Part shown: in pieces, positions 1 through 64,000 of the stretch
How the letters are laid out: each line of letters opens with the position of its first letter
Numbering within the stretch: the first letter of the stretch is position 1
Origin: Methanolobus mangrovi
GTDB taxonomy: Archaea > Halobacteriota > Methanosarcinia > Methanosarcinales > Methanosarcinaceae
Reading direction: 5' to 3'
Length of the DNA: 64,000 nt
NCBI RefSeq assembly: GCF_031312535.1
Contig: NZ_CP133594.1
Span: forward strand, 2,399,934-2,463,933
The notes under the pieces: generated by a model
Databases searched by the model: none
Seen by the model: only the letters and a program-made list of their open reading frames with translations
What the model was told of the DNA's origin: nothing
Translations under genes and position numbers: made by a program

Positions 1-173
1 TGTCTACTCCACTTTATTCAGTCAGCCCGGGTACACTGATATCCAAAGCCATTGAAGCCATTGTTCACTATGATGTCGGACGTATATGTGTCACTGACGA
101 TAAGAAGCTCATGGGTATGGTGGACAGATTCTCCCTTATGAAAGAATGCCTTGCAGTTCAGGGTTTTGAATAA
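1..173 (+). CDS. CBS-domain protein, C-terminal fragment
   Basis: The reading frame is open from base 3 and stops at TAA 171-173; its start lies left of the window. The visible residues give one half of a CBS domain: a strand-helix-strand pattern containing VGRICVTDD followed by KLMGMVDRFSLM. CBS domains usually come in pairs and bind adenosyl ligands to regulate an attached enzyme or regulator. Which partner domain this protein carries cannot be seen. The assignment to a CBS-type fold rests on this short piece only. Confidence 0.7.
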   Translation, partial: STPLYSVSPGTLISKAIEAIVHYDVGRICVTDDKKLMGMVDRFSLMKECLAVQGFE

Positions 174-268
174 TCCCTGATTCATTTTTCTTTAATTTTT
201 TTAGGAACACCTTAAAAGCAATCCTGCGTGTCCTCTGAAAATTTAACAGATAGGCACATATAGTCATA

Positions 269-300
269 CATAGAAGTGCATAGAAGTATACATTCTATGC
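269..300. promoter_or_regulatory. Tandem repeat plus hairpin upstream of kinase gene
   Basis: CATAGAAGT occurs twice in tandem (269-277 and 279-287). The second copy is part of a perfect 8-bp inverted repeat, GCATAGAA at 278-285 and TTCTATGC at 293-300, with a 7-nt loop. It ends 22 nt before the TTG start at 323, so it could be an operator or a leader hairpin. Function is inferred from position only. Confidence 0.3.
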
Positions 301-322
301 AATTAAACGGGGAAATGCAGTT

Positions 323-1264
323 TTGAAGTATTATGTGAACACTCTTTATCCGGGCGACTGTTTCAGGGATTGGCTTGTGGAAATTCTCGGTGAAAGAATA
401 CGGAATAAGAACTGTGAGGTTGATGTTTTCAAGTATGATCCTTCTTCACATACCGTATGCAGGTATAAGTTCAGGGGGGAAAAGTACAGTGTTGTAGCCA
501 AGTTCTTTGCCGAACCACGTGGTAAACTTAAAAGATACAATGCCTATGAGGCAATGACAAACGAATACAACAACCTCAAGAGAGTGGAACAATTCATAAA
601 CGTTCCAAAGCCCATAGGAATAAACCAGCATTTCAATTGTGTTCTTGTGACCGAATATATCTCGGGCAAATCTCTTTTCCGTTACATGGAGAACGAAAGG
701 AACCTTTATGACCGCCTGACATCGGTTGCGCACATGCTAAGGCGGCTCCATGACTGCACAGATGGTTATTATAATCGTGAGAGGGAATTTGCAAATTTCC
801 ATCATGTTCTGGACCAACTCAAGCTCGATAATTCCACCAGGCAGGTTTTCAATGAATTGCTTGGGAATTGGTGGCACAGTCCGCTCCTTGACCGTTATTC
901 CGGCTGCATGGTTCACAGGGATGCTACTCCCTCTAACTACATCTTCAGAAAAAGTGTTCCATATGCCCTTGATTTTGAAAGTTCATGGGAGGGCGGTAAT
1001 GCTGTAAGGGATCTGGGTATATTGTGCTCGGAGCTGAAGAACTATTTCGAGTTCAACAAAGGTTCAGGAACAAATGCCGAACCATATATTGGGCATTTTC
1101 TCTGGCATTACAGCAGAAGTGAAGATGATTTCCGCTATGTAACGCAGGTCTTGCCATTCTTCATGAGTCTTGGGCTATTGAGGTCTGCGAGATTACACCG
1201 GAGATACCCGCATTATAATTATCTAATAAAGGAGGCTCTTGAATGCCTGAAGACTCTCAGATAA
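323..1264 (+). CDS. Aminoglycoside phosphotransferase-like kinase family protein
   Basis: This 313-aa protein has the fold signature of the APH / choline kinase branch of protein-kinase-like phosphotransferases. The catalytic loop reads VHRDATPSNY (HxDxxxxN) near residue 200, followed by ALDFES as the metal-binding D. An N-terminal lysine and a hinge (VTEYISGKSL) near residue 115 fit ATP binding. The substrate is unknown; small-molecule kinases for sugars, amino alcohols or cofactors belong here. The start is TTG behind a GGGGAAA stretch. The 3' end overlaps the next gene, a HAD hydrolase, by 22 nt, which suggests translational coupling and perhaps a kinase/phosphatase pair acting on the same metabolite; the pairing is inference. 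Confidence 0.72.
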   Translation: MKYYVNTLYPGDCFRDWLVEILGERIRNKNCEVDVFKYDPSSHTVCRYKFRGEKYSVVAKFFAEPRGKLKRYNAYEAMTNEYNNLKRVEQFINVPKPIGINQHFNCVLVTEYISGKSLFRYMENERNLYDRLTSVAHMLRRLHDCTDGYYNREREFANFHHVLDQLKLDNSTRQVFNELLGNWWHSPLLDRYSGCMVHRDATPSNYIFRKSVPYALDFESSWEGGNAVRDLGILCSELKNYFEFNKGSGTNAEPYIGHFLWHYSRSEDDFRYVTQVLPFFMSLGLLRSARLHRRYPHYNYLIKEALECLKTLR

Positions 1265-1947
1265 AAGGTATGATATTCGATTGTTATGGTACGCTGATAG
1301 ATATCCACACTGACGAAAGCAGTTTTTACACTTATGATGCCTTAAGCAAGTGGTTGCAGTATCAGGGAGTGAAGATAGACCCTCTTGTATTGAAGGAAGG
1401 ATATCGTAACAAAGCAAAGTCTATAGTTGAATCTTCTACAGAGTCCCATCCCGAAATAAAGGTTGATGAGGTCTTTGAGTCGATATGCAGCGAGAATGCC
1501 ATATGGGAGATCGATGCAAAGAAATTGGGCATTGAAACTTCCCGGGTATTCAGGTCCGCATCCCTGCGCACGATAGAAGCCTATCCGCAAAGCCTGATGT
1601 TTCTTGAAAAATACAGGGATTTGCCCAAATGCATAGTATCTAACGGACAGCGTGTTTTCTCAGAACTGGAATTGCAATTCCTGGGACTGCATCAGTACTT
1701 TGATTTCATTATTTTCTCTTCTGATGTAGGTTACAAGAAACCCGACACACGGATGTTTGAACGAGCAATGGAGATCATGGGTCTTGAAGCTCATGAAGTG
1801 ATGTCCATAGGTGATACGCCTGAGAATGATATCTTCCCGCCACAGGAACTTGGAATGCAGGCAATGCATATTCAAGATGCATGGAAAGAAGTTGAAGGAA
1901 CAGAAAAAGCAGATGCGAATACAGGAAATAAAGATGAAGAAGCTTAG
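1243..1947 (+). CDS. HAD-superfamily hydrolase (subfamily IA)
   Basis: The 234-aa protein has all four HAD motifs: DCYGTLID near residue 13 (nucleophile Asp, with Tyr as in haloacid dehalogenase-like members), VSNGQ (motif II), YKKPD (motif III Lys) and GDTPENDI (motif IV acidic pair). It should be a Mg2+-dependent phosphatase of unknown substrate. A strong ribosome-binding site (AAAGGAGG) sits inside the end of the upstream kinase gene and fixes the ATG at 1243. The acidic, Glu-rich tail after residue 210 is not part of the core fold. Co-translation with the kinase is likely from the 22-nt overlap. Confidence 0.8.
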   Translation: MPEDSQIKGMIFDCYGTLIDIHTDESSFYTYDALSKWLQYQGVKIDPLVLKEGYRNKAKSIVESSTESHPEIKVDEVFESICSENAIWEIDAKKLGIETSRVFRSASLRTIEAYPQSLMFLEKYRDLPKCIVSNGQRVFSELELQFLGLHQYFDFIIFSSDVGYKKPDTRMFERAMEIMGLEAHEVMSIGDTPENDIFPPQELGMQAMHIQDAWKEVEGTEKADANTGNKDEEA

Positions 1948-1971
1948 TTCTTCATTAATATGCCTTTAGTC

Positions 1972-2586
1972 TTATTTCTCATTGATATGGCAGGAGTCAC
2001 TACACATCGATCTTATAAACCCGGATACTTCGTCGTAATTGTCATCTGTGCAGAATACAATGCTCTTTTCCCCGTATCCTGCTGAGAGTGTAACGGTACT
2101 GCTGTCAGGGTGGAATGTGGCTTTTTTGATATTTTTCCATTTAAGATTCTGGTCCTGGTGAGAACTGGCAAGAAAACCTATCCCTGTTGCCGTAGGATTT
2201 CGAGCGAGAAGTCCGATGATTATTAGCAGGAAATTCAATTTACTGTTCTTGCCTCGTTGTTCTGTTCGGCTGATGGTGCTTACACTTTTGCTGTCCATAC
2301 TGTAAGAAAGCATGTACATGTTCCCGTAATATACGAATATGAACAATGCTGTGAAAAAGAATAACATGCCGATGAGGGTCAAAGCATACTTCATATCTCT
2401 GGCATTGCTGCTGTTGGAATGAATGTCCCCACCAAGGATAGAAGGCAGCGTTATCAAAAGCACGATGGCAACTGTAACAAAGGTCGCAATTCCAAGGACT
2501 TTAAGCAGTTCCTTCAGGATGAACCTGTTAGTCAATATTGAAACGTCAATATCCCATTTTATATCATTTTTTGTGTCCATATCCAT
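1972..2586 (-). CDS. Hypothetical membrane protein with two N-terminal TM helices
   Basis: The protein is about 204 aa. It has two predicted transmembrane helices (around residues 27-47, then 67-90 after a short polar loop), followed by a soluble region whose end (WKNIKKATFHPD then VTLSAGYGEKSIVF) resembles the strand pattern of bacterial PH-like domains. That resemblance is a guess from pattern. A TTG could extend the start to 2592; ATG at 2586 or 2580 is more likely. No family is recognised with confidence. A 13-nt palindrome lies upstream at 2616-2628. Confidence 0.55.
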   Translation of the reverse strand: MDMDTKNDIKWDIDVSILTNRFILKELLKVLGIATFVTVAIVLLITLPSILGGDIHSNSSNARDMKYALTLIGMLFFFTALFIFVYYGNMYMLSYSMDSKSVSTISRTEQRGKNSKLNFLLIIIGLLARNPTATGIGFLASSHQDQNLKWKNIKKATFHPDSSTVTLSAGYGEKSIVFCTDDNYDEVSGFIRSMCSDSCHINEK

Positions 2587-2615
2587 CACCAACCATGACC
2601 ATGAGCTGAATCTGT

Positions 2616-2628
2616 CTCAACAGTTGAG
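2616..2628. promoter_or_regulatory. Short palindrome upstream of membrane protein gene
   Basis: CTCAAC-A-GTTGAG is a perfect 6+6 bp inverted repeat, centred about 35 nt upstream of the start of the minus-strand gene ending at 1972. A TATA-like AT-rich stretch lies further upstream (2638-2658). It could be a regulator site overlapping the 5' leader. Support is positional only. Confidence 0.25.
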
Positions 2629-2709
2629 CTATACGCTAATATATACGAACTCTATAAAATGATTATTATTTTAGCAAGAGAAATGTTTCATTGAAATCAG
2701 GGACTTCGC

Positions 2710-3570
2710 TCATTTCCAGCATGGAGTTTCAGGTATTCCCAGTCTCAGTTTTTCTATCTGGAGTCTCTTTGCTTCGTTGTATCTTCTCCAGAGCAGGAAA
2801 AAGCCTAAAATTGCCACAAGTACCTGTCCTGTGAATACATTTACCACCGTTTGCGGGAATATGGCTAACACTTCGGGCAGGCCGTTCCATAGTCCGTGAA
2901 GGGCGGCTACTGTCAGATATGTGCCGATGACCTTGTAGTTTATGTGGAATATCCGTGGTCCGCTTTCCCTGAACATCACACTGACAAGAATGGCCGTCCA
3001 TGTGCCGTGTCCTATGGGAGAGATAACTCCTCTTACAAGAGTTATCAGGACAGTCTGTGACAGGCTGCCGCCACTTGCCAGAAATGCTGTGAAAGCGTAG
3101 CCTGTGCTTTCAAGTGCTGCAAAGCCCATTCCTGAAGCTGCACCAAGTATGAGTCCGTCCATTTCAGAATCATGGAAACAGCGTTTTGCGATGATCAGTA
3201 CTCCAATTATCTTGGCAAACTCTTCTATAAGTCCGACTTCAAAGGAAAAGTACAATTTATGCTGTGAAAGAAATATTGGTTCCAGTGTAGCTGCAGCCAG
3301 CACTCCCAGCATTCCTCCATAGAAAAAAGCTAGGGCGGTTGTTGGCAGGTCGAGTTTGCTCAAATGTCTTCTCTGGTAAAAAAATGCCACATATGTGATT
3401 GGGACCAGAAAGTTTCCGAGCATAACCACCGTTGGAAAGATGTTGCTATTGCGGGTTATTGCAAGTGCAAACACTCCAAATATATACAAGAGTAATCCGC
3501 CGGTGAATACTTTAAGCCAGGAATGGTTTCGCTGGTTAACTATTTCCTCGTAGTCGGTCTGGTCTTCCAT
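2710..3570 (-). CDS. PrsW family intramembrane metalloprotease
   Basis: The 286-aa polytopic protein has about eight hydrophobic helices. It carries the PrsW signature: GLIEEFAKI near residue 128 (EExxK), then GMGFAALESTGY (FxxxE) and later GHGTW and HGLWN with the conserved histidines. PrsW-type proteases cleave membrane-anchored factors inside or near the membrane, for example anti-sigma factors in bacteria; archaeal substrates are not known. The gene stands alone, divergent from the small cytosolic gene at 3735 across a 164-bp AT-rich promoter region. The ATG start is preceded by a weak Shine-Dalgarno site. Confidence 0.85.
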   Translation of the reverse strand: MEDQTDYEEIVNQRNHSWLKVFTGGLLLYIFGVFALAITRNSNIFPTVVMLGNFLVPITYVAFFYQRRHLSKLDLPTTALAFFYGGMLGVLAAATLEPIFLSQHKLYFSFEVGLIEEFAKIIGVLIIAKRCFHDSEMDGLILGAASGMGFAALESTGYAFTAFLASGGSLSQTVLITLVRGVISPIGHGTWTAILVSVMFRESGPRIFHINYKVIGTYLTVAALHGLWNGLPEVLAIFPQTVVNVFTGQVLVAILGFFLLWRRYNEAKRLQIEKLRLGIPETPCWK

Positions 3571-3734
3571 GGTATATGTGGTCTGGTTTTTGCTTTCAAA
3601 CCTTTACTAATACTTATTAACTAAGTTTATTTTTATTTAAAGATGTTTGAATAGACTGTTAGTTCAAATTCTAATATAAAGTATTAGCACATATTATCCT
3701 GATAATAGTATTTCATCACAGGGAGTAATTACAC

Positions 3735-4196
3735 ATGCCCGAATCAGCTAAGGACAATATGATCTCCGAATGGGAAAGAAAACAGCTTCTTGCAGCGTTG
3801 CATGCCCGGCTTTTCTGGGTAGGCGAGGAAGTGCCGTATTCAGTGGAGATCAAAGGAGAAAAATGCAAGCCGCATGACCTGGTTTGGGATCTCATAAACA
3901 AAGATACGCTATCAGATGATGATGTCAGGCATATTGATACATACATCTCCTATATCCGGGAAAAGGAAAAAGAGGATGAGCTGAAATTAGCAACAAGCAA
4001 ACTCACACGAAAGGATGCAAAGGCTCTTTTCAACGAGACTGCCGGGCTTCTCAGGGCGATAATGGATCTCAGGGAGATTGAGGACGGAACTGCTAAAGAG
4101 AAGGAACAGGAATTTCGTGATACATTTTCCAGGGAACGTGTAGATGAAGCACGCAGGTGGCTTCAATTCCTGAAAGATAGTGGAACATTGGAATAG
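3735..4196 (+). CDS. DUF5788-like small cytosolic protein
   Basis: This 153-aa, highly charged, mostly helical protein has no membrane segment. The N-terminal part (ERKQLLAALHARLFWVGEEV then EIKGE and HDLVWDLINK) resembles the archaeal DUF5788 family of Methanosarcinales and haloarchaea, as I remember that family; function is unknown there. GGGAG ahead of ATG 3735 supports the start. A hairpin followed by a T run lies just downstream at 4222-4254, so the gene is probably monocistronic. It ends with TAG, and the next in-frame stop comes after only 11 codons, so there is no sign of pyrrolysine read-through. Confidence 0.65.
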   Translation: MPESAKDNMISEWERKQLLAALHARLFWVGEEVPYSVEIKGEKCKPHDLVWDLINKDTLSDDDVRHIDTYISYIREKEKEDELKLATSKLTRKDAKALFNETAGLLRAIMDLREIEDGTAKEKEQEFRDTFSRERVDEARRWLQFLKDSGTLE

Positions 4197-4216
4197 AAAC
4201 TTCTTATCTGTTATGG

Positions 4217-5188
4217 TCATTTGCCGGAATAAGATATGGTTTTAATTTCCGGCATTTTTGTAACTTCAATACTTGAGATACTTCCTATAAGGATATCCGA
4301 TTCATCGGCAAAGACCTCAAGAAGATTCCGGACGATCATATCATTGACGTGTCTTCGCTTTTTAGGATCAACCACATAACGAAGATGCATCTCTATCCTG
4401 TCTCCTTCGATCTGCATAAATACCTTTGTATCAACATCATAGGATGTCAAGAGGTATCTCTGTTCCATATTTGCAAGCTCTCTTTTTGAATGTTCAACGT
4501 AATCTTTTATGAGTTCATTAGTGGTTTCAAGTGCATTTGACTTTGCCTTCTCCCAGTTACTCTCTGGAGCCAGCATAATGGTCACTTCATCCCATATGAA
4601 TGAGAAGTCCCTTGTGTAGTTCTTTACTGTATTGTTCAGGACAAAACTGTTCGGAACGTTGAGTATCCTTCCTGAGTACTGGTCCCCGTCAACCCATTCT
4701 CTTATCTCCATCAGGGTCGTGTGGAAATATGCAATATCAAGCACATCCCCATAGCAGTCGTCTACCTGTATTCTGTCTCCTGCCCGAAAGGATTTTGAGA
4801 ACAGGATAATAATACCGCCAGCAAAGTTACGAAACACATCCTGCAACGTGATAACGATACCTGCACTGAAGATACCATATGCAATTATAAGGGTGGTAGT
4901 TTCCTTGAAAAAAACGATTAATAACGATCCCACTGCGAGCAAGGTAATGAAGATGGATGATACTTTTCTGAGCGTGTACCTGTCTCTGGTATCATGCACT
5001 CTTTCCATTATGATATTTCCAAGAAAAGCACCCAGCAAATATGCAAGCAGAATTATCAATGATGCATGTATGAGTTTTACGACCAGAGTTCCATAATTTG
5101 TGGCATAGTCCGTGAAGTAATTCAAGTAAGAAAGTATCAGGACAAGGGCAGTAAAAAATAAGATGGCAATATTAGCTCTCCCACTCAC
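4217..5188 (-). CDS. MscS-family mechanosensitive ion channel
   Basis: The 323-aa protein begins with three to four transmembrane helices (to about residue 115). The MscS core follows: a Gly/Ala-rich pore helix (GIFSAGIVITLQDVFRNFAG), the beta-domain with FRAGDRIQVDD, and a C-terminal alpha/beta domain with LAPESNWEKAKS and MHLRYVVDPKKRR. Such channels open under membrane tension and release solutes on hypo-osmotic shock. Start is GTG. It runs in the same direction as the membrane gene upstream (5228-6082) with a 39-nt gap, so co-transcription is possible. Confidence 0.85.
   Translation of the reverse strand: MSGRANIAILFFTALVLILSYLNYFTDYATNYGTLVVKLIHASLIILLAYLLGAFLGNIIMERVHDTRDRYTLRKVSSIFITLLAVGSLLIVFFKETTTLIIAYGIFSAGIVITLQDVFRNFAGGIIILFSKSFRAGDRIQVDDCYGDVLDIAYFHTTLMEIREWVDGDQYSGRILNVPNSFVLNNTVKNYTRDFSFIWDEVTIMLAPESNWEKAKSNALETTNELIKDYVEHSKRELANMEQRYLLTSYDVDTKVFMQIEGDRIEMHLRYVVDPKKRRHVNDMIVRNLLEVFADESDILIGSISSIEVTKMPEIKTISYSGK
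4222..4254 (+). terminator. Hairpin terminator after DUF5788-like gene
   Basis: A perfect 8-bp stem is formed by TGCCGGAA (4222-4229) and TTCCGGCA (4247-4254), followed by TTTTTG. It lies 25 nt after the stop of the plus-strand gene. It also overlaps the last codons of the convergent mscS gene, so the coding end of one gene serves as the terminator of the other. Confidence 0.6.
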
Positions 5189-5227
5189 ATAATAATGTTG
5201 AGCTGGATATTATAATAATTTAATCCA

Positions 5228-6082
5228 CTATCCATTCTTAACATCTGAATGCAGTAAGATGCCGGATACTATGCTATATGCTCCGATTCCTGCAAAGATA
5301 CAAAAAACGAATGCACCCAGTGCAAGATTTATTTCATGTTGTGCAGTTCCCATTCCTAAAAAGACAAGTATCCCAATTATCCTTGCCATTTTTATTCTTG
5401 CAGGGTCCAGAGGTTCATTTGTCCTGTCTCCGACACTTTCTAATTTCCCAGGCCATATGATAACAGGCAGGAACATTACGGTTCCAAACACAACAAACAG
5501 TATGCTTTCGTATGAGTAAGCAAATGTGATCTCTCTATTTTCAACGCAAACGATGGCTGAAATAATTAGCATAAGTACTCCTATGGGCAGGTGGTGTTTT
5601 GCAGGCGCATTCAACCGGCTGTCGATTATAAATCCTACTGCTGTCAGAATGCCGTATATCCAGGACATATAGTATGCCAGTATTGTCCCGATGATGGCGG
5701 TTAATAAAGAATCCATTATTCCGGCAGGCATGCCACTTGAATGGTTGACAGTTCTCAGGATAAGAAGGAACCAGACAAAAGGGAGGATGCTTGGTATTTC
5801 AAAGATCATCATGAATGCAAGTGCCAGAAATACAGTTACAAAAGCTCCCCGCTCTTTGTCGGGATCAAGCTCTCTTGAGATGGCCCATAGAAAAAATACG
5901 AGCAAACCAGCTTTTATTCCTGTTGTCAGGCTCGTGTAGTTAGTTTCTCCACGGGCTGCATTGAAAAGTGAAATAGTGGTATAAATAATAAAAGTGAGAA
6001 CTGCAATGATGATTATCAATTTATTTGTAAAATAACCAAAATTCAGGGAACGACCTATAGTAGTTATTTCATGATTATTCAT
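5228..6082 (-). CDS. Hypothetical polytopic membrane protein
   Basis: The 284-aa protein is almost entirely hydrophobic, with about eight to nine transmembrane helices and short charged loops (such as SRELDPDKERG and PLDPARIKMARI). No catalytic or transporter motif is recognised. The ATG start with MNNHEITTIGRSLNFGYFTN gives a short cytoplasmic N-terminus. Its nearest neighbour downstream on the same strand is the MscS channel, but functional linkage is not shown. The promoter is probably within the AT-rich 6083-6180 region, shared with the divergent small unit at 6222. Confidence 0.6.
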   Translation of the reverse strand: MNNHEITTIGRSLNFGYFTNKLIIIIAVLTFIIYTTISLFNAARGETNYTSLTTGIKAGLLVFFLWAISRELDPDKERGAFVTVFLALAFMMIFEIPSILPFVWFLLILRTVNHSSGMPAGIMDSLLTAIIGTILAYYMSWIYGILTAVGFIIDSRLNAPAKHHLPIGVLMLIISAIVCVENREITFAYSYESILFVVFGTVMFLPVIIWPGKLESVGDRTNEPLDPARIKMARIIGILVFLGMGTAQHEINLALGAFVFCIFAGIGAYSIVSGILLHSDVKNG

Positions 6083-6191
6083 CTTTGTAAAGGTTGATAA
6101 TATCTGATTTTAAGGTTTCCTATCATTTATTAGGCAATCCTAAAAGGACCTCATCATTATGATGATTATTAGATATGATAGTGTAGATATA

Positions 6192-6199
6192 TTTATATA
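6192..6199 (+). promoter_or_regulatory. TATA box of the small unit at 6222
   Basis: TTTATATA lies 26-27 nt (centre to start) before the GTG at 6222. That is the spacing of an archaeal TATA box to a transcription start, so the mRNA would be leaderless or an RNA would start close to 6220. Confidence 0.5.
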
Positions 6200-6221
6200 G
6201 TATGTTTTAATAGTAAGTATT

Positions 6222-6416
6222 GTGTCACATACAAGATGGAATGTGGCTAAATGTCCCAAATGGTACGATATGGACATCATCAAAAACCCGTCAAAAAACG
6301 AAATTGGATTGCACAGGAATGTGGACTTTACGATACTCCCCTCAGTATCTCCTCGATATGTTTGCAAGTGTCCACATTCCACTCGTCAATTTTTCATAGT
6401 GGAGTATGAGCTATAA
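6222..6416 (+). CDS. Possible small protein with degenerate zinc ribbon
   Basis: The 64-codon frame begins with GTG at the expected start of a leaderless transcript and ends with TAA 30 nt before the convergent TPR gene's stop. It contains KCPKWYDMD near residue 11 and CKCPHSTRQFF near residue 50. In a typical zinc ribbon each would read CPxC; here the second Cys is Trp in the first knuckle and Ser in the second. It could be a real diverged protein, a decaying gene, or not coding at all: the same DNA holds long inverted repeats (6316-6326 with 6370-6380) that would suit a structured RNA. Confidence 0.35.
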   Translation: MSHTRWNVAKCPKWYDMDIIKNPSKNEIGLHRNVDFTILPSVSPRYVCKCPHSTRQFFIVEYEL

Positions 6417-6423
6417 AGGGTTT

Positions 6424-6446
6424 GCATTCCGTTTACCACGGAATGC
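6424..6446 (+). terminator. Hairpin between convergent units
   Basis: A perfect 9-bp stem, GCATTCCGT (6424-6432) and ACGGAATGC (6438-6446), has a 5-nt loop and is followed by GGGGTTATT. It sits 8 nt after the stop of the small frame and about 20 nt from the end of the convergent TPR gene, so it could end either transcript. Confidence 0.5.
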
Positions 6447-6466
6447 GGGGTTATTGTCATTTCACT

Positions 6467-8926
6467 TTATTCAATGCCATCTTTTATCTTTCTGGCATTT
6501 TCATACATCCATGATGCATCTTCTTTTCTTCCCATAAGTTCCAGTGTATACCCGAGATTCTCAAGCGAAATGGTCACATTGGAACGATATGTAAGGTTCT
6601 CAGGTTCTAACTCCATGATACCTGCAAAGGTCTTCAGGGCATTTTCATAACTTTTCTTCGCTTCTGCATGCATTCCTATACTAAGGAAAAAGGAACCTAC
6701 GCCATCAAGAACACCTGCATAATCCAGCTGATGCTCTGTGTTTGAAGGATTTGCATTCATCAATGACCTGTAGGTGTCAAGAGACATCTCATATCTGCTT
6801 CTTGCTTCATCACTGTCATTCCGGCTTGCTGCAAGTTCTGCTATTCTTGCATGCAGTGCTGCAATCCTTTCTACCGGAAAAACACTTTCTGGTTCCAGGT
6901 CAGCCAGCCCTGCGTATGCATCAAGTGCATAGTTGTACATGTAGCCTGATTCTTCAGTCTCTCCTTTTTCTGAAAGGACATATGCAATATTCTCGATCAC
7001 AGCTGCACGGTTAGCAAGAATAGAAACATCGTTTCCATTCATTTCCATCAGTTTGTTGTATTTTGAAAGCAAGAATTCGAATATTTCAAGTCCCTCAGCT
7101 CCCGGTTGCTGGTCGGCTGAGGTCTTGAGTCTTTCAAGAAGTTTGACTATCTTAGACAGGTATGTGTTTTTGGTATCCATTTCCTGAAGTTGTTCGTATG
7201 CCTGAAGTGCTTCTCTGGTTTGCCCCATTGCAACCATGATGTCCGCTATCTTTCCCTGGAGTTCCCTTATTCCTGCTACATTCTTTTCATTCTCATCAGG
7301 TACAAGCCCCAGTAGTTCAGTTCTGATCTCCAGTATATTCTCATACTCTTTTTTCAGGATCTCTACATTTCCAGTGCTATCTGCCTTCTTTTCTTTTTCA
7401 AGCAGTATTTCATTAATCCTGTCAATGTATCCTTTGCCAAAGGGTTCTGTTTTCACAAGTTGCATATAACTGAGCAAAGCATCATCATTCAGTCCAAGAC
7501 TGAGCTGTGTTTTTGCTATATTTTCCAGAACATCATTCATTTTGGAATCATCTCCAGTTGCATGTCTGACAGTTTCATAAGTTGAAATAGCCCTGTTGAA
7601 GTACTCAAGTGCTTCTGAATAAGCACTCTTTTCAGCAAGTATTTTGCCAGCTTCATGGCATATTCCTGCACTGATCAGTCCAAGTTCCAGGCTTTCCTGG
7701 CTCACTGTCTTTATCTTTTCTTCTAGGTTGCTGTACAAATTCAGTTTTGTATCGGCATCGTCTGCCAGTTCTATAAGTGCAAGCATATCTTCAATGATGG
7801 ATACTCCTGCCTGCAGACTCGAACTGTCATCATGTTCACTTTCAAGAACCTGCAATGTAATATCCACAGATTCTTCTATTCTTTGCATTGCTTCTTCAAT
7901 TCTGCCTGCCTCTTTTAGCAGGTTTCCAATAATGTCAAGAGAGAAAGCTACATTCAACTGGTAAGATGTATTTGATGGCATGGAAGCCAGCAATTTTCGG
8001 GACATTTCCAGTATTGACCCATATTTTTCCAGCAAAATTTCGGAGTTTTCTTCATTTTCCAGCATCCTGTTCATATCTCTCAGGATCTTTATAGCAATCT
8101 TCCTGTTAACGGATTCCGGGTCTTCATCAAAGTGCGTAGAGATATTTTCCAGTGCCTCTTGCAGTTTCATGAATGCAGCATCATGTTTACCCTCATTCTC
8201 CAGTGCATGTGCAAAATTCTGTAACGCTGTGGGCACATCTAAAGAAACAACATTATTTGCACGTGTTTCTTCAAGGTACATTTCCAGTAATTGACCGTAC
8301 CTTCCTTCTTCCAGTCCGGTTGCACTCTCGATGGGTATATTCAGCAGGTTCTCAAGTATTGTGATTCTCTTAAGCTGGTATTCAGCATCTTCTTTTTTGC
8401 TCTCAGCTGTTTTCTCATGGAGCTTGAAGGCTTCTTCAAATATTCTTAATGCATCGTCGTTCTCGCGCATTTCCGCAAGCAATGCACCCATGTTGTTCAA
8501 AGTTGACACTGCATTTGATACATGGGATGTGTTTGAAGGCTCTTTTTCAATTAGTTCCCTGTAAATCTGTGCAGATATCTTGTATTTATTCCTGGCTTCT
8601 TCTTTCCTGCTCGAGTCTTCAAGGGCTGTTGCCATATTACTGAACATACTTGCCCTTTGTTCAGGGGACATATACTTCGGGTTTTCTTCAAGGATCTCAG
8701 AAGCTGAAATGTATCTTTCCAGTGCTTCCTCTTTTTGATCGTGTGAATATAAAAGGTCTGCATATGTCTGTAATACTGCGACCAGTATCTGGGGCGATTC
8801 TGCTCCCTTTGCCTGCTCTTCAGCCTGTTTCAGGTTTTCAAGTGCATCTTCATGCAGTCCTTTCTCAATGAGGCTTACTCCTTTATTGAAGTGCCTGAAT
8901 GCCATATCTCTTGCTCTTTTGGACAT
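6467..8926 (-). CDS. Large cytosolic TPR-repeat protein
   Basis: The 819-aa protein has no signal peptide or membrane helix. It consists of repeated 34-residue TPR units. Clear units include FNKGVSLIEKGLHEDALENL at the N-terminus, LNNMGALLAEMRENDDALRI near residue 148, and SYENALKTFAGIMELEPENL near the C-terminus. Linkers are rich in Glu. TPR arrays act as scaffolds for protein-protein contacts; the partner is unknown. Methanosarcina genomes hold many such proteins. It is one of three TPR genes within 8 kb and is transcribed alone. ATG start at 8926 (MSKRARDMAFRHFNKG) begins directly in the first helix. Confidence 0.85.
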   Translation of the reverse strand: MSKRARDMAFRHFNKGVSLIEKGLHEDALENLKQAEEQAKGAESPQILVAVLQTYADLLYSHDQKEEALERYISASEILEENPKYMSPEQRASMFSNMATALEDSSRKEEARNKYKISAQIYRELIEKEPSNTSHVSNAVSTLNNMGALLAEMRENDDALRIFEEAFKLHEKTAESKKEDAEYQLKRITILENLLNIPIESATGLEEGRYGQLLEMYLEETRANNVVSLDVPTALQNFAHALENEGKHDAAFMKLQEALENISTHFDEDPESVNRKIAIKILRDMNRMLENEENSEILLEKYGSILEMSRKLLASMPSNTSYQLNVAFSLDIIGNLLKEAGRIEEAMQRIEESVDITLQVLESEHDDSSSLQAGVSIIEDMLALIELADDADTKLNLYSNLEEKIKTVSQESLELGLISAGICHEAGKILAEKSAYSEALEYFNRAISTYETVRHATGDDSKMNDVLENIAKTQLSLGLNDDALLSYMQLVKTEPFGKGYIDRINEILLEKEKKADSTGNVEILKKEYENILEIRTELLGLVPDENEKNVAGIRELQGKIADIMVAMGQTREALQAYEQLQEMDTKNTYLSKIVKLLERLKTSADQQPGAEGLEIFEFLLSKYNKLMEMNGNDVSILANRAAVIENIAYVLSEKGETEESGYMYNYALDAYAGLADLEPESVFPVERIAALHARIAELAASRNDSDEARSRYEMSLDTYRSLMNANPSNTEHQLDYAGVLDGVGSFFLSIGMHAEAKKSYENALKTFAGIMELEPENLTYRSNVTISLENLGYTLELMGRKEDASWMYENARKIKDGIE

Positions 8927-9041
8927 AGTGCTCTCGGTTTTTTGATGATGGTAATTAACAACATAAGTTATACTATTTATTTTATGCTGGGAAAATAATA
9001 ATGAATGATTACATTGATTCTGCTTTTTAGGTGGAATTATC

Positions 9042-9638
9042 TTATTTAATAATAACCCTGTTCTTAGTTACATTGATAACCTTTTCTATTAATGCATCCT
9101 TTGACTCAGAATCGACCTCTACTGTAAAATGCACTACGTCTGTATATTTTGCTTCCAGGATAGTTCCGTACTCCGAAACCAGTTTGGTAACAGCATCAAT
9201 ATTCGAATAATCGGATTCCATATGGACGAGTGTCCTATCCCGTACCTCGACAGTCCCCGCATTCTCTATAGCTTCAATCGCTGTCTCCCTGTATGCTCTG
9301 GCAAGCCCCCCAAAACCCAGTTTAATACCACCAAAATATCTGCTTACCACCACCGCCACATTGCTGAGTTCCTTCATCTCCAGAACTCTGAATACTGGCT
9401 TTCCTGAACTACCGGCTGGTTCTCCATCATCATCATATTTCATCGCGAGCACATTATCTGCATTTATAAGGTATGCAGAAACATTGTGATTTGCATCAGT
9501 ATGTTTACTTTTGATCAATTTGATGAATTTTTTTGCATCATCTTCATCTGTTACGGGAACTGCGCAGGCAATGAATATCGAATTCCTGAACTTCTTCTGA
9601 GCCTGCCCTGTTTCTTTCAATGTTATGCAGGTTGACAC
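9042..9638 (-). CDS. YigZ/IMPACT family protein (UPF0029)
   Basis: The 198-aa protein matches the YigZ/IMPACT N-terminal domain: KKFRNSIFIACAVPVTDE at the N-terminus, then KYDDDGEPAGSSGKPVFRVL, and VVVSRYFGGIKLGFGGLARAY with the conserved glycine-rich strand-helix. A smaller C-terminal ferredoxin-like alpha/beta domain follows (MESDYSNIDAVTKLVSEYGT). Family members are linked to translation control in eukaryotes (IMPACT) and are of uncertain function in prokaryotes. The start is GTG at 9638; the next likely start is inside the conserved region, so GTG is kept. Confidence 0.88.
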   Translation of the reverse strand: MSTCITLKETGQAQKKFRNSIFIACAVPVTDEDDAKKFIKLIKSKHTDANHNVSAYLINADNVLAMKYDDDGEPAGSSGKPVFRVLEMKELSNVAVVVSRYFGGIKLGFGGLARAYRETAIEAIENAGTVEVRDRTLVHMESDYSNIDAVTKLVSEYGTILEAKYTDVVHFTVEVDSESKDALIEKVINVTKNRVIIK

Positions 9639-9779
9639 TTATATTCACCCGTTTGTCCACTGTTATTATATGCCATGCATTATATTTGTAAAATTTATAT
9701 TCAATATCTGTAAATACTTCAAAATCCTATATTATTATTCATAAGTGTTAGTGCTCAATTATTACTATCAGGTAATGTC

Positions 9780-12700
9780 ATGGTCTTTAAAAATCCTGTC
9801 ATATATATAATCCTCTTATTGATGTTATCTCCTCTCTGCCCTTTAGCTGTTAGTCTGGGGCAGGAAGCCAGGGGTATGAATTCAATAGCAGTCTCTATGA
9901 CTGAAAATGGCACATACGATGAAGCTCTTCTTTATTATGATAAAGCTCTTGAAACAGAACCTGATTATATTCAGGCACTGGATAACAAAGGTTCAACACT
10001 TTTCCTGATGGGAGACTACAGTGAAGCGTCAAAGGCATACGATGGTGTACTTTCCAGATATCCGGATTCCTCCGCAGCTCTTTTCAAAAAAGGTATGTCT
10101 CTGTCCCGACAGGGCAACCATGAAGATGCACTCGTCTATTATGACAGGTCCCTCCAATTGCTCTCAAATGAAAGTGTTTCCGATTACGAGCCAATCTTTG
10201 ACATCGGTCTTTTTACCTTTTTGGACGCTTCTCAGGGATACGAAATAAATGATATAACCTATGATTCCCGGCTTCCAAGTGTCTGGTATCAGAAAGCCCT
10301 GTCACTTGAAGCTCTTGAAAGGCACAATGAATCCCTTTACTATTATGATCTCATTCTGGACTTTGCTAATTCACATTCTACTGAACTTTCAAGACATGCG
10401 GCCAGCTTATATGATCTTGGCAAATACAATGAGTCCATAGGTGTTTATGATGAAGCACTTGAGATAGAACCTGATAATGCTGCTTACTGGTATGGAAAAG
10501 GACTTGCCTATGACAAATTGGGTGATTTTCAGAATGCTATAACCGCTTATGACAGAGCTCTGGATTTTGCACCCGGGAATCTCAATGCGCATTATAACAA
10601 GGCACAGGATCTTGAGGCATTGGGTCAGTTTCAACTTGCAGTGCAGCAATATGATAAAATCCTCACGGTGGATCCATATGCAGTTGATGCCTGGTACAAG
10701 GTAGGAAAAGTCTATGAGCAGCTTGGGAATTATGACTCTGCCCTGAAAGCATATGGCCAGGTTCTCATTTATGAGCCTGAAAATGCAGATGCATGGAGCT
10801 GCAAGGGTAATGTCCTCAATAAAATGGGGAGATACGCAGAGGCTATAGAAGCTTATGATAAGGCATTGAAGCTTGGACCCGACAGTACGTCAGTAGAGTC
10901 ATTTGGTTCCGGAGCCAATCTTTTTGGTGTGCCCATGGAAGTTTCCGTTTGTTACGGAAACACTCCTGAATTCGAGTCTGATTCTGCCTTGCTGTGGTTC
11001 AACAAAGGTCTTGCTTTCTACAAAATGGCGGATTATGAAAATGCAATCGAGGCGTTTGATAATGCAGGTGCCATTGAGCCGGATTTCCCAATGCTCTGGT
11101 ATAAAATGGCCAATTCATACGATAGTCTTGAGCTATATGATGAAGCCGTTGGGTCATACGAGAAAGCTTTGAAGATCGATGATTCATGTGCAAGGGTTTA
11201 CTATGACCTTGCTCTGGATTATGATCGGCTTGGCGAGTACAGTGACGCACAAAAAGCATATTTAAAGGCTGCAAAGCTGGAACCCAATTTCACATCAGCT
11301 CTTTACAACAGGGCTCTGGATCTGGATAATCTGGGAAAATATGATGATTCTGTTGAGGTTTATGAACAGGTACTCGAGTTACATCCTGAGTCTGTGGATG
11401 CATGGCTGCGGAAAGGCAATGCACTACATGAACTTGGAAGATATGATGAAGCTATAGTTTCCTATGAACAGGTGCTTCAGTTAAACCCAACCCACTCTGT
11501 TGCCAGATTCCAGTTAAATGTAAATCAGGACTTACTCGGGAACAAGAACGGTTCAGCTTCATATTACCCAACAACATCCACATTGTTCGGTGTAATGGAT
11601 GATGACGTTTTCAGTTCGGACCTCTTCATATGGTATACTTCAAATCCGTTCTCAAATGACAACATCAATGATCTGGATGATGCTGAAATACTTGGTGATG
11701 TTATCAGTTATGACAGAGTCTGGGTTTCAAGGGGTTCTTCCTTTGAGAGTATGTCTATGCCAGAGCTTGCTATAGATTCTTATACGAAAGCTATACTTCT
11801 CAATCCTGATTCTGCAGAGGCCTGGACAAGTATGGCATCGTCTTATGATAAGCTTGGAAATTATGCGGATGCTGTTGCCTCTTATGAAAAGGCAGTACTG
11901 ATAGACCCAGATAATTCAGAGGCCTGGTATAGCAAGGGTCTTTCACATTATAATAATGGAGACGATCAACTGGCAATTGAATCCTTTGAGAGGGTACTGC
12001 AAAAAGAACCTGCAAACTATAATGCTCTTTACTTTAAGGCTTCAGCTTACGATAATCTGGGAATGTACTCTGAGTCTCTCCGGTCTTATGAGGTCATACT
12101 GCAAAAAGATACCCAGAATACTGATGTATGGTACAAGGCTGGCTATGCTGCATACCAGCTTGGAACATATGACCGTTCGATCGATGCTTTCAACAATGTC
12201 CTGAAGTATGACCCTACAAACGTTACGGTTCTTAAATTACAGAGCAGTGCCGCCGATAATCTCGGAAGGTATGAAATGGCACTGAGTTTCTATGACAGGG
12301 TACTGGCCATTACTCCTGCAGATTCCATTGCAATGTTTGGACAAGCCTCAGTCTATGAGAATCTGGGAAGATATGAGGATGCGCTTGCGACTTATGATAT
12401 CATCCTTGAACTTGAGCCTGGCAACACCAAGGCATTGAACAGCAAAGGTTTCACGTATTATCTGATGGGTGACCTTGCAAGTGCTTCATCAACATTTGAG
12501 ATGGCAGCAAGCTCCGATCCAACCAGTGCTTCCGCATGGTATCACCTAGGAATGCTGTCGTATCTAAGGAGCAGTTATACCGGTTCCATCTATTATTACG
12601 ACAAGGCGCTGGAACTTGACCCTTCATGCACCACTGCCTGGTATAACAAAGGTTTCATCCTCAATATCCTTGGAGATGTTGATGCTGCGGTGGAATGCTA

Positions 12701-12941
12701 TGATAAGGTACTGGCAATCGATCCGAACTCGGCATCTGCCCTCTACAACAAACAGTTCGCATTGTACCGTATCGGTAAATCCGTCACAGCAGATGCAACA
12801 AAAGAGAAGCTGGATTCCATTGATCCGAGTTTTGCAGCTTCTCTCGATGACAGGGGTACTGAGTTCTTCCTTCCATCCAGCTATAGCGACACACTGGATT
12901 ACAAGCTGCCCCAGAGATGGTACAACAGTACTGTTGAATGA
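9780..12941 (+). CDS. Giant exported TPR-repeat protein
   Basis: The 1053-aa protein starts with a hydrophobic segment (VIYIILLLMLSPLCPLAVSL) after a short basic N-terminus, a plausible signal peptide or anchor, and then has about 22-24 TPR units to the C-terminus. Units follow the form ALWFNKGLAFYKMADYENAI / EAFDNAGAIEPDFPM with the usual W/Y-NKG and EAI-YDKALEL-P positions. Three breaks of roughly 45-60 residues without TPR pattern occur near residues 130-155, 370-400 and 585-650. It is likely an extracytoplasmic scaffold. It lies upstream of a HAD phosphatase on the same strand (48-nt gap). The partner is unknown. Confidence 0.83.
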   Translation: MVFKNPVIYIILLLMLSPLCPLAVSLGQEARGMNSIAVSMTENGTYDEALLYYDKALETEPDYIQALDNKGSTLFLMGDYSEASKAYDGVLSRYPDSSAALFKKGMSLSRQGNHEDALVYYDRSLQLLSNESVSDYEPIFDIGLFTFLDASQGYEINDITYDSRLPSVWYQKALSLEALERHNESLYYYDLILDFANSHSTELSRHAASLYDLGKYNESIGVYDEALEIEPDNAAYWYGKGLAYDKLGDFQNAITAYDRALDFAPGNLNAHYNKAQDLEALGQFQLAVQQYDKILTVDPYAVDAWYKVGKVYEQLGNYDSALKAYGQVLIYEPENADAWSCKGNVLNKMGRYAEAIEAYDKALKLGPDSTSVESFGSGANLFGVPMEVSVCYGNTPEFESDSALLWFNKGLAFYKMADYENAIEAFDNAGAIEPDFPMLWYKMANSYDSLELYDEAVGSYEKALKIDDSCARVYYDLALDYDRLGEYSDAQKAYLKAAKLEPNFTSALYNRALDLDNLGKYDDSVEVYEQVLELHPESVDAWLRKGNALHELGRYDEAIVSYEQVLQLNPTHSVARFQLNVNQDLLGNKNGSASYYPTTSTLFGVMDDDVFSSDLFIWYTSNPFSNDNINDLDDAEILGDVISYDRVWVSRGSSFESMSMPELAIDSYTKAILLNPDSAEAWTSMASSYDKLGNYADAVASYEKAVLIDPDNSEAWYSKGLSHYNNGDDQLAIESFERVLQKEPANYNALYFKASAYDNLGMYSESLRSYEVILQKDTQNTDVWYKAGYAAYQLGTYDRSIDAFNNVLKYDPTNVTVLKLQSSAADNLGRYEMALSFYDRVLAITPADSIAMFGQASVYENLGRYEDALATYDIILELEPGNTKALNSKGFTYYLMGDLASASSTFEMAASSDPTSASAWYHLGMLSYLRSSYTGSIYYYDKALELDPSCTTAWYNKGFILNILGDVDAAVECYDKVLAIDPNSASALYNKQFALYRIGKSVTADATKEKLDSIDPSFAASLDDRGTEFFLPSSYSDTLDYKLPQRWYNSTVE

Positions 12942-12989
12942 ATTCATTTGTCACATAAGATTTATCGCGTATGGAGGTAATTACAGTCC

Positions 12990-13646
12990 ATGTTAAGTTC
13001 CCTTATTTTTGACATGGACGGTGTACTTGTCGATTCCATGGCATATCATGCGCAGGCATGGATGCAGGTTTCCAGTGAAGTAGGTGTCAATGTTACGCCT
13101 GCTGATATCTATGAAATAGAAGGTGCCAATCACAGGCTTGGCCTGCAATGGCTTTTCCAGAAGGCAGGCAGGGATTTTGAACCGGAGATGTACGAAAAGA
13201 TCCTGCAAAGGAAAATCGAGATATTCCATAGTATTGCCAATGTGAAAGCATTTGATGGCATGGAAGATTGTCTAAGTGCTCTTAAGAATAAATTCAGGCT
13301 GGCGGTTGTTACCGGTTCTGAAAAGGCTACAGTTGAATCATTTATGGATCAGTTCTTCCCGGGAATCTTTGATGTTGTGGTTTCAGGTGAAGACGTGCAT
13401 TATGGAAAACCATATCCTGAACCTTATCTTAAAGCTGTTGAAATGCTGGGCATTGCAAAGGATGAGTGCATCGTTATAGAGAATGCACCCATGGGCGTTG
13501 AATCTGCAAAAAAGGCAGGTCTTTATTGCATAGGTGTGCCGACGTATGTTTCTCCTGCTATATTATCTGAGGCAGACCTTGTATTGGAGAACCACGCAAT
13601 ACTACAAAAGTACCTGTATGATATTCTTGAAGGGCAGCATTCGTAA
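12990..13646 (+). CDS. HAD hydrolase, beta-phosphoglucomutase-like
   Basis: The 218-aa protein shows DMDGVLVDSM (motif I, with the second Asp needed by phosphomutases and phosphatases), VVTGSEKAT (motif II), GKPYPEPYLKA (motif III Lys) and IENAPMGVESAKKAG (motif IV, in the E-x-A/S form of beta-phosphoglucomutase-like members). The cap domain between residues 15 and 85 is helical. It could act on sugar phosphates as mutase or phosphatase; the substrate is not determined. The start is ATG behind GGAGG. TPR genes flank it on both sides, same strand. Confidence 0.8.
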   Translation: MLSSLIFDMDGVLVDSMAYHAQAWMQVSSEVGVNVTPADIYEIEGANHRLGLQWLFQKAGRDFEPEMYEKILQRKIEIFHSIANVKAFDGMEDCLSALKNKFRLAVVTGSEKATVESFMDQFFPGIFDVVVSGEDVHYGKPYPEPYLKAVEMLGIAKDECIVIENAPMGVESAKKAGLYCIGVPTYVSPAILSEADLVLENHAILQKYLYDILEGQHS

Positions 13647-13678
13647 GTTTTTAAAACCCATCTCCTAATATACTCTTT

Positions 13679-14401
13679 ATGGGTGAAAATACTGAAGCCG
13701 ATATGAAGGCCATGCTTGCAGACAACATGAGCAGTCTGAAGGAACTTTTCCGTGAGACTCCGAGTATGGAGCATCTTCTCCAGATAGTTGCTACCTATCA
13801 CGGGATGGAGCAGACCGAACGAGGCATTGGTTTTGCCGAAGCTTTCATCATGCAGATAGAGGATGAAAAGGATCGGCTGTTACAGGCCTCCATGGTTCTG
13901 GAAATGGTAGATAGGAATGAAGAAGCACTTACCTATCTGGGTGAAGCTGAAGACAAGTTTCCTGATGATGTACAGGTGAAAAACCACCGTGGTATGCTTT
14001 TGAACAAATTGTCTGAATTCGAGAAAGCTCTTTCAATTTATGAAGGTCTGCTTGAGAGCAGTCCAAAATCACTCGAGTCACTTTCAGGTAAATTGATTGC
14101 ATTGACCGGACTTGGAAGGCACGGTGATGTACTCAAATTGTATAAAACATCTATTGCTATAACTCCTTCAACAGTCCAGGACTGGCATTTCAAGGGAGTA
14201 ATTGATGGAATTCTCAAAGATTATTTTGAGGCTGAAAAAGGGGCTTCCATTACGGATGGACAGGCTGACAAATTATCCCAGAGCTTTAACTCAATTGACC
14301 ACATAATAGAAGGACTTGGGCCCGAAGTTCGTAATTTCTACATGATGGGTAATTTTGCAGGTAAAGAGATCTATCACGAAATACTGGAAAACAAAGGCTG
14401 A
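13679..14401 (+). CDS. Small TPR-repeat protein
   Basis: This 240-aa cytosolic protein holds three to four TPR units, the clearest at residues 95-165 (HRGMLLNKLSEFEKALSIYE then LIALTGLGRHGDVLKLYKTS). The rest is helical without a known motif. A TATA-like TTTTTAAAA at 13648-13656 is placed for a transcript starting at the ATG itself, so the mRNA may be leaderless and independent of the HAD gene that ends 32 nt upstream. It directly precedes the coenzyme M island, but no functional link is visible. Confidence 0.75.
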   Translation: MGENTEADMKAMLADNMSSLKELFRETPSMEHLLQIVATYHGMEQTERGIGFAEAFIMQIEDEKDRLLQASMVLEMVDRNEEALTYLGEAEDKFPDDVQVKNHRGMLLNKLSEFEKALSIYEGLLESSPKSLESLSGKLIALTGLGRHGDVLKLYKTSIAITPSTVQDWHFKGVIDGILKDYFEAEKGASITDGQADKLSQSFNSIDHIIEGLGPEVRNFYMMGNFAGKEIYHEILENKG

Positions 14402-14479
14402 GTTTTCCAATATTTTTATTAAGAATACCCCTGACATTGTCCTTTTTGTACGTTATTATCTTTTATTTCACCCTCATAA

Positions 14480-14491
14480 GGACTATAGTCC
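14480..14491. promoter_or_regulatory. Perfect 12-bp palindrome upstream of coenzyme M operon
   Basis: GGACTATAGTCC is a perfect 12-bp palindrome. It ends 14 bp before the TATA box (14506-14515) that drives the cysteate synthase gene. Its size and place suit a dimeric DNA-binding regulator acting upstream of the BRE/TATA element. The function is inferred. Confidence 0.4.
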
Positions 14492-14505
14492 ATTCAAAAG
14501 GATAA

Positions 14506-14515
14506 CTTTTATAAT
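14506..14515 (+). promoter_or_regulatory. TATA box of the coenzyme M operon
   Basis: CTTTTATAAT is centred 26-27 nt before the ATG of the cysteate synthase gene, so the operon transcript would start at or very near the ATG (leaderless). There is no clear Shine-Dalgarno sequence at this start, which agrees with that reading. Confidence 0.55.
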
Positions 14516-14536
14516 CGCTCTTGCCACATTTGTCAT

Positions 14537-15793
14537 ATGAACAAGTACAGTGTGAAATGCCTGCTGTGTGGCGAAGTTCACGACCCTTATTCATTGAACT
14601 GCAAAAAGGGTGATGATTCTTTTCTTCGTGCTTATTACACAGCAAAACAGTTGATGCCAACTGATATGCCTGGTATCTGGAGATATTACAACTGGCTGCC
14701 CACAGAAGGTATCATAGAAGAAGGTTCCGGAAGAACTGTCACTTATAAGAGTGAGAACCTTGCTTCAGCTCTTGGCCTTGATGATCTGTGGATCGCTTTT
14801 AACGGTTACTGGCCTGAGAAGAATGCATACATTATGACCTGCACTTTCAAGGACCTTGAATCGTTCCCCACCATGCAGAGACTCAGGGAACAGGGGGATA
14901 AAAGAATAATCGTAGTGGCATCCGCAGGCAATACTGCCAGGGCATTTGCTCATGCATGCAGTGTAACGGGCCAGCCTCTGCTTCTTGTAGTTCCTAAGGA
15001 CAGCGCCCACAGGTTGTGGACGCTACATGATGATAATCACTCAGTATGCCTTGTTACGGTTGAAGGCGACTATTTCGATGCAATATCCCTTGCGGGTAAG
15101 CTGGCATCCAGAGAAGGTTTTGTGAATGAGGGTGGTGCTAAGAATGTTGCCAGACGAGATGGCATGGGCACTGTAATGCTGGATGCAGTCCTTACTTCCA
15201 ATGAACTGCCGGCTCATTATTTCCAGGCAGTTGGCAGCGGCACAGGCGGTATATCAGCATGGGAAGCATCCATGAGATTACTTGAGGATGGAAGATTTGG
15301 AGACACTTTGCCAAAACTCCAGCTTGGTCAGAATCTTCCGTGTGCTCCGCTATATTCTCTCTGGAATGATGTTGATGCAGTAGATGCTGCATGTCCCGAA
15401 GGAATGTATGATGATGTTCTCTTTAACCGGAAACCTCCATTTGCTATAAAAGGCGGTGTAAAAGATGCCCTTGAAGCAACAGGCGGAATCCTCTATGCAG
15501 TAAACAACAAAGAGGCATCTGAAGCTCAGGAACTCTTTGAGAGATCCGAGGGTATAGACATAAATCCTGCTGCTGCAGTTGCAGTCGCTTCACTGGTGCA
15601 GGCTGTAAAAGCCGGTAATGTCAAATCAACTGAAAAAATTGTCCTGAATATCACAGGCGGCGGTCAAAAACGATTGATGCAGGATTATGAATTAAAACAA
15701 CTACCTGTTTCCCTTACGGTATCAGCAAAGGACGAAGACGCAGAGGCTAAGGTAGTAACAAAGGCAGCAGAATTATTTGGTGCATTATTATGA
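14537..15793 (+). CDS. Cysteate synthase (coenzyme M biosynthesis)
   Basis: The 418-aa PLP enzyme is related to threonine synthase. It begins with a Cys-containing segment (VKCLLCGEVHDPYSLNCKKG). The PLP lysine lies in CTFKDLESFP near residue 113, and glycine-rich phosphate-binding loops include AVGSGTGGISAWE. In Methanosarcinales cysteate synthase turns phosphoserine and sulfite into cysteate, which leads to sulfopyruvate and coenzyme M. The location in one operon with comD and comE strongly supports this role over a true threonine synthase. Its last codons overlap the next gene by 4 nt (ATGA). Confidence 0.88.
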   Translation: MNKYSVKCLLCGEVHDPYSLNCKKGDDSFLRAYYTAKQLMPTDMPGIWRYYNWLPTEGIIEEGSGRTVTYKSENLASALGLDDLWIAFNGYWPEKNAYIMTCTFKDLESFPTMQRLREQGDKRIIVVASAGNTARAFAHACSVTGQPLLLVVPKDSAHRLWTLHDDNHSVCLVTVEGDYFDAISLAGKLASREGFVNEGGAKNVARRDGMGTVMLDAVLTSNELPAHYFQAVGSGTGGISAWEASMRLLEDGRFGDTLPKLQLGQNLPCAPLYSLWNDVDAVDAACPEGMYDDVLFNRKPPFAIKGGVKDALEATGGILYAVNNKEASEAQELFERSEGIDINPAAAVAVASLVQAVKAGNVKSTEKIVLNITGGGQKRLMQDYELKQLPVSLTVSAKDEDAEAKVVTKAAELFGALL

Positions 15794-16554
15794 CTGAAAT
15801 ATTGAATCTTACTATAATTGGCGGTGTCAACAAGGACGGCGTTGATGAACCTATAAGGTCAGTTGAAATATCTCGTGGCGAGATCGTGGGTATTGTCGGT
15901 CCCACAGGCTCTGGAAAGAGTACGCTTATCGATGACATAGAGCAGCTTGCACAGGGTGACACTCCGACAGGCAGGACACTTCTTATCAATGGTGAAAAAC
16001 CAGATGCGGATATACGTGTGGATCCTCGTCAGAAACTCGTGGCCCAGTTATCCCAGAACATGCATTTCCTTGCTGACATGACGGTTGAGGAATTCCTGGA
16101 GATGCACGCACGCAGCAGGGGAAAGGACACAAGCCTTGTTGCAAGGGTTATAGAGCTTGCAAACACCCTTACAGGTGAACCTATTGCCGCGCATCACCAT
16201 CTTACAGCTCTTAGCGGTGGTCAGTCCAGATCGCTCATGACCGCGGACATCGCAGTGATAAGTGATTCTCCTGTGGTGCTTATTGATGAAGTAGAGAACG
16301 CAGGGATAAAAAAACAGGAAGCTCTCCAGTTACTTGCAGGCGAAGGTAAGATCGTTGTAGTGGTCACACATGACCCGGTACTTGCTCTGATGTCTTCCCG
16401 TAGGATAGTCATCAGGAACGGTGGCATGGTGGATATTATTACCACAAGCCAGCAGGAGCAGGATGTCTGTGGAAGGATCACCGAGGTAGATAACTGGCTC
16501 ATGTCTCTCAGGGATACCATCCGGCGCGGCGATATTGTTGAGGGCATTGCATGA
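15790..16554 (+). CDS. ABC-type ATPase of the coenzyme M operon
   Basis: The 254-aa single ATPase domain has Walker A GPTGSGKST near residue 37, an LSGGQSRSL signature, Walker B VVLIDEVENAG and the switch His in VVTHDP. There is no membrane partner in the operon, so it is unlikely to be a transporter subunit. More likely it is a soluble ABC ATPase that drives assembly, metal or sulfur delivery, or activation of a metalloenzyme. The gene overlaps cysteate synthase upstream and the GTPase-like gene downstream by 4 nt each, so it is translationally tied to coenzyme M synthesis. The exact role is unknown to me. Confidence 0.75.
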   Translation: MTEILNLTIIGGVNKDGVDEPIRSVEISRGEIVGIVGPTGSGKSTLIDDIEQLAQGDTPTGRTLLINGEKPDADIRVDPRQKLVAQLSQNMHFLADMTVEEFLEMHARSRGKDTSLVARVIELANTLTGEPIAAHHHLTALSGGQSRSLMTADIAVISDSPVVLIDEVENAGIKKQEALQLLAGEGKIVVVVTHDPVLALMSSRRIVIRNGGMVDIITTSQQEQDVCGRITEVDNWLMSLRDTIRRGDIVEGIA

Positions 16555-17249
16555 AACTGGTAGTAGTTGCCGGCACGCCGGGTTCCGGGAAGACATCAGT
16601 TCTGCTTCACACGATAAAAGCTCTCATAAGACATGGTAAAAATCCAGCTGTTGTCAAAGTAGATTGTCTCTGGACAGATGATGACCAGCGTTTCAAGAAA
16701 CTGGATATTCCGGTTCATGTGGGTCTTGCCAAGGACATGTGTCCTGACCATTTTACCATTTATAACACTGATGAAATGCTCAAATGGGCCGAAGATGAAG
16801 GCGCAGATGTCCTGTTTAGCGAAACAGCCGGACTTTGCCTGCGCTGTGCCCCATACCCCGATGAGTGCCTTGCAGTATGTGTTATTGATGTAACCACAGG
16901 CCCCAACACGCCGTTGAAGGTTGGTCCCCTTCTGACTACTGCTGATGTAGTTGTCACGACAAAAGGTGACCTTGTATCCCAGGCAGAACGTGAGGTTTTC
17001 AGGGAACGTGTGCTTGAGGTGAATCCCGGGTGTAAGATCGTGGAGGCCAATGGTCTCACGGGAAAAGGTGCATTCGAACTTGCAGAAACGGTACGTTTGG
17101 GCCCGGATGTTTGCGATAACATGGTTCTGCGCTATAACCCTCCTCTTGCCATATGTTCCCTGTGTACCGGGGAAACCCGTGTTGCAAGGAAACACCACAT
17201 GGGTGTTTTGAGGCGCCTTGACGGATTTATGGAATACAAGGGAGAATAA
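16551..17249 (+). CDS. HypB/CobW-like P-loop GTPase with Cys motifs
   Basis: The 232-aa protein begins with Walker A (VVAGTPGSGKTSVL). It later has FSETAGLCLRCAPYPDEC, a Cys-rich stretch in the switch II region, and TTKGDLVSQ, which stands for the NKxD guanine-recognition motif. A further CSLCTGETRVARK is near the C-terminus. The layout recalls metallochaperone GTPases (HypB, CobW/COG0523), which insert metals into enzymes. With the ABC ATPase upstream and the Fe-S protein downstream (3-nt gap) it makes a compact three-gene module. Function in metallocentre assembly is inference. Confidence 0.7.
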   Translation: MKLVVVAGTPGSGKTSVLLHTIKALIRHGKNPAVVKVDCLWTDDDQRFKKLDIPVHVGLAKDMCPDHFTIYNTDEMLKWAEDEGADVLFSETAGLCLRCAPYPDECLAVCVIDVTTGPNTPLKVGPLLTTADVVVTTKGDLVSQAEREVFRERVLEVNPGCKIVEANGLTGKGAFELAETVRLGPDVCDNMVLRYNPPLAICSLCTGETRVARKHHMGVLRRLDGFMEYKGE

Positions 17250-17252
17250 CTT

Positions 17253-17888
17253 ATGAGCGAGATAGAAAAACTGCTTCCGGGTTATAATTGCGGAAGCTGT
17301 GGATATCGCCAGTGCAGGGATTTTGCCGCTGAACTCAAAAACTCGGATGATCTGCAAAAATGTCCTTTCCTTTCCCGCGACAATTTCCAGGACAATGTGA
17401 AAAAGATATTGACTCTCCTGGGTGAAGATGTTCACAAAGATGAAAAGATAATTGGAATAATTGATGCTCTTGAAGCAGACTTCACGCTTGCTCCTCTTAA
17501 AGATGAATGCTCATGCAGGGAAGATATCCATCCCTTTGACGGCTCAGTGGAAGTAGAAATAGGTGACATCCTGCGCTACAGGCCACTTGGATGCCCTGTA
17601 ACTCATTTTGCGAAAGTCATCGACATGATTCCGGGTGCCATCTACACGGTCCATCTTGTAGGGCCACTACACAGGCTTGGAAATGACGATTTCAAATTCA
17701 AGGATGTAGGTCTCTGTATGATACTTGCTTTTGATGGCAAGATTGCAAAAGGTAAGATCCCGAAAGTTGGGCAGACTGTGAAGTTCGTTCCTGAATACTG
17801 CATGATGCAGAAGGTCCACTCCGGCATGGTCGTGGGTGTGGAAGGCAGGAACGTTCGTATCGAGGCAATAGACCTCAAAGTATGGTGA
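17253..17888 (+). CDS. Fe-S protein with N-terminal 4Fe-4S domain
   Basis: The 211-aa protein opens with a Fes-type 4Fe-4S domain: GYNCGSCGYRQCRDFA followed by KCPFLSR, giving C-x2-C-x4-C and a fourth Cys about 17 residues on. The remaining part has more cysteines (ECSCRED, LGCPVTHF, GLCMIL, EYCMMQK) in a beta-rich domain that I do not recognise. Such domains occur in corrinoid/CO-dehydrogenase systems and reductive activases. Here it probably transfers electrons or holds a cluster for its neighbours. The ATG start follows GGGAGAATAACTT. It is 4 nt upstream of comD. Confidence 0.72.
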   Translation: MSEIEKLLPGYNCGSCGYRQCRDFAAELKNSDDLQKCPFLSRDNFQDNVKKILTLLGEDVHKDEKIIGIIDALEADFTLAPLKDECSCREDIHPFDGSVEVEIGDILRYRPLGCPVTHFAKVIDMIPGAIYTVHLVGPLHRLGNDDFKFKDVGLCMILAFDGKIAKGKIPKVGQTVKFVPEYCMMQKVHSGMVVGVEGRNVRIEAIDLKVW

Positions 17889-17892
17889 TAAC

Positions 17893-18420
17893 ATGACACA
17901 ATCTTTATCAGTTGCTCCTACTCCTTCTGAATCCACATTCAAAGGAATCAAGGATGCTGGAATTGATTTTATTGTCAGCGTGCCCTGTGCCAATCTCAAG
18001 GAACTTATTCCTATGGTGGATGAAGCTCATGATATCATTCATCTGCCTGTGACCCGCGAGGAGGAAGGCGTGGGCGTATGTGCAGGTGCTTATATGGGCG
18101 GAAAAAAGCCAGCAATGCTTATGCAGAACTCGGGTCTTGGTAATTCTATCAATGCTCTTGCTTCACTCAACATGCTCTATGGCATCCCACTTTTGATGAT
18201 AATGAGCCACAGGGGTGTTGAAGGTGAACCAATAGTTGCCCAGGTACCAATGGGTGAGCTAACTCCCAAACTGCTTGAGACAATGGATATTCCCTATTTC
18301 CTGCCGGAGAAAGGGGTCGACCCGGCAGATATTATTGTGAAGGCATGGAATGTGGCATCTGAACAGAAAAAACCTGTAGCTGTACTTTTGCCCATACCTT
18401 TCTGGAGGCGTCAGGCATGA
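17893..18420 (+). CDS. comD: Sulfopyruvate decarboxylase, alpha subunit
   Basis: The 175-aa protein is the PYR domain half of a thiamine-diphosphate decarboxylase. It shows VSVPCANLKELI, PVTREEEGVGVCAGAYMGGK with the catalytic Glu that activates the cofactor, and MQNSGLGNSINALASL. ComD pairs with ComE to turn sulfopyruvate into sulfoacetaldehyde, the penultimate intermediate of coenzyme M. In Methanosarcina the two halves are fused in one chain; here they are separate genes overlapping by 4 nt. Position after cysteate synthase and the triad confirms the pathway. Confidence 0.92.
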   Translation: MTQSLSVAPTPSESTFKGIKDAGIDFIVSVPCANLKELIPMVDEAHDIIHLPVTREEEGVGVCAGAYMGGKKPAMLMQNSGLGNSINALASLNMLYGIPLLMIMSHRGVEGEPIVAQVPMGELTPKLLETMDIPYFLPEKGVDPADIIVKAWNVASEQKKPVAVLLPIPFWRRQA

Positions 18421-18980
18421 AGCGTATAGATGCCATAAACGAGATCGCTGCAAAGGCAAAGGAAAGTGGGGCGTTGCTAATCGGTAACATCGGTATTCCA
18501 TGTAAAGAGATACATCATGTTTGTGATGTTCCTACAAATTTCTACATGCTGGGTTCCATGGGACTTGCATCTTCCATAGGTCTTGGTCTTGCATTATCCC
18601 GGCCGGATAAAAAGGTCATTACGATAGAAGGAGACGGCTCCATATTGATGAACATGGGAACTCTTGCAACAATAGCGTCGCAGGAGCCGGATAACTACCT
18701 TCTGGTCATTGTTGACAACGGTGCTTATGGTTCAACCGGCAACCAGCCAACAGCCACATCAAAGAACACAGACCTTGCAGCGGTTGCAAAAGGCGCTGGA
18801 AACAAGAATGTTTACGTGGTAGCTAATCCCGAGGACCTGAGGGAAACCCTTAGATCCACGGATAAAGGAATAATTGTAGTAAAAGCGGAACCGGGCAATA
18901 CTGAAGCTCCGGTTATCGAGATGACTCCTGAAGTTATCCTGAAAAGGTTTATGGATATATCTTCTCAACCATCTCGTTGA
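18417..18980 (+). CDS. comE: Sulfopyruvate decarboxylase, beta subunit
   Basis: The 187-aa protein is the PP domain that binds thiamine diphosphate. The motif runs from IEGDGSILMNMG to VIVDNGAYGSTGN (GDG ... N), near residues 75-110. Together with ComD it makes the active site at the subunit interface. The start overlaps comD (ATGA), giving stoichiometric translation. The 3' end overlaps the convergent COG1900 gene by 32 nt (18949-18980), so the two transcripts are antisense at their ends. Confidence 0.92.
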   Translation: MKRIDAINEIAAKAKESGALLIGNIGIPCKEIHHVCDVPTNFYMLGSMGLASSIGLGLALSRPDKKVITIEGDGSILMNMGTLATIASQEPDNYLLVIVDNGAYGSTGNQPTATSKNTDLAAVAKGAGNKNVYVVANPEDLRETLRSTDKGIIVVKAEPGNTEAPVIEMTPEVILKRFMDISSQPSR

Positions 18981-20232
18981 TTTTGAACTCGCCATCTATT
19001 ATTTTCTTTTTTAATTTCTCAGCCAGTTCTTCTGATCTTTTGCGGTCAGATTGTCTGAGTACGATTGGGATCTTTAACTGCTTTGCATCCTTCTCAAAGT
19101 GAAGGGTTCCGAGTTTTGCAGTGAACACTTCTCCCGGACAGACAGTGGAGCAGAGTCCGCAATTGAAACATAAGTACCTGTCAAGTATCATTCTGTCATT
19201 CTGGAGGTATATTGCTTCCATTGGACAATCTCTGATGGGTTTGCATACCTCACAATTGAGACACACTTCGGGATTGAACATAACTGTGGGGTCTGTATTC
19301 TTCCATGCATCGGCATATGTGCTGCTGCCTATCATGACCCTTTTATCGACATCATTCACAACCATGGGGATGTCTTTGTCTGTTTTCAGGACCGCATCAA
19401 GCACTGACTGACTTGTGACAGGTATTGCAATTGCCCATGAGGCGATGCACTCAGGTCCGGCAGATGTCTTGAAACCTCCCATGAGTGCCGGGTCCATGCC
19501 ATGCATGTCTGCAACTCCGGTAAGGTTCGGTTTCCCGGGACTGCTGCGTGTTCCTTCTCCGATGACAAACCCTTCGGCACCATTCATAAGCATACGTGTT
19601 CCAATGCCTATTGTCTCCATTTTTGGGTCATTCTGGACTGGATTTATCTCTCCACATCCGGAAAGTGTTGCACCGTTCATGCTGGGGCTGAACTGTGTAG
19701 CATGGAATATTGTATTGACAGGTTCGGTTGAGCAGTTGACAAAAGCTGCGTAGTTCTTGAAGGCATGGCGGGTTGCATAGAGTTTTGCATAGGGCATGTC
19801 TTCCAGTTTGATCTCACTTTTGAAGGATACATTCTCATCAGTGACAACAGAAACCTCTATGTTCTTTCCTTCAACCAGTTCCCTGAACAGGTGGCCGGCA
19901 CCATAATTGTGTTCCAGGGTCGAGTGCGCTGTTCCGAATACTATCAGGTCAAGTACTCCAAGGCTTTCATTGGGGCATGGTCCCACATGTGCAGGAACTC
20001 CATTCAGGAGGACCTTTGAAGCTCTCTTGAAACAGAGGGGGGAATTTACAGGAAATGACAGGAGGGCATAAGTTCCACTCATTATTGCCCTTGTTGCGGT
20101 TGTGACAACATCGACATCCATTGTGGTAATGCTCTCTCCCCTGTCTACAAGTTCGGATACTTCCTGTGCTGTCATTACAACAGCTTCTTTTTTCTCTAGT
20201 TTTTCCCTGATATCGGCAATGGAACGGTCCAA
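18949..20232 (-). CDS. COG1900 Fe-S protein, methanogenesis marker 16 type
   Basis: The 427-aa protein has a DUF39/COG1900 domain (residues about 1-320) with conserved cysteines in HVGPCPNESLG and SGCGEINPVQND. A C-terminal two-cluster ferredoxin domain follows: CLNCEVCKPIRDCP and CFNCGLCSTVCPG. Related COG1900 proteins make homocysteine by reductive thiolation of aspartate semialdehyde. The methanogen-specific marker-16 branch has been proposed for the matching last step of coenzyme M synthesis (sulfoacetaldehyde to coenzyme M). Its place opposite comE supports that proposal. Start is TTG at 20232 behind AGAGGG. The enzymatic role here is inference. Confidence 0.82.
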   Translation of the reverse strand: MDRSIADIREKLEKKEAVVMTAQEVSELVDRGESITTMDVDVVTTATRAIMSGTYALLSFPVNSPLCFKRASKVLLNGVPAHVGPCPNESLGVLDLIVFGTAHSTLEHNYGAGHLFRELVEGKNIEVSVVTDENVSFKSEIKLEDMPYAKLYATRHAFKNYAAFVNCSTEPVNTIFHATQFSPSMNGATLSGCGEINPVQNDPKMETIGIGTRMLMNGAEGFVIGEGTRSSPGKPNLTGVADMHGMDPALMGGFKTSAGPECIASWAIAIPVTSQSVLDAVLKTDKDIPMVVNDVDKRVMIGSSTYADAWKNTDPTVMFNPEVCLNCEVCKPIRDCPMEAIYLQNDRMILDRYLCFNCGLCSTVCPGEVFTAKLGTLHFEKDAKQLKIPIVLRQSDRKRSEELAEKLKKKIIDGEFKINEMVEKIYP

Positions 20233-20286
20233 AAATATCCCTCTTAATTAGTTGAATATGAATATAAATCAAAAATAAAAAAAGAT

Positions 20287-20302
20287 TGCAGCATTTGCTG
20301 CA
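20287..20302 (-). terminator. Terminator of the 20304-21437 gene
   Basis: TGCAGCA-TT-TGCTGCA is a perfect 7-bp hairpin immediately after the stop of the minus-strand gene. In that direction it is followed by a long T-rich tract (20286 down to about 20265). Confidence 0.6.
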
Positions 20303-20303
20303 T

Positions 20304-21437
20304 TCAGTCTACACCAAGTATGCTTGCCAGTTCAAGACCTTCGCTTCCAAGTTCAGCGAGCTGGTCAAAGGCTTCTTCCTTGGTGATATATTTCTCAGTA
20401 CGGGTGCCATCGGATGATTCGACCTTGATGGTTATCTCGTTCTTGACATATCCTTTGTCGAGTGATTCCCTTACAATATCCCCATATTGTTCGGCAATGA
20501 GCTTGAGGCAGTCAAATACCTCGTTATTGCGCACGGCATCATTTCCATCAAGCAATATCTGCGTAAGTTTCTGGTATTTGATGAACATTTCCATATACTT
20601 TTTCAGATCATCTACAAGGCCTGCAACGTTGTCCACCTGGACTGATTTGAGGAGTGTTTCATCAGAAGTTACATCAAACTCTCCGTGATATATCTGGTAT
20701 GTGTCATTGTCAGAAGTTATCTTGAATTTCTGGTCACCTTTCTTGTTCTCAAAGCTTACGTCAACGTGCTTGTTGCCATCATAGTTCATGGAAGCGATGG
20801 TGTATTCTGACACATCTATCATTTTAACCTTGTTCTCTTTAGAGAATATACCGGCTTTTGTCCATGTTGGGAGGGACAAATTCCCGTAAACCTCTCTGAT
20901 AGTGAGTATCTCATGAGCATAGGTCAGGTCACAGGTGTATTCCATCCCGGAAAAAGATGCTTTGAGCACTCCTTTTAATGCACCTTCTGTCATGGAAACC
21001 GAATATGCCTTGTTTGCACCATAAATGCCTGATTCAAAAAGAGGATTAAGGTTGTTAAGCAGGTCCATTTCAATCTTGTATATTCCACTTTCAGACTGGC
21101 GCTTTATCTGCTCCAGTTTCTGGTTAAGTTCCTTGAGTCCGCGGTTGCCGGTTTCAATACAGGCATCGATGACAGCATTGCGACATTCAAGTATTTCCTT
21201 GTCTTCCGCACCTTTTGCACGTTCATCTACATATTGCTGTATATCCTTGCTGAAGCTATCGATCTCCTTGATCCTTGCTTCAAGGGATGATATTTCGCTG
21301 GATTCTTCCTCGCTAAGCTCAATAGCGGAATTCTCAAGTGGAAGGACCTTCTTCGCCATTTCTATGAAATTGTTAAGGTCCTGAATAAAATCTCTTTGTA
21401 AAGGTAATTCTGTTGAGTCCTGAAATGTATATTTCAT
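20304..21437 (-). CDS. Hypothetical coiled-coil and beta-domain protein
   Basis: The 377-aa soluble protein has three parts. Residues 1-140 are helical and predicted coiled coil, rich in Glu/Lys/Gln. Residues 145-260 are beta-rich (ALKGVLKASFSGMEYTCDL, then GNKHVDVSFENKKGDQKF). Residues 270-377 are helical again. No enzymatic motif or known family is recognised. The ATG start is preceded by AAAAAGGGGA. It is monocistronic with its own terminator and lies between the marker-16 gene and tyrS on the same strand. Confidence 0.6.
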   Translation of the reverse strand: MKYTFQDSTELPLQRDFIQDLNNFIEMAKKVLPLENSAIELSEEESSEISSLEARIKEIDSFSKDIQQYVDERAKGAEDKEILECRNAVIDACIETGNRGLKELNQKLEQIKRQSESGIYKIEMDLLNNLNPLFESGIYGANKAYSVSMTEGALKGVLKASFSGMEYTCDLTYAHEILTIREVYGNLSLPTWTKAGIFSKENKVKMIDVSEYTIASMNYDGNKHVDVSFENKKGDQKFKITSDNDTYQIYHGEFDVTSDETLLKSVQVDNVAGLVDDLKKYMEMFIKYQKLTQILLDGNDAVRNNEVFDCLKLIAEQYGDIVRESLDKGYVKNEITIKVESSDGTRTEKYITKEEAFDQLAELGSEGLELASILGVD

Positions 21438-21517
21438 CCAAATCCCCTTTTTACTTTTTTAATGTTATATTCTTGCGGACCTCATATATAAATTGCTATA
21501 TAAAGATATAATATCTT

Positions 21518-22468
21518 TTAGATTACACTTCTGACAACTTCAAGTATCATGTTCATATACTTTGCAGCACCGTTCTTCAGGTCCATGGGGTGAAGTTGTC
21601 CTGATGCAAATGCCTGTTCAAGTTCTTCGTATCCTTTACAGACAAGGTTACCGCCGAACTTCTCAGGTCTCTCAAAAACGATCTCTTCATATCTGGGGCA
21701 GATATGGTATCTGAACAGTTCCATTATGGGGTTGTCATTTACTTCCTCTGCCGGGCAGAATGCTTTCTTCATCTTTTTCTTAATGTCTTCTTCGGAATCA
21801 TCAACAGATATGAAATTGTTATTTGATGATGACATCTTTTCGCCGTCAAGTCCAAGAAGAATTGGTGTATGGATGCACAGGGGTGCCTTAAATCCAAGTG
21901 CTGGGAGTCCTTCCCTTGCAAGCATGTGTATCTTTCTCTGGTCAATACCGCCAACTGCGATATCAACGCCAAGCATTGCGATATCTATTGCCTGCATAAT
22001 GGGGTAGACCATCTGGGATACCGACGGGTCATCCATTTTACGTCCTACTTCATCCATACTCCGTGTTGCCCTGTTCAGGGTCGTGATACGTGTCAGTTTG
22101 AGGACGTTGAGTATGTACTCCTGATCAAGCTGGTAATCTGAGCCATATACGAAATTCGTGTTCTCTTCGTCAAGTCCCAGGGCAATGAAACATCTTTTAT
22201 TATAATCAGCAACCTCACGAACCTCTTCAAGTGTTCCTTTCTTGTTGAGGTAGGCGTGCACATCCGCAAGGAGTACCGTAATCTTAAAACCCGCATTCTG
22301 AAGATCAAGGAGCTTATTGACTGTAAGTACGTGTCCCATATGGATCTTACCACTTGGCTCATATCCTACATAGGCAGTGGGGTGTTCTTTTGTTTCCAGA
22401 AGGTTTTTCAGTTCGTCCTCTGTTACTATTTCCTGCACATTTCTTTTAATAAGCTCAAGTTTATCCAT
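21518..22468 (-). CDS. tyrS: Tyrosyl-tRNA synthetase
   Basis: The 316-aa protein is the short archaeal class I synthetase without the bacterial S4 domain. The HIGH-type motif reads KIHMGHVLTVNKL near residue 41, and KMSSS is complete in GEKMSSSNNNFISVDD near residue 215. Tyr-binding features include YVGYEPSG and QAIDIAMLGVDIAVGGIDQRK. It charges tRNA-Tyr in the cytosol. Start ATG has AAGGTG upstream. A single-gene unit is likely. Confidence 0.95.
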   Translation of the reverse strand: MDKLELIKRNVQEIVTEDELKNLLETKEHPTAYVGYEPSGKIHMGHVLTVNKLLDLQNAGFKITVLLADVHAYLNKKGTLEEVREVADYNKRCFIALGLDEENTNFVYGSDYQLDQEYILNVLKLTRITTLNRATRSMDEVGRKMDDPSVSQMVYPIMQAIDIAMLGVDIAVGGIDQRKIHMLAREGLPALGFKAPLCIHTPILLGLDGEKMSSSNNNFISVDDSEEDIKKKMKKAFCPAEEVNDNPIMELFRYHICPRYEEIVFERPEKFGGNLVCKGYEELEQAFASGQLHPMDLKNGAAKYMNMILEVVRSVI

Positions 22469-22530
22469 AGGTTCACCTTATAAATCGTGGTTTGTATAAA
22501 CACATCCCTCTTTAAATGCTTTTTCTTGCG

Positions 22531-23271
22531 TTATTCACTCACGTGTGGGGTAAGGATCTTTTGAATAAATGCTTCCCCTTCTTCGGAGCTGAACAACGGA
22601 ATATTCCGGTCAATGAACACTTTTGTCCGGGTACTTGTTGTTTTCACAGTTAGGTGAGGGTTAAAACCTTCTATTTCTATCTCTTTTCTAAGTACCATTA
22701 TCCCACGCCTTTGCCATGCGGGGACTTTTGATATATTGATCCCTCTCTCAAAAAGGAGTTCATGCATGTCTGGGGACTTTTTCTTTTTCAGGTGCATGGC
22801 GGCTTCTTTTTCCTCCATTCCTTCGGATAGGAGGGTATAGTATGCGTATGAGTTGATGCAATTGCGCCATGCTTCATCCTGCCTCCAGACGAGGTATTCT
22901 TGAATATCCTCTTCGTGAAGGGGAATTACTCTCGCATCAAAAGATATTGGCTCCTCTGGCTTGAGGAACATTGTAAAAGCACTGCTGATGAAAGAAGGCA
23001 CTATGGAATCAATTTTCTCTATCCTGCTTTCAAAAGCATTATCCCTGAACAGAAAACTGATCTCATCCGAGAATGTATAAGCAAAAACAGGGCTCAATCC
23101 GCTCTTTTTAAAAAAGCATTCTATCGAATCAACAATAGCAGATGTGAACCTTTTATCATAGGGTTTTTCAAATCCCATGCGTGATAGCGCATTCTTGAAA
23201 TTCCTTCCATCAATGCGCACGATTACAGGCGGTACACAACGCAGATCTGAATAGATCTCTCGCCTTTTCAT
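22531..23271 (-). CDS. tRNA-His guanylyltransferase family (Thg1-like) protein
   Basis: The 246-aa protein matches Thg1: VIVRIDGRNFKNAL near residue 18 with the metal-binding Asp, then FAYTFSDEISFLF near residue 64 (second metal Asp/Glu), and the catalytic-domain motif RQDEAWRNCINSYAYYTL near residue 130. Thg1 adds G-1 to tRNA-His or, in the archaeal Thg1-like branch, repairs 5' ends of tRNAs by reverse polymerisation. The Methanosarcina acetivorans gene is known for an in-frame amber (pyrrolysine) codon; here the frame is open throughout and ends with TAA. It follows the PRC-barrel gene by 3 nt. Confidence 0.9.
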   Translation of the reverse strand: MKRREIYSDLRCVPPVIVRIDGRNFKNALSRMGFEKPYDKRFTSAIVDSIECFFKKSGLSPVFAYTFSDEISFLFRDNAFESRIEKIDSIVPSFISSAFTMFLKPEEPISFDARVIPLHEEDIQEYLVWRQDEAWRNCINSYAYYTLLSEGMEEKEAAMHLKKKKSPDMHELLFERGINISKVPAWQRRGIMVLRKEIEIEGFNPHLTVKTTSTRTKVFIDRNIPLFSSEEGEAFIQKILTPHVSE

Positions 23272-23274
23272 GGA

Positions 23275-23544
23275 TCAGTCTTCTACTTTCTCTTTTTTAG
23301 GCTTCTTGAATTTGTTAACAACATTTCTGATAAGTACTATATCTCCTGAAGTAATGACCCATCTGTAAGGAATAATAATTCCTTTAGAAGTAACATCAAA
23401 AACATCTCTATTGATGTCGGAGATTGCCAGTCCTCGGACTTTCCTTTCGTCAACATCTAACACAAGGTCAGCTACTTTCCCTATGTACGTACCTGTGTCA
23501 GTATAAACGTTTAATCCGAAAAGTGAAGTTATGTCTGCACGCAT
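23275..23544 (-). CDS. PRC-barrel domain protein
   Basis: The 89-aa protein is a single PRC-barrel: LFGLNVYTDTGTYIGKVADL, then VRGLAISDIN and IIIPYRWVITSGDIVLI. The C-terminal tail is lysine-rich. Related domains occur in RimM, where they help 16S rRNA maturation, and in photosynthetic reaction centre H subunit. Small archaeal stand-alone PRC proteins are common in methanogens and lack a proven role. It is the first gene of a two-gene operon with thg1, which hints at an RNA-related job; that is inference. Confidence 0.82.
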   Translation of the reverse strand: MRADITSLFGLNVYTDTGTYIGKVADLVLDVDERKVRGLAISDINRDVFDVTSKGIIIPYRWVITSGDIVLIRNVVNKFKKPKKEKVED

Positions 23545-23635
23545 GATATCCCTACCCTCTTTTATTTTACTTATATATGAATATTTGTATGTAAGTCGGC
23601 AATTTCGTATGTAAATGACATCTTTAAAGCTTCAC

Positions 23636-24559
23636 TCAGGGACTAATCTTTTCAATCCCTTCTCTGACTGCATTGGCGGAAATTTGCAGGGCTTCCATTT
23701 CCTGGCTGCTAAGTTCCAGTTCGATTATCTCTTCGACACCGTCTCTTCCAAGCTTTACAGGCACACCGAGGCATATGTCATGCTGTCCGTACTCTCCATT
23801 CAAAAATGCGGAAGCAGGTACTATCCTCTTTGTATCCTTGAGTATGGCTTCGACCATAGCTGCAATTGCTGCGGAAGGTGCATAAAAAGCACTACCGTTC
23901 TTCATATATCCGACAATCTCTGCGCCTGCATTTATGGTCCTGTCTACTATTTTACTGATAGTATTCTCGTCCATAAGCTTGTTCAGGGGTATTCCCGCCA
24001 CAGTGGTATATTTAGGAAGCGGGACCATTGAATCACCATGTCCGCCCAACACCATTGCATTTACATCCCTCACAGAACAGTTCATCTCCTTTGCGATGAA
24101 TGATGCAAAGCGACTTGAATCGAGAAGTCCACTCATGCCGAATACCCTGTTTCTGTCAAACTGTGTGCATCTAAGTGCAGCATAGGTGATTATGTCAAGA
24201 GGATTTGTTACTGTCATGATAATAGCATCAGGTGCATATTTTTCTATATTTGCGCATACCTGTTGCGTTATCTTTATGTTCGTTGCAAGCAGGTCGTCCC
24301 TTTCCATTCCGGGTTTACGTGCAATTCCTGCGGTAACCACCACAACGTCCGAGTCAAAGATATCTGCATAGTCATTGGTTCCGATTACATCTACATCATA
24401 ACCCACAAGTGGTGCAGCCTGAAGTATGTCCAGTGCTTTGCCTTGTGGCAGTCCTTCAACGATATCAACCATTACGATATCTGCAATATTAAGTTCCGCA
24501 AGTCTCTGAACTGTGGTAGCGCCTACATTGCCTGATCCGATCACTGCAACTTTGCTCAT
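23636..24559 (-). CDS. mdh: Malate dehydrogenase (LDH/MDH family)
   Basis: The 307-aa protein has the Rossmann loop VAVIGSGNVGATTVQRL at the N-terminus, followed by IVMVDIVEGLPQGKAL with the Asp that favours NAD+. The substrate loop ARKPGMERDDLLATN carries the Arg typical of malate rather than lactate specificity. Catalytic His is in LGGHGDSMVPLPKY and the Asn in VTNPLDI. It interconverts malate and oxaloacetate. A Shine-Dalgarno AGGAGA precedes ATG 24559. Divergent promoters with the 24717 gene share the 157-nt gap. Confidence 0.92.
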   Translation of the reverse strand: MSKVAVIGSGNVGATTVQRLAELNIADIVMVDIVEGLPQGKALDILQAAPLVGYDVDVIGTNDYADIFDSDVVVVTAGIARKPGMERDDLLATNIKITQQVCANIEKYAPDAIIMTVTNPLDIITYAALRCTQFDRNRVFGMSGLLDSSRFASFIAKEMNCSVRDVNAMVLGGHGDSMVPLPKYTTVAGIPLNKLMDENTISKIVDRTINAGAEIVGYMKNGSAFYAPSAAIAAMVEAILKDTKRIVPASAFLNGEYGQHDICLGVPVKLGRDGVEEIIELELSSQEMEALQISANAVREGIEKISP

Positions 24560-24716
24560 ATCTATCTCCTGACATAATTCATTTAAAAATGACTATATTA
24601 TGGGTGTAGGGATTGAATCCAACATATATATATGAACCCTTCTTTTATTTAGCACTTACAGGTAGAACATCATAGTTATCAATATCATCTGTCATAATTG
24701 AAAAAGGGAATATATC

Positions 24717-25466
24717 ATGCTCACAAGTACATACATTCATATGCCACGGATCGGCGCAACTGTGGAAAAAAGGATATGGTCCGGCGGTGTCAGGACATGG
24801 GATGATTTTCTGGACAGAAAAGATGAGCTTCTCATATCTCCTTCTAAAAAAGAAATGATCTTAACAGGCATCAGGGATTCAGTTGAAAAACTGGAGGCTC
24901 GCGATTTTGAATTCTTTGCAAGGTCCCTTCCCAAAGCCGAGCACTGGCGTGCTTTCAGGAATTTTTCAGATAAGGTTGCTTATGTTGATATAGAGACAAC
25001 AGGTCTTTCCCCTGCCAGTTCATCCATCACAGTTGTAGGTATCTATGACGGAAAAGAAGCAAGAACCTTTGTAAGAGGCATAGACCTTGATGATATAGTC
25101 GATGTTTTTCCCAAATATGAGTTCCTTGTGACCTTTAACGGGGCAAGGTTCGATATTCCTTTTATCAAACGTGAATTCCCACAAATAGAATTCAACCAGT
25201 TGCATGCAGACCTGATGTATCCTCTGCGTCGCATCTCTCTGTCGGGGGGCCTGAAAAAGATAGAATGTGAACTTGGTATTTCAAGGGCCGAGGAAACCGT
25301 TGGTATCAGCGGTTTTGACGCAGTGCGCCTATGGCACCAATACGAGCGTGGGGATGAAGATGCACTTGACCTGCTACTGAAATACAACCGTGAAGATATT
25401 GTGAACCTAAAAACGATAATCGATATGACACTTCTACGTTTCATAGATAATAAATTCTCAGAATGA
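24717..25466 (+). CDS. RNase H-like 3'-5' exonuclease (YprB type)
   Basis: The 249-aa protein has an N-terminal helical part with RIGATVEKRIWSGGVRTWDD and an exonuclease domain from about residue 85: VAYVDIETTGLSP (DxE), LVTFNGARFDIPFIKREFP (NxxxFD) and LKYNREDIVNL (YxxxD). These are the four acidic residues of DEDDy exonucleases. It belongs to the archaeal/bacterial YprB-like group of RNase H-fold nucleases; the substrate is uncertain. It lies 7 nt upstream of uvrC, which suggests a joint DNA repair operon. Confidence 0.8.
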   Translation: MLTSTYIHMPRIGATVEKRIWSGGVRTWDDFLDRKDELLISPSKKEMILTGIRDSVEKLEARDFEFFARSLPKAEHWRAFRNFSDKVAYVDIETTGLSPASSSITVVGIYDGKEARTFVRGIDLDDIVDVFPKYEFLVTFNGARFDIPFIKREFPQIEFNQLHADLMYPLRRISLSGGLKKIECELGISRAEETVGISGFDAVRLWHQYERGDEDALDLLLKYNREDIVNLKTIIDMTLLRFIDNKFSE

Positions 25467-25473
25467 ATCTGAT

Positions 25474-27270
25474 ATGAATTTCGATCTAAAAACACTCCCT
25501 GCATTGCCTGGCGTCTATCTGATGAAAGATGACTCCGGTGATGTCATATATGTGGGCAAGGCGAAGTCTCTGGACAAAAGGGTACGCCAGTATTTCCAGT
25601 CAAAGAAGAACCTTTCTCCAAAAACAGTTACTCTGGTCAGGCATATCGATGATATTGAGTATATCGTCACGGATTCTGAGATAGATGCTCTTGTGCTTGA
25701 GGCAAATCTCATCAAAAAGTACAAACCCCGTTACAATGTTCGCTTGAAGGATGACAAACGCTATCCGTATGTCAAGGTAACCATTAATTCGGCATTTCCG
25801 CGTATATTCCTTACCCGTAGAAGGTTAATGGATGGAGCACTCTATTTCGGACCATATACAAATGCAAAAGCTATTCGCACCACTCTTGACATAATATCCC
25901 GCGTTTTCATGCTCCGCCAGTGCAAGAAGAAAATAGAACCGGGCAAATCCCGTCCATGTCTAAATTACCATATAAAGCGCTGCATGGCTCCATGTAAGGG
26001 TGGAATGGAAAAGGAAGAGTACCACAGAAGGGTTATGGAAGCAGTTCGCTTTTTGAAAGGTGATACCTCGGGTCTTTTGAGGAAGCTGGAAGAAAGGATG
26101 CAAAGCCTTGCCCAAGCTCAGGATTATGAATCTGCTGCGGATGTCCGGGACCAGATAGAATCTGTAAAATGCATCTCTGAGCAGCAGATAGCAACATCTG
26201 GCACAGATGACCGCGATGTGCTGGCTGCCGTATCAGATGAGAAGGCAATCTATATTCAGGTTTTCTATGTTCGCCATGGCAGTATGGTCGGGAAGGCGGA
26301 TTTCACACTTCTTGGTGCTGATGTTTCGGAAAGTATTGAAGAATCCATGGCACAGTTTGTAAAACAGTATTACCAGGACTCTCCAATTCCTCCTGAGATA
26401 CTTGTCCAGTATGAACTTCCTGAAAAGGAACTCATTGTTAAATGGCTGTGCCAGCGTTCCGGCAGGGATGTAAAGGTGCATGTGCCACAACGGGGAGAAA
26501 AGAAAAAACTTCTTGAGATGGCTGAAAGGAATGCCCGGATGTCCATGAGGATGGCACAGCTAAAGCCCGCACCGTCCGAATCAGCAATAGCAGCACTTGA
26601 AGAACTGCAAAAGGTTCTATCTCTGAAGTCATTACCTCTTCATATAGAAGGCTTTGATATTTCTAATATCTCTGGTACCAATGCAGTGGGTTCCATGGTA
26701 TATTTTGAGAATGGCAGGCCTGCAAATAACAAGTACAGGCAGCATAATATTAAAACTGTAAAAGGTATCGATGACTTTGCCATGATGGCCGAGGTCGTGC
26801 ACAGACGTTACTCGCATTTGATCAAAAGCAATGAGTCACTGCCTGATCTGATTCTCATAGACGGAGGTCCGGGGCAGGTGAGTGCGGCTATGTCGTCTAT
26901 TGATGCTCTTGGTCTTGATATACCGTTAATTGGCCTTGCAAAGAGGTTTGAGCATATAATTACAACTAAAAAAGGTCCTGATGAGGTTATAATTCTCCCT
27001 CATACATCACCAGCTTTAAAAATGCTGATGCATATTCGTGATGAAGCTCATAGGTTTGCAGTTAGTTCTCATCGGCGAAGAAGGTCTGCAAGCCTTACTC
27101 ATTCGGAACTGGATTCCATACCGGGTGTCGGCCCTTCCAGAAAACGTGTTTTGCTTGAGAATTTTGATTCCATCGGGAAGATCAGGTCTTCTTCGGTTGA
27201 AGAGTTGGCTGCTCTTGAAGGTATAAGTGAAAATCTTGCAAAAAAAATACTCGGATACCTGTGTAAATAA
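25474..27270 (+). CDS. uvrC: UvrABC system protein C
   Basis: The 598-aa excinuclease subunit is full length. The GIY-YIG nuclease domain is at the N-terminus (LPGVYLMKDDSGDVIYVGKA). Four Cys in RQCKKKI, RPCLNYHIKRCMAPCKG follow, then the UVR motif AQDYESAADVRDQIE near residue 220, the RNase H-like 5' nuclease domain (HIEGFDISNISGTNAVGSMV) and a C-terminal helix-hairpin-helix pair (DSIPGVGPSRKRVL, LEGISENLAKKIL). It makes both incisions in nucleotide excision repair. Archaeal uvr genes in methanogens are thought to come from bacteria. uvrA and uvrB are not in this window. Confidence 0.96.
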   Translation: MNFDLKTLPALPGVYLMKDDSGDVIYVGKAKSLDKRVRQYFQSKKNLSPKTVTLVRHIDDIEYIVTDSEIDALVLEANLIKKYKPRYNVRLKDDKRYPYVKVTINSAFPRIFLTRRRLMDGALYFGPYTNAKAIRTTLDIISRVFMLRQCKKKIEPGKSRPCLNYHIKRCMAPCKGGMEKEEYHRRVMEAVRFLKGDTSGLLRKLEERMQSLAQAQDYESAADVRDQIESVKCISEQQIATSGTDDRDVLAAVSDEKAIYIQVFYVRHGSMVGKADFTLLGADVSESIEESMAQFVKQYYQDSPIPPEILVQYELPEKELIVKWLCQRSGRDVKVHVPQRGEKKKLLEMAERNARMSMRMAQLKPAPSESAIAALEELQKVLSLKSLPLHIEGFDISNISGTNAVGSMVYFENGRPANNKYRQHNIKTVKGIDDFAMMAEVVHRRYSHLIKSNESLPDLILIDGGPGQVSAAMSSIDALGLDIPLIGLAKRFEHIITTKKGPDEVIILPHTSPALKMLMHIRDEAHRFAVSSHRRRRSASLTHSELDSIPGVGPSRKRVLLENFDSIGKIRSSSVEELAALEGISENLAKKILGYLCK

Positions 27271-27364
27271 GGTAATCTATTTAATAGAGTTGCGGCAAAA
27301 TTAAATACTGTGGGTGCAAATATATCCTTCTATACGTGGTTTCTTAAAAATGGTGATGGATTAA

Positions 27365-28096
27365 ATGGGTAACGAATTAAATTTTGGTGGTAATCTCTAT
27401 CGTCCTGATATCAGGATGCTTCATGATATGGACGAGGTGGTATATAACCAGGAATGGCTGCGCTCACAGGAGAATATTGAGCTTTATTACATGTACAGGG
27501 ATCTTTCAAGGAATGAGTCCGATCACAAAAAAATAGTGGAACATGGTCTCAGGTATGATATCACTATAATTCCTCCGGCAATGCTGGGTGATGAATATGT
27601 CAAGACTGCAGGTCACTATCATCCGCCTGTTCCGGGACAGGATTTATCATATGCTGAACTCTATCAGGTACTGGAAGGTGAGGCCACGTACCTTCTTCAG
27701 AAGGCTGAAGGGGACAGGGTCGTTGATGTGATTGTTTGTGAGGCAAAGGCAGGTGATCTTGCTCTGGTTCCGCCGGGTTATGGTCACATAACTATCAATA
27801 CTTCAGGTAAGAGGCTCAAAATGGCAAATTGGGTATGTCGTGATTTTGCATCTCTTTATGACCCTATCAAAAAACTCTTCGGTGGTGCATACTATCTTTT
27901 GACCGGTGGGTTTGAAAAGAATCCTGATTACGGTGAAGTGCCGGATATAAGGTTTATCAAACCAATGGATTATCCTGAAGCTGGTCTTTTCTGTGGGAAT
28001 GACATGTATGAGATTGTAAATGATTTAAACAAACTCGATTTCCTTGTGCACCCGCAGGATCATATGGATATATTCGGGAAGATCACCTCTCCCTGA
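27365..28096 (+). CDS. pgi: Cupin-type glucose-6-phosphate isomerase
   Basis: The 243-aa protein is the archaeal cupin phosphoglucose isomerase, unrelated to the classical enzyme. The metal-binding motif is GHYHPPVPGQDLSYAELYQV (HxH...E) near residue 80, and the second His is in PPGYGHITINT. It interconverts glucose-6-phosphate and fructose-6-phosphate with Fe2+ or similar metal, in gluconeogenesis or glycogen turnover. The C-terminal extension (MDYPEAGLFCGNDMYEIV) is longer than in minimal members of about 190 aa. Start ATG with GGTGAT upstream. Confidence 0.88.
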   Translation: MGNELNFGGNLYRPDIRMLHDMDEVVYNQEWLRSQENIELYYMYRDLSRNESDHKKIVEHGLRYDITIIPPAMLGDEYVKTAGHYHPPVPGQDLSYAELYQVLEGEATYLLQKAEGDRVVDVIVCEAKAGDLALVPPGYGHITINTSGKRLKMANWVCRDFASLYDPIKKLFGGAYYLLTGGFEKNPDYGEVPDIRFIKPMDYPEAGLFCGNDMYEIVNDLNKLDFLVHPQDHMDIFGKITSP

Positions 28097-28156
28097 ATAA
28101 TATCTTTTTATTACGAGAAACTATAAATGGTTGGCAGTTACTAAACGGTTAGAGGT

Positions 28157-28918
28157 ATGTCTTTGCAAAGGAATAACCGTATTCAGTTCACGTCATCGAA
28201 AATAGAGGATTTGATGTTCAGGACGACATTCAATCCTAAAACAATGGAGGGAGATGTAATCGTTAATCTTTCTCTTATAAATAAGCAGGATTTTGATGAT
28301 GTTCTTAAGATATTCAGTATGGCTATCAACAGTGGGCTTTCAGTCAGTCCTCTGCTAAAGATCCTTCATGAAGGGGATTCAATTGGTGACCATAAGATCC
28401 GTGAAAATGAGGTTGGCTTTGCAACTGTATGCAGTATCACTATCGATGGCCTCCTTCTTAAGGCAGGCGTAATGGTAAAACCACGTTTTGGCGGTTTGGT
28501 CGAAATTCGCGATGGGGATCCAATGCGTTTCACTAATGTCCTGACCTACCAGAGTACTACGATAGACCCTCTTGAGGTTCTGATGTCTCAGGAACTCACA
28601 TCCGTAATGAGCATGCTTAAAACAGGTTCCGGCAAGATACTTGCTAACCTGCGTGAAGCGCCAATGGTTGCCCGGGATACTATTGACAGTACACTTTCTG
28701 ATATGGTCGATGCCGGAATAAACGGGATTCTTGAAGTGGGTGAGCCAAATACAAGAATACTGGATGTGCCTGTAGAGCGTGACCACCTTGGAATTGTTGT
28801 CATTGGCGGCACTAACCCTATGGCTATTGTGCAGGAACACGGCATTCCAATAAGGACCAATGCAATGTCAACACTTATTGATATCAATAAACTGTCGCAC
28901 ATCAACGATATCGTTTGA
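28157..28918 (+). CDS. NrpR effector-domain protein (DUF128), NrpRII type
   Basis: The 253-aa protein is one DUF128/NrpR regulatory domain: [20 protein letters not shown] in the first half and [45 protein letters not shown] in the second. NrpR represses nitrogen-assimilation genes and is released by 2-oxoglutarate. Methanosarcina splits it into NrpRI (HTH plus domain) and NrpRII (domain only). This protein has no HTH, so it fits NrpRII, the co-regulator. No nitrogen genes are nearby. The gene faces the RecJ-like gene with a 5-nt gap. Confidence 0.8.
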
Positions 28919-28923
28919 TGTGT

Positions 28924-30306
28924 TCATATTTTCATTAACTGGGTAGCGATAGTTGAATTAAGTTTCTGGATGAATTCTTCTTTTTTACCGAATGGAACTG
29001 TTGCTCCTGCTGCAATATCGTGGCCACCGCCTGCTCCTCCGAGTTCCTGGCAAACGATGCTCAGGGCCTCTGCAAGGTTAAGTCCTCTGTTGACAAGTTC
29101 CTGTGTTCCTCTTGCAGATATTTTGTAACCATCGTCCTTGTCTGCAAATGCTATGATGGGTAGTTTACGGTTGCCTGCGGAGTAGTGACTCATTCCTGCA
29201 ACAATGCCTACTATGGTTTCGGGGATTACACTTCCTGCATCGAAATACTGGAGGTTTGAAAGTTCGGTGATGCCATTGTCCCTGACAAAGTTCAGTCCAT
29301 CAACAAGATTCTTGCGATGGTTTTGCAGAAGGTCCTGTGCTTCTCTATAAGCATCGTCACGATCTCCCATGCACACCTGCATTCCAACTTCAGCTTTCAT
29401 GTATCTGCCCGTGGCATTGAGAAGTGTGGAATACTCTGATGCATCCCTCATCTCAGTACCTTCCTGTTCTGTACGGAGTATATAATTCTCTGATACCAGT
29501 CTTCCTATGTTGTATGATGACATGCCGTTTTGCATGGAATACTGCAGGAGGGATGATGTAACTTTCATTTTTTCTTCTTCAGAGAGGTCTATCCATCTTC
29601 TCCACTTCTCGTCATTTGAGAACTGAAGGCCGACCCTTGCAAGAAAATCAACGCATGCATCCTCATTGCCGGTGAGTCCTGGAATGAAAGGGTCAGATGA
29701 ATACTGTATCATCTTGTATACTGGACGTGTCTGTTTTCCAAAAAGCGAGATGTCTTTTTTAGCATTTATTACGTCAGGATTTGCTTCGAGTATCATCCTG
29801 TTAAGGCTTACAAGCTTCCCATGCTTACGATTTTGCATGTCGCCAACACATCCTACGATTGCAAGGTCTGCAAGGTCACGGTTGTTCCCTAGCTGGGATG
29901 CAAGTATAAATGTTGTTCCTGAACCGCTTATTTCGTAAGAGCCGTTTGCTCCGAAAAGATGAGGGTTCAGGTGTAATTTGGACTCTCCCTGCGGTCGGTG
30001 ATGGTCTGAAACAATGGAATGTACTCCGTAATTGTTGATATGTTCCAGTTGCCCGCTTCCAAGGTCGGTGAATATCGTGAGTTCCGGATTCATATCTGCA
30101 ATCTTCTCCACGATAGCTTCGTCAAGTTGCTTTACAAACATCATCTCAGAGCCGATACCTGCTCTTTCCAGGGCTTTTGAAATAATGGCAGCTGATGTGA
30201 TTCCATCTGCATCGATATGTGATACTAATTGTATCTCATCGTATTTTTTAATCTCTTCAGCGCATTCCCGGGCATGCTTTGCCATCATGGCCATGGTTTC
30301 AGACAT
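28924..30306 (-). CDS. DHH-family phosphoesterase, archaeal RecJ-like
   Basis: The 460-aa protein has the DHH domain motifs VSHIDADGITSAAII near residue 28, IFTDLGSGQ and VSDHHRPQGES, and a DHHA1 domain at the C-terminus with ELGGAGGGHDIAAGATVP. Archaeal RecJ homologues act as single-strand nucleases; GAN is linked to the CMG helicase through GINS. Whether this is the GAN or the RNase-type homologue cannot be told here. The next gene upstream on the same strand (12-nt gap) is a Holliday-junction-resolvase-like nuclease, pointing to recombination or repair. Confidence 0.85.
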   Translation of the reverse strand: MSETMAMMAKHARECAEEIKKYDEIQLVSHIDADGITSAAIISKALERAGIGSEMMFVKQLDEAIVEKIADMNPELTIFTDLGSGQLEHINNYGVHSIVSDHHRPQGESKLHLNPHLFGANGSYEISGSGTTFILASQLGNNRDLADLAIVGCVGDMQNRKHGKLVSLNRMILEANPDVINAKKDISLFGKQTRPVYKMIQYSSDPFIPGLTGNEDACVDFLARVGLQFSNDEKWRRWIDLSEEEKMKVTSSLLQYSMQNGMSSYNIGRLVSENYILRTEQEGTEMRDASEYSTLLNATGRYMKAEVGMQVCMGDRDDAYREAQDLLQNHRKNLVDGLNFVRDNGITELSNLQYFDAGSVIPETIVGIVAGMSHYSAGNRKLPIIAFADKDDGYKISARGTQELVNRGLNLAEALSIVCQELGGAGGGHDIAAGATVPFGKKEEFIQKLNSTIATQLMKI

Positions 30307-30318
30307 GTTATGATCCTC

Positions 30319-30816
30319 TTATTCTATTAACCTGGATTTTTTCCATCCTTTCGGATCGATCAGGTATTTATTGCTCGCTCTTTCTATTTTGGGGAAGGTC
30401 TGTATTTCTTCCACGGTTATCTTTGGAGTCCCTTCTTCATTGTATTTGCTGCAAAGTTCTGTCCAGGGGATTATGTATGCTTCCCGTGCGCGCCCAACTC
30501 CCATTTTCAATTCAACTGCAAGAAATCCGGTTCTTCCTGCTCTCATCAGAAAGTCCGATATTCTTTCTATCTGGTGGGCACCATTCTTATCAGTTGTGAA
30601 ATGTTGCGTAAAATAAAGTGCTTTTGCACCCTTGTCTACAGAAATGCTCTTGCATTCTATTCCCATGTAATAATCAGGGTCAAGCGAATCAACAAGTACA
30701 TCAAGGAACTGTGATGTGAATCTGTGTTGTTTGAGGCGATAAGCGATTCCCTTCATTTTATTCTCTTCGAAGAAGGCGTTGAATGACTGGACAAGTACTC
30801 TTTCAAATTCTGTCAT
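30319..30816 (-). CDS. Hjc-like PD-(D/E)XK nuclease
   Basis: The protein is about 165 aa from ATG 30816; a TTG at 30852 would add 12 residues of low plausibility. It has the PD-(D/E)XK pattern of archaeal Holliday junction resolvases: Glu in MTEFERVL, Asp in SQFLDVLVDS and the E-x-K of YMGIECKSISV, followed by GAHQIERISDFLMRAGRTGF. It is longer than typical Hjc (about 120-130 aa) and its N-terminal basic loop differs, so it may be a relative rather than Hjc itself. Probable operon with the RecJ-like gene. Confidence 0.68.
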   Translation of the reverse strand: MTEFERVLVQSFNAFFEENKMKGIAYRLKQHRFTSQFLDVLVDSLDPDYYMGIECKSISVDKGAKALYFTQHFTTDKNGAHQIERISDFLMRAGRTGFLAVELKMGVGRAREAYIIPWTELCSKYNEEGTPKITVEEIQTFPKIERASNKYLIDPKGWKKSRLIE

Positions 30817-30900
30817 TGGATAATCCCGTTTTTTGAATAATATTATTTTCAAGGTTATATTAAATATTGCTTTGGATATGCTATGTAAATCGTTAGATTG

Positions 30901-31110
30901 ATGTACCTGTTAACTCAATTAGCAGTAATGAATAAGAAGAATATGGAAATTGTAGCTTCAGTAGGTTCCGTAGTATTGTTGATCCTGCTTTTTGCCGTGG
31001 CACATCAGATGAGAAATTCATTTCCACAGGAATATGGATTTATTGGTTCGCTTGTGGTATTCATAATTGCCATATCCGTGGTCGGTCTGAAGTTGAATGA
31101 AATGCAGTGA
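30901..31110 (+). CDS. Small membrane protein with two TM helices
   Basis: The protein has 69 aa from ATG 30901; another ATG at 30928 would give 60 aa starting MNKKNMEIVA. Two hydrophobic helices (VASVGSVVLLILLFAVAH and GFIGSLVVFIIAISVVGL) are joined by RNSFPQEY. Function is unknown. It is divergent from the Hjc-like gene; the AT-rich stretch at 30850-30870 can hold both promoters. There is no clear Shine-Dalgarno site for either start. Confidence 0.5.
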   Translation: MYLLTQLAVMNKKNMEIVASVGSVVLLILLFAVAHQMRNSFPQEYGFIGSLVVFIIAISVVGLKLNEMQ

Positions 31111-31124
31111 GGTTTATTTTTCCG

Positions 31125-31528
31125 ATGTCAGTGTTCGGTACTGAGTTCAGTCTGGAAACGTCTGGATATACAGATGTGTCGGATATAACTCTTCAGGTCT
31201 CAGGGCTGCGCATCATCTGGTCTTGGTGATGATATCGTGCTTGTATATGTATCTGGTTCAACTGCCGCAAAACAACCATTGAATTTGAACCTGGTCTTGT
31301 ACGTGACCTGAAAGTAGCATTAGAACGGCTGACGCCGAAAGATACTATTTATTTTGATAATGAACGGTGATATGGGGTAATGGGCATTATCCTATTCGGG
31401 AATCTTTTTTAGGGCAAAGTGAATAGTTCCCACTTATCGCTGATGGTATTCTGCTTTGTACTCAGCAGCAGATGCAGGTGGATTATGGCAATTGTCCACA
31501 TTCTAGAAAAGTTACTATTCAGGTTTAA
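31125..31528 (+). pseudogene. yjbQ: Decayed yjbQ / UPF0047 gene
   Basis: Reading across three frames gives almost the whole UPF0047 (YjbQ) protein. It begins ATG at 31125 with FGTEFSLETSGYTDVSDI and LQVSG, continues in another frame with SGLGDDIVLVYVSGSTAAKQ, then TIEFEPGLVRDLKVALERL and PKDTIYFDNER, then WGNGHYPIRESFLGQSE, a stop, and FPLIADGILLC, QMQVDYGNCPH, RKVTIQV before TAA at 31526-31528. At least three frameshifts and one internal stop (around 31426) are needed. Intact members of the family have been linked to thiamine phosphate synthase activity. The gene is dead here unless a second copy exists elsewhere. Confidence 0.85.
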
Positions 31529-31587
31529 GGTGAATAAAATTCTGGAAGAGAAAGGGTTTCCGGCTTAAAGCCGGACATTATTTGTTT

Positions 31588-31983
31588 TTACTGTTTGACA
31601 AGGAACTTGACAAAATCAGGACTAAGTCTTGTCTCTCTGATCATCTTGTCTTCAACTTCTTCTTCAGAAAGTCCTTCCTGCTTGTACTGTGCAATGCGGT
31701 CGTAAACACTCTGTGATACTTCTGAGTATTCGTTGATGTCTTTCCTGTGTCCCCATACGTCTCCTTCGAGGAGTTCAATTCCCTGCATTTCAAGGTACAT
31801 TTTTGCAGAGTTAGAGATGGTTCTCTTGTAAGAGCTTGGTATATGGAGTGCTTTTACATTAGGGCACTTCATGATCAGGGAGAAAATATCTGTGTTTGAA
31901 GGTCTGAATGCAAGGTGTATGATTTCTTCATTTGGGCCAAGGGTATTGATCTCTTCTTTTGAACTTACTACTCTTATTTTCAT
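31588..31983 (-). CDS. DUF1699 family protein
   Basis: The 131-aa soluble protein matches the DUF1699 family of Methanosarcinales, to my knowledge: MKIRVVSSKEEINTL at the N-terminus, NVKALHIPSSYKRTISNS in the middle and LSEEEVEDKMIRETRLSPDF at the C-terminus. The first half looks like a small alpha/beta domain, the second helical, possibly DNA-binding. Function is unknown. The ATG start has AAAGGATG upstream. Confidence 0.75.
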   Translation of the reverse strand: MKIRVVSSKEEINTLGPNEEIIHLAFRPSNTDIFSLIMKCPNVKALHIPSSYKRTISNSAKMYLEMQGIELLEGDVWGHRKDINEYSEVSQSVYDRIAQYKQEGLSEEEVEDKMIRETRLSPDFVKFLVKQ

Positions 31984-32529
31984 GTTTAATCATCCTTTAT
32001 ATTTAGGTGGTTTTTGAATTTTATGAACGTGAATTGAGATTTTTTCTTTCTCTCTAAAAATTAGTGTATATACAAACTTTTATTTAAAGGTTGTCAATAT
32101 AACATTATATCCATAATATAAATTAGTTCAATCGTATAATGTCTAATCTTTTTTATTATGTCTGTGTTTTAGAAAAACACCTCTCTGCAAGCTCAAAAGC
32201 ATTTATTAAGACTGTTGGTTCTTTATTTATTAACCATAATACTCTATTTTGTTACTAATAAATAAAAAGTAGCTATTTTATATTTTAGGTTTAATTATAT
32301 TAATGTTGAGTTGCCCGATAAAAATGTTTGGTTTAATATCGACACGTTATTCCATGTGTATCTGCGAATTATCATAGTTTCTCATAGAAGGTTGAAAGAT
32401 GATGTATATACAGTAATTAATTTCATCAATCAACATTCTTTTAAAAAAGAATAAGTGGGTGCTTATTTAAAGATTATTCATTGATTTTAATGTAAAAGTT
32501 TATATAAACTCATCTCCAATTTAAGGAAC
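31984..32529. other. AT-rich 546-bp intergenic region with hairpins
   Basis: No gene is seen. The region is much more AT-rich than its surroundings. It holds three simple hairpins: GTGTTTT/AAAACAC (32164-32180), a 5+5 bp stem with an internal AA/AA loop (32391-32402 with 32423-32434) and ATTCTTTT/AAAAGAAT (32435-32452). It ends in the TATA box of the gene at 32530. It could hold regulatory sites for the divergent genes or an unrecognised RNA. Confidence 0.4.
32499..32508 (+). promoter_or_regulatory. TATA box of the ECF-S-like gene
   Basis: TTTATATAAA is centred about 26 nt before the GTG at 32530, fitting a leaderless transcript. Confidence 0.55.
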
Positions 32530-33336
32530 GTGTTTCCGAAACTGTTGCCAAAAATGAGAGTAAAAAATGATGTAAAAGTAATTTATATTCTCTTTGGTAT
32601 CGTTTTGACCTATTTTTCAATCTACATGCCTGATTTTATGAATGTAGCAGGTATGGAGGGTACAAAGATAAGTTCTATTGTCTCTTTTGGAGCACTGAAT
32701 GGTATGCTCTTTGGTCCATTCTGGGGTTCCATTGTATCAGCAGCAGGCTTTCTTTTGTATGAGGTCACAAGTGGCAAATATCTTTCAATGAGTATGTTTT
32801 CAGTACTATCAATTTTATTCATAGCCCTGAGTTCAATAGTTTCAGGTCTTGTTGTTAACAGGGAACATAAGGCTGCAAAAAGCATATTTTTTGCACTCAT
32901 AGTTGTATGGTACATGCTTGATGTGGGAAGAACAGCTTATTCCTACCCGTGGTATCATTTGCTGGTACTTGGCATTTTTATATATTTTGAGAAATCTATT
33001 TTGGTGAAGACCGTTACTTCTAAAGCATATATATTCATATCTCTGTTTTTGGCTTCTCTGATGGGTGTTCTGTCCGATCATATGGCAGGAAGTATTACAT
33101 ATTATCTATTATACGACCTCCATGCGGATATGTATCAGTCAGTTGTTCTTCTTTATCCTGTGGAGAGGACAATACTTGCGTTTTTCCCTGCGTTTCTGGT
33201 CTATGTATTGATCGTTGTATTCAAAGACATAATACTTTCATCAGGAAATATTGAAAAAGATATTGAGGACAAAAAGTCCAGGGACCTGGATGAATATCTT
33301 CAAAATGATGTATTGAATATCATAAAAGAGCAATAA
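32530..33336 (+). CDS. ECF-type substrate-binding-like membrane protein
   Basis: The 268-aa protein has about seven hydrophobic helices. The segment ISSIVSFGALNGMLFGPFWG, with an S/G-rich loop after a short amphipathic stretch, recalls the S components of ECF vitamin transporters (ligand-binding membrane proteins). No ECF ATPase or T subunit is nearby, so it may use a shared energising module or work alone. The C-terminus is a charged tail (EKDIEDKKSRDLDEYL). Start is probably GTG 32530, set by the TATA spacing; ATG 32554 is the alternative. Confidence 0.55.
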   Translation: MFPKLLPKMRVKNDVKVIYILFGIVLTYFSIYMPDFMNVAGMEGTKISSIVSFGALNGMLFGPFWGSIVSAAGFLLYEVTSGKYLSMSMFSVLSILFIALSSIVSGLVVNREHKAAKSIFFALIVVWYMLDVGRTAYSYPWYHLLVLGIFIYFEKSILVKTVTSKAYIFISLFLASLMGVLSDHMAGSITYYLLYDLHADMYQSVVLLYPVERTILAFFPAFLVYVLIVVFKDIILSSGNIEKDIEDKKSRDLDEYLQNDVLNIIKEQ

Positions 33337-33358
33337 AAAAGATCAATAGCATCAGTTA

Positions 33359-34105
33359 TTACTGCATTGCTTCAATTTTGTCCCTAATTGCCATAATACT
33401 TTTAGAGAACAAGTGCTCAGGTTCTGAGTGAACAAGTATCTCATTATTGCTTCGGGTTGCAATTTCACACATACATGGTATGGTCGCAAGGACTGGTGCT
33501 CCATATCTGCTTTTTTCTATAATGTCAAGACAATTACCATGATACATGTTGTCTATGATGGCACACTTCTTGTCGAGAAGGGTGTAAACGCCTTTTATTA
33601 GCTGCTCAGTGCAATTAAAACATGCTGCGGTATCGTTATGCACAATGACGACCATGTCTGAGGCTGCAACAGCATTTATGGACTCATATTCCACGCCGGG
33701 ACTTGTATCAAATATGATTACATCCAGACTATTTGCTGCAAGTTCCTTTTTCCCATTCATCAGCGCCTTAAGTGCTCCTGCCTGCCAGTTTCGGTCTTTG
33801 CTCACAAGATCCCTTATCACTCCGATGTCCGGATTTGCAAAGCTCACGTATAGGTGGCCACTGGTTTCCATTTCAGGCTTTATGTCATTCAATGTATCTT
33901 TCAGACTACATTTCCCTGACAGAAAATCATTAATCCAGAAATGAGTTCCCGGTTTGAACATAGAACTAAGGGACGGTCCTCTAAGGTCCAGGTCTATCAG
34001 GCATGTGTTCTTTCCTTCTGAAGCATAAGCCACTGCCAGGTTTACTGCAATGCTGGTTTTTCCCGTTCCACCTTTGGAAGAGTGTACTGCTAATGTAAGG
34101 GTCAT
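33359..34105 (-). CDS. MinD/ParA-like ATPase
   Basis: The 248-aa protein has the deviant Walker A motif SSKGGTGKTSIAVNLA at residue 9, switch I LIDLDLRGPSL and Walker B DVIIFDTSPGVEYES. It is thus a MinD/ParA-type P-loop ATPase that dimerises on ATP. A run of cysteines in the second half (AACFNCTEQL, IPCMCEIA) is unusual for MinD and suggests a redox or metal-linked variant, as in the Mrp/CooC side of the family. It lies downstream of the winged-helix gene 34182-34541 on the same strand (76-nt gap). The target is unknown. Confidence 0.8.
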   Translation of the reverse strand: MTLTLAVHSSKGGTGKTSIAVNLAVAYASEGKNTCLIDLDLRGPSLSSMFKPGTHFWINDFLSGKCSLKDTLNDIKPEMETSGHLYVSFANPDIGVIRDLVSKDRNWQAGALKALMNGKKELAANSLDVIIFDTSPGVEYESINAVAASDMVVIVHNDTAACFNCTEQLIKGVYTLLDKKCAIIDNMYHGNCLDIIEKSRYGAPVLATIPCMCEIATRSNNEILVHSEPEHLFSKSIMAIRDKIEAMQ

Positions 34106-34181
34106 GTTTCCTTCATTGATTATTAGTTATTTATGGTTTTGATTCAATTATTTCCAAATATCCAGAAGAAGCAATCATTTA

Positions 34182-34541
34182 TTACTTTTTCTTTAAGCTG
34201 TCATTTATGCGGAAATAAACCTTTCTTCCGTCTCTATATTTTTTGACGTGATTCATCCTGACAAGCTGGTTTAGGTAATTACTTTCTACTGCTCTTTCCT
34301 TATTTGTAACATTTGCTATTTCATCTGCTGTGGCAGGTCCTATCTCAAATAACGTTGTTGCAGTTGTTCTCAAATGATCCGGCAGAGAAAGCAGTGTTAT
34401 TACATCAAGAGAGTCTGCTATTATTCTATCTTTTTCACAGACCTGCTCATCCCTGCATTCGATCTGTACAATTATTCGATCAAGTTTGGAATTTATTTCT
34501 TTTAAATTATTGACGACTTGTTCAAGCAGTTCTGAGTCCAA
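34182..34541 (-). CDS. Winged-helix DNA-binding protein with coiled-coil N-terminus
   Basis: The 119-aa protein begins with a short coiled coil (LLEQVVNNLKEINSKLDRII) followed by a MarR/ArsR-like winged helix: LLSLPDHLRTTATTLFEIG, ATADEIANVTNKERAVESNY as the recognition helix region and KKYRDGRKVYFRIND as the wing. It probably acts as a homodimeric transcriptional regulator. The start is TTG at 34541 with GGGG about 10 nt upstream. It is next to the MinD-like ATPase and may act with it; that is inference. Confidence 0.7.
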   Translation of the reverse strand: MDSELLEQVVNNLKEINSKLDRIIVQIECRDEQVCEKDRIIADSLDVITLLSLPDHLRTTATTLFEIGPATADEIANVTNKERAVESNYLNQLVRMNHVKKYRDGRKVYFRINDSLKKK

Positions 34542-34637
34542 TGTTTTGTCCCCTACGTTTTGTCATTAGAATATTATTACTATTATACATTATGGTTTTA
34601 CAGAAATCAGTCATCTTTACTAATAACACTTTCTGAT

Positions 34638-36293
34638 TCAGTTATTTTGCAGGTTCTTCGTCATATAAACTTTTTCCAGTTCATAACCTGACTTTCGATA
34701 ATATTGGCGCACACCAATCCCACTTATTATTGCAACCTTCCCATATCCTGAACCTGATGCAAGTTCCTCGGCATGTGTGATCAGTTCTCTGCCGTAACCT
34801 CTGTGCTGCCAGTCATTCTCTCCGGCATCCTTCCCCACGGCCACAGATGATCCGAATATATGGAGTTCTCTGATGAGTGCAGCATTTTGTAATTCTTCAC
34901 GATGAGGTCTGTCAGGCAACCTCAATCTGAGGAATCCTATCAATATGTCCTTTTTAATATCTTCAAAGGCAATAAAATGTTCCTTTCCCCCGCAACAGTC
35001 ATAGGATTCAACAGTTAGCTGTATGTTCTCTATATCGGGTTCATTTCCTTTTAACATGTTGTGTCCCACTTCACGACACCTTATGCAGCGACATTTTCCT
35101 CCATGTTGCTCCAGGTGTTCATGTGCAAGTTGGCGGATGTTACTTTTCCTTACTCCTGCAAGTATCTGGGGTGCGGGTATGTCTCTCTGGATGCGCTGTA
35201 ATCTTACCCATTTAGGGATAAAGGACTTTATCCTGGACAGGAGTAATGTTGCTTCCTCATCTCCCATGGCCTTGTAATTCCCCTGTTTCCACATCTCACT
35301 TAACTCGGTACCTTCGGTTACAAGGGTGGGATAAATTTTCAGATAATCGGGTTTGAATCCCGGATTTTCAAAAAGTCTTTTGAAATTCCTGACATCCATT
35401 TCAACATCAGTTCCAGGAAGTCCGGGCATCATATGGAATCCCACTTTTAGGGCGCTATCCCTCAGTACTCTGTTCGCCTCAATACTGTCTGCAACACTAT
35501 GGCCTCGTTTCATTCTTTCAAGAATAAAATCGTAAGTGCTTTGAACGCCTATCTCAACCTTCGTAGCTCCCAGCTCAAGCATCTTGTCAATGTGAGTAGG
35601 CTTTGCCCAATCAGGGCGTGTTTCAAAGGTAATACCTGTATTCCTGACTTCTGATGTCTCATTTGCCTTCTGGACATCTTCTATCGTAAAATAGGGTAGC
35701 GTCTTTCCAATGGGGTTTGCCTGCTGCCTCCAGGAATCGCCATAAAAATCATTCATGGCTTCAAGACAGCGTTTTGTGTACCATTCCTGATAGTCGATAG
35801 ACCTTGCAGAAAAAGTACCTCCCATGATGATAAGTTCGGCTTTTTTAACCTCATGACCTATCTGTTTCAGCTGGGTCAGTCGGTTTGTCACTATCCTGTA
35901 AGGGTCGTACTCAAACTGTATTGCCCTCATGGTGGAAGGTTCCCTTCCCATATAGCTCTGAGGGGACTGGAATTCCGAATTAGGTCCTCCGGGACATGGG
36001 ACACATATTCCATGGGGGCATGGTGCAGGTGATGTCATTGCAGCTATGACCGCTACTCCTGATATTGTACGTACTGGTTTACGCTGTAGAATGGCACGAC
36101 TCTGTTCCTGTTCTTCATCATTACCTGAAACAATAATGTCTGCATTTTTCGGTATGGTTGAAAGATGGAATGATTTTGCAACTTTTTTCTTTGCTTCATT
36201 CAGTTGCTTTTCGTTAGTTATCCGTCCATCGAGTACCATATCCAGTATGTTGCGACAGGCCGTTTCAAAGTTATTGTCAGTCATCTTAACCAT
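34638..36293 (-). CDS. elp3: Elp3 tRNA uridine carboxymethylation enzyme
   Basis: The protein (about 551 aa) has a radical SAM domain with the Cys motif PCPHGICVPCPGG near residue 93 and a C-terminal GNAT acetyltransferase domain with DWQHRGYGRELITHAEELA. Between them are the conserved KCRCIRCREVG cysteines. Archaeal Elp3 alone makes 5-carboxymethyl uridine at wobble U34 of tRNA from acetyl-CoA and SAM. Three starts are possible: TTG 36296, ATG 36293 and ATG 36284 (MTDNNFETACRN); I cannot choose firmly. It lies between the RFC small subunit gene and the HTH gene on the same strand. Confidence 0.93.
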   Translation of the reverse strand: MVKMTDNNFETACRNILDMVLDGRITNEKQLNEAKKKVAKSFHLSTIPKNADIIVSGNDEEQEQSRAILQRKPVRTISGVAVIAAMTSPAPCPHGICVPCPGGPNSEFQSPQSYMGREPSTMRAIQFEYDPYRIVTNRLTQLKQIGHEVKKAELIIMGGTFSARSIDYQEWYTKRCLEAMNDFYGDSWRQQANPIGKTLPYFTIEDVQKANETSEVRNTGITFETRPDWAKPTHIDKMLELGATKVEIGVQSTYDFILERMKRGHSVADSIEANRVLRDSALKVGFHMMPGLPGTDVEMDVRNFKRLFENPGFKPDYLKIYPTLVTEGTELSEMWKQGNYKAMGDEEATLLLSRIKSFIPKWVRLQRIQRDIPAPQILAGVRKSNIRQLAHEHLEQHGGKCRCIRCREVGHNMLKGNEPDIENIQLTVESYDCCGGKEHFIAFEDIKKDILIGFLRLRLPDRPHREELQNAALIRELHIFGSSVAVGKDAGENDWQHRGYGRELITHAEELASGSGYGKVAIISGIGVRQYYRKSGYELEKVYMTKNLQNN

Positions 36294-36323
36294 CAATATT
36301 TAGTAAAATAGTAGTATTCGCAT

Positions 36324-37352
36324 TTATTGACAGAATCCGGCAACAAGTGCTTCCAGTTGTATCCTGTCATTTGCAGCTTCGGTCAGGTAGAAATCAGTAT
36401 CTGCTATTTTAGTGACCCACCTGGAAATGATGTCATCCGTTTCGTTATAATTTACTGTAACCTTGTGTAACTGGAGCAATATTTCCTGTCCGGAAAGCCC
36501 CTCTTCAAGTATAAGGGCATCAATGTATTTCCTGGCTTCAAGAATGTTCTTTGCGATAATAGATTCAAAGAGATTTGTTATATTCTCTGATTGCTCACCC
36601 AATGTTGCATCGTATATTTGCTGCGGTCCGATATTATCGTTTCCGGGTTGAATGGATGCGACCTGAAGTGTATTCAATGCCTTGGCAATGTTACCTCTTG
36701 CATGATACACCAGCGCATCTATTCCGTCATTATTTACTGTAAGTCCTTCAGCATCAACTATTCTGGAAATGAACTTTGTAATTTTATCGTCGGATACATG
36801 TGTGAAGAATAATTGCAAACCCCTTGATCTAAGGGGGCTTATGAGTTTGGAAGGCTGGGTCGTTGAAAGTATAAAGCGTGAAGATGCTGTGTACTTTTCC
36901 ATAATCCTTCTAAGTGCATGTTGTGAATCGGAATTAAGCGATTCGGCATTATCAATGAATATTATTTTAAAATCAGCATCTACGGGTGGCATGGCTGCAT
37001 ATTCATTGATGATGTCCTTGAAGATATTTATGACACTCTTATTGATCTTTTTAGGATCATCAGTTCCTATGATGCGCCTGAATCGTTTATCCCGTACAAG
37101 GTAGTTCTTTCCCTGTTCAAAAAAATCAGATGCATTGAAGTATGCCAGATTTCGTTCGTAGTCCTCACCGTACAATTCATTGGCAATTGCAAAGGCTGTG
37201 CTTGACTTGCCTGAGTTCTCAGGTCCGTGGAATACAAAATGTGGAAGGTTATTGGACATGGCCAGTTTCCTGACCATGTCTACAGATTGTTCATTGCCGA
37301 CGATCTCATCAAGGCTTTTCGGCCGGTATTTTACAGTCCATAGATCCTTCAA
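36324..37352 (-). CDS. Replication factor C small-subunit paralogue
   Basis: The 342-aa AAA+ clamp-loader protein has LWTVKYRPKSLDEIVGNEQ at the N-terminus, Walker A FHGPENSGKSSTAFA and a weakened Walker B IIFIDNAESLNSDSQHALRR (DNAE rather than DEAD). The sensor reads FILSTTQPSKLI, and the usual SRC motif is SRG in LRSRGLQLFF. Methanosarcina has two different RFC small subunits; this fits the diverged second one. It would join a clamp loader that places PCNA on DNA. It lies 17 nt upstream of the next minus-strand gene's promoter side and downstream of secD. Confidence 0.8.
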   Translation of the reverse strand: MKDLWTVKYRPKSLDEIVGNEQSVDMVRKLAMSNNLPHFVFHGPENSGKSSTAFAIANELYGEDYERNLAYFNASDFFEQGKNYLVRDKRFRRIIGTDDPKKINKSVINIFKDIINEYAAMPPVDADFKIIFIDNAESLNSDSQHALRRIMEKYTASSRFILSTTQPSKLISPLRSRGLQLFFTHVSDDKITKFISRIVDAEGLTVNNDGIDALVYHARGNIAKALNTLQVASIQPGNDNIGPQQIYDATLGEQSENITNLFESIIAKNILEARKYIDALILEEGLSGQEILLQLHKVTVNYNETDDIISRWVTKIADTDFYLTEAANDRIQLEALVAGFCQ

Positions 37353-37369
37353 ATCCTCACCTTTTTCTT

Positions 37370-39064
37370 TTATTCTGCGCTTGTTGGGCTTGTCTGCAGT
37401 ACTTCATGTATCACTTTGCCATATACTGGTCTTGCGATCAGTATTCCTATAAGGACACCAACAATCGTTGTTATTGCAAATCCTTTCAGGGAACCGAATC
37501 CCATGATTACAAGTGGTGACATTGCAATAATAGTTGTTGCAGCTGCTGCGAATATTATTCCGAATGCTTTTGTTATCCTTGAAAGGTAAACCTTCCTTGG
37601 GGGCAGCTTTCCTTCGTACAGTACTTCATCGGTGATGATGACAAGGTGGTCGATACCTGTTCCTATGGCTGCAATAATACCTGCGATACTTGCAAGGTCA
37701 AGTTGCCATCCGATTGCGGCTGCAAAACCGAGTATCATTATCACTTCACTTATGGAAGTGGCCACCATTGGTACAAGTATGGCTGGTTTGTTATATTTCC
37801 TGTAAACCACAAAGGCAACAGCTAACAGTGCCAGAAGACCTGCAACAGTGGCCTGTCCTTTGAACTGCTGGCCAAGGGTTGCATCTACATGTCCTGAACC
37901 CATAAGTTCCACGTTTACAGGCAATGCACCTGCACGCAGGTGTATCTGCAATTGCTCAGCCTGTGCCTTGCTTTCATCATCAGGTCCGGTAGATGCCTGC
38001 CATGCGTATATTGGTACTTCTTCTAGCCGGGCTGCGGCTGAATCACTCAAAGGTGCACTGTAAACTTCGTTATCATCAAGATACATCACCAGATTGTGTG
38101 ACATCGGATCAGTAGTTGCACCAGTCTCAATGGCAATCTCCTGAAGTGCAAGGGCACCTGTCTCTGTCAATGTGAATGGTACGTACCACTGGCCGCCCTC
38201 TTCATGGAATCCCACAATACTGACAGTTGCTATTTCATCTCCATAGAGGACATGCTTTGACTCGTTGCCCTGGGTCACAATCCTGATTTCGAATTTGCCT
38301 GGCTTTTCAGCGATGTTCTTGGCAGTTGCAAGGTCAATTCCTGCAAAGTCAATGAGTATATAATCATCACCCACCGTTTTTACCGGTATGTCCTTAAGTC
38401 CAAGGGAATTGAGCTTATCACTCAGTATTTCCTTAGTCATGTCCCTTGTTTCTGTTGTGACCCCTTCTTTGTAATTTACATCTCCGTTGATGTCAGTTAC
38501 AATTGAGCCGCCGACAACTGCCATGAGTTCTTCAAGTTCTTCCTGTGAAATGGCAGTCCTTATCTCATACTCAACACCATCTGAAACAAGTGTGGGCAGG
38601 ACTTCTGCTTTGAGTGAATCTTCCAGGTATGTTTTTATCAGGGTCACTTTTGAAGAATGAAGTATGACCTCAGTCACATTGGCGTTTCGTGAGATGGTAG
38701 TCTGGCCTACGCCAAGCTGTTCCATCTGATTATTTGTAAGTACTGAATCTGAAGTGAAAGTTATTGTAGTTTCATCAGTGCCTTCATCAACCGATTGTAT
38801 ATCTATGCTTTCTCCAAGGTTGATGTTGACTATTTCCTTTACTAAAAGACCGCTGTCAGCATCAAGCTCTGCAACAGCGCCCTGAAGTTTTAACTGGAGC
38901 CAGGAGCCGCCTTCCAGGTCAAGTCCGTAGTTGAGGTTAGTTGTGAAACCTTCTCCGGAAGTATATCCTGGGTGTATGAAGTATACGGAGGCAAGTATTG
39001 CCAGAATGAAAACAATGACTCTAAGGTCTTTATATATGCTTTGTGGCTGTTCATCATCTCTCAT
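37370..39064 (-). CDS. secD: Protein-export membrane protein SecD
   Basis: The 564-aa protein has one N-terminal TM helix, a large extracytoplasmic domain starting NYGLDLEGGSWLQLKL (the D-x-x-GG motif) and five TM helices at the C-terminus with VATSISEVIMILGFAAAIGW and AAIGTGIDHLVIITDE (the D pair for proton coupling). SecDF helps the Sec translocon export proteins at the outer face. secD follows secF with a 4-nt overlap (ATGA), and the order secF-secD is the one usual in euryarchaea. Confidence 0.93.
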   Translation of the reverse strand: MRDDEQPQSIYKDLRVIVFILAILASVYFIHPGYTSGEGFTTNLNYGLDLEGGSWLQLKLQGAVAELDADSGLLVKEIVNINLGESIDIQSVDEGTDETTITFTSDSVLTNNQMEQLGVGQTTISRNANVTEVILHSSKVTLIKTYLEDSLKAEVLPTLVSDGVEYEIRTAISQEELEELMAVVGGSIVTDINGDVNYKEGVTTETRDMTKEILSDKLNSLGLKDIPVKTVGDDYILIDFAGIDLATAKNIAEKPGKFEIRIVTQGNESKHVLYGDEIATVSIVGFHEEGGQWYVPFTLTETGALALQEIAIETGATTDPMSHNLVMYLDDNEVYSAPLSDSAAARLEEVPIYAWQASTGPDDESKAQAEQLQIHLRAGALPVNVELMGSGHVDATLGQQFKGQATVAGLLALLAVAFVVYRKYNKPAILVPMVATSISEVIMILGFAAAIGWQLDLASIAGIIAAIGTGIDHLVIITDEVLYEGKLPPRKVYLSRITKAFGIIFAAAATTIIAMSPLVIMGFGSLKGFAITTIVGVLIGILIARPVYGKVIHEVLQTSPTSAE

Positions 39065-39963
39065 GCTTTACGCCTCCTTGTGCCTGCACTTGTCACATGC
39101 CACCTGAGAATTGATGTGTTAAGCATCCAGGTGTTCATCATATCTGCGGCCAGTCCAAATATCAGGACAATGGATATGTCTGAAAGGAGGGTGATCTGTG
39201 AAAGTGATGAACTTAGTAAGTATGAGTAAGTTGATACGAGGTACATTACCACAAGTGCCGCAAGGGTTGTAGTGGTCATGGTCACACCGGTATGCATTGC
39301 ATTGGTAATGTTTTCCTGTGGTGTCCCGCGTCTTTTGAGGACTCTTGTAGTGAGTAGTATGTCACTGTCAACAGAATAACCGATGAGCATAAGCAGTGCT
39401 GCCACAGTTCCCAGGGATAACTCGATCCCGACAATGTTCATGAATGCTGCTGCGATAATAATGTCAGATAACGCTGACAATACCACTGCGATTGATGGCA
39501 CGAATGTCCTGAATATCAAAAAGACCACGATTGCCATTCCGATAAATGATATGATAACTGCTTTAACGGCCTGTTGCTGAAGTGCTTCTCCATATACCGG
39601 TCCGATCTGGTTTATTTCAACATTATCATAGGAATCTATTATATCACTGACAAGTTCCTGTTGTAGTTCGCTACTCATTGGTCCAAATTGCATTATCACA
39701 CGGCTTCCGGCCTGTCTGACATCAGTAATCGGGTAATCTGAGTATTTTTGCCCAATGGATTGTATACTTTCCTCTGTCGCAACAGAGACCATTGTTCCGC
39801 CTTTGAATTCCATACCCAGCTTAACAGGTGAGCCGCTACTTGCAAATGTGAGTGCAAGTATCAATAATGATATTACAAATATTGTAAGCGGTATTGCTGC
39901 AAGCTGACGATCGTTGTGTTTTCTTACAAAAGAATCTAAACGTTCAGTCAAACCGACTTCCAT
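39061..39963 (-). CDS. secF: Protein-export membrane protein SecF
   Basis: The 300-aa protein has six TM helices. The first is followed by LGMEFKGGTMVSV and the later ones contain SVDSDILLTTRVLKRRGTP, the family motif with the conserved Asp. It pairs with SecD for export. ATG at 39963 is preceded by a weak ribosome-binding site. First gene of the secFD operon. Confidence 0.93.
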   Translation of the reverse strand: MEVGLTERLDSFVRKHNDRQLAAIPLTIFVISLLILALTFASSGSPVKLGMEFKGGTMVSVATEESIQSIGQKYSDYPITDVRQAGSRVIMQFGPMSSELQQELVSDIIDSYDNVEINQIGPVYGEALQQQAVKAVIISFIGMAIVVFLIFRTFVPSIAVVLSALSDIIIAAAFMNIVGIELSLGTVAALLMLIGYSVDSDILLTTRVLKRRGTPQENITNAMHTGVTMTTTTLAALVVMYLVSTYSYLLSSSLSQITLLSDISIVLIFGLAADMMNTWMLNTSILRWHVTSAGTRRRKA

Positions 39964-40042
39964 GTTTCTATGCTCCAGAATAATAGGTTCTCAATTCCTA
40001 TTTTAAATTTTTGAAATTGATGAATACACTCTTACACTATAA

Positions 40043-40052
40043 CTTATATATA
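40043..40052 (+). promoter_or_regulatory. TATA box of the dCMP deaminase gene
   Basis: CTTATATATA lies with its centre about 28 nt before ATG 40076, again compatible with a leaderless or nearly leaderless mRNA. Confidence 0.55.
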
Positions 40053-40075
40053 CCACTTACTGCTTCTCTAAAGCA

Positions 40076-40537
40076 ATGACTGAAAGGCCAAGTATAGATG
40101 AGTATTTGCTTGAGATCGCTACTGTTGTATCTAAACGTTCCACCTGTCTTAGGAATAAAGTAGGTGCCGTGATCGCAAGGGATAAGCGTATACTGTCCAC
40201 AGGCTACAATGGTGCTCCAAGGAACATGCAGCATTGTCTTGATATAGGTTGTATCAGGCAGCAGAACAACATTGCTTCCGGTACGCGCCACGAAAAATGC
40301 CGGGCAGTTCATGCTGAGCAGAATGCTATCATTCAGGCTGCTCTGCATGGGGTGAGCACTGATGGTGCAACGCTTTACTGCACACACCAGCCATGCATAT
40401 TGTGTGCCAAGATGATCATCAATTCCAATATCAAAAGGGTTGTCTACATTCAACCTTATCCTGATACCGATGCTCTTGATTTCTTTTCGGAATCAGGTGT
40501 TGAAGTAGTTAATCTTTCAATCTCCGACTTTGCCTAA
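40076..40537 (+). CDS. Deoxycytidylate (dCMP) deaminase
   Basis: The 153-aa zinc enzyme has [14 protein letters not shown] (HAE, catalytic Glu) near residue 80 and [12 protein letters not shown] (PCxxC) near residue 102. The N-terminal [20 protein letters not shown] and [11 protein letters not shown] match the dCMP/deoxycytidylate branch rather than cytosine or tRNA deaminases. It makes dUMP for thymidylate synthesis. The 3' end overlaps the convergent cofE by 21 nt. Confidence 0.9.
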
Positions 40538-41275
40538 ACAGCGAAGTCCTTTTTTGATTATATCTTCACGGTCGCTTCGGTACATCTCTTTTATTGAACC
40601 GTCTTGCGATCTGAGTTCCAGTCCTCTCACGATCACTACAGGACATCCGCCGTCTCCTTCTCCCATCAGCAGATTCGCAGCACCTGCAATTTCATCGGCT
40701 ATGGCTTCTTCCGTAACTGCCAGTATGTTGCCAAAGAGATCCCTTTGTCCTTTCCAGTTCTTTATTGGGTGAATCCTGTACACTCCAATGGCAATACCGG
40801 TTTGGCCTATCTTAAATGCCCTGCCATTGGTATCGGTCACTATAACACTGACTTTTTTTCCGGTCCAGTTTTCAATGCCTTCGCCAATGTTTTTTGCACT
40901 TTTGTCCGAATCCACCGGGAGATCGATCATGTAGCCCTTATCGACATTTGATTCATCTATTCCTGCTTTGATACAGACGTGTCCGTTATCTGTTTCTACA
41001 AGGAATATGGGGTGATCCACCAGTATCTCACGGCTGCGGTTAAGAACTGCCTGCACAAACCTTGCATCAAGCCCATGCTTATCTGCGATCTGCTTTGCCT
41101 CATCTCCTGCAATGATATCTTCTAATCTGAACATCCTTCCTTCAGCTTTTGCAACGATGGTAGACGCTATGACTATGACATCATTGTCTTCAATACTTGT
41201 TCTCTCACAGATGATCGACGCAATGTCATCCCCTTTTTTGATCATGGGGATGTTTTCCACAGTAAATACATGCAT
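40517..41275 (-). CDS. cofE: Coenzyme F420-0:L-glutamate ligase
   Basis: The protein is 252 aa from ATG 41275 ([12 protein letters not shown]); a TTG at 41311 would add 12 residues. Family motifs are [46 protein letters not shown] and [21 protein letters not shown]. CofE adds glutamates to F420-0 with GTP to make the hydride carrier F420 used throughout methanogenesis. GGAG lies about 15 nt upstream of the chosen start. Confidence 0.93.
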
Positions 41276-41410
41276 TTTCAATTGGGATTCTCCGGAAGAA
41301 TGGGGTTTCAAAAATGTTGTTATGCTAATTTATGCTGCCATATTAAATTAATACAAGTTTATGTTAAATACGGTGAAATTCAACATTATATTTAAGGGAG
41401 TGGGTTTATT

Positions 41411-41498
41411 GGGGCAAACACAGGTTTCAGCTATTTAAACCAACCAACCAACACATAGTATTGAAGCTTGCATTGACTATTTTCAATGTGTTTGCCTC
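41411..41498 (+). ncRNA. Candidate structured RNA (three-way junction)
   Basis: An outer stem pairs 41411-41422 with 41487-41498 (12 bp, one G-U, ten perfect in GGCAAACACA/TGTGTTTGCC). Inside are two hairpins: GGTTT/AAACC (41423-41427 with 41437-41441) and ATTGAA/TTCAAT (41460-41465 with 41482-41487). Between them is a CCAA tandem stretch (41440-41453). A TATA box, TTATATTTA, at 41387-41395 is placed about 20-25 nt upstream. No coding frame is visible. The fold is by eye only. Confidence 0.45.
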
Positions 41499-41531
41499 GC
41501 CTCCGATTTTCCTCCGTATGTGGTATAAGGT

Positions 41532-42398
41532 TCAGAGTGCTTCCAGTAAAGTGGATCTGTCTGCAAAGCGCTGGAAGAACTCTTTTCCCCAATCAATGGC
41601 ACTTTGCTTGTATGCCATTATATATCTAGGGTCATAGACTCCGCTTGTGGTTAGCAGGCGGAGGAGCATGAAATCCGGTGTTATCATAAGAGCTGAAAAA
41701 TGAAGTTCATCCGGGTATATGTAAAAGTTTACATTTGGGTATTCCATAAGTTTCTGTAACTGTTCTTTATTGTCCGATATGAATCTGGAAAGGACTTCTT
41801 TTGTAAAGATGCATCTGAAATCAGTTCTATTTTCTGCATATTTCATGAACAATGAAGGGTATTCAGAATGATACAATGAAGTTATTGCATCGATCTTTTT
41901 TGATTCCAGACACATGGAAATTGCTTTTCTACTAAGTTCAACCGCTTCACATAATTCGGGCTCTATAAGTTCGCAACTTTCCAGCTCCCTCAATCTGTTG
42001 AAAAGTTCCTGGGGGATACAATCTGTGTTGTGTTTTGTCCAGTAATCCAGTTTGCCTTCAAGGATGTTAAGGGTATCCAACAGTGGCTTTAGGTCATTGA
42101 CTATCAATCTCCCAAACTTGGAGAGCATATAAGCATCTTTTTCTTTAATTACCAGCTGCCCTTCTTCAAGTATTTTCATCTGTGGGAGTAAAGCAGGTCT
42201 GCTTTCATTAAGGGTCTTCAGGATAACTGGCATATCCACAGGTCCGTCCTGTAAAAGCATTAAGACATCTTTACGTTTTTCCGATCTGCTGATAGTCTCA
42301 ATTAATGCCCGTCTCATGCCTTCTTCTCCAATAATGTAAATTAAGATATTTTTTCTGCCATTGACCAAAGCCAAAGTAATCTGTGGCTCACTTTTCAT
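41532..42398 (-). CDS. FilR1-type winged-helix transcriptional regulator
   Basis: The 288-aa protein carries an N-terminal winged helix (RKDVLMLLQDGPVDMPVILK then RPALLPQMKILEEGQLVIKE) and a long C-terminal effector-type domain (MCLESKKIDAITSLYHSEYP, YPNVNFYIYPDELHFSALMI). This architecture is the methanogen regulator family with the FilR1/DUF1724 domain, as I recall it; many copies occur per Methanosarcina genome and some control methyltransferase genes. Target genes are unknown here. The translation start may be internal at MRRALIETISRS (residue 28). Confidence 0.75.
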   Translation of the reverse strand: MKSEPQITLALVNGRKNILIYIIGEEGMRRALIETISRSEKRKDVLMLLQDGPVDMPVILKTLNESRPALLPQMKILEEGQLVIKEKDAYMLSKFGRLIVNDLKPLLDTLNILEGKLDYWTKHNTDCIPQELFNRLRELESCELIEPELCEAVELSRKAISMCLESKKIDAITSLYHSEYPSLFMKYAENRTDFRCIFTKEVLSRFISDNKEQLQKLMEYPNVNFYIYPDELHFSALMITPDFMLLRLLTTSGVYDPRYIMAYKQSAIDWGKEFFQRFADRSTLLEAL

Positions 42399-42593
42399 CT
42401 GGCAAAATCAAGCATCTTCTGGCCTGTATTTCTTATTAAGTATAAATACTAAATAACCAACCACTTAAAAAGTAAAACACTCTCTTATAAAAAGAATGTG
42501 CTTTTCATCTGTTCGTTATTCAAAAGTTCAATAGTATGTCTTGACATCTTCTGTTATCAACTTTAATGGTTATTCAGGGACCTGTCAACAAGA

Positions 42594-42603
42594 ATAATAT
42601 ACT
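42594..42603 (+). promoter_or_regulatory. TATA-like element for the C/D box sRNA
   Basis: AATAATATAC, followed by another AT-rich element (ACTATATTT, 42601-42609), lies about 25 nt before the sRNA 5' stem at 42623. Confidence 0.4.
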
Positions 42604-42622
42604 ATATTTGCGTAGTATTTTC

Positions 42623-42686
42623 TGCGGCGATGATGATAGTTACCCCGACTGAGCAAAGGATGATGATATTTCTAACTGATGCCGCA
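42623..42686 (+). ncRNA. C/D box sRNA guiding 2'-O-methylation
   Basis: The 64-nt unit has all parts of an archaeal C/D box sRNA: terminal stem TGCGGC/GCCGCA (42623-42628 with 42681-42686), C box ATGATGA (42630-42636), D' box CTGA (42649-42652), C' box ATGATGA (42660-42666) and D box CTGA (42676-42679). The D' guide TAGTTACCCCGA (42637-42648) complements GGGGUAACUA, the conserved helix-69 sequence of 23S rRNA, at ten or more positions. The D guide (TATTTCTAA) is only 9 nt; its target is not recognised. It would assemble with L7Ae, Nop5 and fibrillarin. Confidence 0.88.
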
Positions 42687-42709
42687 AAAAATCAGGGTAA
42701 TTAAAAAAG

Positions 42710-42735
42710 AAAATCCCATATTCTTATGGGGTTTT
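42710..42735 (-). terminator. Hairpin terminator of hsp20
   Basis: AAAATCCCAT (42710-42719) pairs with ATGGGGTTTT (42726-42735) over 10 bp with one G-U and a 6-nt loop. It lies 12 nt after the hsp20 stop and is T-rich in the minus direction. It could also stop the plus-strand sRNA. Confidence 0.6.
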
Positions 42736-42747
42736 ATTCTAAGGCTC

Positions 42748-43209
42748 TTATTCGATCATTATCCTGTGCTTTTCCTCTATCTCGGATTTTGGTAGTGTTA
42801 TGGTGAGCACTCCATCCTCAAGTTTTGCATTTGCTTCCCCTTCTTTGACTGCAGATGGAAGGCTGAATGCACGTGCAAATTTGCTGTAAGTACGCTCACG
42901 CATAAGGTATCCTTCCTTTTCCTCTTTGGATTCCTTGTGTGTATTGGCGCTAATCCAAACCTTGTTGTCCCTAATATCGATGTTGATGTCTTTCTTCTCA
43001 ACACCTGGAAGATCTGTTGTGACGATGATATTGTTATCTTTCTCTTTTATGTCCACAAGGGGAGTAAGCGTATCAATATCCATCATTTCAGATCTTGTTC
43101 CTTCTTCCCCAAATAAACGGTTGAGGCGTTCCTGCATACGTCTCATTTCCTCAAATGGTTCCCAACTTGAAACTGAAGCAGGTCTCCATGGTGTTAACCC
43201 AAATTTCAT
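42748..43209 (-). CDS. Small heat-shock protein Hsp20
   Basis: The 153-aa protein has the alpha-crystallin domain: PLVDIKEKDNNIIVTTDLPG, GVEKKDINIDIRDNKVWISA, and the closing strand AKLEDGVLTITLPKSE before an IEEKHRIMI tail (I-x-I type). It is an ATP-independent holdase. The N-terminus includes FEEMRRMQERLNRLFGEE. Strong GGAGGAG ahead of ATG 43209. A promoter at 43289-43297 gives an approximately 55-nt leader. Confidence 0.93.
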   Translation of the reverse strand: MKFGLTPWRPASVSSWEPFEEMRRMQERLNRLFGEEGTRSEMMDIDTLTPLVDIKEKDNNIIVTTDLPGVEKKDINIDIRDNKVWISANTHKESKEEKEGYLMRERTYSKFARAFSLPSAVKEGEANAKLEDGVLTITLPKSEIEEKHRIMIE

Positions 43210-43288
43210 TAAACCACTCCTCCTTTATATATAGATGGAACTATCCGTTTAATTGATAATCCCACAAATAATATTATCTGAGTGGTCC

Positions 43289-43297
43289 TATTTATAA
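43289..43297 (-). promoter_or_regulatory. Probable hsp20 TATA box
   Basis: In the minus direction the element reads TTATAAATA. A second TATA-like stretch, TATATATAAA, lies directly before the ribosome-binding site (around 43228-43237), so the exact one used is open. Confidence 0.4.
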
Positions 43298-43341
43298 TTG
43301 GTGAGTCTGTAATTACTCAAAAAAAGGTAATAAGAGGCTGA

Positions 43342-44538
43342 CTAACGCATGTCAATCAGCATCCTCACAAGGTCAGCTGCATATACTGTTCCAAGTGAGC
43401 CTTTCTTCACAGATTCTTCATCAAAAGCATCTGCATTGTCAGGATTTTTTTCTGAAGTGCGGTATATACCTACCGGGATTGGCACGGATGTGTGGGTCCT
43501 TAGTGCGATTGGCGTTGGATGGTCCGGCATTACCATGATGGTTACATCTTCATCCATGTCGATGGCAGCCTTAAGGATAGTTCCTACGACCTTCTCATCG
43601 AAATCCTCAATAGCCTGTATCTTAGCTTCCATATTTCCCATGTGGCCTGCTTCATCAGGTGCTTCCACATGCACGAAGACAAAATCATGGTTCTTGAGGG
43701 CTTCAATGGCATACTCAGCCTTGCCGATATAATTAGTATCAAGGTATCCTGTGGCTCCCGGAACTTCAATGACATCAAGCCCTGCGTAGATACCTATTCC
43801 CTTTACAAGGTCAACTGCTGAGATGATGGCACCGTTGAGTCCGTAAAGTTCATTGAATGGGGTGAAAGCCGGGGCAAATCCCTGTCCCCATAGCCATATT
43901 GAGTTTCCGGGATTCTTGCCTTCTGCAATTCTATTTTTATTGACCGGCTGGGTTTCCAGTATATTTATGGACCTTTCTATAAGGTCGGATATGATCTCGC
44001 TGTCCTCTCCCTTTGGCATGTGTTCATGCCTGCTCTCATCGATGACATCATGAGGTGGGACACATTCGGTATTAGCCCCAAGTCCTCTCTTTGCTACCAT
44101 AAGATGCCTGTAACTGATGCCCGGATAGAAGCTGACCTTATCATCGCCAAGGGCAGAGTCTATGCTCTCTATGAGTTCCTTTGCTTCCTCATTGGTTATA
44201 TGTCCTGAACTGTAATCGACGATGAGATCATCTTTAATGGTTATGAGGTTGCAGCGGAACGCTACATCATCCTTTTCGAGTTCCACTCCCATGCTTGCAG
44301 CTTCAAGGGGTGCCCTTCCTGAATAGTACTTCTTCGGATCATAACCTACAATGGACATGTTTGCCACGTCACTTCCCGGAGGCAATCCTTCAGGGACAGT
44401 CTGTGCAAGCCCTGCCCTGCCATTCATAACGATGTAATCCATGTTGGTTGTGTTGGCTTTCTGAAGAACTGTCATTCCTCCGAGTTCTTCAAGAGGCTCA
44501 TCTGCCATGCCATCTCCGATAAGTACTACATATTTCAT
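43342..44538 (-). CDS. apgM: 2,3-bisphosphoglycerate-independent phosphoglycerate mutase, archaeal
   Basis: The 398-aa protein (ATG 44538, [18 protein letters not shown]; a longer start at 44565 has no ribosome-binding site, while GGTGA precedes 44538) is the archaeal aPGAM of the alkaline phosphatase superfamily. The metal-binding and nucleophile motifs are IGDGMAD and [16 protein letters not shown] (Ser), and [14 protein letters not shown] and [14 protein letters not shown] for the second metal site. It interconverts 3- and 2-phosphoglycerate in gluconeogenesis. Confidence 0.92.
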
Positions 44539-44645
44539 ATTTTCACCTATATTAATAGAAATCAATAAAAACTATAACATAATATATGCTAGCTACTAGC
44601 ATTACATTTCGTCATTTTTATCCGGTTTAATGATGTGAGGTTTCG

Positions 44646-45875
44646 ATGAAATATATACATTTTGTAATTATCTTCATTTGTCTGCTTGTCCTGTGTATTT
44701 CTCCTGTATCGGGAATTAGGACAGAGGCAATGATACATTATTCGGAACCTGCTGTGAGCTTACAGGATGAGATTTTCCTGGAACAGGGCTATTCCTTTAA
44801 AGTTGTGGATATGAACAGCAAAAGCGGTGATATCCTTATTGAGTTATATCTCAATGGGGAAGAGATCGAGCTGGATGATAACTTTGCAAAGGAAGATAAT
44901 CCGGTAGAGTATGTACGTTCGGTGGTTGAGGATGAAGATGATGAAGAAGTAGAAGTTGAGTACTTCATCCTGAGAATAACTCCGAAGGGTTCTGTAAAAG
45001 AATCAGATGATGTGCTTTATTCTACCATTTACATAGAACAATATATTGACCCTGTGGAAGACGTTGATGATTATCTGATACTGGATAAGAGCTACACTCT
45101 TAAAGAGGATTCAGAGCTTGAATTATCCGCTCTTTACACTCTTGAGGCAACCGGAGTAGATGATGGTGAGGTGTCTCTGGAACTAAGCCTTAATGGGAAA
45201 GTGCTGAAAGAGGATGAGGTTGAAGAAGGGGAATATTTCTATTACACGGTTTATTCTGATGAACAACCCCGGACGATTTTCCTTGCGAATGTGAAGGCTT
45301 TTTTCGAAACAGATGATTCAATTACTGTTTTCCTCAAGCATGTCTCATTGAAGCAGAACTCAATATCCGATGATGGTAAAGATCTTCCGGATGGAATTGA
45401 CATAAATGTCGAATCTCCGGTCGATGGCGGATTAAAAGCCGGGCGTATTGCTATTATCAGTTACTATCTCGATGAATCTTTTCCAGAGGTCCGAATTATG
45501 GTTGACGGAGAACTTGTGGATTCCAGAAAAGATGTGAGTTCAGGAATGTATAAGGCGGTAACTGATGAACTGAGTGCAGGAATTCATAAGGCTACACTCA
45601 TGGTAATTGATGATGCCGACGATATCGCATATTACTCCGAGGAATTCTCAGTGTCTGTTAATATAAAGGACAACATTACAGAATCAATTATTGATATCGC
45701 AAGTTCAGCAACTGAAAGTCTTGGAAAGAATAACAGTTCTTCCAGTTCTGGTAATTCTACTGATCTGTCACTGCCATCGTTGCCCTCCTCCTCCAATGTT
45801 TCAAGTGTATTGTCCCTCATCGTAACAACAGGAGTATTTGTCGTATTCTTTATGTTCTTTAAGAAGTTCAGGTAA
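44646..45875 (+). CDS. Exported S-layer-like protein with C-terminal TM anchor
   Basis: The 409-aa protein has a signal peptide (FVIIFICLLVLCISPVSG), then two related beta domains at about residues 35-145 and 150-235 that share the pattern EQGYSFKVVDMNSKSGDILI / DKSYTLKEDSELELSALYTL with later YLNGEEI / SLNGKVL. They look like the methanogen S-layer-related fold. A third Ig-like domain, a Ser/Asn-rich stalk (about 355-385) and a final TM helix (SLIVTTGVFVVFFMFF) with a basic tail follow. It is very acidic. Function in the cell envelope is inferred. Family placement is moderately sure. Confidence 0.68.
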   Translation: MKYIHFVIIFICLLVLCISPVSGIRTEAMIHYSEPAVSLQDEIFLEQGYSFKVVDMNSKSGDILIELYLNGEEIELDDNFAKEDNPVEYVRSVVEDEDDEEVEVEYFILRITPKGSVKESDDVLYSTIYIEQYIDPVEDVDDYLILDKSYTLKEDSELELSALYTLEATGVDDGEVSLELSLNGKVLKEDEVEEGEYFYYTVYSDEQPRTIFLANVKAFFETDDSITVFLKHVSLKQNSISDDGKDLPDGIDINVESPVDGGLKAGRIAIISYYLDESFPEVRIMVDGELVDSRKDVSSGMYKAVTDELSAGIHKATLMVIDDADDIAYYSEEFSVSVNIKDNITESIIDIASSATESLGKNNSSSSSGNSTDLSLPSLPSSSNVSSVLSLIVTTGVFVVFFMFFKKFR

Positions 45876-45921
45876 CATCCTATTTTTTATGCGTCAGAAG
45901 CATTTTTGCTTTACTCATAAT

Positions 45922-45931
45922 CTTTATATTA
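45922..45931 (+). promoter_or_regulatory. TATA box of the aspartokinase-purM operon
   Basis: CTTTATATTA lies about 55 nt before ATG 45984, giving a leader of about 30 nt. Confidence 0.45.
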
Positions 45932-45983
45932 GTCTGCACTGTTTATAGACAAAATTAGCTGACAAACTAAACGTGGTTGTATC

Positions 45984-47378
45984 ATGAGAATCGTAATGAA
46001 GTTCGGCGGGACTTCCGTGGAAAACGGCGAAAAGATCCGTCATGTGGCAGAGCTTGTAAGGCAATACCATATTGATGGCAATGAACTTGTAGCAGTGACT
46101 TCTGCACTTGGCGGTGTTACAGACGGATTGCTGAGCACTGCAAAAGAAGTATCTAAAAATGGCAAAGTAACCCAGGTTAAGGAATTTATTACTGATTTAT
46201 CCAAAAAACACTATGATGCAATTCATGTTGCTATTGATAATGATAATATAAGGTCAGAATGCATAGAAGTGATAGACAGCAGGGTCGATGAGCTGGAAAA
46301 GGCTTTGATCGGTATATGCTATCTTGGAGAACTGACCAACCGTTCAATAGATTATATTTCTTCATATGGTGAACGTCTTGCCGCACCTATTGTAAGTGGC
46401 TCGATACGTTCACTTGGCACTCTCTCAAAAGCATTCACAGGTGGAGAGGCAGGTATTGTAACAGACTCCAATTACGGTGATGCTAAGCCACTGGAGGACA
46501 GTTATTCTCAGGTACATGAGAGACTCTGTCCTTTGCTCAAGGATCACATTCCGGTAGTTACAGGATTCATTGCCCAGAACAAGCAGGATATCATCACCAC
46601 TCTTGGACGTGGGGGTTCTGATTTCTCCGCATCTATCATAGGGGCTTCTATTGGAGCTGATGAAATATGGCTTTGGAAAGAGGTTCATGGTATACTGACC
46701 ACTGACCCGAAAATAGTTCCGGAGGCAAGTCCGATTCCTCAGATATCATATATCGAAGCCATGGAGCTTTCCTATTTCGGTGCCAAGGTTCTTCACCCAA
46801 GGACAATTGAGCCTGCTATAAGGCACAAGATACCTGTACGTGTAAAGAATACATTTGAGCCGGATTTCCCTGGCACACTGATAGTTGCAGAACAGAGGCA
46901 GATACAGGATGTTGTCAAGGCTGTAACTCTCATTAACAAGGTTGCCCTCATAAATATATGCGGGGCCGGAATGGTGGGGACTATCGGTACAGCTGCAAGG
47001 GTATTTTCCGCACTCGCCAATGCAGGTGTTAATATTATTATGATCAGTCAGGGTTCGTCCGAAGCCAATATGTCCCTGGTGGTCAATGAAGACCATCTTG
47101 AGGCCGCAGTGGCAGCAGTAAGGTCAGAATTCACAACCAACGTTGTAGGTGACGTTGCCTATGATCGTGATGTCTGTGTAGTTGCTGTGGTTGGTGCAGG
47201 AATGGATGGTATTCCCGGAGTTGCAGGAAAAGTATTCAATTCCCTCGGGAAAGCCGGTATAAATATTATTATGATCAGTCAGGGTTCTTCACAGCACAAT
47301 ATCTCCTTTGTAGTAAGCTCAAAGGAAGCACTCGATGCTGTGCGGACCTTACATAAAGAATTCGAACTTGAGAAATAA
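45984..47378 (+). CDS. Aspartate kinase
   Basis: The 464-aa protein opens with MKFGGTSVENGEKIRHVAEL (kinase Lys/Gly loop). Other catalytic segments are SYGERLAAPIVSGSI and TTLGRGGSDFSASIIGA. Two ACT domains follow (INICGAGMVGTIGTAARVF and VAVVGAGMDGIPGVAGKVF), which bind the feedback effectors lysine or threonine. It phosphorylates aspartate for lysine, threonine and methionine synthesis. The two ACT repeats contain an almost identical segment, NIIMISQGSS. Its stop overlaps a possible earlier purM start by one base. Confidence 0.93.
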   Translation: MRIVMKFGGTSVENGEKIRHVAELVRQYHIDGNELVAVTSALGGVTDGLLSTAKEVSKNGKVTQVKEFITDLSKKHYDAIHVAIDNDNIRSECIEVIDSRVDELEKALIGICYLGELTNRSIDYISSYGERLAAPIVSGSIRSLGTLSKAFTGGEAGIVTDSNYGDAKPLEDSYSQVHERLCPLLKDHIPVVTGFIAQNKQDIITTLGRGGSDFSASIIGASIGADEIWLWKEVHGILTTDPKIVPEASPIPQISYIEAMELSYFGAKVLHPRTIEPAIRHKIPVRVKNTFEPDFPGTLIVAEQRQIQDVVKAVTLINKVALINICGAGMVGTIGTAARVFSALANAGVNIIMISQGSSEANMSLVVNEDHLEAAVAAVRSEFTTNVVGDVAYDRDVCVVAVVGAGMDGIPGVAGKVFNSLGKAGINIIMISQGSSQHNISFVVSSKEALDAVRTLHKEFELEK

Positions 47379-47392
47379 TGCAGGGATTTCAG

Positions 47393-48397
47393 ATGAACGA
47401 TAAACACCTTACGTATGCAGATTCCGGGGTTGACATCGAAAAGGAAGAAGAGACCATCAAGGCACTCACAAAAGGTATGACTTACAAGCGTGAGGGTCTG
47501 GGTGCACCTTTGACTGGTATCGGTCACTATGCAGGCCTCATAGACTTTGGAGAATATGCCCTCGCTCTTGCTACAGATGGTGTAGGATCCAAGGTCCTGA
47601 TAGCAAATGAGATGAAACGCTGGAACACTGTGGGTATTGATTGCATTGCAATGAATGTCAATGACCTTCTTGCAATAGGCGCAGAACCCATATCATTTGT
47701 TGACTATCTAGCCCTTGAAAAGCATGATGAGGACTTTGCATCCCAGATTGGTGAAGGTCTTAGAAAGGGTGCTGAGATCTCACGCATGTCAATAGTTGGC
47801 GGTGAAACGGCAACACTTCCTGATATTGTGAAGGGCTTTGATCTTGCAGGTACATGCCTGGGAATGGTCAAGAAAGATCAGATCATCACAGGCGAAAAGG
47901 TTCAACTTGGGGATGCAATTGTAGGTATTCCAAGTGACGGTGTTCACAGTAACGGGTACACCCTTGCCAGAAAGATTGTCGATGAATCTTCCTATTCATA
48001 TCATGATGAGTTTCCTTATGACTCCTCAACCACAATAGGCGATGAACTTCTGATTCCTACTCGTATCTATATGGAAGTTCTCGATGTCATTAAGGAGTGC
48101 GATGTACATGGTCTTGCACACATAACCGGCAGTGGCTTATTGAAATTGAAGAGGGTCACAAAACTTGGTTTTGATTTCAATGATCCGATAGAGCCGAATG
48201 ACATCTTCAAGTTCCTCCAGGAAGAAGGTAATGTGGATGACCTTGAAATGTACAGGACATTCAATATGGGAATGGGATTTGTGATCATACTTCCTGCTGA
48301 GTATGCGGAAAAAGCTGCACAGATGACTGGCGGTAAGATTGTAGGTCGTATCGTGGAAAAAGGTATAAAAGCCGGTGACCTTGTTATTGTTGAATAA
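47393..48397 (+). CDS. purM: Phosphoribosylformylglycinamidine cyclo-ligase
   Basis: The 334-aa protein (ATG 47393, MNDKHLTYADSGVDIEKEEE; AGGGA just upstream) has LALATDGVGSKVLIA (ATP/metal loop), GIDCIAMNVNDLL, SIVGGETATLPDIV and PSDGVHSNGYTLAR. It makes AIR in purine synthesis. It is probably co-transcribed with aspartokinase (15-nt gap) and with the DUF1894-like gene after it (11-nt gap). Confidence 0.95.
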   Translation: MNDKHLTYADSGVDIEKEEETIKALTKGMTYKREGLGAPLTGIGHYAGLIDFGEYALALATDGVGSKVLIANEMKRWNTVGIDCIAMNVNDLLAIGAEPISFVDYLALEKHDEDFASQIGEGLRKGAEISRMSIVGGETATLPDIVKGFDLAGTCLGMVKKDQIITGEKVQLGDAIVGIPSDGVHSNGYTLARKIVDESSYSYHDEFPYDSSTTIGDELLIPTRIYMEVLDVIKECDVHGLAHITGSGLLKLKRVTKLGFDFNDPIEPNDIFKFLQEEGNVDDLEMYRTFNMGMGFVIILPAEYAEKAAQMTGGKIVGRIVEKGIKAGDLVIVE

Positions 48398-48408
48398 AGG
48401 ATATTACA

Positions 48409-48687
48409 ATGGCATGTATTAACGACATACCCTTTGAGATTCTCATAAAGGGTGCTACACCTGCTCAGTGTGAGAAACTAATTCAGGAAAGGTCTGATAA
48501 GGTGTATCATGTTACCGGTGGTTACAGGATACGTGGTGTAGCTCTTATGGGGGATAATGTCCCTGTAGGGGTGAAAGGGGATGAGGTATTCTTCCAGTTC
48601 ATCAAACCATGTTTTGGACTTTTTGTACTCAGGGTGCCTGATGCCACAGATATTGCAGAGCAGCTTGAGAAGGATTTTAAAAAATAG
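48409..48687 (+). CDS. DUF1894-like small methanogen protein
   Basis: The 92-aa soluble protein (MACINDIPFEILIKG, VYHVTGGYRIRGVAL, FFQFIKPCFGLFVLR) resembles the methanogen-only DUF1894 family, which lacks a known function. ATG start follows AAGGATATTACA. It is the last gene of the aspartokinase-purM operon and meets the convergent gene 48690-49256 with a 2-nt gap. Confidence 0.65.
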   Translation: MACINDIPFEILIKGATPAQCEKLIQERSDKVYHVTGGYRIRGVALMGDNVPVGVKGDEVFFQFIKPCFGLFVLRVPDATDIAEQLEKDFKK

Positions 48688-48689
48688 TG

Positions 48690-49256
48690 TTACAATTTGC
48701 TCTTTTTTGCAGTTTCGTTAATCCATTTTAGGAACTTTCCTGATGGAAACTCATGAATGGTAGTCGCAATTATTCTGCCATTCCCTAATTCCTTTACTAC
48801 CATTAGCGGATTTCCAGCATCATCGCTGAACACTACTTCTCCATCTGTTTTTGAGAAATATCCGTCGAATTCAACTTCAGCGCATGCGTCTTCAATCAGG
48901 CACTGTGCTTCATGATCATTTGTTTTGCAGATGGTGGTTACTTTTTGTTGCTGTATGTATTCTAATTCCATTGGCAACCATCCATAGTTATATTTGGGGA
49001 CCATGGGGCTGAATACTACAAGATTACCACCATCACGTACGAATTTCTCGAAGCTTTTAGTGTTCCTCTCTATTCCTGGCAGGATTTTCGTATAATCTTT
49101 ATTTGCAAAACCGGTTGGAATGACTACACATTTGCATGCCGGGATAAAAGGTGTGCCTATGGAGTCAGATACAATTCTCTGGCACTTAATACCATGCTCA
49201 TTAAACAGTTTTTCGAACAACAAAGGATTATCCCAAACCAGCATTACCTCAGTCAT
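48690..49256 (-). CDS. Hypothetical protein, class I GATase-like fold
   Basis: The 188-aa protein has a flavodoxin/glutamine-amidotransferase-like pattern: MLVWDNPLLFEKLFNEHGI, CVVIPTGFANKD, FVRDGGNLVVFSP and GRIIATTIHEFPSG. The catalytic Cys and the His/Glu pair of true amidotransferases are not at their usual places, so it may be a binding-only relative. Function unknown. It sits between the purM operon and the mtr operon. Confidence 0.55.
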   Translation of the reverse strand: MTEVMLVWDNPLLFEKLFNEHGIKCQRIVSDSIGTPFIPACKCVVIPTGFANKDYTKILPGIERNTKSFEKFVRDGGNLVVFSPMVPKYNYGWLPMELEYIQQQKVTTICKTNDHEAQCLIEDACAEVEFDGYFSKTDGEVVFSDDAGNPLMVVKELGNGRIIATTIHEFPSGKFLKWINETAKKSKL

Positions 49257-49369
49257 GTTAGCTGATAGTATTTGTTGCTTTAATTATTTTACTCCTGCAG
49301 TGTACTTTGGTAATAGTGGCTATATTGTTAAAACTCTGTAGCATTGCGGAGGTTCTATATGCCTACAAA

Positions 49370-49388
49370 GTGTATATGTAATATACAC
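49370..49388. repeat. 8-bp hairpin between 48690 gene and mtrH
   Basis: GTGTATAT-GTA-ATATACAC forms a perfect 8-bp stem with a 3-nt loop. It follows a 13-codon frame (ATG 49361) that has a strong GGAGG site. The 240-bp gap shows nothing else except the mtr terminator, so the short frame may be a gene remnant or an upstream peptide. Confidence 0.3.
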
Positions 49389-49485
49389 ATTATCCATTAG
49401 TGTCCGAGATTATGCAGGTTGGGGAGTGGGATTCTCAAATATGCCTGCGGCTCTTTTTTCAGAACGATTTTAAAAAGAAAAAAGA

Positions 49486-49508
49486 AAGCTGGTTGTTTAA
49501 ACCAGCTT
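49486..49508 (-). terminator. Terminator of the mtr operon
   Basis: AAGCTGGTT (49486-49494) and AACCAGCTT (49500-49508) form a perfect 9-bp stem with a 5-nt loop. The stem overlaps the mtrH stop codon, and in the minus direction a T-rich tract follows (49485 to about 49465). Confidence 0.65.
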
Positions 49509-50453
49509 GTTGATTGGGTGGTTCTCGTCCATGATCTCAAGGCCGAGTTCCTTTGCAGTCTCTGCAAGCATAATGTCAACCATTGCTGTTGCAGGGAATA
49601 TTTTATCTGTGTTCTCGATAGGTCCGAAGAGCTGGAAGTTTGATCCAAGTACCTGTGGCACAAGGTTTGTTCCGATGTCAGCTGGCATGTAAATTGCCTG
49701 CTTCTCTTCTCTTGTCTCGTACTGCTTTTTGTAGGTCTTCATCCAGTCCCATGCGGATGCCATGTTGTGGTATCCACCGCCAACAGGCAGTCCAAGGTGG
49801 CCCTTGATTGCAATTACTGCTCTCATGGATGCACCGGAACCTGCGCCCAGTGGTGTTGCTGCTACATCGATCAAAGGTTTTGTGATTCCACATTCCTTTG
49901 CGATCTCAAGCATACCTTTTTCCTGACCTGTACCGCCGCTCTCAAGGATTTCAAGTTTTCCTTTTACGCTTGGGTCGGTTGCATTGAATGCAAGCACAAT
50001 GGAAGCGTTGATGTCGCTGTCCCTGATTGCCTCAATCTCATCAGCATGGACACTGGCATTGATTGAGTTGTAGATTGCTCTGTCAGCTACACCGATCTCT
50101 GTCACATACTCTGCTGCAGCTGCACGTACATCGCCGGCAGATGAGTCGATAAGGAATGGTGTCTTGTCATCAATATCAACAAACCAGTCGATATATTTCT
50201 TGATTGCTTCTGGTGTTTCTCCGACAATCTGGTTTACGATTGGGTTACCAGTTACCTGTCCCATGTCAACCATTCCCTGCCAGAGTTTGTTTGCAGCCTC
50301 TACATCAAAGACACCTTTGTCTTCATCAGTCACGATCTTGTGCCTGTTGTAGAACATGGTTCCTATAAGCACTGTTGGGTATTGTCCTGGCTGGCCACCG
50401 AACTTGACCCCACCGACATCAAATACTTCTTGTTTCTTGTCAAATTTGAACAT
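49497..50453 (-). CDS. mtrH: Tetrahydromethanopterin S-methyltransferase subunit H
   Basis: The 318-aa subunit is a TIM-barrel methyltransferase: FDVGGVKFGGQPGQYPTVLI at the N-terminus, FLIDSSAGDVRAAAAEY, and VDVAATPLGAGSGASM-type loops (here LIDVAATPLGAGSGASMRA). MtrH moves the methyl group from methyl-tetrahydro(sarcina)pterin to the corrinoid on MtrA. It is the peripheral subunit and the last gene of the operon. Confidence 0.96.
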   Translation of the reverse strand: MFKFDKKQEVFDVGGVKFGGQPGQYPTVLIGTMFYNRHKIVTDEDKGVFDVEAANKLWQGMVDMGQVTGNPIVNQIVGETPEAIKKYIDWFVDIDDKTPFLIDSSAGDVRAAAAEYVTEIGVADRAIYNSINASVHADEIEAIRDSDINASIVLAFNATDPSVKGKLEILESGGTGQEKGMLEIAKECGITKPLIDVAATPLGAGSGASMRAVIAIKGHLGLPVGGGYHNMASAWDWMKTYKKQYETREEKQAIYMPADIGTNLVPQVLGSNFQLFGPIENTDKIFPATAMVDIMLAETAKELGLEIMDENHPINKLV

Positions 50454-50471
50454 ATGAACAACCTCTTTATT

Positions 50472-50705
50472 TTAAATACCGAGCATAGGTGCAAGGAACA
50501 GAACGTAGAGCAGGAATATGATAATTCCAACAACAGCTCCGTATAATATTCCTATGTCTCTTCCTACTTTCTTTCCGATACGTTGTGCTACTTCACTGTT
50601 AACAAACTCGATCTTCTCATCTATCTTGTTGAGTTTCTCAAGTACTGCATTGAAGTCTTCCGGGTCTGTAACTACGCTTGGTACCCTGTCGTTACTGTCA
50701 GCCAT
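50472..50705 (-). CDS. mtrG: Tetrahydromethanopterin S-methyltransferase subunit G
   Basis: The 77-aa subunit has a soluble N-terminal helix (DFNAVLEKLNKIDEKIEFVN) and one C-terminal TM helix (GAVVGIIIFLLYVLFLAPML). It is a structural part of the membrane complex. It sits between mtrF and mtrH in the standard order. Confidence 0.92.
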   Translation of the reverse strand: MADSNDRVPSVVTDPEDFNAVLEKLNKIDEKIEFVNSEVAQRIGKKVGRDIGILYGAVVGIIIFLLYVLFLAPMLGI

Positions 50706-50706
50706 T

Positions 50707-50934
50707 TTATATCACCTTCCAGACGAACATAGGTATTATTACTACCATTACCAGCGCAAACACGAATCCTGCTATAAAACCAGATACGCCTGTTGCAGAT
50801 ACACCTGAATCAAGCTTCTGGTTCCTTGCAATAAGCTGGGCTCTGTAGCGGATGTCTTCGATTACAGCTTCAATGGCTCCCATCTGTGGGCTTATGACCA
50901 TTGGTACGCCTTTTCCATATTCTTCTTCTGCCAT
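50707..50934 (-). CDS. mtrF: Tetrahydromethanopterin S-methyltransferase subunit F
   Basis: The 75-aa subunit from ATG 50934 ([18 protein letters not shown]), chosen over an upstream Met because of the GAGGTAACTGAG ribosome-binding region. It has one TM helix ([20 protein letters not shown]). It resembles the N-terminal region of MtrA's neighbour domain and is part of the complex stalk. Confidence 0.92.
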
Positions 50935-50935
50935 C

Positions 50936-51664
50936 TCAGTTACCTCCGAACAGTAGCATTCCAAGCAGTGACAATGTTATTGCAAGACCGATCATTACAC
51001 CTTCTACCTTTCCTGCATGTACACCAGAGTGGAACTTGTTGAGGTTACCGATAGCCATCATTTCCTTGTTGATGCTCAGTATCCTGCTTCTGACGGTTGC
51101 AATTTCAGCTGCCATTGGCTTAAGTCCGCCAGCTTCCGCTGCATCCTCGCCTTCTCCACCACCGACTTCAAGTACCATTGGGTCTGCGTCGAAAGCTCCA
51201 GGGTCCTTTGATGCATATTCCTTTATCTTTGCAGTAATGGCATTCATGTCTTCAGTACCGATGAAATCGATACATTCGACCTGCTGCTGGAATCTCTCGA
51301 TTGCTGCATCTGATAGGTTCTCCACATAAGGGATAGCACCGGATGCACCGACGATTCTGTTGTCTTTTACACCGTTCTGGTGAATCTTGACGATTGCTTC
51401 ACCAGTAATGTGACCCTTTACTTCAGAACCTGTTACAAGAAGGAATCTGATATTTGGGTTTGATATAATGTGGGCAACCACTTTTTCAAGACCAAGGTTC
51501 TCGGTCTTACATGGACCTGTCAGGCATGCGCCTGCATCCAACTGTGGGCCTGCTGCAAGGTGTGAACCACATGTTACAACAGCAACACAGTTCTTTACAT
51601 CGCCAACATCGTATTCTCCTTTAAGGATTGGCCACCCTACTGCTGGTTCTCTTTTATCTACCAT
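50936..51664 (-). CDS. mtrA: Tetrahydromethanopterin S-methyltransferase subunit A
   Basis: The 242-aa subunit binds the corrinoid cofactor: [38 protein letters not shown] and [17 protein letters not shown] are in the N-terminal cobamide domain. A single TM helix is at the C-terminus ([20 protein letters not shown]). It passes the methyl group between MtrH and MtrE, coupled to sodium pumping. Confidence 0.96.
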
Positions 51665-51665
51665 T

Positions 51666-51980
51666 TCACATCACTCCTAATGCGCCCATAACCAGAAGCA
51701 TAAGTCCTGCAACTCCCAGACCAACTACTACGCCGTAGAATGTGTTACCATAGAAACCTGCGTGGTATGAAGTGTTTTCACGTCCTGGGAATGAGTTCAT
51801 CAATTCTTTGTTTGGTGACAGGGAGTTGATAAGGTCATCAGCTATTTTGTCTAGTTCATCAAGCTGTGCCATTATTGGGTCCATTGAATACTGGATTACG
51901 TCTTCTCTTTCTGCTGCAAGAAGAGAAGTAAGTGGGTCCAGTACAAGATGTGCCTCAGGGGCTACATGTACCATGCTCAT
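51666..51980 (-). CDS. mtrB: Tetrahydromethanopterin S-methyltransferase subunit B
   Basis: The 104-aa subunit has [20 protein letters not shown] at the N-terminus and one C-terminal TM helix ([20 protein letters not shown]). It is a small structural part of the complex. Its start overlaps mtrC by 4 nt. Confidence 0.93.
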
Positions 51981-52786
51981 TCCAATTCCTCCTTTGTAGG
52001 CAGCATGCCAGTTCCGACGACTACGTATGCGTCTCTCTTTACACGGGCGTAGTATCCGCTGAATCCTATGTACCAGAGTGCAAGTCCTATGAGGATTGTG
52101 AGTGCACCGGATGCACCAGCGTTAACGGTTGCAACAATTCCTGCAACAACCATTGCGATTGCACCCTTTTCCAATGCGCACATAAGTGTCCTGTCCTGTT
52201 TCTCGTCAGGTCCGAGGTTTGCGTTGAATGGGTGAAGAATTGCCAGACCACCTGCAATGAAGATCACTGCAATGTATCCGGTAGTTATGACTTGTGGGAG
52301 TACCACATCAAAGTCAAATGTACCTGTCATTGCGATAGCAAGACCAAGAATGGTGATCGTTCCGGCTGTTGCGATCTCTGTCATGGATATTTCCATAATA
52401 GGGATACCCATGTTAAGTATCTTGTTTGCAATGACACCGATCATAAGACCGATGATGGCTGCTGTGATCAGTGCAATTACAGGTCCTACGATGCCTCCGA
52501 CTGCAAGTCCGAATGTTGCTGCAACTACACCCATACCAAGCGCAAGCATACCGATTGAAGGTACACCGGTACCAAGACCGTAACTTGCTACTCTTCTGAC
52601 TGCTGCTGCACCCCATATCATACCGCATATTGCACCAAGGGCACCGATGAAGGACATATATTGTCCGACCATGTCCACAAGGAAATATGCTGCGTATATT
52701 CCGATAAGTCCGCCTGCTACGCCGAAAGCTATTATTTTATTCTGTGGGATTGCCTCTGCGGCTGCTCCACTTCCACCTGCTGACAT
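51977..52786 (-). CDS. mtrC: Tetrahydromethanopterin S-methyltransferase subunit C
   Basis: The 269-aa integral membrane subunit has about seven to eight TM helices (such as [20 protein letters not shown] and [20 protein letters not shown]). With MtrD and MtrE it makes the membrane core that moves sodium ions. GAGGTCTG before the start and abutting genes show tight translation. Confidence 0.95.
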
Positions 52787-53506
52787 TTACAGACCTCCTA
52801 TTGCCAGTACACCAACAAGTGCACAGAAGAAAGTTGCTATAAAAGATGCGATAACTGCCTTTGGCCATCTCTTGAACTTAGGGTCGTGGAAACCTTCGAT
52901 GGTTCCTCCTATGTTATAGGATGGGATTACCGCATTCACGAAGAAGATACCTACTGCGAAAACACTGGCTATACCTACAAGCTCTGGAAGGGCAAGTCCG
53001 TTGTCAATGCTCATGAGTGCGTAGTATACAAGGGAACCGCCGATACCACCAAGGGCACCACCGATTACACCACTTACAAAAGATACGGTTGGAAGTCCGT
53101 GTCCCTCAGTACCCTGTGAGACGTAGAGGTCCTGTCTGTCCTTTGTAATTGGGTCATACTTGACCTTTGCTGATGCTGGTGGACAACCGACACCATATGC
53201 ATATACCCATGTTCCTACGATCATTGTCACAGACATCATGATCATTGCACCGGCTGCACCGGATGCAAGGACGAGAGCCATGCTATCTGATATCTGCATC
53301 ATGGCACCTGCTGTTACAAGACCTGTAAGACCTGCACCAGCTGCGAGCTGTACGGTACCTGTACCGATACCTGTTGCCTGTGCCATAGCTGCTGGAGCAC
53401 CACCTACTGGTACGAAGTGAACACTCCATGAAATAAGTACTCCACCTAATGTGATAAGGATCACGTAGAGTATGTTTTCCATTAAGATTCCTGCTATATC
53501 GATCAT
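52787..53506 (-). CDS. mtrD: Tetrahydromethanopterin S-methyltransferase subunit D
   Basis: The 239-aa polytopic subunit shows [20 protein letters not shown] and [20 protein letters not shown], the family-specific N-terminal region, followed by further TM helices. Membrane core subunit; its start overlaps the end of mtrE by 4 nt. Confidence 0.95.
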
Positions 53507-54417
53507 GCGGCCACCTCTGCTTCTGCTTCATCTTCCTTGTATGTTCCATATGCAGCACGGGCAGCAACTTCAATGTTCCTGTTCCACAATATAAGAATAA
53601 GTACAATAATTACACCAGCGATGACTGAAACCCAGCCGATCGCATCTCCTTTTGTAGCATCGAACACTGCTGTGATCCAGCCACTAAGGAAAACGGTCAT
53701 TCCAAAAGCAAGACCTGTTACAGGTCCACCGAATTTTGCGCAGAACCAGGAATTGTCGATACCATTTCTAAGTCCTGACTCTGCTTTTCTCACGATGTTA
53801 CCGGAGTTTGCAGCGTTAAGACCTGATCCATATTCGACGTTCTGGAATTCACGTTCTGCACCGTAGTGTACGTCACCGGTTGATGAACCGATTGCACCAA
53901 CAGTGATTCCCCAAATGAATGCCAGAAGTGGCAGTGGGAATGGGTGTGCCAATGCAGCCACCATAAGATATGATACCACAAGTATACAGAATGTTGTGAT
54001 AAAGGAATATCCCATAATGACGGGTGTGTGACTTGAAATTAAATCAAGATAAACTGGTTGTTTGAAACGTTTCTGACTTGCTGATCTGCCGAAATATGCT
54101 GTCACTGAATATGTGCCATGTATTGCTGCAGCGACAATTGCTCCAATGGCCAATGCCAATACTGCAGATGCACCAGCGGTGATCAGTACGGATGCGGTTG
54201 TTCCTCCAATTGCACACATAAGTGCGTTCGATGGTGGTTCACCAGAAACAGCTTTACTATATATCCTGTGAGGATACATCATCTGAGGCGCTAACTGCAC
54301 TTGAGAGTTCGGGTTACTTTGTGACCCAACATCTGATTCAAGGTCTTCAGAGGCACCTGCAATAGTTGCAGCTGCACCCATAAGTGCGAGTACGCCCATA
54401 CCTGTGAGCGGTTCCAT
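53503..54417 (-). CDS. mtrE: Tetrahydromethanopterin S-methyltransferase subunit E
   Basis: The 304-aa membrane subunit is the first gene of mtrEDCBAFGH. Family regions are [40 protein letters not shown] and [20 protein letters not shown]. MtrE is thought to be where the methyl group meets coenzyme M and sodium transport is coupled. An AGGAGG site 5-6 nt ahead of ATG 54417 is the strongest in the operon. Confidence 0.96.
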
Positions 54418-54675
54418 TCACATTTCCTCCTTTTTATGTTGTATTAATCAATTAAGCGTAATCGTGCCAAAACCACAATAATATTTATCGAGTCTCTATT
54501 GTAATTGCTATGGCGTAGACTAACGTCAAGTGGTTTGCATTATATTAAATACTTCTTAAATCTTTCGAATGGATATAATCAAAAGGATTGTTATTCTCGT
54601 TGGCATTGTTAAAAAATATGCCATAGCGCCAAACGGTAAAAATATATATTTCAAAAAATGTTAAAAGGTTGGGTT
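54418..54675 (-). promoter_or_regulatory. mtr operon promoter and leader region
   Basis: The 258-bp gap upstream of mtrE is AT-rich. In the minus direction it has TATA-like elements at 54638-54650 (ATATATATT type), at 54541-54550 (ATTTAATATA) and near 54476-54488. An 8-bp inverted repeat, GCTATGGC (54507-54514) and GCCATAGC (54620-54627), spans the middle one. The leader could be 100-200 nt with this repeat inside it, depending on which TATA is used. Confidence 0.45.
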
Positions 54676-55062
54676 TTATTCCCTGCGTATAAAGTTAAGT
54701 ATATATATGTCGGGTCGCGGCTTCTTACCACTGCCCCGGGCAAAATCCATGTAACACCTGTTACAAAGCACTCTGCTATTCAATGAGGCAATTTCTGCCG
54801 TACCTGGCACAAGCCTTGCAAAAAGAAAAGACGGTTCAATTTCAAGATTCTCTGATGTATCTTTCAGGTACTTCACGATATGATCCTCAAATATCTCAAG
54901 GTCATCATATTGTAATCCTCTCGTGTTTATAGTAGCTCCTTTGCATCCGCAAGGCAGGGCAAAGGCATCCATTTCTATGAGAAAAACCGGTTTTGCCAAA
55001 AGGTTTCTCAGTTTGACCTCAAGCTCACCACGGTTCTTTGATAATGTTTCTGTAATTGTCAT
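54676..55062 (-). CDS. Small Cys-containing methanogen protein
   Basis: The 128-aa soluble protein has ALPCGCKGATINTRGLQYDD (CxC) near residue 38 and LCNRCYMDFARGSGKKPRPD (CxxC) near residue 100, which together could hold a metal ion. It may correspond to a methanogen-specific DUF; I am not sure which. It overlaps the U32-family gene by one base (TAATG), so the two proteins are made together. It lies just upstream of mtr on the same strand. Confidence 0.6.
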   Translation of the reverse strand: MTITETLSKNRGELEVKLRNLLAKPVFLIEMDAFALPCGCKGATINTRGLQYDDLEIFEDHIVKYLKDTSENLEIEPSFLFARLVPGTAEIASLNSRVLCNRCYMDFARGSGKKPRPDIYILNFIRRE

Positions 55063-56093
55063 TATTTGCCTCCATTTTCCTTAAGGGGCTTGAGTACGTT
55101 TTCGCAACCTTCTGTGGAATAAACCTTTATAATCTTTTCTGCCAGTCTGTTGCAGTATCCGCATTTATTGCAGACTTTAGTACACTGCTTCCACTGGGAT
55201 ATGGCACCATCAAGTTCTTTGTTAGGTATATAGAACAGGTCCTTCAGGTCCTTTGGGCAATCCAGCAGGTCCATGAGGTTACCATCGTATGATTCATTCG
55301 CATAGGCCTGGACATTATTAAGTATCCAGTTAGGGAAGTGTGTTCTTCCTCCTATCTTGAAAATGTCCGTTATATGTTTGTATTCCTTAAGGTCTTCCGG
55401 TCTTATCCACGGCGACTTGATGAGCTGTTGCGGATCACTTATCCTGAGTGAGAGGCACTTGTAATAATAATAATCATCAAGTACACTCAGTTTAGGTCCC
55501 GGTCCGTTTGCATGAGAAAAGAAATTGAAGTGCGCATATCTGAAAGGACACTGATAAAGGCATCCTTCATTTACCAGAAGTTTCAGACCAGTGGAAACCG
55601 TATCTCTTATCGCTTCAAGTTTATCGAAATCCCGGTTAACAGCCGGGTCTATAACTATAGTATCTGCTCCAAGTTCTTCATAGAACTCTGCCTTTTGTGG
55701 AGAATCAACAAACGAAAGGACCGATACCACTACTTCCATATCATATTCCTTTGCAAGCATTTCCACAAAGTACGGTTCTGCAACGGTTATGGAATCTATT
55801 CCGATGTTATTGAGTTGCTTAAAATACCAGCTGATCCTGTTGTATCCTTCAGGGGTGAGGTGTATTCCTCCCATACATGAACTGTTAAGGACGATCTCCA
55901 TTTTGACGCCCTTTTCATGTGCATACTCCGTTTGTTCAGCTATATCTTCAAGTCCGGGTGCACTGAGATTTGTCCTTCCGGTGCCCACATAGTCCGGAGT
56001 GCCAGCCATGTAGATCCCATATATGTCTTTGGAACCGTTAAGCAGTTCCTCAAGTCCTTCAAGGTGGCCAACATGTGGCGCATAAAGTTTCAT
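55062..56093 (-). CDS. U32-family (peptidase U32-like) Fe-S protein
   Basis: The 343-aa protein has a TIM-barrel-like U32 domain: MKLYAPHVGHLEGLEELLNG at the start, then GVKMEIVLNSSCMGGIHLTP and NEGCLYQCPFRYAHFNFF with the conserved cysteines near residue 185. A C-terminal CTKVCNKCGYCNRL (C-x3-C-x2-C-x2-C) can bind a 4Fe-4S cluster. Characterised U32 members (UbiU/UbiV, RlhA, TrhP) are Fe-S enzymes for hydroxylation of RNA or quinone, not peptidases. The reaction here is unknown. First gene of a two-gene unit before mtr. Confidence 0.72.
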   Translation of the reverse strand: MKLYAPHVGHLEGLEELLNGSKDIYGIYMAGTPDYVGTGRTNLSAPGLEDIAEQTEYAHEKGVKMEIVLNSSCMGGIHLTPEGYNRISWYFKQLNNIGIDSITVAEPYFVEMLAKEYDMEVVVSVLSFVDSPQKAEFYEELGADTIVIDPAVNRDFDKLEAIRDTVSTGLKLLVNEGCLYQCPFRYAHFNFFSHANGPGPKLSVLDDYYYYKCLSLRISDPQQLIKSPWIRPEDLKEYKHITDIFKIGGRTHFPNWILNNVQAYANESYDGNLMDLLDCPKDLKDLFYIPNKELDGAISQWKQCTKVCNKCGYCNRLAEKIIKVYSTEGCENVLKPLKENGGK

Positions 56094-56183
56094 TGTTTGG
56101 TGGTACTCTTTAATTTAGATAAGTATTTTGGTTCCATAAAATAAAGCAAAAATCTTATCAAGGGCTACTCTAACCAGTTAGTC

Positions 56184-56996
56184 ATGATATTAGGTGCTTC
56201 ATCCTTTGCAGGCAACTTTTCCGAAATAGCTTCTGAATTGCAATCCGTAGAGCTTTACATGCCAAAACTTGGTGTGTATGAGAATTCCATATTGCAACAG
56301 GATATTCTTGAGTCGATACTTGATGAACTATCAACATTAGATCTGCAAACCTCGCTTCACGCTCCTTATTTTGCAGATGTTCCCACCTATCCTAAAGATG
56401 TAGTTGTTGATACTGCTGATATGGGCGAAAGGGAATTCCGTCTCATCAGGGAATCAATTGAACTTGCATCTAAGCTTGGTTCACGGGCTATTGTCCTGCA
56501 CCCCGGAAGATTTAACCACGATTATGAAGCCTGTTTCAACAGGATGGTGGCTAATCTGAAAGTCCTTGCTGATTATGCAGGGGACTGCGGGGTGATGCTG
56601 GGGCTTGAGAATAAGGAAGGCACTTCAACCGGCAATATGTGCTGTAATGCCGAAGAACTTGTGAAAGCTGTTACAGCGGTCAATTCTGATAATCTGGGTG
56701 CGACCTTTGATATTGGTCATGCGAACCTGACCTGCGGAGGTGATCGTGCAAAGCTGCATGAATTTGCAAAGAAGCTTGCGCCTTATGTTATTCATGTACA
56801 TGTTCACGATAATGGCGGGTTCTGGACCAACGATTATGATGGGGATGAACACCTGGCTCCCGGCTCAGGTATAATAGATTACAGTGCCCTGAAAGAATTG
56901 AAAGGTTACAGGGGAATCTACAATATGGAAGTTTTCTCTATTGAAGATGTACGTTCAGGAAAAGAAACAATAAAAAAAGCTCTTGGTATTGTATGA
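56184..56996 (+). CDS. Sugar phosphate isomerase/epimerase-like TIM barrel
   Basis: The 270-aa protein is of the AP-endonuclease-2 / xylose isomerase fold. Metal-ligand segments are TSLHAPYFAD, AIVLHPGRFNHD, LGLENKEGTS, ATFDIGHANL, IHVHVHDNGG and NMEVFS, so a di-zinc site seems complete. It could act on a sugar, hydroxypyruvate or nucleic acid. Gene context gives no clear choice. It is divergent from the U32-family gene across 90 bp and ends in a shared hairpin at 57011-57038. Confidence 0.72.
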   Translation: MILGASSFAGNFSEIASELQSVELYMPKLGVYENSILQQDILESILDELSTLDLQTSLHAPYFADVPTYPKDVVVDTADMGEREFRLIRESIELASKLGSRAIVLHPGRFNHDYEACFNRMVANLKVLADYAGDCGVMLGLENKEGTSTGNMCCNAEELVKAVTAVNSDNLGATFDIGHANLTCGGDRAKLHEFAKKLAPYVIHVHVHDNGGFWTNDYDGDEHLAPGSGIIDYSALKELKGYRGIYNMEVFSIEDVRSGKETIKKALGIV

Positions 56997-57010
56997 TGCA
57001 GTATTGCTGG

Positions 57011-57038
57011 AATGCCACTTTTTTACATTTTTGGCATT
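57011..57038. terminator. Bidirectional hairpin between convergent genes
   Basis: AATGCCA (57011-57017) and TGGCATT (57032-57038) make a 7-bp stem with a T-rich 14-nt loop and a following TTAAATTT tract. It lies between the TIM-barrel gene and uspA, which end facing each other. Confidence 0.5.
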
Positions 57039-57044
57039 TTAAAT

Positions 57045-57455
57045 TTAAACCCTGTAATTAGGAGGCACTACCAATACCAGTGCATCAGACATTTGCAATA
57101 CTTTCTCTGTAACGGACCCTACCAGTTTTTTCAGGCCATTTTTACCCTGTGTGCCAATAACTATGCGATCAACACCCCTGTCTTTAGCAATCTCTACTAT
57201 TTTTTCGGGGGCACTCCCATCTTCTATAAGGGTTTCGATTTTATCACTGTCGCATCCTGCCTCCGCAAGAATATCGGTTATCGAGGAGATTACGCTGTCC
57301 GCTCCTTCTTTTTGCCATGTCTTCCTTGAGAATCCCTTATCAGGGACAACATGGAGGACAATTAGCTCATAGTCATGTTTTAAAGCTATTCTGGCTGCAA
57401 CCCTGGCCGCATTTGAGGAATATATGGAACCATCTGTAGGGATGAGTATTTTCAT
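57045..57455 (-). CDS. Universal stress protein (UspA family)
   Basis: The 136-aa protein has the nucleotide-binding pattern of ATP-type UspA: ILIPTDGSIYSSNAARVAAR at the N-terminus and GTQGKNGLKKLVGSVTEKVL (G-x2-G-x9-G-S) near residue 100. A short middle region includes SRKTWQKEGADSVI. Small stress-response protein; ligand ATP is likely. ATG 57455. Confidence 0.9.
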   Translation of the reverse strand: MKILIPTDGSIYSSNAARVAARIALKHDYELIVLHVVPDKGFSRKTWQKEGADSVISSITDILAEAGCDSDKIETLIEDGSAPEKIVEIAKDRGVDRIVIGTQGKNGLKKLVGSVTEKVLQMSDALVLVVPPNYRV

Positions 57456-57556
57456 TCAATTTCTGAATTGTACAAGTTATAATTAAATATGTTGGAATAC
57501 TACTGTGTAACACAATGGCTGCAATACAACATATGTGTCAGTCTTATGATGGGTGA

Positions 57557-58030
57557 ATGGCAGTGAATAAATATCGTAAATTCAAGAAAATGGATAACAA
57601 AAGTTATTCCGATGTAACTCGATTTTTGAAAGAGACCACACATCTTACAGCAAGGGAATGGGTTGTGTCCCGGATGTGTGCGGATTTTAAGAATCTCTCC
57701 AACCAGTCTGAAATGACATGGATAGGTGAGAACCTGCCAGAGCTAGTTCCGTTCATGGATGAATCTTATTCAAGGCAGGAAGTTTCAAATGCCAGGTCCT
57801 CTTTCAAAAAAAAGGTCCAACGCAGCGGTACTACATTCTTTTATGCATATTATGCAGGTTTGATCACACAGGAAGAAATGCTGTCGATGATCCATCAGAT
57901 GGTGACAGATATCAAAAAACTCATGGATACGGAGGGAAGTGATATTCCTGAAGAACATGCCACTGAGGTCCAGATGCTCGTTGCAGAGGTACTGAGGAAT
58001 ATAAATGAATCATTGGATGAAGAGTATTAG
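57557..58030 (+). CDS. DUF5806-like conserved archaeal protein
   Basis: The 157-aa helical protein has KYRKFKKMDNKSYSDVTRFL, LTAREWVVSRMCADFKN and TWIGENLPELVPFMDESYSR, then QEVSNARSSFKKKVQRSGTT. That matches the DUF5806 family of haloarchaea and methanosarcinales from memory. The short basic N-terminus and helix pattern suggest DNA or protein binding; function unknown. GGGTGA lies just ahead of ATG 57557. The 3' end overlaps the convergent gene by 4 nt. Confidence 0.7.
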   Translation: MAVNKYRKFKKMDNKSYSDVTRFLKETTHLTAREWVVSRMCADFKNLSNQSEMTWIGENLPELVPFMDESYSRQEVSNARSSFKKKVQRSGTTFFYAYYAGLITQEEMLSMIHQMVTDIKKLMDTEGSDIPEEHATEVQMLVAEVLRNINESLDEEY

Positions 58031-58302
58031 CACTCTTCCAGTCCATTTCTTTTACAATAGTTAAGGTAGCCAAGCAGCATTCTCATCTCGACCTGCCTGA
58101 TATATCTTGCCTGTACCTTGGATACATGCAAAGTATTTTCTCCGATTATCAGCTTTATATCTGAATCCTTGGGCACACTCATATCTGTGGAAACAATGGC
58201 AGGTCCGCCACAGGTGGTACACAGGCGATAGTCCTTGTTTGAATTACGGATAAAATCCTCAACATCATTTTCAACTTTTATTTCTCTGGGGGTGTCTATC
58301 AT
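58027..58302 (-). CDS. Hypothetical small protein with CxxC
   Basis: The 91-aa soluble protein has YRLCTTCGGPAIVST (CxxC) near residue 27 and VQARYIRQVEMRMLLGYLNY helical region at the C-terminus, then CKRNGLEEC. A treble-clef or rubredoxin-like metal site is possible but only two close Cys are seen. No family recognised. It is transcribed away from srp19. Confidence 0.5.
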   Translation of the reverse strand: MIDTPREIKVENDVEDFIRNSNKDYRLCTTCGGPAIVSTDMSVPKDSDIKLIIGENTLHVSKVQARYIRQVEMRMLLGYLNYCKRNGLEEC

Positions 58303-58376
58303 GCGTACAAGGCAGCATTCTGTATACTTAAGCCTTATCCATTATTACTCATTTCTCTGGTACTTATCAGGGCAAA

Positions 58377-58383
58377 TTTAAAT
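58377..58383 (+). promoter_or_regulatory. TATA box of srp19
   Basis: TTTAAAT lies with its centre 28-34 nt before the ATG codons at 58408 and 58414, so the transcript starts close to them and the ATG at 58387 would be outside it. Confidence 0.45.
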
Positions 58384-58413
58384 TCAATGAGTTGTATTGT
58401 TAAATCCATGTTG

Positions 58414-58698
58414 ATGAAAGACAGGGGTAAACTGGTCATATGGCCTGCGTACATAGATAAAACAAAATCAAGGCGTGATGGACGTATAATCTCCAGGAAG
58501 TCATCAGTGGAGGCTCCGACTCTCAATGAGATCAATCTCGCGGCACAAAAACTGGGGCTCAATCCGGAGGTTGAGGCAGACAAGGCTTATCCTCGCAGCT
58601 GGTGGGAAAAAAGTGGCAGGGTACTTATTGATGATACTGCAACAAAGACTCATCTTTCCAGAAGGATATGCTCCGCTATCAAGGAAATGCGTTCTTGA
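58414..58698 (+). CDS. Signal recognition particle 19 kDa protein
   Basis: The 94-aa protein from ATG 58414 (MKDRGKLVIWPAYIDKTKSR) matches archaeal SRP19. DGRIISRKSSVEAPTLNEIN and KAYPRSWWEKSGRVLI are the RNA-binding regions. It binds the 7S RNA and prepares SRP54 binding for co-translational targeting. Upstream starts at 58387 and 58408 are less likely given the TATA position and family start. Nearby sec61-beta and secDF also serve protein export. Confidence 0.9.
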   Translation: MKDRGKLVIWPAYIDKTKSRRDGRIISRKSSVEAPTLNEINLAAQKLGLNPEVEADKAYPRSWWEKSGRVLIDDTATKTHLSRRICSAIKEMRS

Positions 58699-58742
58699 TA
58701 GTTTACTATTTTATTTAAAAAAAAGAATTATTAGAATATGGC

Positions 58743-58922
58743 TTATGCTAATGGCCACATTCCGAAGTTTGCATCAAGTATAAGAATAGCAATTCCGATA
58801 ACTATGCCGATGGTGATCACGGTTTTCGGGTCAACGTGTATTGCTTTTTTGTCAGCTTCATAATAGCGCATAAGGCCGGCAGATGACATCAGACCGTTAC
58901 CGCTGGATTTCTTCTTTGACAT
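58743..58922 (-). CDS. Preprotein translocase Sec61-beta subunit
   Basis: This 59-aa protein is easily missed because of its size. It starts ATG 58922 (MSKKKSSGNGLMSSAGLMRY) with GGAG 9 nt upstream. It continues with YEADKKAIHVDPKTV and one TM helix (ITIGIVIGIAILILDANFGM), and ends with WPLA and TAA at 58743. This is the standard archaeal Sec61-beta: basic and Ser/Gly-rich N-terminus, PxxG-free short linker and a single C-terminal tail anchor. It joins SecY and SecE in the translocon. Confidence 0.92.
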   Translation of the reverse strand: MSKKKSSGNGLMSSAGLMRYYEADKKAIHVDPKTVITIGIVIGIAILILDANFGMWPLA

Positions 58923-59028
58923 TTTTATCTCCGTATTTAGTGTTTATATCCGTTATTAACTAGATATTATTGGTTATTATTAATTTATTTGTCCCTTCCA
59001 TGTAATTAATGGTTTAAAAGACTGTGCC

Positions 59029-60048
59029 TCATGCAAGGAGTTCGTCCAGCAGGAATGGCGGATAGAATACTCCCTTCTCTGTGATGACAGCGGTCACATT
59101 CTCCATTGGTGTCGCATCGAATGCGGGATTATAGACCTTCACATCCACCGGTGCTATTTGCACATCCTTGAAGAAACGCAACTCATTGGCATCTCTCTCT
59201 TCGATGGTAACGGTGTCTTCCCAGTTATTCGGGTCAAAGGTGGATATGGGCGCTGCAACAAAGAAAGGTATCTCATGTTCTCTTGCAAGCACGGAGTGTG
59301 TGTAGGTCCCTATCTTATTGAAGACTGCATCTCCAGTTATCCTGTCTGCGCCCACTATCACCTTGTCCACCATGCCCTTGCTCATAACATGTCCTGACAT
59401 TGAATCAGTGATAAGTGTCACATCTATGTTGTCCTGCATGAGTTCCCATGTAGTTATCCTGCCGCCCTGGTTTAGTGGTCTTGTCTCGCAGGAAATGACT
59501 TTTATCTCTTTACCTGCCTCGATAGCAGAACGAATAACTCCAAGTGCTGTTCCCCAATCAACGCATGCCATCTTCCCTGCATTGCAGTGAGTCATGACAG
59601 TATCCCCGTCTTCAAGCAACTTTGCTCCGTGTTTTCCAAGTTTCTTGTTGGTTGCCACGTCTTCGTCAGCGATATTCTTTGCTTCGGAGAGTACTACGTC
59701 CTTGATGCCATCGAGGTCAAAAGCATCCGATATTGCGTCCATTGTCCTGTCAACACCCCATGCAAGGTTCACTGCAGTGGGACGTGTTGCCTTAATGGTC
59801 TTTGCAGCTATTTGCAGGTCCTTTGTGAGTGCGTCCATATTGCTGGCACTGCTAAGTGTCGCTGCAAGTGCTATACCATAGGCACCGGCAGCCCCAAGTG
59901 CAGGAGCACCCCGCACGCGCAGGGACTTGATAGCCTCGCATAATGAGGCAAATGTTTTGCATTCGATGACTTTATACTCCATTGGCAGGAGTGTCTGGTC
60001 TATCATTACGATTGAAGCTGATTCATCATTCCAGTCTATGGTTCTCAT
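59029..60048 (-). CDS. mtnA: S-methyl-5-thioribose-1-phosphate isomerase / aIF2B-like isomerase
   Basis: The 339-aa protein has the MtnA catalytic motifs: RVRGAPALGAAGAYGIALA, VMTHCNAGKMACVDWGTALG with the active Cys region, SCETRPLNQGGRITTWELM and IVGADRITGDAVFNKIGTYT with the catalytic Asp. MtnA turns methylthioribose-1-phosphate into the ribulose form in methionine salvage. Archaeal relatives also act on ribose-1,5-bisphosphate, so the substrate is open. ATG 60048. Confidence 0.9.
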   Translation of the reverse strand: MRTIDWNDESASIVMIDQTLLPMEYKVIECKTFASLCEAIKSLRVRGAPALGAAGAYGIALAATLSSASNMDALTKDLQIAAKTIKATRPTAVNLAWGVDRTMDAISDAFDLDGIKDVVLSEAKNIADEDVATNKKLGKHGAKLLEDGDTVMTHCNAGKMACVDWGTALGVIRSAIEAGKEIKVISCETRPLNQGGRITTWELMQDNIDVTLITDSMSGHVMSKGMVDKVIVGADRITGDAVFNKIGTYTHSVLAREHEIPFFVAAPISTFDPNNWEDTVTIEERDANELRFFKDVQIAPVDVKVYNPAFDATPMENVTAVITEKGVFYPPFLLDELLA

Positions 60049-60229
60049 GCTATCTGCTCTTTTAAAGGTATGAACTGGGATAAAAATGTGAAGGTTGGCG
60101 GTTTAGTCATAGGTCGTGGCGAGGCTGAACTCTGTACGTCTCTGGTAAGTGCATTATTATGTTGCATAAGCTGCAAAATCCAACCAGAGAAATAAACCGA
60201 ATATCCTTAATATCGATCAGCGACTTGAA
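60049..60229. other. Divergent promoter gap with small frame and inverted repeat
   Basis: The 181-bp gap holds a 41-codon frame (60070-60195, plus strand, AAAGGT before ATG) that begins NWDKNVKVGGLVIGRGEAEL, and an 8-bp inverted repeat TCTCTGGT (60139-60146) with ACCAGAGA (60183-60190). The segment VGGLVIGRGEAELCTSLV faintly recalls the start of bacterial type I dehydroquinate dehydratase. It may be a gene remnant, a small peptide or chance. Confidence 0.3.
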
Positions 60230-60892
60230 GTGGACATGGGTCTTTCGGATTATATTGGCAGGTACTGGGTCGGAGCTGAGGCAATCTATGCTGTAATACT
60301 CGCGATGACCTTCACAAGTGTTCTAAGGACCTATATTGCCACATCAGATGCATCACATTTCCCTCTCGTATATTCTGCGCTTTTCTGCTGTATTGCCTGG
60401 GGAATTGCAGATGGTTCATTCTATGTTTGGGAGCGAAAGTACAACCTCCGGATGGAGAATGATATAATAGATATGTGCAGATCAAAGAGGGAAAAGGATG
60501 CTGCAATATCTCTGATAGGCGAACAACTTGGCAATACTATCTTGAGCAACATAGCTGCGGATAAAAGACAGAAATTATATAGTGGCCTTGTATTACATCT
60601 CGCAGCAGCCGGGAGAAAAGAGGCAGTTTCTGCCGGGGATATACTCAATATAATTCTTGGTACAACTCTTGTTTCCACGGTCGCAGGACTGACAATCATC
60701 CTTCCGTTCTTCCTAATTGAAGATATGTACTTTGCCCTTACTATATCCAACTGGCTGGGTATATCACTACTTTTTGTGATAGGGTATTACAGGACCTATG
60801 AGAAAGACTTTTTTGAGAGGCTCAGGTCGGGCTTCATCACTGCTGTTATTGGCATGATGATTGCGGCAATCACAGTCATGCTGGGTGGCTAA
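60230..60892 (+). CDS. VIT-like membrane protein
   Basis: The 220-aa protein has five hydrophobic helices: the first pair (AEAIYAVILAMTFTSVLRTY and SALFCCIAWGIADGSFYVWE), a cytosolic helical part (DKRQKLYSGLVLHLAAAGRK) and three more near the C-terminus. The arrangement resembles the VIT1/CCC1 family of iron and manganese transporters, including a short polar/metal-binding domain, but the metal-binding glutamates are not clear. Start may be the codon at 60230 or ATG 60236. Confidence 0.55.
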   Translation: MDMGLSDYIGRYWVGAEAIYAVILAMTFTSVLRTYIATSDASHFPLVYSALFCCIAWGIADGSFYVWERKYNLRMENDIIDMCRSKREKDAAISLIGEQLGNTILSNIAADKRQKLYSGLVLHLAAAGRKEAVSAGDILNIILGTTLVSTVAGLTIILPFFLIEDMYFALTISNWLGISLLFVIGYYRTYEKDFFERLRSGFITAVIGMMIAAITVMLGG

Positions 60893-60954
60893 AGGCCTGG
60901 CAGGAATGGTATTAGTATGTCCTATTTAGGTAATGTGGGTCCATTTGCCTTTCA

Positions 60955-60962
60955 TTTATATA
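60955..60962 (+). promoter_or_regulatory. TATA box of the HD-domain gene
   Basis: TTTATATA is centred about 27 nt before ATG 60986. There is no Shine-Dalgarno sequence just before this ATG, in keeping with a leaderless mRNA. Confidence 0.55.
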
Positions 60963-60985
60963 CTCCCTCCTCATAATATCAGCCA

Positions 60986-62830
60986 ATGCAAAAACCCCTG
61001 ATAATTCATGATCCTGTTCACAAGACCGTCATTCTTGATGAGTTCGAGCAGATGCTCCTGAGCACCAGGCATGTACAGCGCCTGCGTAACATCCAGCAAC
61101 TGGGGTTAGTTGATCATGTATATCCGGGTGCTAATCATACTCGTTTTGAGCATAGTATCGGAACCATGCACATGGCATCGGTTATCGGACAATCCCTTTC
61201 ACTTGAGGGCGAGGACATACGCAAGATAAGGGTTGCAGGTCTCCTGCATGATGTTGGACATTCTGCTTTTTCTCATGCAGTTGAGGATGTGCTGAAGCGC
61301 AACCCTCAGTTACAGCCGGTAATCGAGGGGAAGAAGTTCATAAAACATGAGGCTTTCTCAAAAGATATTATTTCCCGGACACTGCCACAGGATAATTATA
61401 TCGCAAGATATGTGAAGTCCGAGTTTGGCACAGACCCGTTCGACTTCTTTGATGAAATATCAAGGATGGCTACAGGCGATGCACAGTCTATTTCAAAACC
61501 GTATCTTGCCCAGATAATTGCAGGTGACGTGGATGCCGACAGGATAGATTTCCTTCTGCGTGATTCATATCATACGGGTGTTTCATTCGGACTCATAGAC
61601 GTTGACCAGATAATAGGCAGTCTCATCATCAAGAATGGAACTGTTGTGCTGGGAAGCTCGGATGGTTCAGGTTACGGAAGTGACATGGCTCTCACGGCTG
61701 CCGAATCCCTGCTGATATCCCGCGCTCATCATTATACTGCTATTATCCATAATCCAAAAACCCAGGCTGCCCGGGTGATGTTGCTCTATGCACTTGAGGA
61801 TGCACTTGAGCATTTCAGAACTGGGTCGGGAACAGAAGCTGCAAAGAATGAAATTGTTCGCTTCTTCACAGAATACAATGACATTGACCTGCTCAATTTC
61901 ATAAGGTCAAATGCATCTGAAAAGTCTCTTAAGTTACTGAATGACCTGCGTGACGGCAGGTTGTATGTTCCGGTTGCCAGACTTAGCCAGAAGATAATCA
62001 GGCCTTCTACAAGAATGGCGCTCTCAACCATTGCGCGGCATGGTGTAGCCACAAAAAGGCTTGAGGCCAGACTTGCCCGGGAACTCGGTGATGTCCTTGT
62101 AGACCTTACGGTAGCCTCAGGTGTTCCCAAGAGCATGCGCGTTGCAATGGATCATGAGGATGGTTTCTTCTACGATGAATCGGCGCTTGCCAACGGTCTG
62201 GTAAGGGCAATATCCAGGCAGTTATCACTCACTGCTTTCTCACATCCTGATGTGGTTACGGATAAAGACTCGGTTGCTGTGCTTTCTGAATTGCGTAGGG
62301 TGGTTGATGATCTTTCTCCCCGTCTCCTTAATTTCACCCGTGAGGACCAGTATCTGCCCATAGAGGGCATAATTCTGTTATTCTATGCCGTGCACAATCT
62401 TTTCGTAGATGAAAAACCGGAATTCATATCAATTCCGCGTCTTCGGCATATTACCTGGCTGTACCGCACCATTCGTGAGCTAAGCACGTTCCCAAAGCTC
62501 AGGAATCTTTTCGATTATTCCTTCCATGAAAGGTACGGTTTCCCCTACTGTGAGAAGGTCTTTGAGGACATACAGGTGCTCGTTGCCATGGGTATTGTTG
62601 ATGAGGATCTGCGTTACTATGAAAAAGATGAAAGGTTCCGGCAGAGTTATGAATATGTGCTGACATGGGAAGGGGTTGAATATGCAGGGACACTTGCAGA
62701 TGCCTACCGGCCTGAATTCGATGAAATGATGTCTCATCTTTCCATGAATAAACATTCTATCACAAGGGATATTGTTACTATTCCCTCTAACCGGTATGTT
62801 TCAAAAAAACGTCCTACAGGTGTAAAATAA
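60986..62830 (+). CDS. HD-domain phosphohydrolase (dNTPase-like)
   Basis: The 614-aa protein has the HD motif set at the N-terminus: HTRFEHSIGTMHMASVIGQS (first His), VAGLLHDVGHSAFSHAVEDV (HD) and later AGDVDADRIDFLLRDSYHTG (Asp). This matches the archaeal/bacterial dGTPase-SAMHD1-like family (COG1078). The C-terminal half (from residue 330) is family-specific and without known motif. It may hydrolyse dNTPs or other nucleotides. The stop overlaps the trmI start by one base (TAATG), so the two genes form an operon. Confidence 0.83.
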   Translation: MQKPLIIHDPVHKTVILDEFEQMLLSTRHVQRLRNIQQLGLVDHVYPGANHTRFEHSIGTMHMASVIGQSLSLEGEDIRKIRVAGLLHDVGHSAFSHAVEDVLKRNPQLQPVIEGKKFIKHEAFSKDIISRTLPQDNYIARYVKSEFGTDPFDFFDEISRMATGDAQSISKPYLAQIIAGDVDADRIDFLLRDSYHTGVSFGLIDVDQIIGSLIIKNGTVVLGSSDGSGYGSDMALTAAESLLISRAHHYTAIIHNPKTQAARVMLLYALEDALEHFRTGSGTEAAKNEIVRFFTEYNDIDLLNFIRSNASEKSLKLLNDLRDGRLYVPVARLSQKIIRPSTRMALSTIARHGVATKRLEARLARELGDVLVDLTVASGVPKSMRVAMDHEDGFFYDESALANGLVRAISRQLSLTAFSHPDVVTDKDSVAVLSELRRVVDDLSPRLLNFTREDQYLPIEGIILLFYAVHNLFVDEKPEFISIPRLRHITWLYRTIRELSTFPKLRNLFDYSFHERYGFPYCEKVFEDIQVLVAMGIVDEDLRYYEKDERFRQSYEYVLTWEGVEYAGTLADAYRPEFDEMMSHLSMNKHSITRDIVTIPSNRYVSKKRPTGVK

Positions 62831-63582
62831 TGTTAACTGGTGAATTGGTTTTGTTAAAGACCTCCCACAGGGATAAGGTCAGAGAGTTCATCGTAAAAGT
62901 ATCCGATGATCAACTACACACGGATTTCGGTATAATCGAACTGTCCTCTCTTGCGGACAAGGTCCCTGGTGACACAGTGGTGTCACACAAAGGTCAGGAG
63001 TTCACCATTCAACGTCCAAAGATGCCAGATTTTTTCCGTCATGCAAAAAGAACAGGGGCTCCGATGATGCCCAAGGACATAGGCATGATAATTGCCTATA
63101 CAGGTCTCAATAAAAACGACGTTGTTCTGGATGCGGGTACAGGGTCAGGTATACTCACAATGTATCTTGGTTCAATTGCAAAACGCGTTGTAACTTATGA
63201 GGTCAGGGATGACTTCGTAGGAGTTGCCCGTAAAAATGTTGAAAACGCCGGTCTGGATAATGTGGAACTTCGCTGCGGTGACATCGTTGAAGAAATAAAG
63301 AACCTCGATGAGAAATTCGATGTCATAACTCTTGACACTCAGAATTCAAAGGATGTCATTCCCCATGTAAGGAATGTACTGTATCCTGGGGGTTTCCTTG
63401 CTACATATTCTCCATTCTTTGAACAGACAAAAGAGATACGTGATGCAATTGAAGCTGCAAATTTCTATGAAGTGATGACCTTTGAGTGCTCAGAACGTGA
63501 GATATCCTTTTCATCAAGAGGTACGCGACCATCAACTTCAAAAGTAGGGCACACGGGCTTTATTACAATAGCAAGAGCCTGA
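62830..63582 (+). CDS. trmI: tRNA (adenine-N1)-methyltransferase TrmI family
   Basis: The 250-aa protein has an N-terminal beta domain, the linker PKMPDFFRHAKRTGAPMMPK and the SAM-binding Rossmann domain (VVLDAGTGSGILTMYLGSIA, VTYEVRDDFVGVARKNVENA). The family usually has a D-x-P-x-P sequence in motif IV; here the matching place reads ITLDTQNSKDV, so this motif is altered. TrmI methylates A58 (and A57 in archaea) of tRNAs. It is translationally coupled to the HD protein. Confidence 0.85.
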   Translation: MLTGELVLLKTSHRDKVREFIVKVSDDQLHTDFGIIELSSLADKVPGDTVVSHKGQEFTIQRPKMPDFFRHAKRTGAPMMPKDIGMIIAYTGLNKNDVVLDAGTGSGILTMYLGSIAKRVVTYEVRDDFVGVARKNVENAGLDNVELRCGDIVEEIKNLDEKFDVITLDTQNSKDVIPHVRNVLYPGGFLATYSPFFEQTKEIRDAIEAANFYEVMTFECSEREISFSSRGTRPSTSKVGHTGFITIARA

Positions 63583-63589
63583 ATCTTTT

Positions 63590-64000
63590 TTATCTCACGC
63601 CTTCACCGGTGATGGTGAACTCGCAGGTTCTGCCTTCTGGAAGTGAGCGGTGTTTCCATAGTTTTGCACGTCTTTTACCATCCCCTGCTTTTTCAAGCTG
63701 GATGATGGTTTTTGATATGTGTTCTATGCCACTGCCGCCTATTGGTCTTACGTTGCCTGTTGAAATATCACTGTAGACCTGATTGGTCATAACAGCCACG
63801 ATCCTGTGTTTGCGCGCAATCCCGTGTACAAAACCTATCTGATTTGCCAGTTCTCTTCTGGTTCTGATGCTTGATTCTTCCTGGTCAAGCTCCAATCTGT
63901 AAAAAGCAGTTGCAGAATCTACTATTATAAGGCCGATCCTGTCTGAGATGAGTTTCTCTATTTCTAAAACAGCAGCGTACTGTTCTTCAAAATTGTGAGG
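63590..64000 (-). CDS. radB: RadB recombinase paralogue, C-terminal part
   Basis: The frame is open to the right end of the window, so the N-terminus is missing. The visible 136 codons end with TGA at about 63590. They have the Walker B region GLIIVDSATAFYRLEL, the L1/L2 region with HGIARKHRIVAVMTNQVYSD and RPIGGSGIEHISKTIIQLEK, and KLWKHRSLPEGRTCEFTITG at the end. This matches RadB, the archaeal RadA/Rad51 paralogue that helps recombination. It ends 7 nt from the convergent trmI. Confidence 0.88.
   Translation of the reverse strand, partial: PHNFEEQYAAVLEIEKLISDRIGLIIVDSATAFYRLELDQEESSIRTRRELANQIGFVHGIARKHRIVAVMTNQVYSDISTGNVRPIGGSGIEHISKTIIQLEKAGDGKRRAKLWKHRSLPEGRTCEFTITGEGVR

Follow-up and report, generated by a model that had tools for sequence, protein, structure and literature searches.

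Positions 31125-31537 (forward strand) of the window, the whole 64,000-nucleotide stretch of Methanolobus mangrovi DNA analyzed here, almost certainly hold a dead gene, which by its sequence appears to be an ordinary pseudogene of a dispensable UPF0047 (YjbQ) paralogue of the B subfamily (yjbQ-B). The window's own genome is labelled G000 and the compared relatives G002-G024 and so on. Frameshift-tolerant protein-to-DNA alignment to intact orthologues (references G002, G018, G024 and G016) recovered the whole protein at window positions 31107/31125-31534, from the conserved ATG at 31125 to an ancestral stop at 31535-31537; the longer start of the G002 and G018 genes would map to 31107. The relic scored 356 against the G002-B protein, compared with a maximum of 43 for 40 dinucleotide shuffles of the stretch, and 78 against the paralogue A protein. 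At the DNA level it was 74% similar to the G002 locus (461-base query, E = 1.8e-76), and at 93 of the 141 aligned codons the encoded residue agreed with that of G002. The original prediction of a full-length yjbQ (UPF0047) gene broken by frameshifts was thus borne out, as was its start, but its end at 31528 fell short of the ancestral stop. A whole-genome search gave no PF01894 profile match at E ≤ 0.001 for the relic, copy A being the sole match, and no open reading frame (ORF) of 60 amino acids is left between the neighboring genes.

All lesions were placed on the forward strand. Three frame breaks were located by frameshift-tolerant alignment, at 31209, 31270-31271 and, inside the His-rich motif, 31368-31369, each position being good to a few bases. 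By translation, the frame opened at ATG 31125 is closed after 34 codons by a TGA at 31227-31229. In the ancestral frame, the alignment placed a TAG at 31424-31426 and a TAA at 31526-31528, three codons upstream of the ancestral stop, and one codon was lost relative to the orthologues at 31472 (31463 if aligned to G024). The TAG is ambiguous: the pyrrolysyl-tRNA synthetase profile (PylS) was above its curated cut-off in 27/27 genus genomes, including that of the window, so UAG is possibly read as pyrrolysine and this codon alone proves nothing. The death of the gene is decided instead by the frame breaks, the TAA, the TGA and the codon pattern. The predicted shifts (at least three) were recovered as three, but the single predicted stop became two ancestral-frame stops, of which the TAG is not firm.

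For the codon pattern, a base was scored as private if absent from all 11 intact relatives in the comparison, and only lesion-free codons were counted. Private changes at codon positions 1/2/3 numbered 18/21/14 in the window copy and 16/13/11 in the relic of G014, while position 3 held the most private changes in each of the 11 intact relatives. Codons whose relative-invariant residue had changed amounted to 20/76 in G000 and 19/75 in G014, against 0-5 of 77-82 in each intact relative. The relic has lost 9 of the 28 residues invariant in 36/36 B-subfamily rows, among them H85, W89, D91, H97 and W121 (G002 numbering). The pN/pS of yjbQ-B between G000 and G002 was 0.38, compared with 0.15-0.20 for intact pairs. 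These figures indicate that protein constraint on the window copy is gone and that codon selection is relaxed. Substitutions and indels fall regardless of codon position and the genes flanking the relic are open, which agrees with the prediction of real decay and not one sequencing error.

Gene order around the locus is kept genus-wide as DHH gene, 165-aa gene, small ORF, yjbQ-B and DUF1699. In the window, a DHH/DHHA1 protein gene (28924-30306, reverse strand; placed by synteny and Pfam) is the next left marker, followed by a conserved 165-aa gene with no Pfam family (30319-30816, reverse strand; 26/27 genus genomes), which served as the left synteny marker. An intact 70-aa ORF with no Pfam family (30898-31110, forward strand) lies just upstream of the relic and adjoins yjbQ-B in relatives; a motif scan located it in 19/27 yjbQ-B loci. 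The right synteny marker is a DUF1699 gene (PF08004; 31588-31983, reverse strand; 27/27 genus genomes). Inspection of the syntenic place in sister species, suggested as a check, showed yjbQ-B open beside DUF1699 in 21/27 genus genomes (window genome counted). In G014 and G008 it was broken by lesions unlike those of G000, all lesions of the three being private; in G011 it was reduced to a 21-residue trace, and in G003 nothing recognizable of it was found at the syntenic place. The G013 locus is cut by a contig end and was left out of the loss counts, leaving 26 assessable genomes.

In a B tree that included the relics, the window copy was sister to intact G002-B with moderate support (83/79), on an end branch of 0.33 vs. 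0.12. A species tree from ELP3 and UvrC paired the same genomes (100/100 at all codon positions, 99/96 at positions 1+2). Synonymous divergence between them was 0.75 for yjbQ-B, 0.84 for ELP3 and 0.83 for UvrC, which argues for the same old, vertically inherited locus. Since its sister G002 has an intact B, the window copy was inactivated after the split from G002. Its death is probably not very old, as the relic is alignable end to end and matches G002 at the codons counted above, but it need not be very recent, at about 0.33 changes per column on the G000 branch. The predicted recent loss was accordingly right in its placement on the G000 branch, and less so in how recent it had to be.

On the protein species tree, at least 5 changes were needed for B and at least 6 for A (26 genomes, without G013), counts that rest on a tree whose deep forks near G000 were left open. 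The DNA tree, with 19 of the 27 genomes chosen by the analyst, gave a minimum of 2 changes for B, as G002 sits inside the broken group. That minimum needs a regain in G002, and with private lesions in G000, G014 and G008 we infer separate deaths of B in these three despite it. Constraining genomes with a broken or eroded B to one clade gave p-AU = 0.0014 (all positions) and 0.0024 (positions 1+2) for G000+G008+G014, 0.0004 and 0.0069 for G000+G008+G014+G011, and 0.066 and 0.0085 for G000+G008. Selection on B would have relaxed in this species group, presumably because its function is dispensable or because paralogue A or ThiE/ThiN covers part of it. Separate lineages would then have fixed knock-out mutations of their own, and dead B would drift towards deletion, with G008 partly erased, G011 at a trace and G003 gone. 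In frame breaks, stops, relaxed codons, syntenic intact orthologues and graded erosion in sisters, the locus is like ordinary prokaryotic pseudogenes of dispensable paralogues and shows no essential difference from them; what stands out is the number of independent hits on a two-gene set within one genus.

The search for an intact copy elsewhere in the genome, also proposed beforehand, found copy A at G000:C1:663120-663461, intact but of a different subfamily. In the family tree, A and B formed the two sides of one branch (SH-aLRT 99; 35 + 36 rows), each side also containing sequences of further families in the order, although the alignment was short and some branches were long. Alignment column 136, in the H-T-T segment, was His in 35/35 A rows and Gly in 36/36 B rows; the His, which we take to be a metal or active-site residue, was present in 5/5 solved homologues examined in the alignment (9 matched). 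An N-E-N motif (N50/N52 of A) occurred only in A across the 71-protein alignment, and an extra Trp occurred in 36/36 B rows and only there. By these sequence signatures A and B are best read as ancient, order-wide separate paralogues. Replacement of the broken gene by another copy, which had been offered as one cause of the loss, did not survive this comparison: copy A belongs to an old separate subfamily found beside B across the order, and was already present. Intact G002-B is like the UPF0047/YjbQ family in full length and in exceeding both cut-offs (PF01894, 116.7 vs. 27 bits; TIGR00149, 98.6 vs. 67.75 bits); the difference is that the window copy is broken, and that the B subfamily has Gly for His and is without N-E-N. 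Both subfamilies match the same NCBIfam name despite the signature split. A UPF0047 match was also recorded in Methanosarcina acetivorans, a genetically tractable species of the order.

Copy A has itself been lost repeatedly. It was missing beside its HIT-family neighbor in 6/26 assessable genomes (loci G002 L168, G006 L172, G010 L188, G015 L183, G020 L180 and G003 L184), although its absence is less sure in G010 and G020, which are fragmented and 93% complete. No remnant of A was found at the six loci, the best scores (25-36) not being above those of the B shuffles (up to 43). Across the 26 genomes (without G013), both copies were present in 16, only A in 4 (G000, G008, G011, G014), only B in 5 (G002, G006, G010, G015, G020) and neither in 1 (G003). 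Double loss was not avoided (1 seen; with 6 + 5 losses among the 26 genomes, ~1.15 would be expected; Fisher p = 1.0). The losses of A and B being independent across the genus, the double-loss pattern does not support A covering for B.

An unlikely alternative to simple dispensability is that A and B became interchangeable in this Methanolobus group and were lost reciprocally, each lineage retaining just one. None of G000, G002, G008, G011 and G014, which the all-position tree places together (91/95), carries both copies, four having only A and G002 only B. This absence of both-copy genomes around G000 is one suggestive point, seen post hoc, in a grouping that positions 1+2 do not resolve. G003 is without either copy, the genus-wide independence of the losses speaks against reciprocity, and A and B are unlike at their signature residues. 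The stronger statement that this group needs exactly one UPF0047 protein, with A (His-type) and B (Gly-type) interchangeable there, is a little more doubtful still. If true, such interchangeability would make UPF0047 function testable via mutual complementation.

It is very improbable that B was lost once in the ancestor of the group and later regained by G002. A single loss followed by a single regain would match the two-change minimum of the 19-row species tree, but each of G000, G014 and G008 carries private lesions only, the G000-G002 dS of B is similar to the values for ELP3 and UvrC, and the trees of B and of the species are in agreement.

There is next to no chance that the breaks are sequencing or assembly errors in an intact gene: the relic is known from one assembly of the strain, and single-base frame breaks are the commonest type of sequencing error, but a few indel errors are insufficient to give 39 private changes at positions 1 + 2 and the loss of 9/28 invariant residues, between open flanks in a single-contig genome (2.62 Mb, 100% complete). 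A working recoded gene, with programmed frameshifts and pyrrolysine at the TAG, is just as hard to credit: PylS in the window genome deprives the TAG of weight as proof of death and recoding is known in archaea (PMC8211752), but the abstract of that paper mentions a single reported archaeal case of programmed -1 frameshifting, and the gene has three separate frame breaks, TAA and TGA stops, a flat codon-position pattern, lost invariant residues and intact relatives without need of recoding. The pseudogene reading of 31125-31537 is thus preferred.

The NCBIfam name for the family is 'secondary thiamine-phosphate synthase enzyme YjbQ' (TIGR00149). In the available parts of two papers, YjbQ is treated as able to condense thiamin precursors (PMC5613172; PMC3091646), the second citing Morett et al. 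2008 for the rescue of a thiE mutant; in those of a third, its function is entered as unknown (PMC7954711). The family name would make B a weak, secondary thiamin-phosphate synthase, but its role may differ because B is without the His kept by every A row. ThiE (PF02581) was above cut-off in 27/27 genus genomes, and ThiN (PF10120) was found in 22/27, including G000, and missing in 5/27; loss of B alone should therefore not end thiamin synthesis. With ThiE in every genome, thiamin synthesis gives no simple explanation of the B loss, and no link was found between losses of B and of ThiN (1/5 vs. 3/21, p = 1.0). ThiN was missing in 3/6 A-less vs. 1/20 A-bearing genomes (without G013; Fisher p = 0.028), a post hoc comparison uncorrected for kinship or number of tests. 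A search of the YjbQ/UPF0047, Methanolobus and archaeal pseudogene literature, at the level of titles and abstract openings, found nothing on this locus.

By itself, the relic is one more archaeal pseudogene, and the repeated A/B losses are its only unusual point. Independent A, B or double losses across the genus form a natural series in which to seek the function of UPF0047. For annotators, 'thiamine-phosphate synthase' should not be transferred to the B subfamily untested, since it lacks a residue invariant in A.

Several observations were made on the surrounding genes. The 70-aa ORF upstream of the relic is hydrophobic-looking and remains open in the window though yjbQ-B is dead. DUF1699 matched 2 to 6 times in each of the 27 genus genomes, and a few of the matches contain internal stops (G011:C55, G010:C55, G021:C79). 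A 268-aa, hydrophobic-looking ORF without a Pfam match lies at 32530-33336, and many relatives have a similar ORF in the corresponding position. The window also encodes an NrpR-domain protein that shares 96% identity with its counterpart in M. vulcani PL 12/M.

Follow-up and report, generated by a model that had tools for sequence, protein, structure and literature searches.

Gm1950 in helix 69 of Haloarcula marismortui 23S rRNA, equivalent to E. coli position 1909, is a detected modification, for which Grosjean et al. (2008) presented a C/D sRNA candidate with homologues in 25 archaeal genomes (PMC2584109). Pyrococcus sR41 was proposed in the same work as the probable equivalent guide for G1950 (PMC2584109), and Dennis et al. 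(2015) named helices 68, 69, and 71 as hotspots of methylation (PMC4644070). In M. psychrophilus, dRNA-seq and Northern blots revealed three C/D sRNAs, which are unnamed in the main text, and fibrillarin, Nop5, and L7Ae are expressed (PMC5378194). Excerpts from a cryo-EM analysis of M. acetivorans ribosomes, which deals mainly with the peptidyl transferase centre, mention Um2563, Gm2564, Gm2260, and m7G2615; a helix 69 Gm is not mentioned in those excerpts (PMC12605026).

Herein, we describe a new, clear member of this already described guide family rather than a novel type of RNA, encoded in a window of Methanolobus mangrovi DNA (the window being the whole stretch of 64,000 nucleotides that was analyzed). 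We conclude with high confidence that this locus encodes a stand-alone C/D box sRNA that guides fibrillarin to methylate G1959 of 23S rRNA; its D guide is probably idle. The locus is real but ordinary, as a 2008 study had already described this guide and its target site in archaea. It shares the target nucleotide and the RNA class with the published haloarchaeal Gm1950 guide, and the haloarchaeal and Methanosarcinaceae copies found here have the D' guide GTTACCCC in common; the linker and the D guide differ. Boxes C and C' are canonical here, whereas haloarchaeal copies have degenerate boxes, often GTGACGA.

No Rfam model reached its gathering threshold at the locus. The top sub-threshold score, 28.8 against a cut-off of 45, was that of plant snoR38 (RF00213), which has C/D boxes and an AGUUA stretch in common with the locus. 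Membership in snoR38 was rejected: the model guide is AGUUAUCCCUGU, not AGUUACCCC, and the likeness is therefore architectural. The models sR1 (RF01152) and snoPyro_CD (RF00095) have the same box architecture, but their guides differ and their scores of 25.3 and 23.9 bits (cut-off 45) were below gathering; thus, the locus is not a member of either family. Pyrococcus sR41 was absent from the Rfam families with even a sub-threshold match to the locus. Yeast Am2256 (snR63) was also considered as a counterpart of position 1909 and rejected, since the published correspondence table pairs 1909 with yeast A2252 and 1915 with Psi2258 (PMC2584109). For the genomes of methylotrophic methanogens, the locus is a well-supported additional annotation at a site where Rfam models stay below threshold.

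A complete C/D box sRNA was read at window positions 42623–42686 (+), with the C, D', C', and D boxes lying within a perfect 6-bp stem (Table 1). The preliminary description had claimed that the four boxes are canonical and the enclosing stem perfect; all four read exactly as it stated, the two arms form six perfect pairs, and its observation of a C/D box sRNA at this position is confirmed. A single G separates the 5' arm of the stem from box C, and a single T separates box D from the 3' arm. When both strands of the window were scanned for the four-box pattern, one site was found, the sRNA locus itself, and the arrangement was absent from all of 150 first-order Markov-shuffled windows. An A+T-rich, TATA-like stretch, probably the gene's own promoter, ends about 14 bases 5' of the stem. 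An element of this kind occurs at a similar distance in the Methanosarcinaceae copies, its exact bases being variable.

Table 1. Features of the C/D box sRNA locus, in window coordinates.
Feature	Sequence	Position	Strand	Remark
Putative promoter, TATA-like	AATAATATACTATATTT	42593..42609	+	Sequence read; probable own promoter
Terminal stem, 5' arm	TGCGGC	42623..42628	+	Pairs with 42681-42686
Box C	ATGATGA	42630..42636	+	Invariant in 26 Methanolobus species
D' guide	TAGTTACCCCGA	42637..42648	+	With A42636, 11 nt pair with 23S GGGGTAACTAT
Box D'	CTGA	42649..42652	+	Sequence read; conserved among relatives
D'-C' linker, expected K-loop	GCAAAGG	42653..42659	+	GCAAAG, mean identity 0.99 in the genus
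Box C'	ATGATGA	42660..42666	+	0.99 identity in the genus
D guide, probably without target	TATTTCTAA	42667..42675	+	9 nt; variable in the genus
Box D	CTGA	42676..42679	+	Invariant in the genus
Terminal stem, 3' arm	GCCGCA	42681..42686	+	Pairs with 42623-42628

The box features by which archaeal C/D box sRNAs are recognized, namely a box C of the form RUGAUGA, a box D of the form CUGA, and internal D' and C' boxes, are all conserved in relatives. The terminal C-D stem (kink-turn), with its six pairs, is likewise kept: across 22 distinct relatives, 93% of the stem cells are paired. Two stem pairs show double changes in relatives, e.g., C-G to U-A in genome G035; with so little variation in the stem, the covariation signal is weak.

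A DNA search found the element in 37 of the 37 Methanosarcinaceae genomes compared. The pattern of box C plus the D' guide core AGTTACCCC was present in 60/60 Methanosarcinaceae genomes and in 0/60 genomes from other families of the class. This core is invariant in Methanolobus and also present across the phylum, and the D' guide is almost unchanging across the Methanosarcinaceae copies. Among 26 Methanolobus species, the boxes, the stem, and the D' guide core had mean identities of 0.97–1.00, while the identity of the D guide was 0.83 and that of the flanks 0.43–0.56. If the locus were a pseudogene or a chance arrangement without function, such a pattern would not be expected; the boxes, guide, and stem are under strict purifying selection across many genera, and this conservation refutes the explanation, to which we assign a negligible probability.

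The most divergent Methanosarcinaceae copies, L044 in G035 and L045 in G034, have an extra base between the guide and D' (CTTGAGC). L045 has only ACCC, and the D' region of both genomes is shifted by one base. The 23S gene is absent from both assemblies.

The organism's own 23S rRNA contains AACAGCGGGGGTAACTATGACCC, which covers the target region in helix 69. Within it, GGGGTAACTAT pairs with ATAGTTACCCC through 11 Watson-Crick pairs, formed by 10 guide bases and the last A of box C, while the two D' guide bases nearest D' are unpaired with the rRNA. The pairing falls within the range of about 9–12 complementary nucleotides upstream of D or D' that characterizes C/D guides, and it exceeds the 9–10 bp that the preliminary description had set in advance as the minimum match of the D' guide to the organism's own 23S. 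By the D'+5 rule, guide position 5 faces G1959, the equivalent of E. coli 1909 in helix 69 and hence the nucleotide that defines the Gm1950 guide family. G1959 lies two nucleotides before the U of GUAACUA, exactly where the preliminary description had placed the target, and its interpretation of the locus as a helix 69 guide is supported. Shuffled D' guides reached at least 11 pairs with the organism's own 23S plus 16S in 7 of 1000 trials, so that the pairing by itself is only moderately significant; it is conservation that makes the target assignment secure.

The genome also encodes the protein partners expected for archaeal C/D sRNAs: fibrillarin (PF01269, E = 8.7e-86), Nop5 (PF01798, E = 2.3e-57), whose gene is adjacent to that of fibrillarin, and L7Ae (PF01248, E = 2.7e-25). 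In archaeal C/D RNPs, L7Ae binds the kink-turns, and Nop5 and fibrillarin are recruited. By analogy with the known family, we infer that the sRNA is transcribed, assembled into an RNP, and used to methylate G1959. The transcript would form two kink-turns, a terminal one (C/D) and an internal one (C'/D'), and L7Ae would bind both, with recruitment of Nop5 and fibrillarin. In the organism's own 23S, the D' guide would pair with the 5' side of helix 69; the RNA would place the ribose of G1959 in the active site, and fibrillarin would methylate the 2'-OH. This yields a clear, testable prediction, a 2'-O-methyl group at G1959 (E. coli 1909). Two observations weigh against this reading: the two guide bases next to D' stay unpaired, and the excerpts on the M. 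acetivorans ribosome make no mention of a helix 69 Gm.

The same pairing could in principle serve another end, with the sRNA chiefly helping the rRNA to fold at helix 69, as a chaperone, and methylation being incidental. Such roles have been suggested for double-guide sRNAs of archaea (PMC4644070), and the guide spans the 5' strand of helix 69. However, the proposal concerns RNAs with two guides directed to different places in the rRNA, whereas the D guide here is without a target, and in H. marismortui it is known which nucleotide is methylated. We consider a chaperone role very unlikely and retain methylation of G1959 as the function of the sRNA.

For the D guide, the preliminary description had claimed no recognizable target. 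In the 23S and 16S of the organism itself and in the tRNAs fetched, we found no Watson-Crick match of at least 7 nt using the D guide itself, nor any useful contiguous match, which agrees with that claim. Thirteen versions of the D guide occur among 27 Methanolobus genomes. Since it drifts even within the genus and lacks a contiguous rRNA or tRNA target, the D guide is probably idle here, and its half of the sRNA probably serves as a spacer that has no target in this lineage. The alternative is a dual guide, in which the D guide directs methylation of a second RNA as well, whether a tRNA, some other RNA, or an rRNA site reached through wobble pairs. Consistent with a second target, the length of the D guide is kept, it drifts less (identity 0.83) than the flanks (about 0.56), copies in Methanomicrobiales and Methanococci have conserved D guides, and 10-nt matches rich in wobble pairs were found at 23S 2660 and in two tRNAs. 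Yet these matches, weak evidence in themselves, are the only kind found, and a guide in so many versions argues against a maintained target; we regard dual guidance as improbable and prefer an idle D guide in Methanolobus.

By contrast, Methanomicrobiales copies (L139–L148, L173–L175, and others) have a common conserved D guide, GCAGGGG, and Methanococci copies (L200, L243, and L291) have a common D guide, AATCGGCACTGT. Compared with 16S CGTCCCTGCTCC, in the Methanolobus 16S only, GCAGGGG forms 7 Watson-Crick pairs, or 9 when wobble is included. The Methanomicrobiales guide may target 16S CCCTGCTCC, a site which we take to be near E. coli 1384 in our own numbering. Thus, the D' guide stays fixed, and the D guide is lineage-specific. 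We tentatively propose, as a reading slightly less likely than not, that a D' guide directed to 23S 1909 has stayed the same in different phyla, whereas the D guide has been swapped between orders: GCAGGGG in Methanomicrobiales (possibly directed to 16S CCCTGCT), AATCGGCACTGT in Methanococci, and an idle sequence in Methanosarcinaceae. If true, nature would here provide a clean example of guides evolving module by module. The survey, with its fixed D' guide and its D guide differing between orders, is the modestly new part of this work.

In the wider distribution, a covariance model matched 151 of 295 genomes of the phylum. Of 40 distant matches fetched, 33 had GTTACCCC 5' of D', including matches from Methanomicrobiales and haloarchaea, and an exact-pattern scan of named genomes added copies in Methanocaldococcus and Methanothermococcus. 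The other seven distant matches (L160–L165 and L176) lack the GTTACCCC guide and were not counted as homologues. Three of these, L161, L162, and L165 of family f9, represent another compact C/D sRNA, weakly matched by the model, with the guide AAAGGACCCC(T) or AAAGGGCCCC and a different target. A single bacterial match, in a Niastella contig, had a poor score (E = 0.078) and was discarded, as was a match labelled 'Ignavibacteriae', which resembles the Methanoregula-type sRNA and probably stems from a mis-binned contig.

Within the class, no sRNA copy was found in genomes G037 and G042 (L296 and L299) or in families f2–f6 and f37. The target GGGGGTAACTAT is kept in the 23S of three Methanosarcinaceae genomes, including that of the window, in G093, a more distant genome of the phylum, and in G037 and G042. 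Since the latter two have the target without the sRNA, the target does not by itself imply this guide. The guide is very strongly kept in Methanosarcinaceae, and in the families without a copy it is possible either that methylation has been lost, leaving G1909 unmethylated, or that a different guide is used.

The genome from which the window is taken comprises 2.62 Mb in a single contig, with four rRNA operons. Sister genomes are those of Methanolobus, and contig C16 of G016 and NZ_FOUJ01000002 of M. profundi carry the same element. The sRNA is intergenic, with an Hsp20 gene (42748–43209, −) on one side and a FilR1_middle-type regulator (41532–42398, −) on the other; read on the + strand, its predicted direction of transcription is opposite to that of both flanking genes. 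The order apgM, hsp20, sRNA, regulator (in some species), and cofE is kept across genera. The regulator adjoins the sRNA in only some Methanolobus species, which marks the stretch from the sRNA to cofE as a place where genes are gained or lost.

A second C/D sRNA, with the stem GTGTGCC/GGCACAC, occurs in the same genome outside the window, at G000:C1:1310801-1310831 (+) and flanks (around positions 1501–1531 of locus L058). Its D guide CCCTATGAGT pairs over 10 nt with ACTCATAGGG of the intron-containing tRNA-Met(CAU) (L090), placing guide position 5 at C34, the placement expected for the known Cm34 guide.
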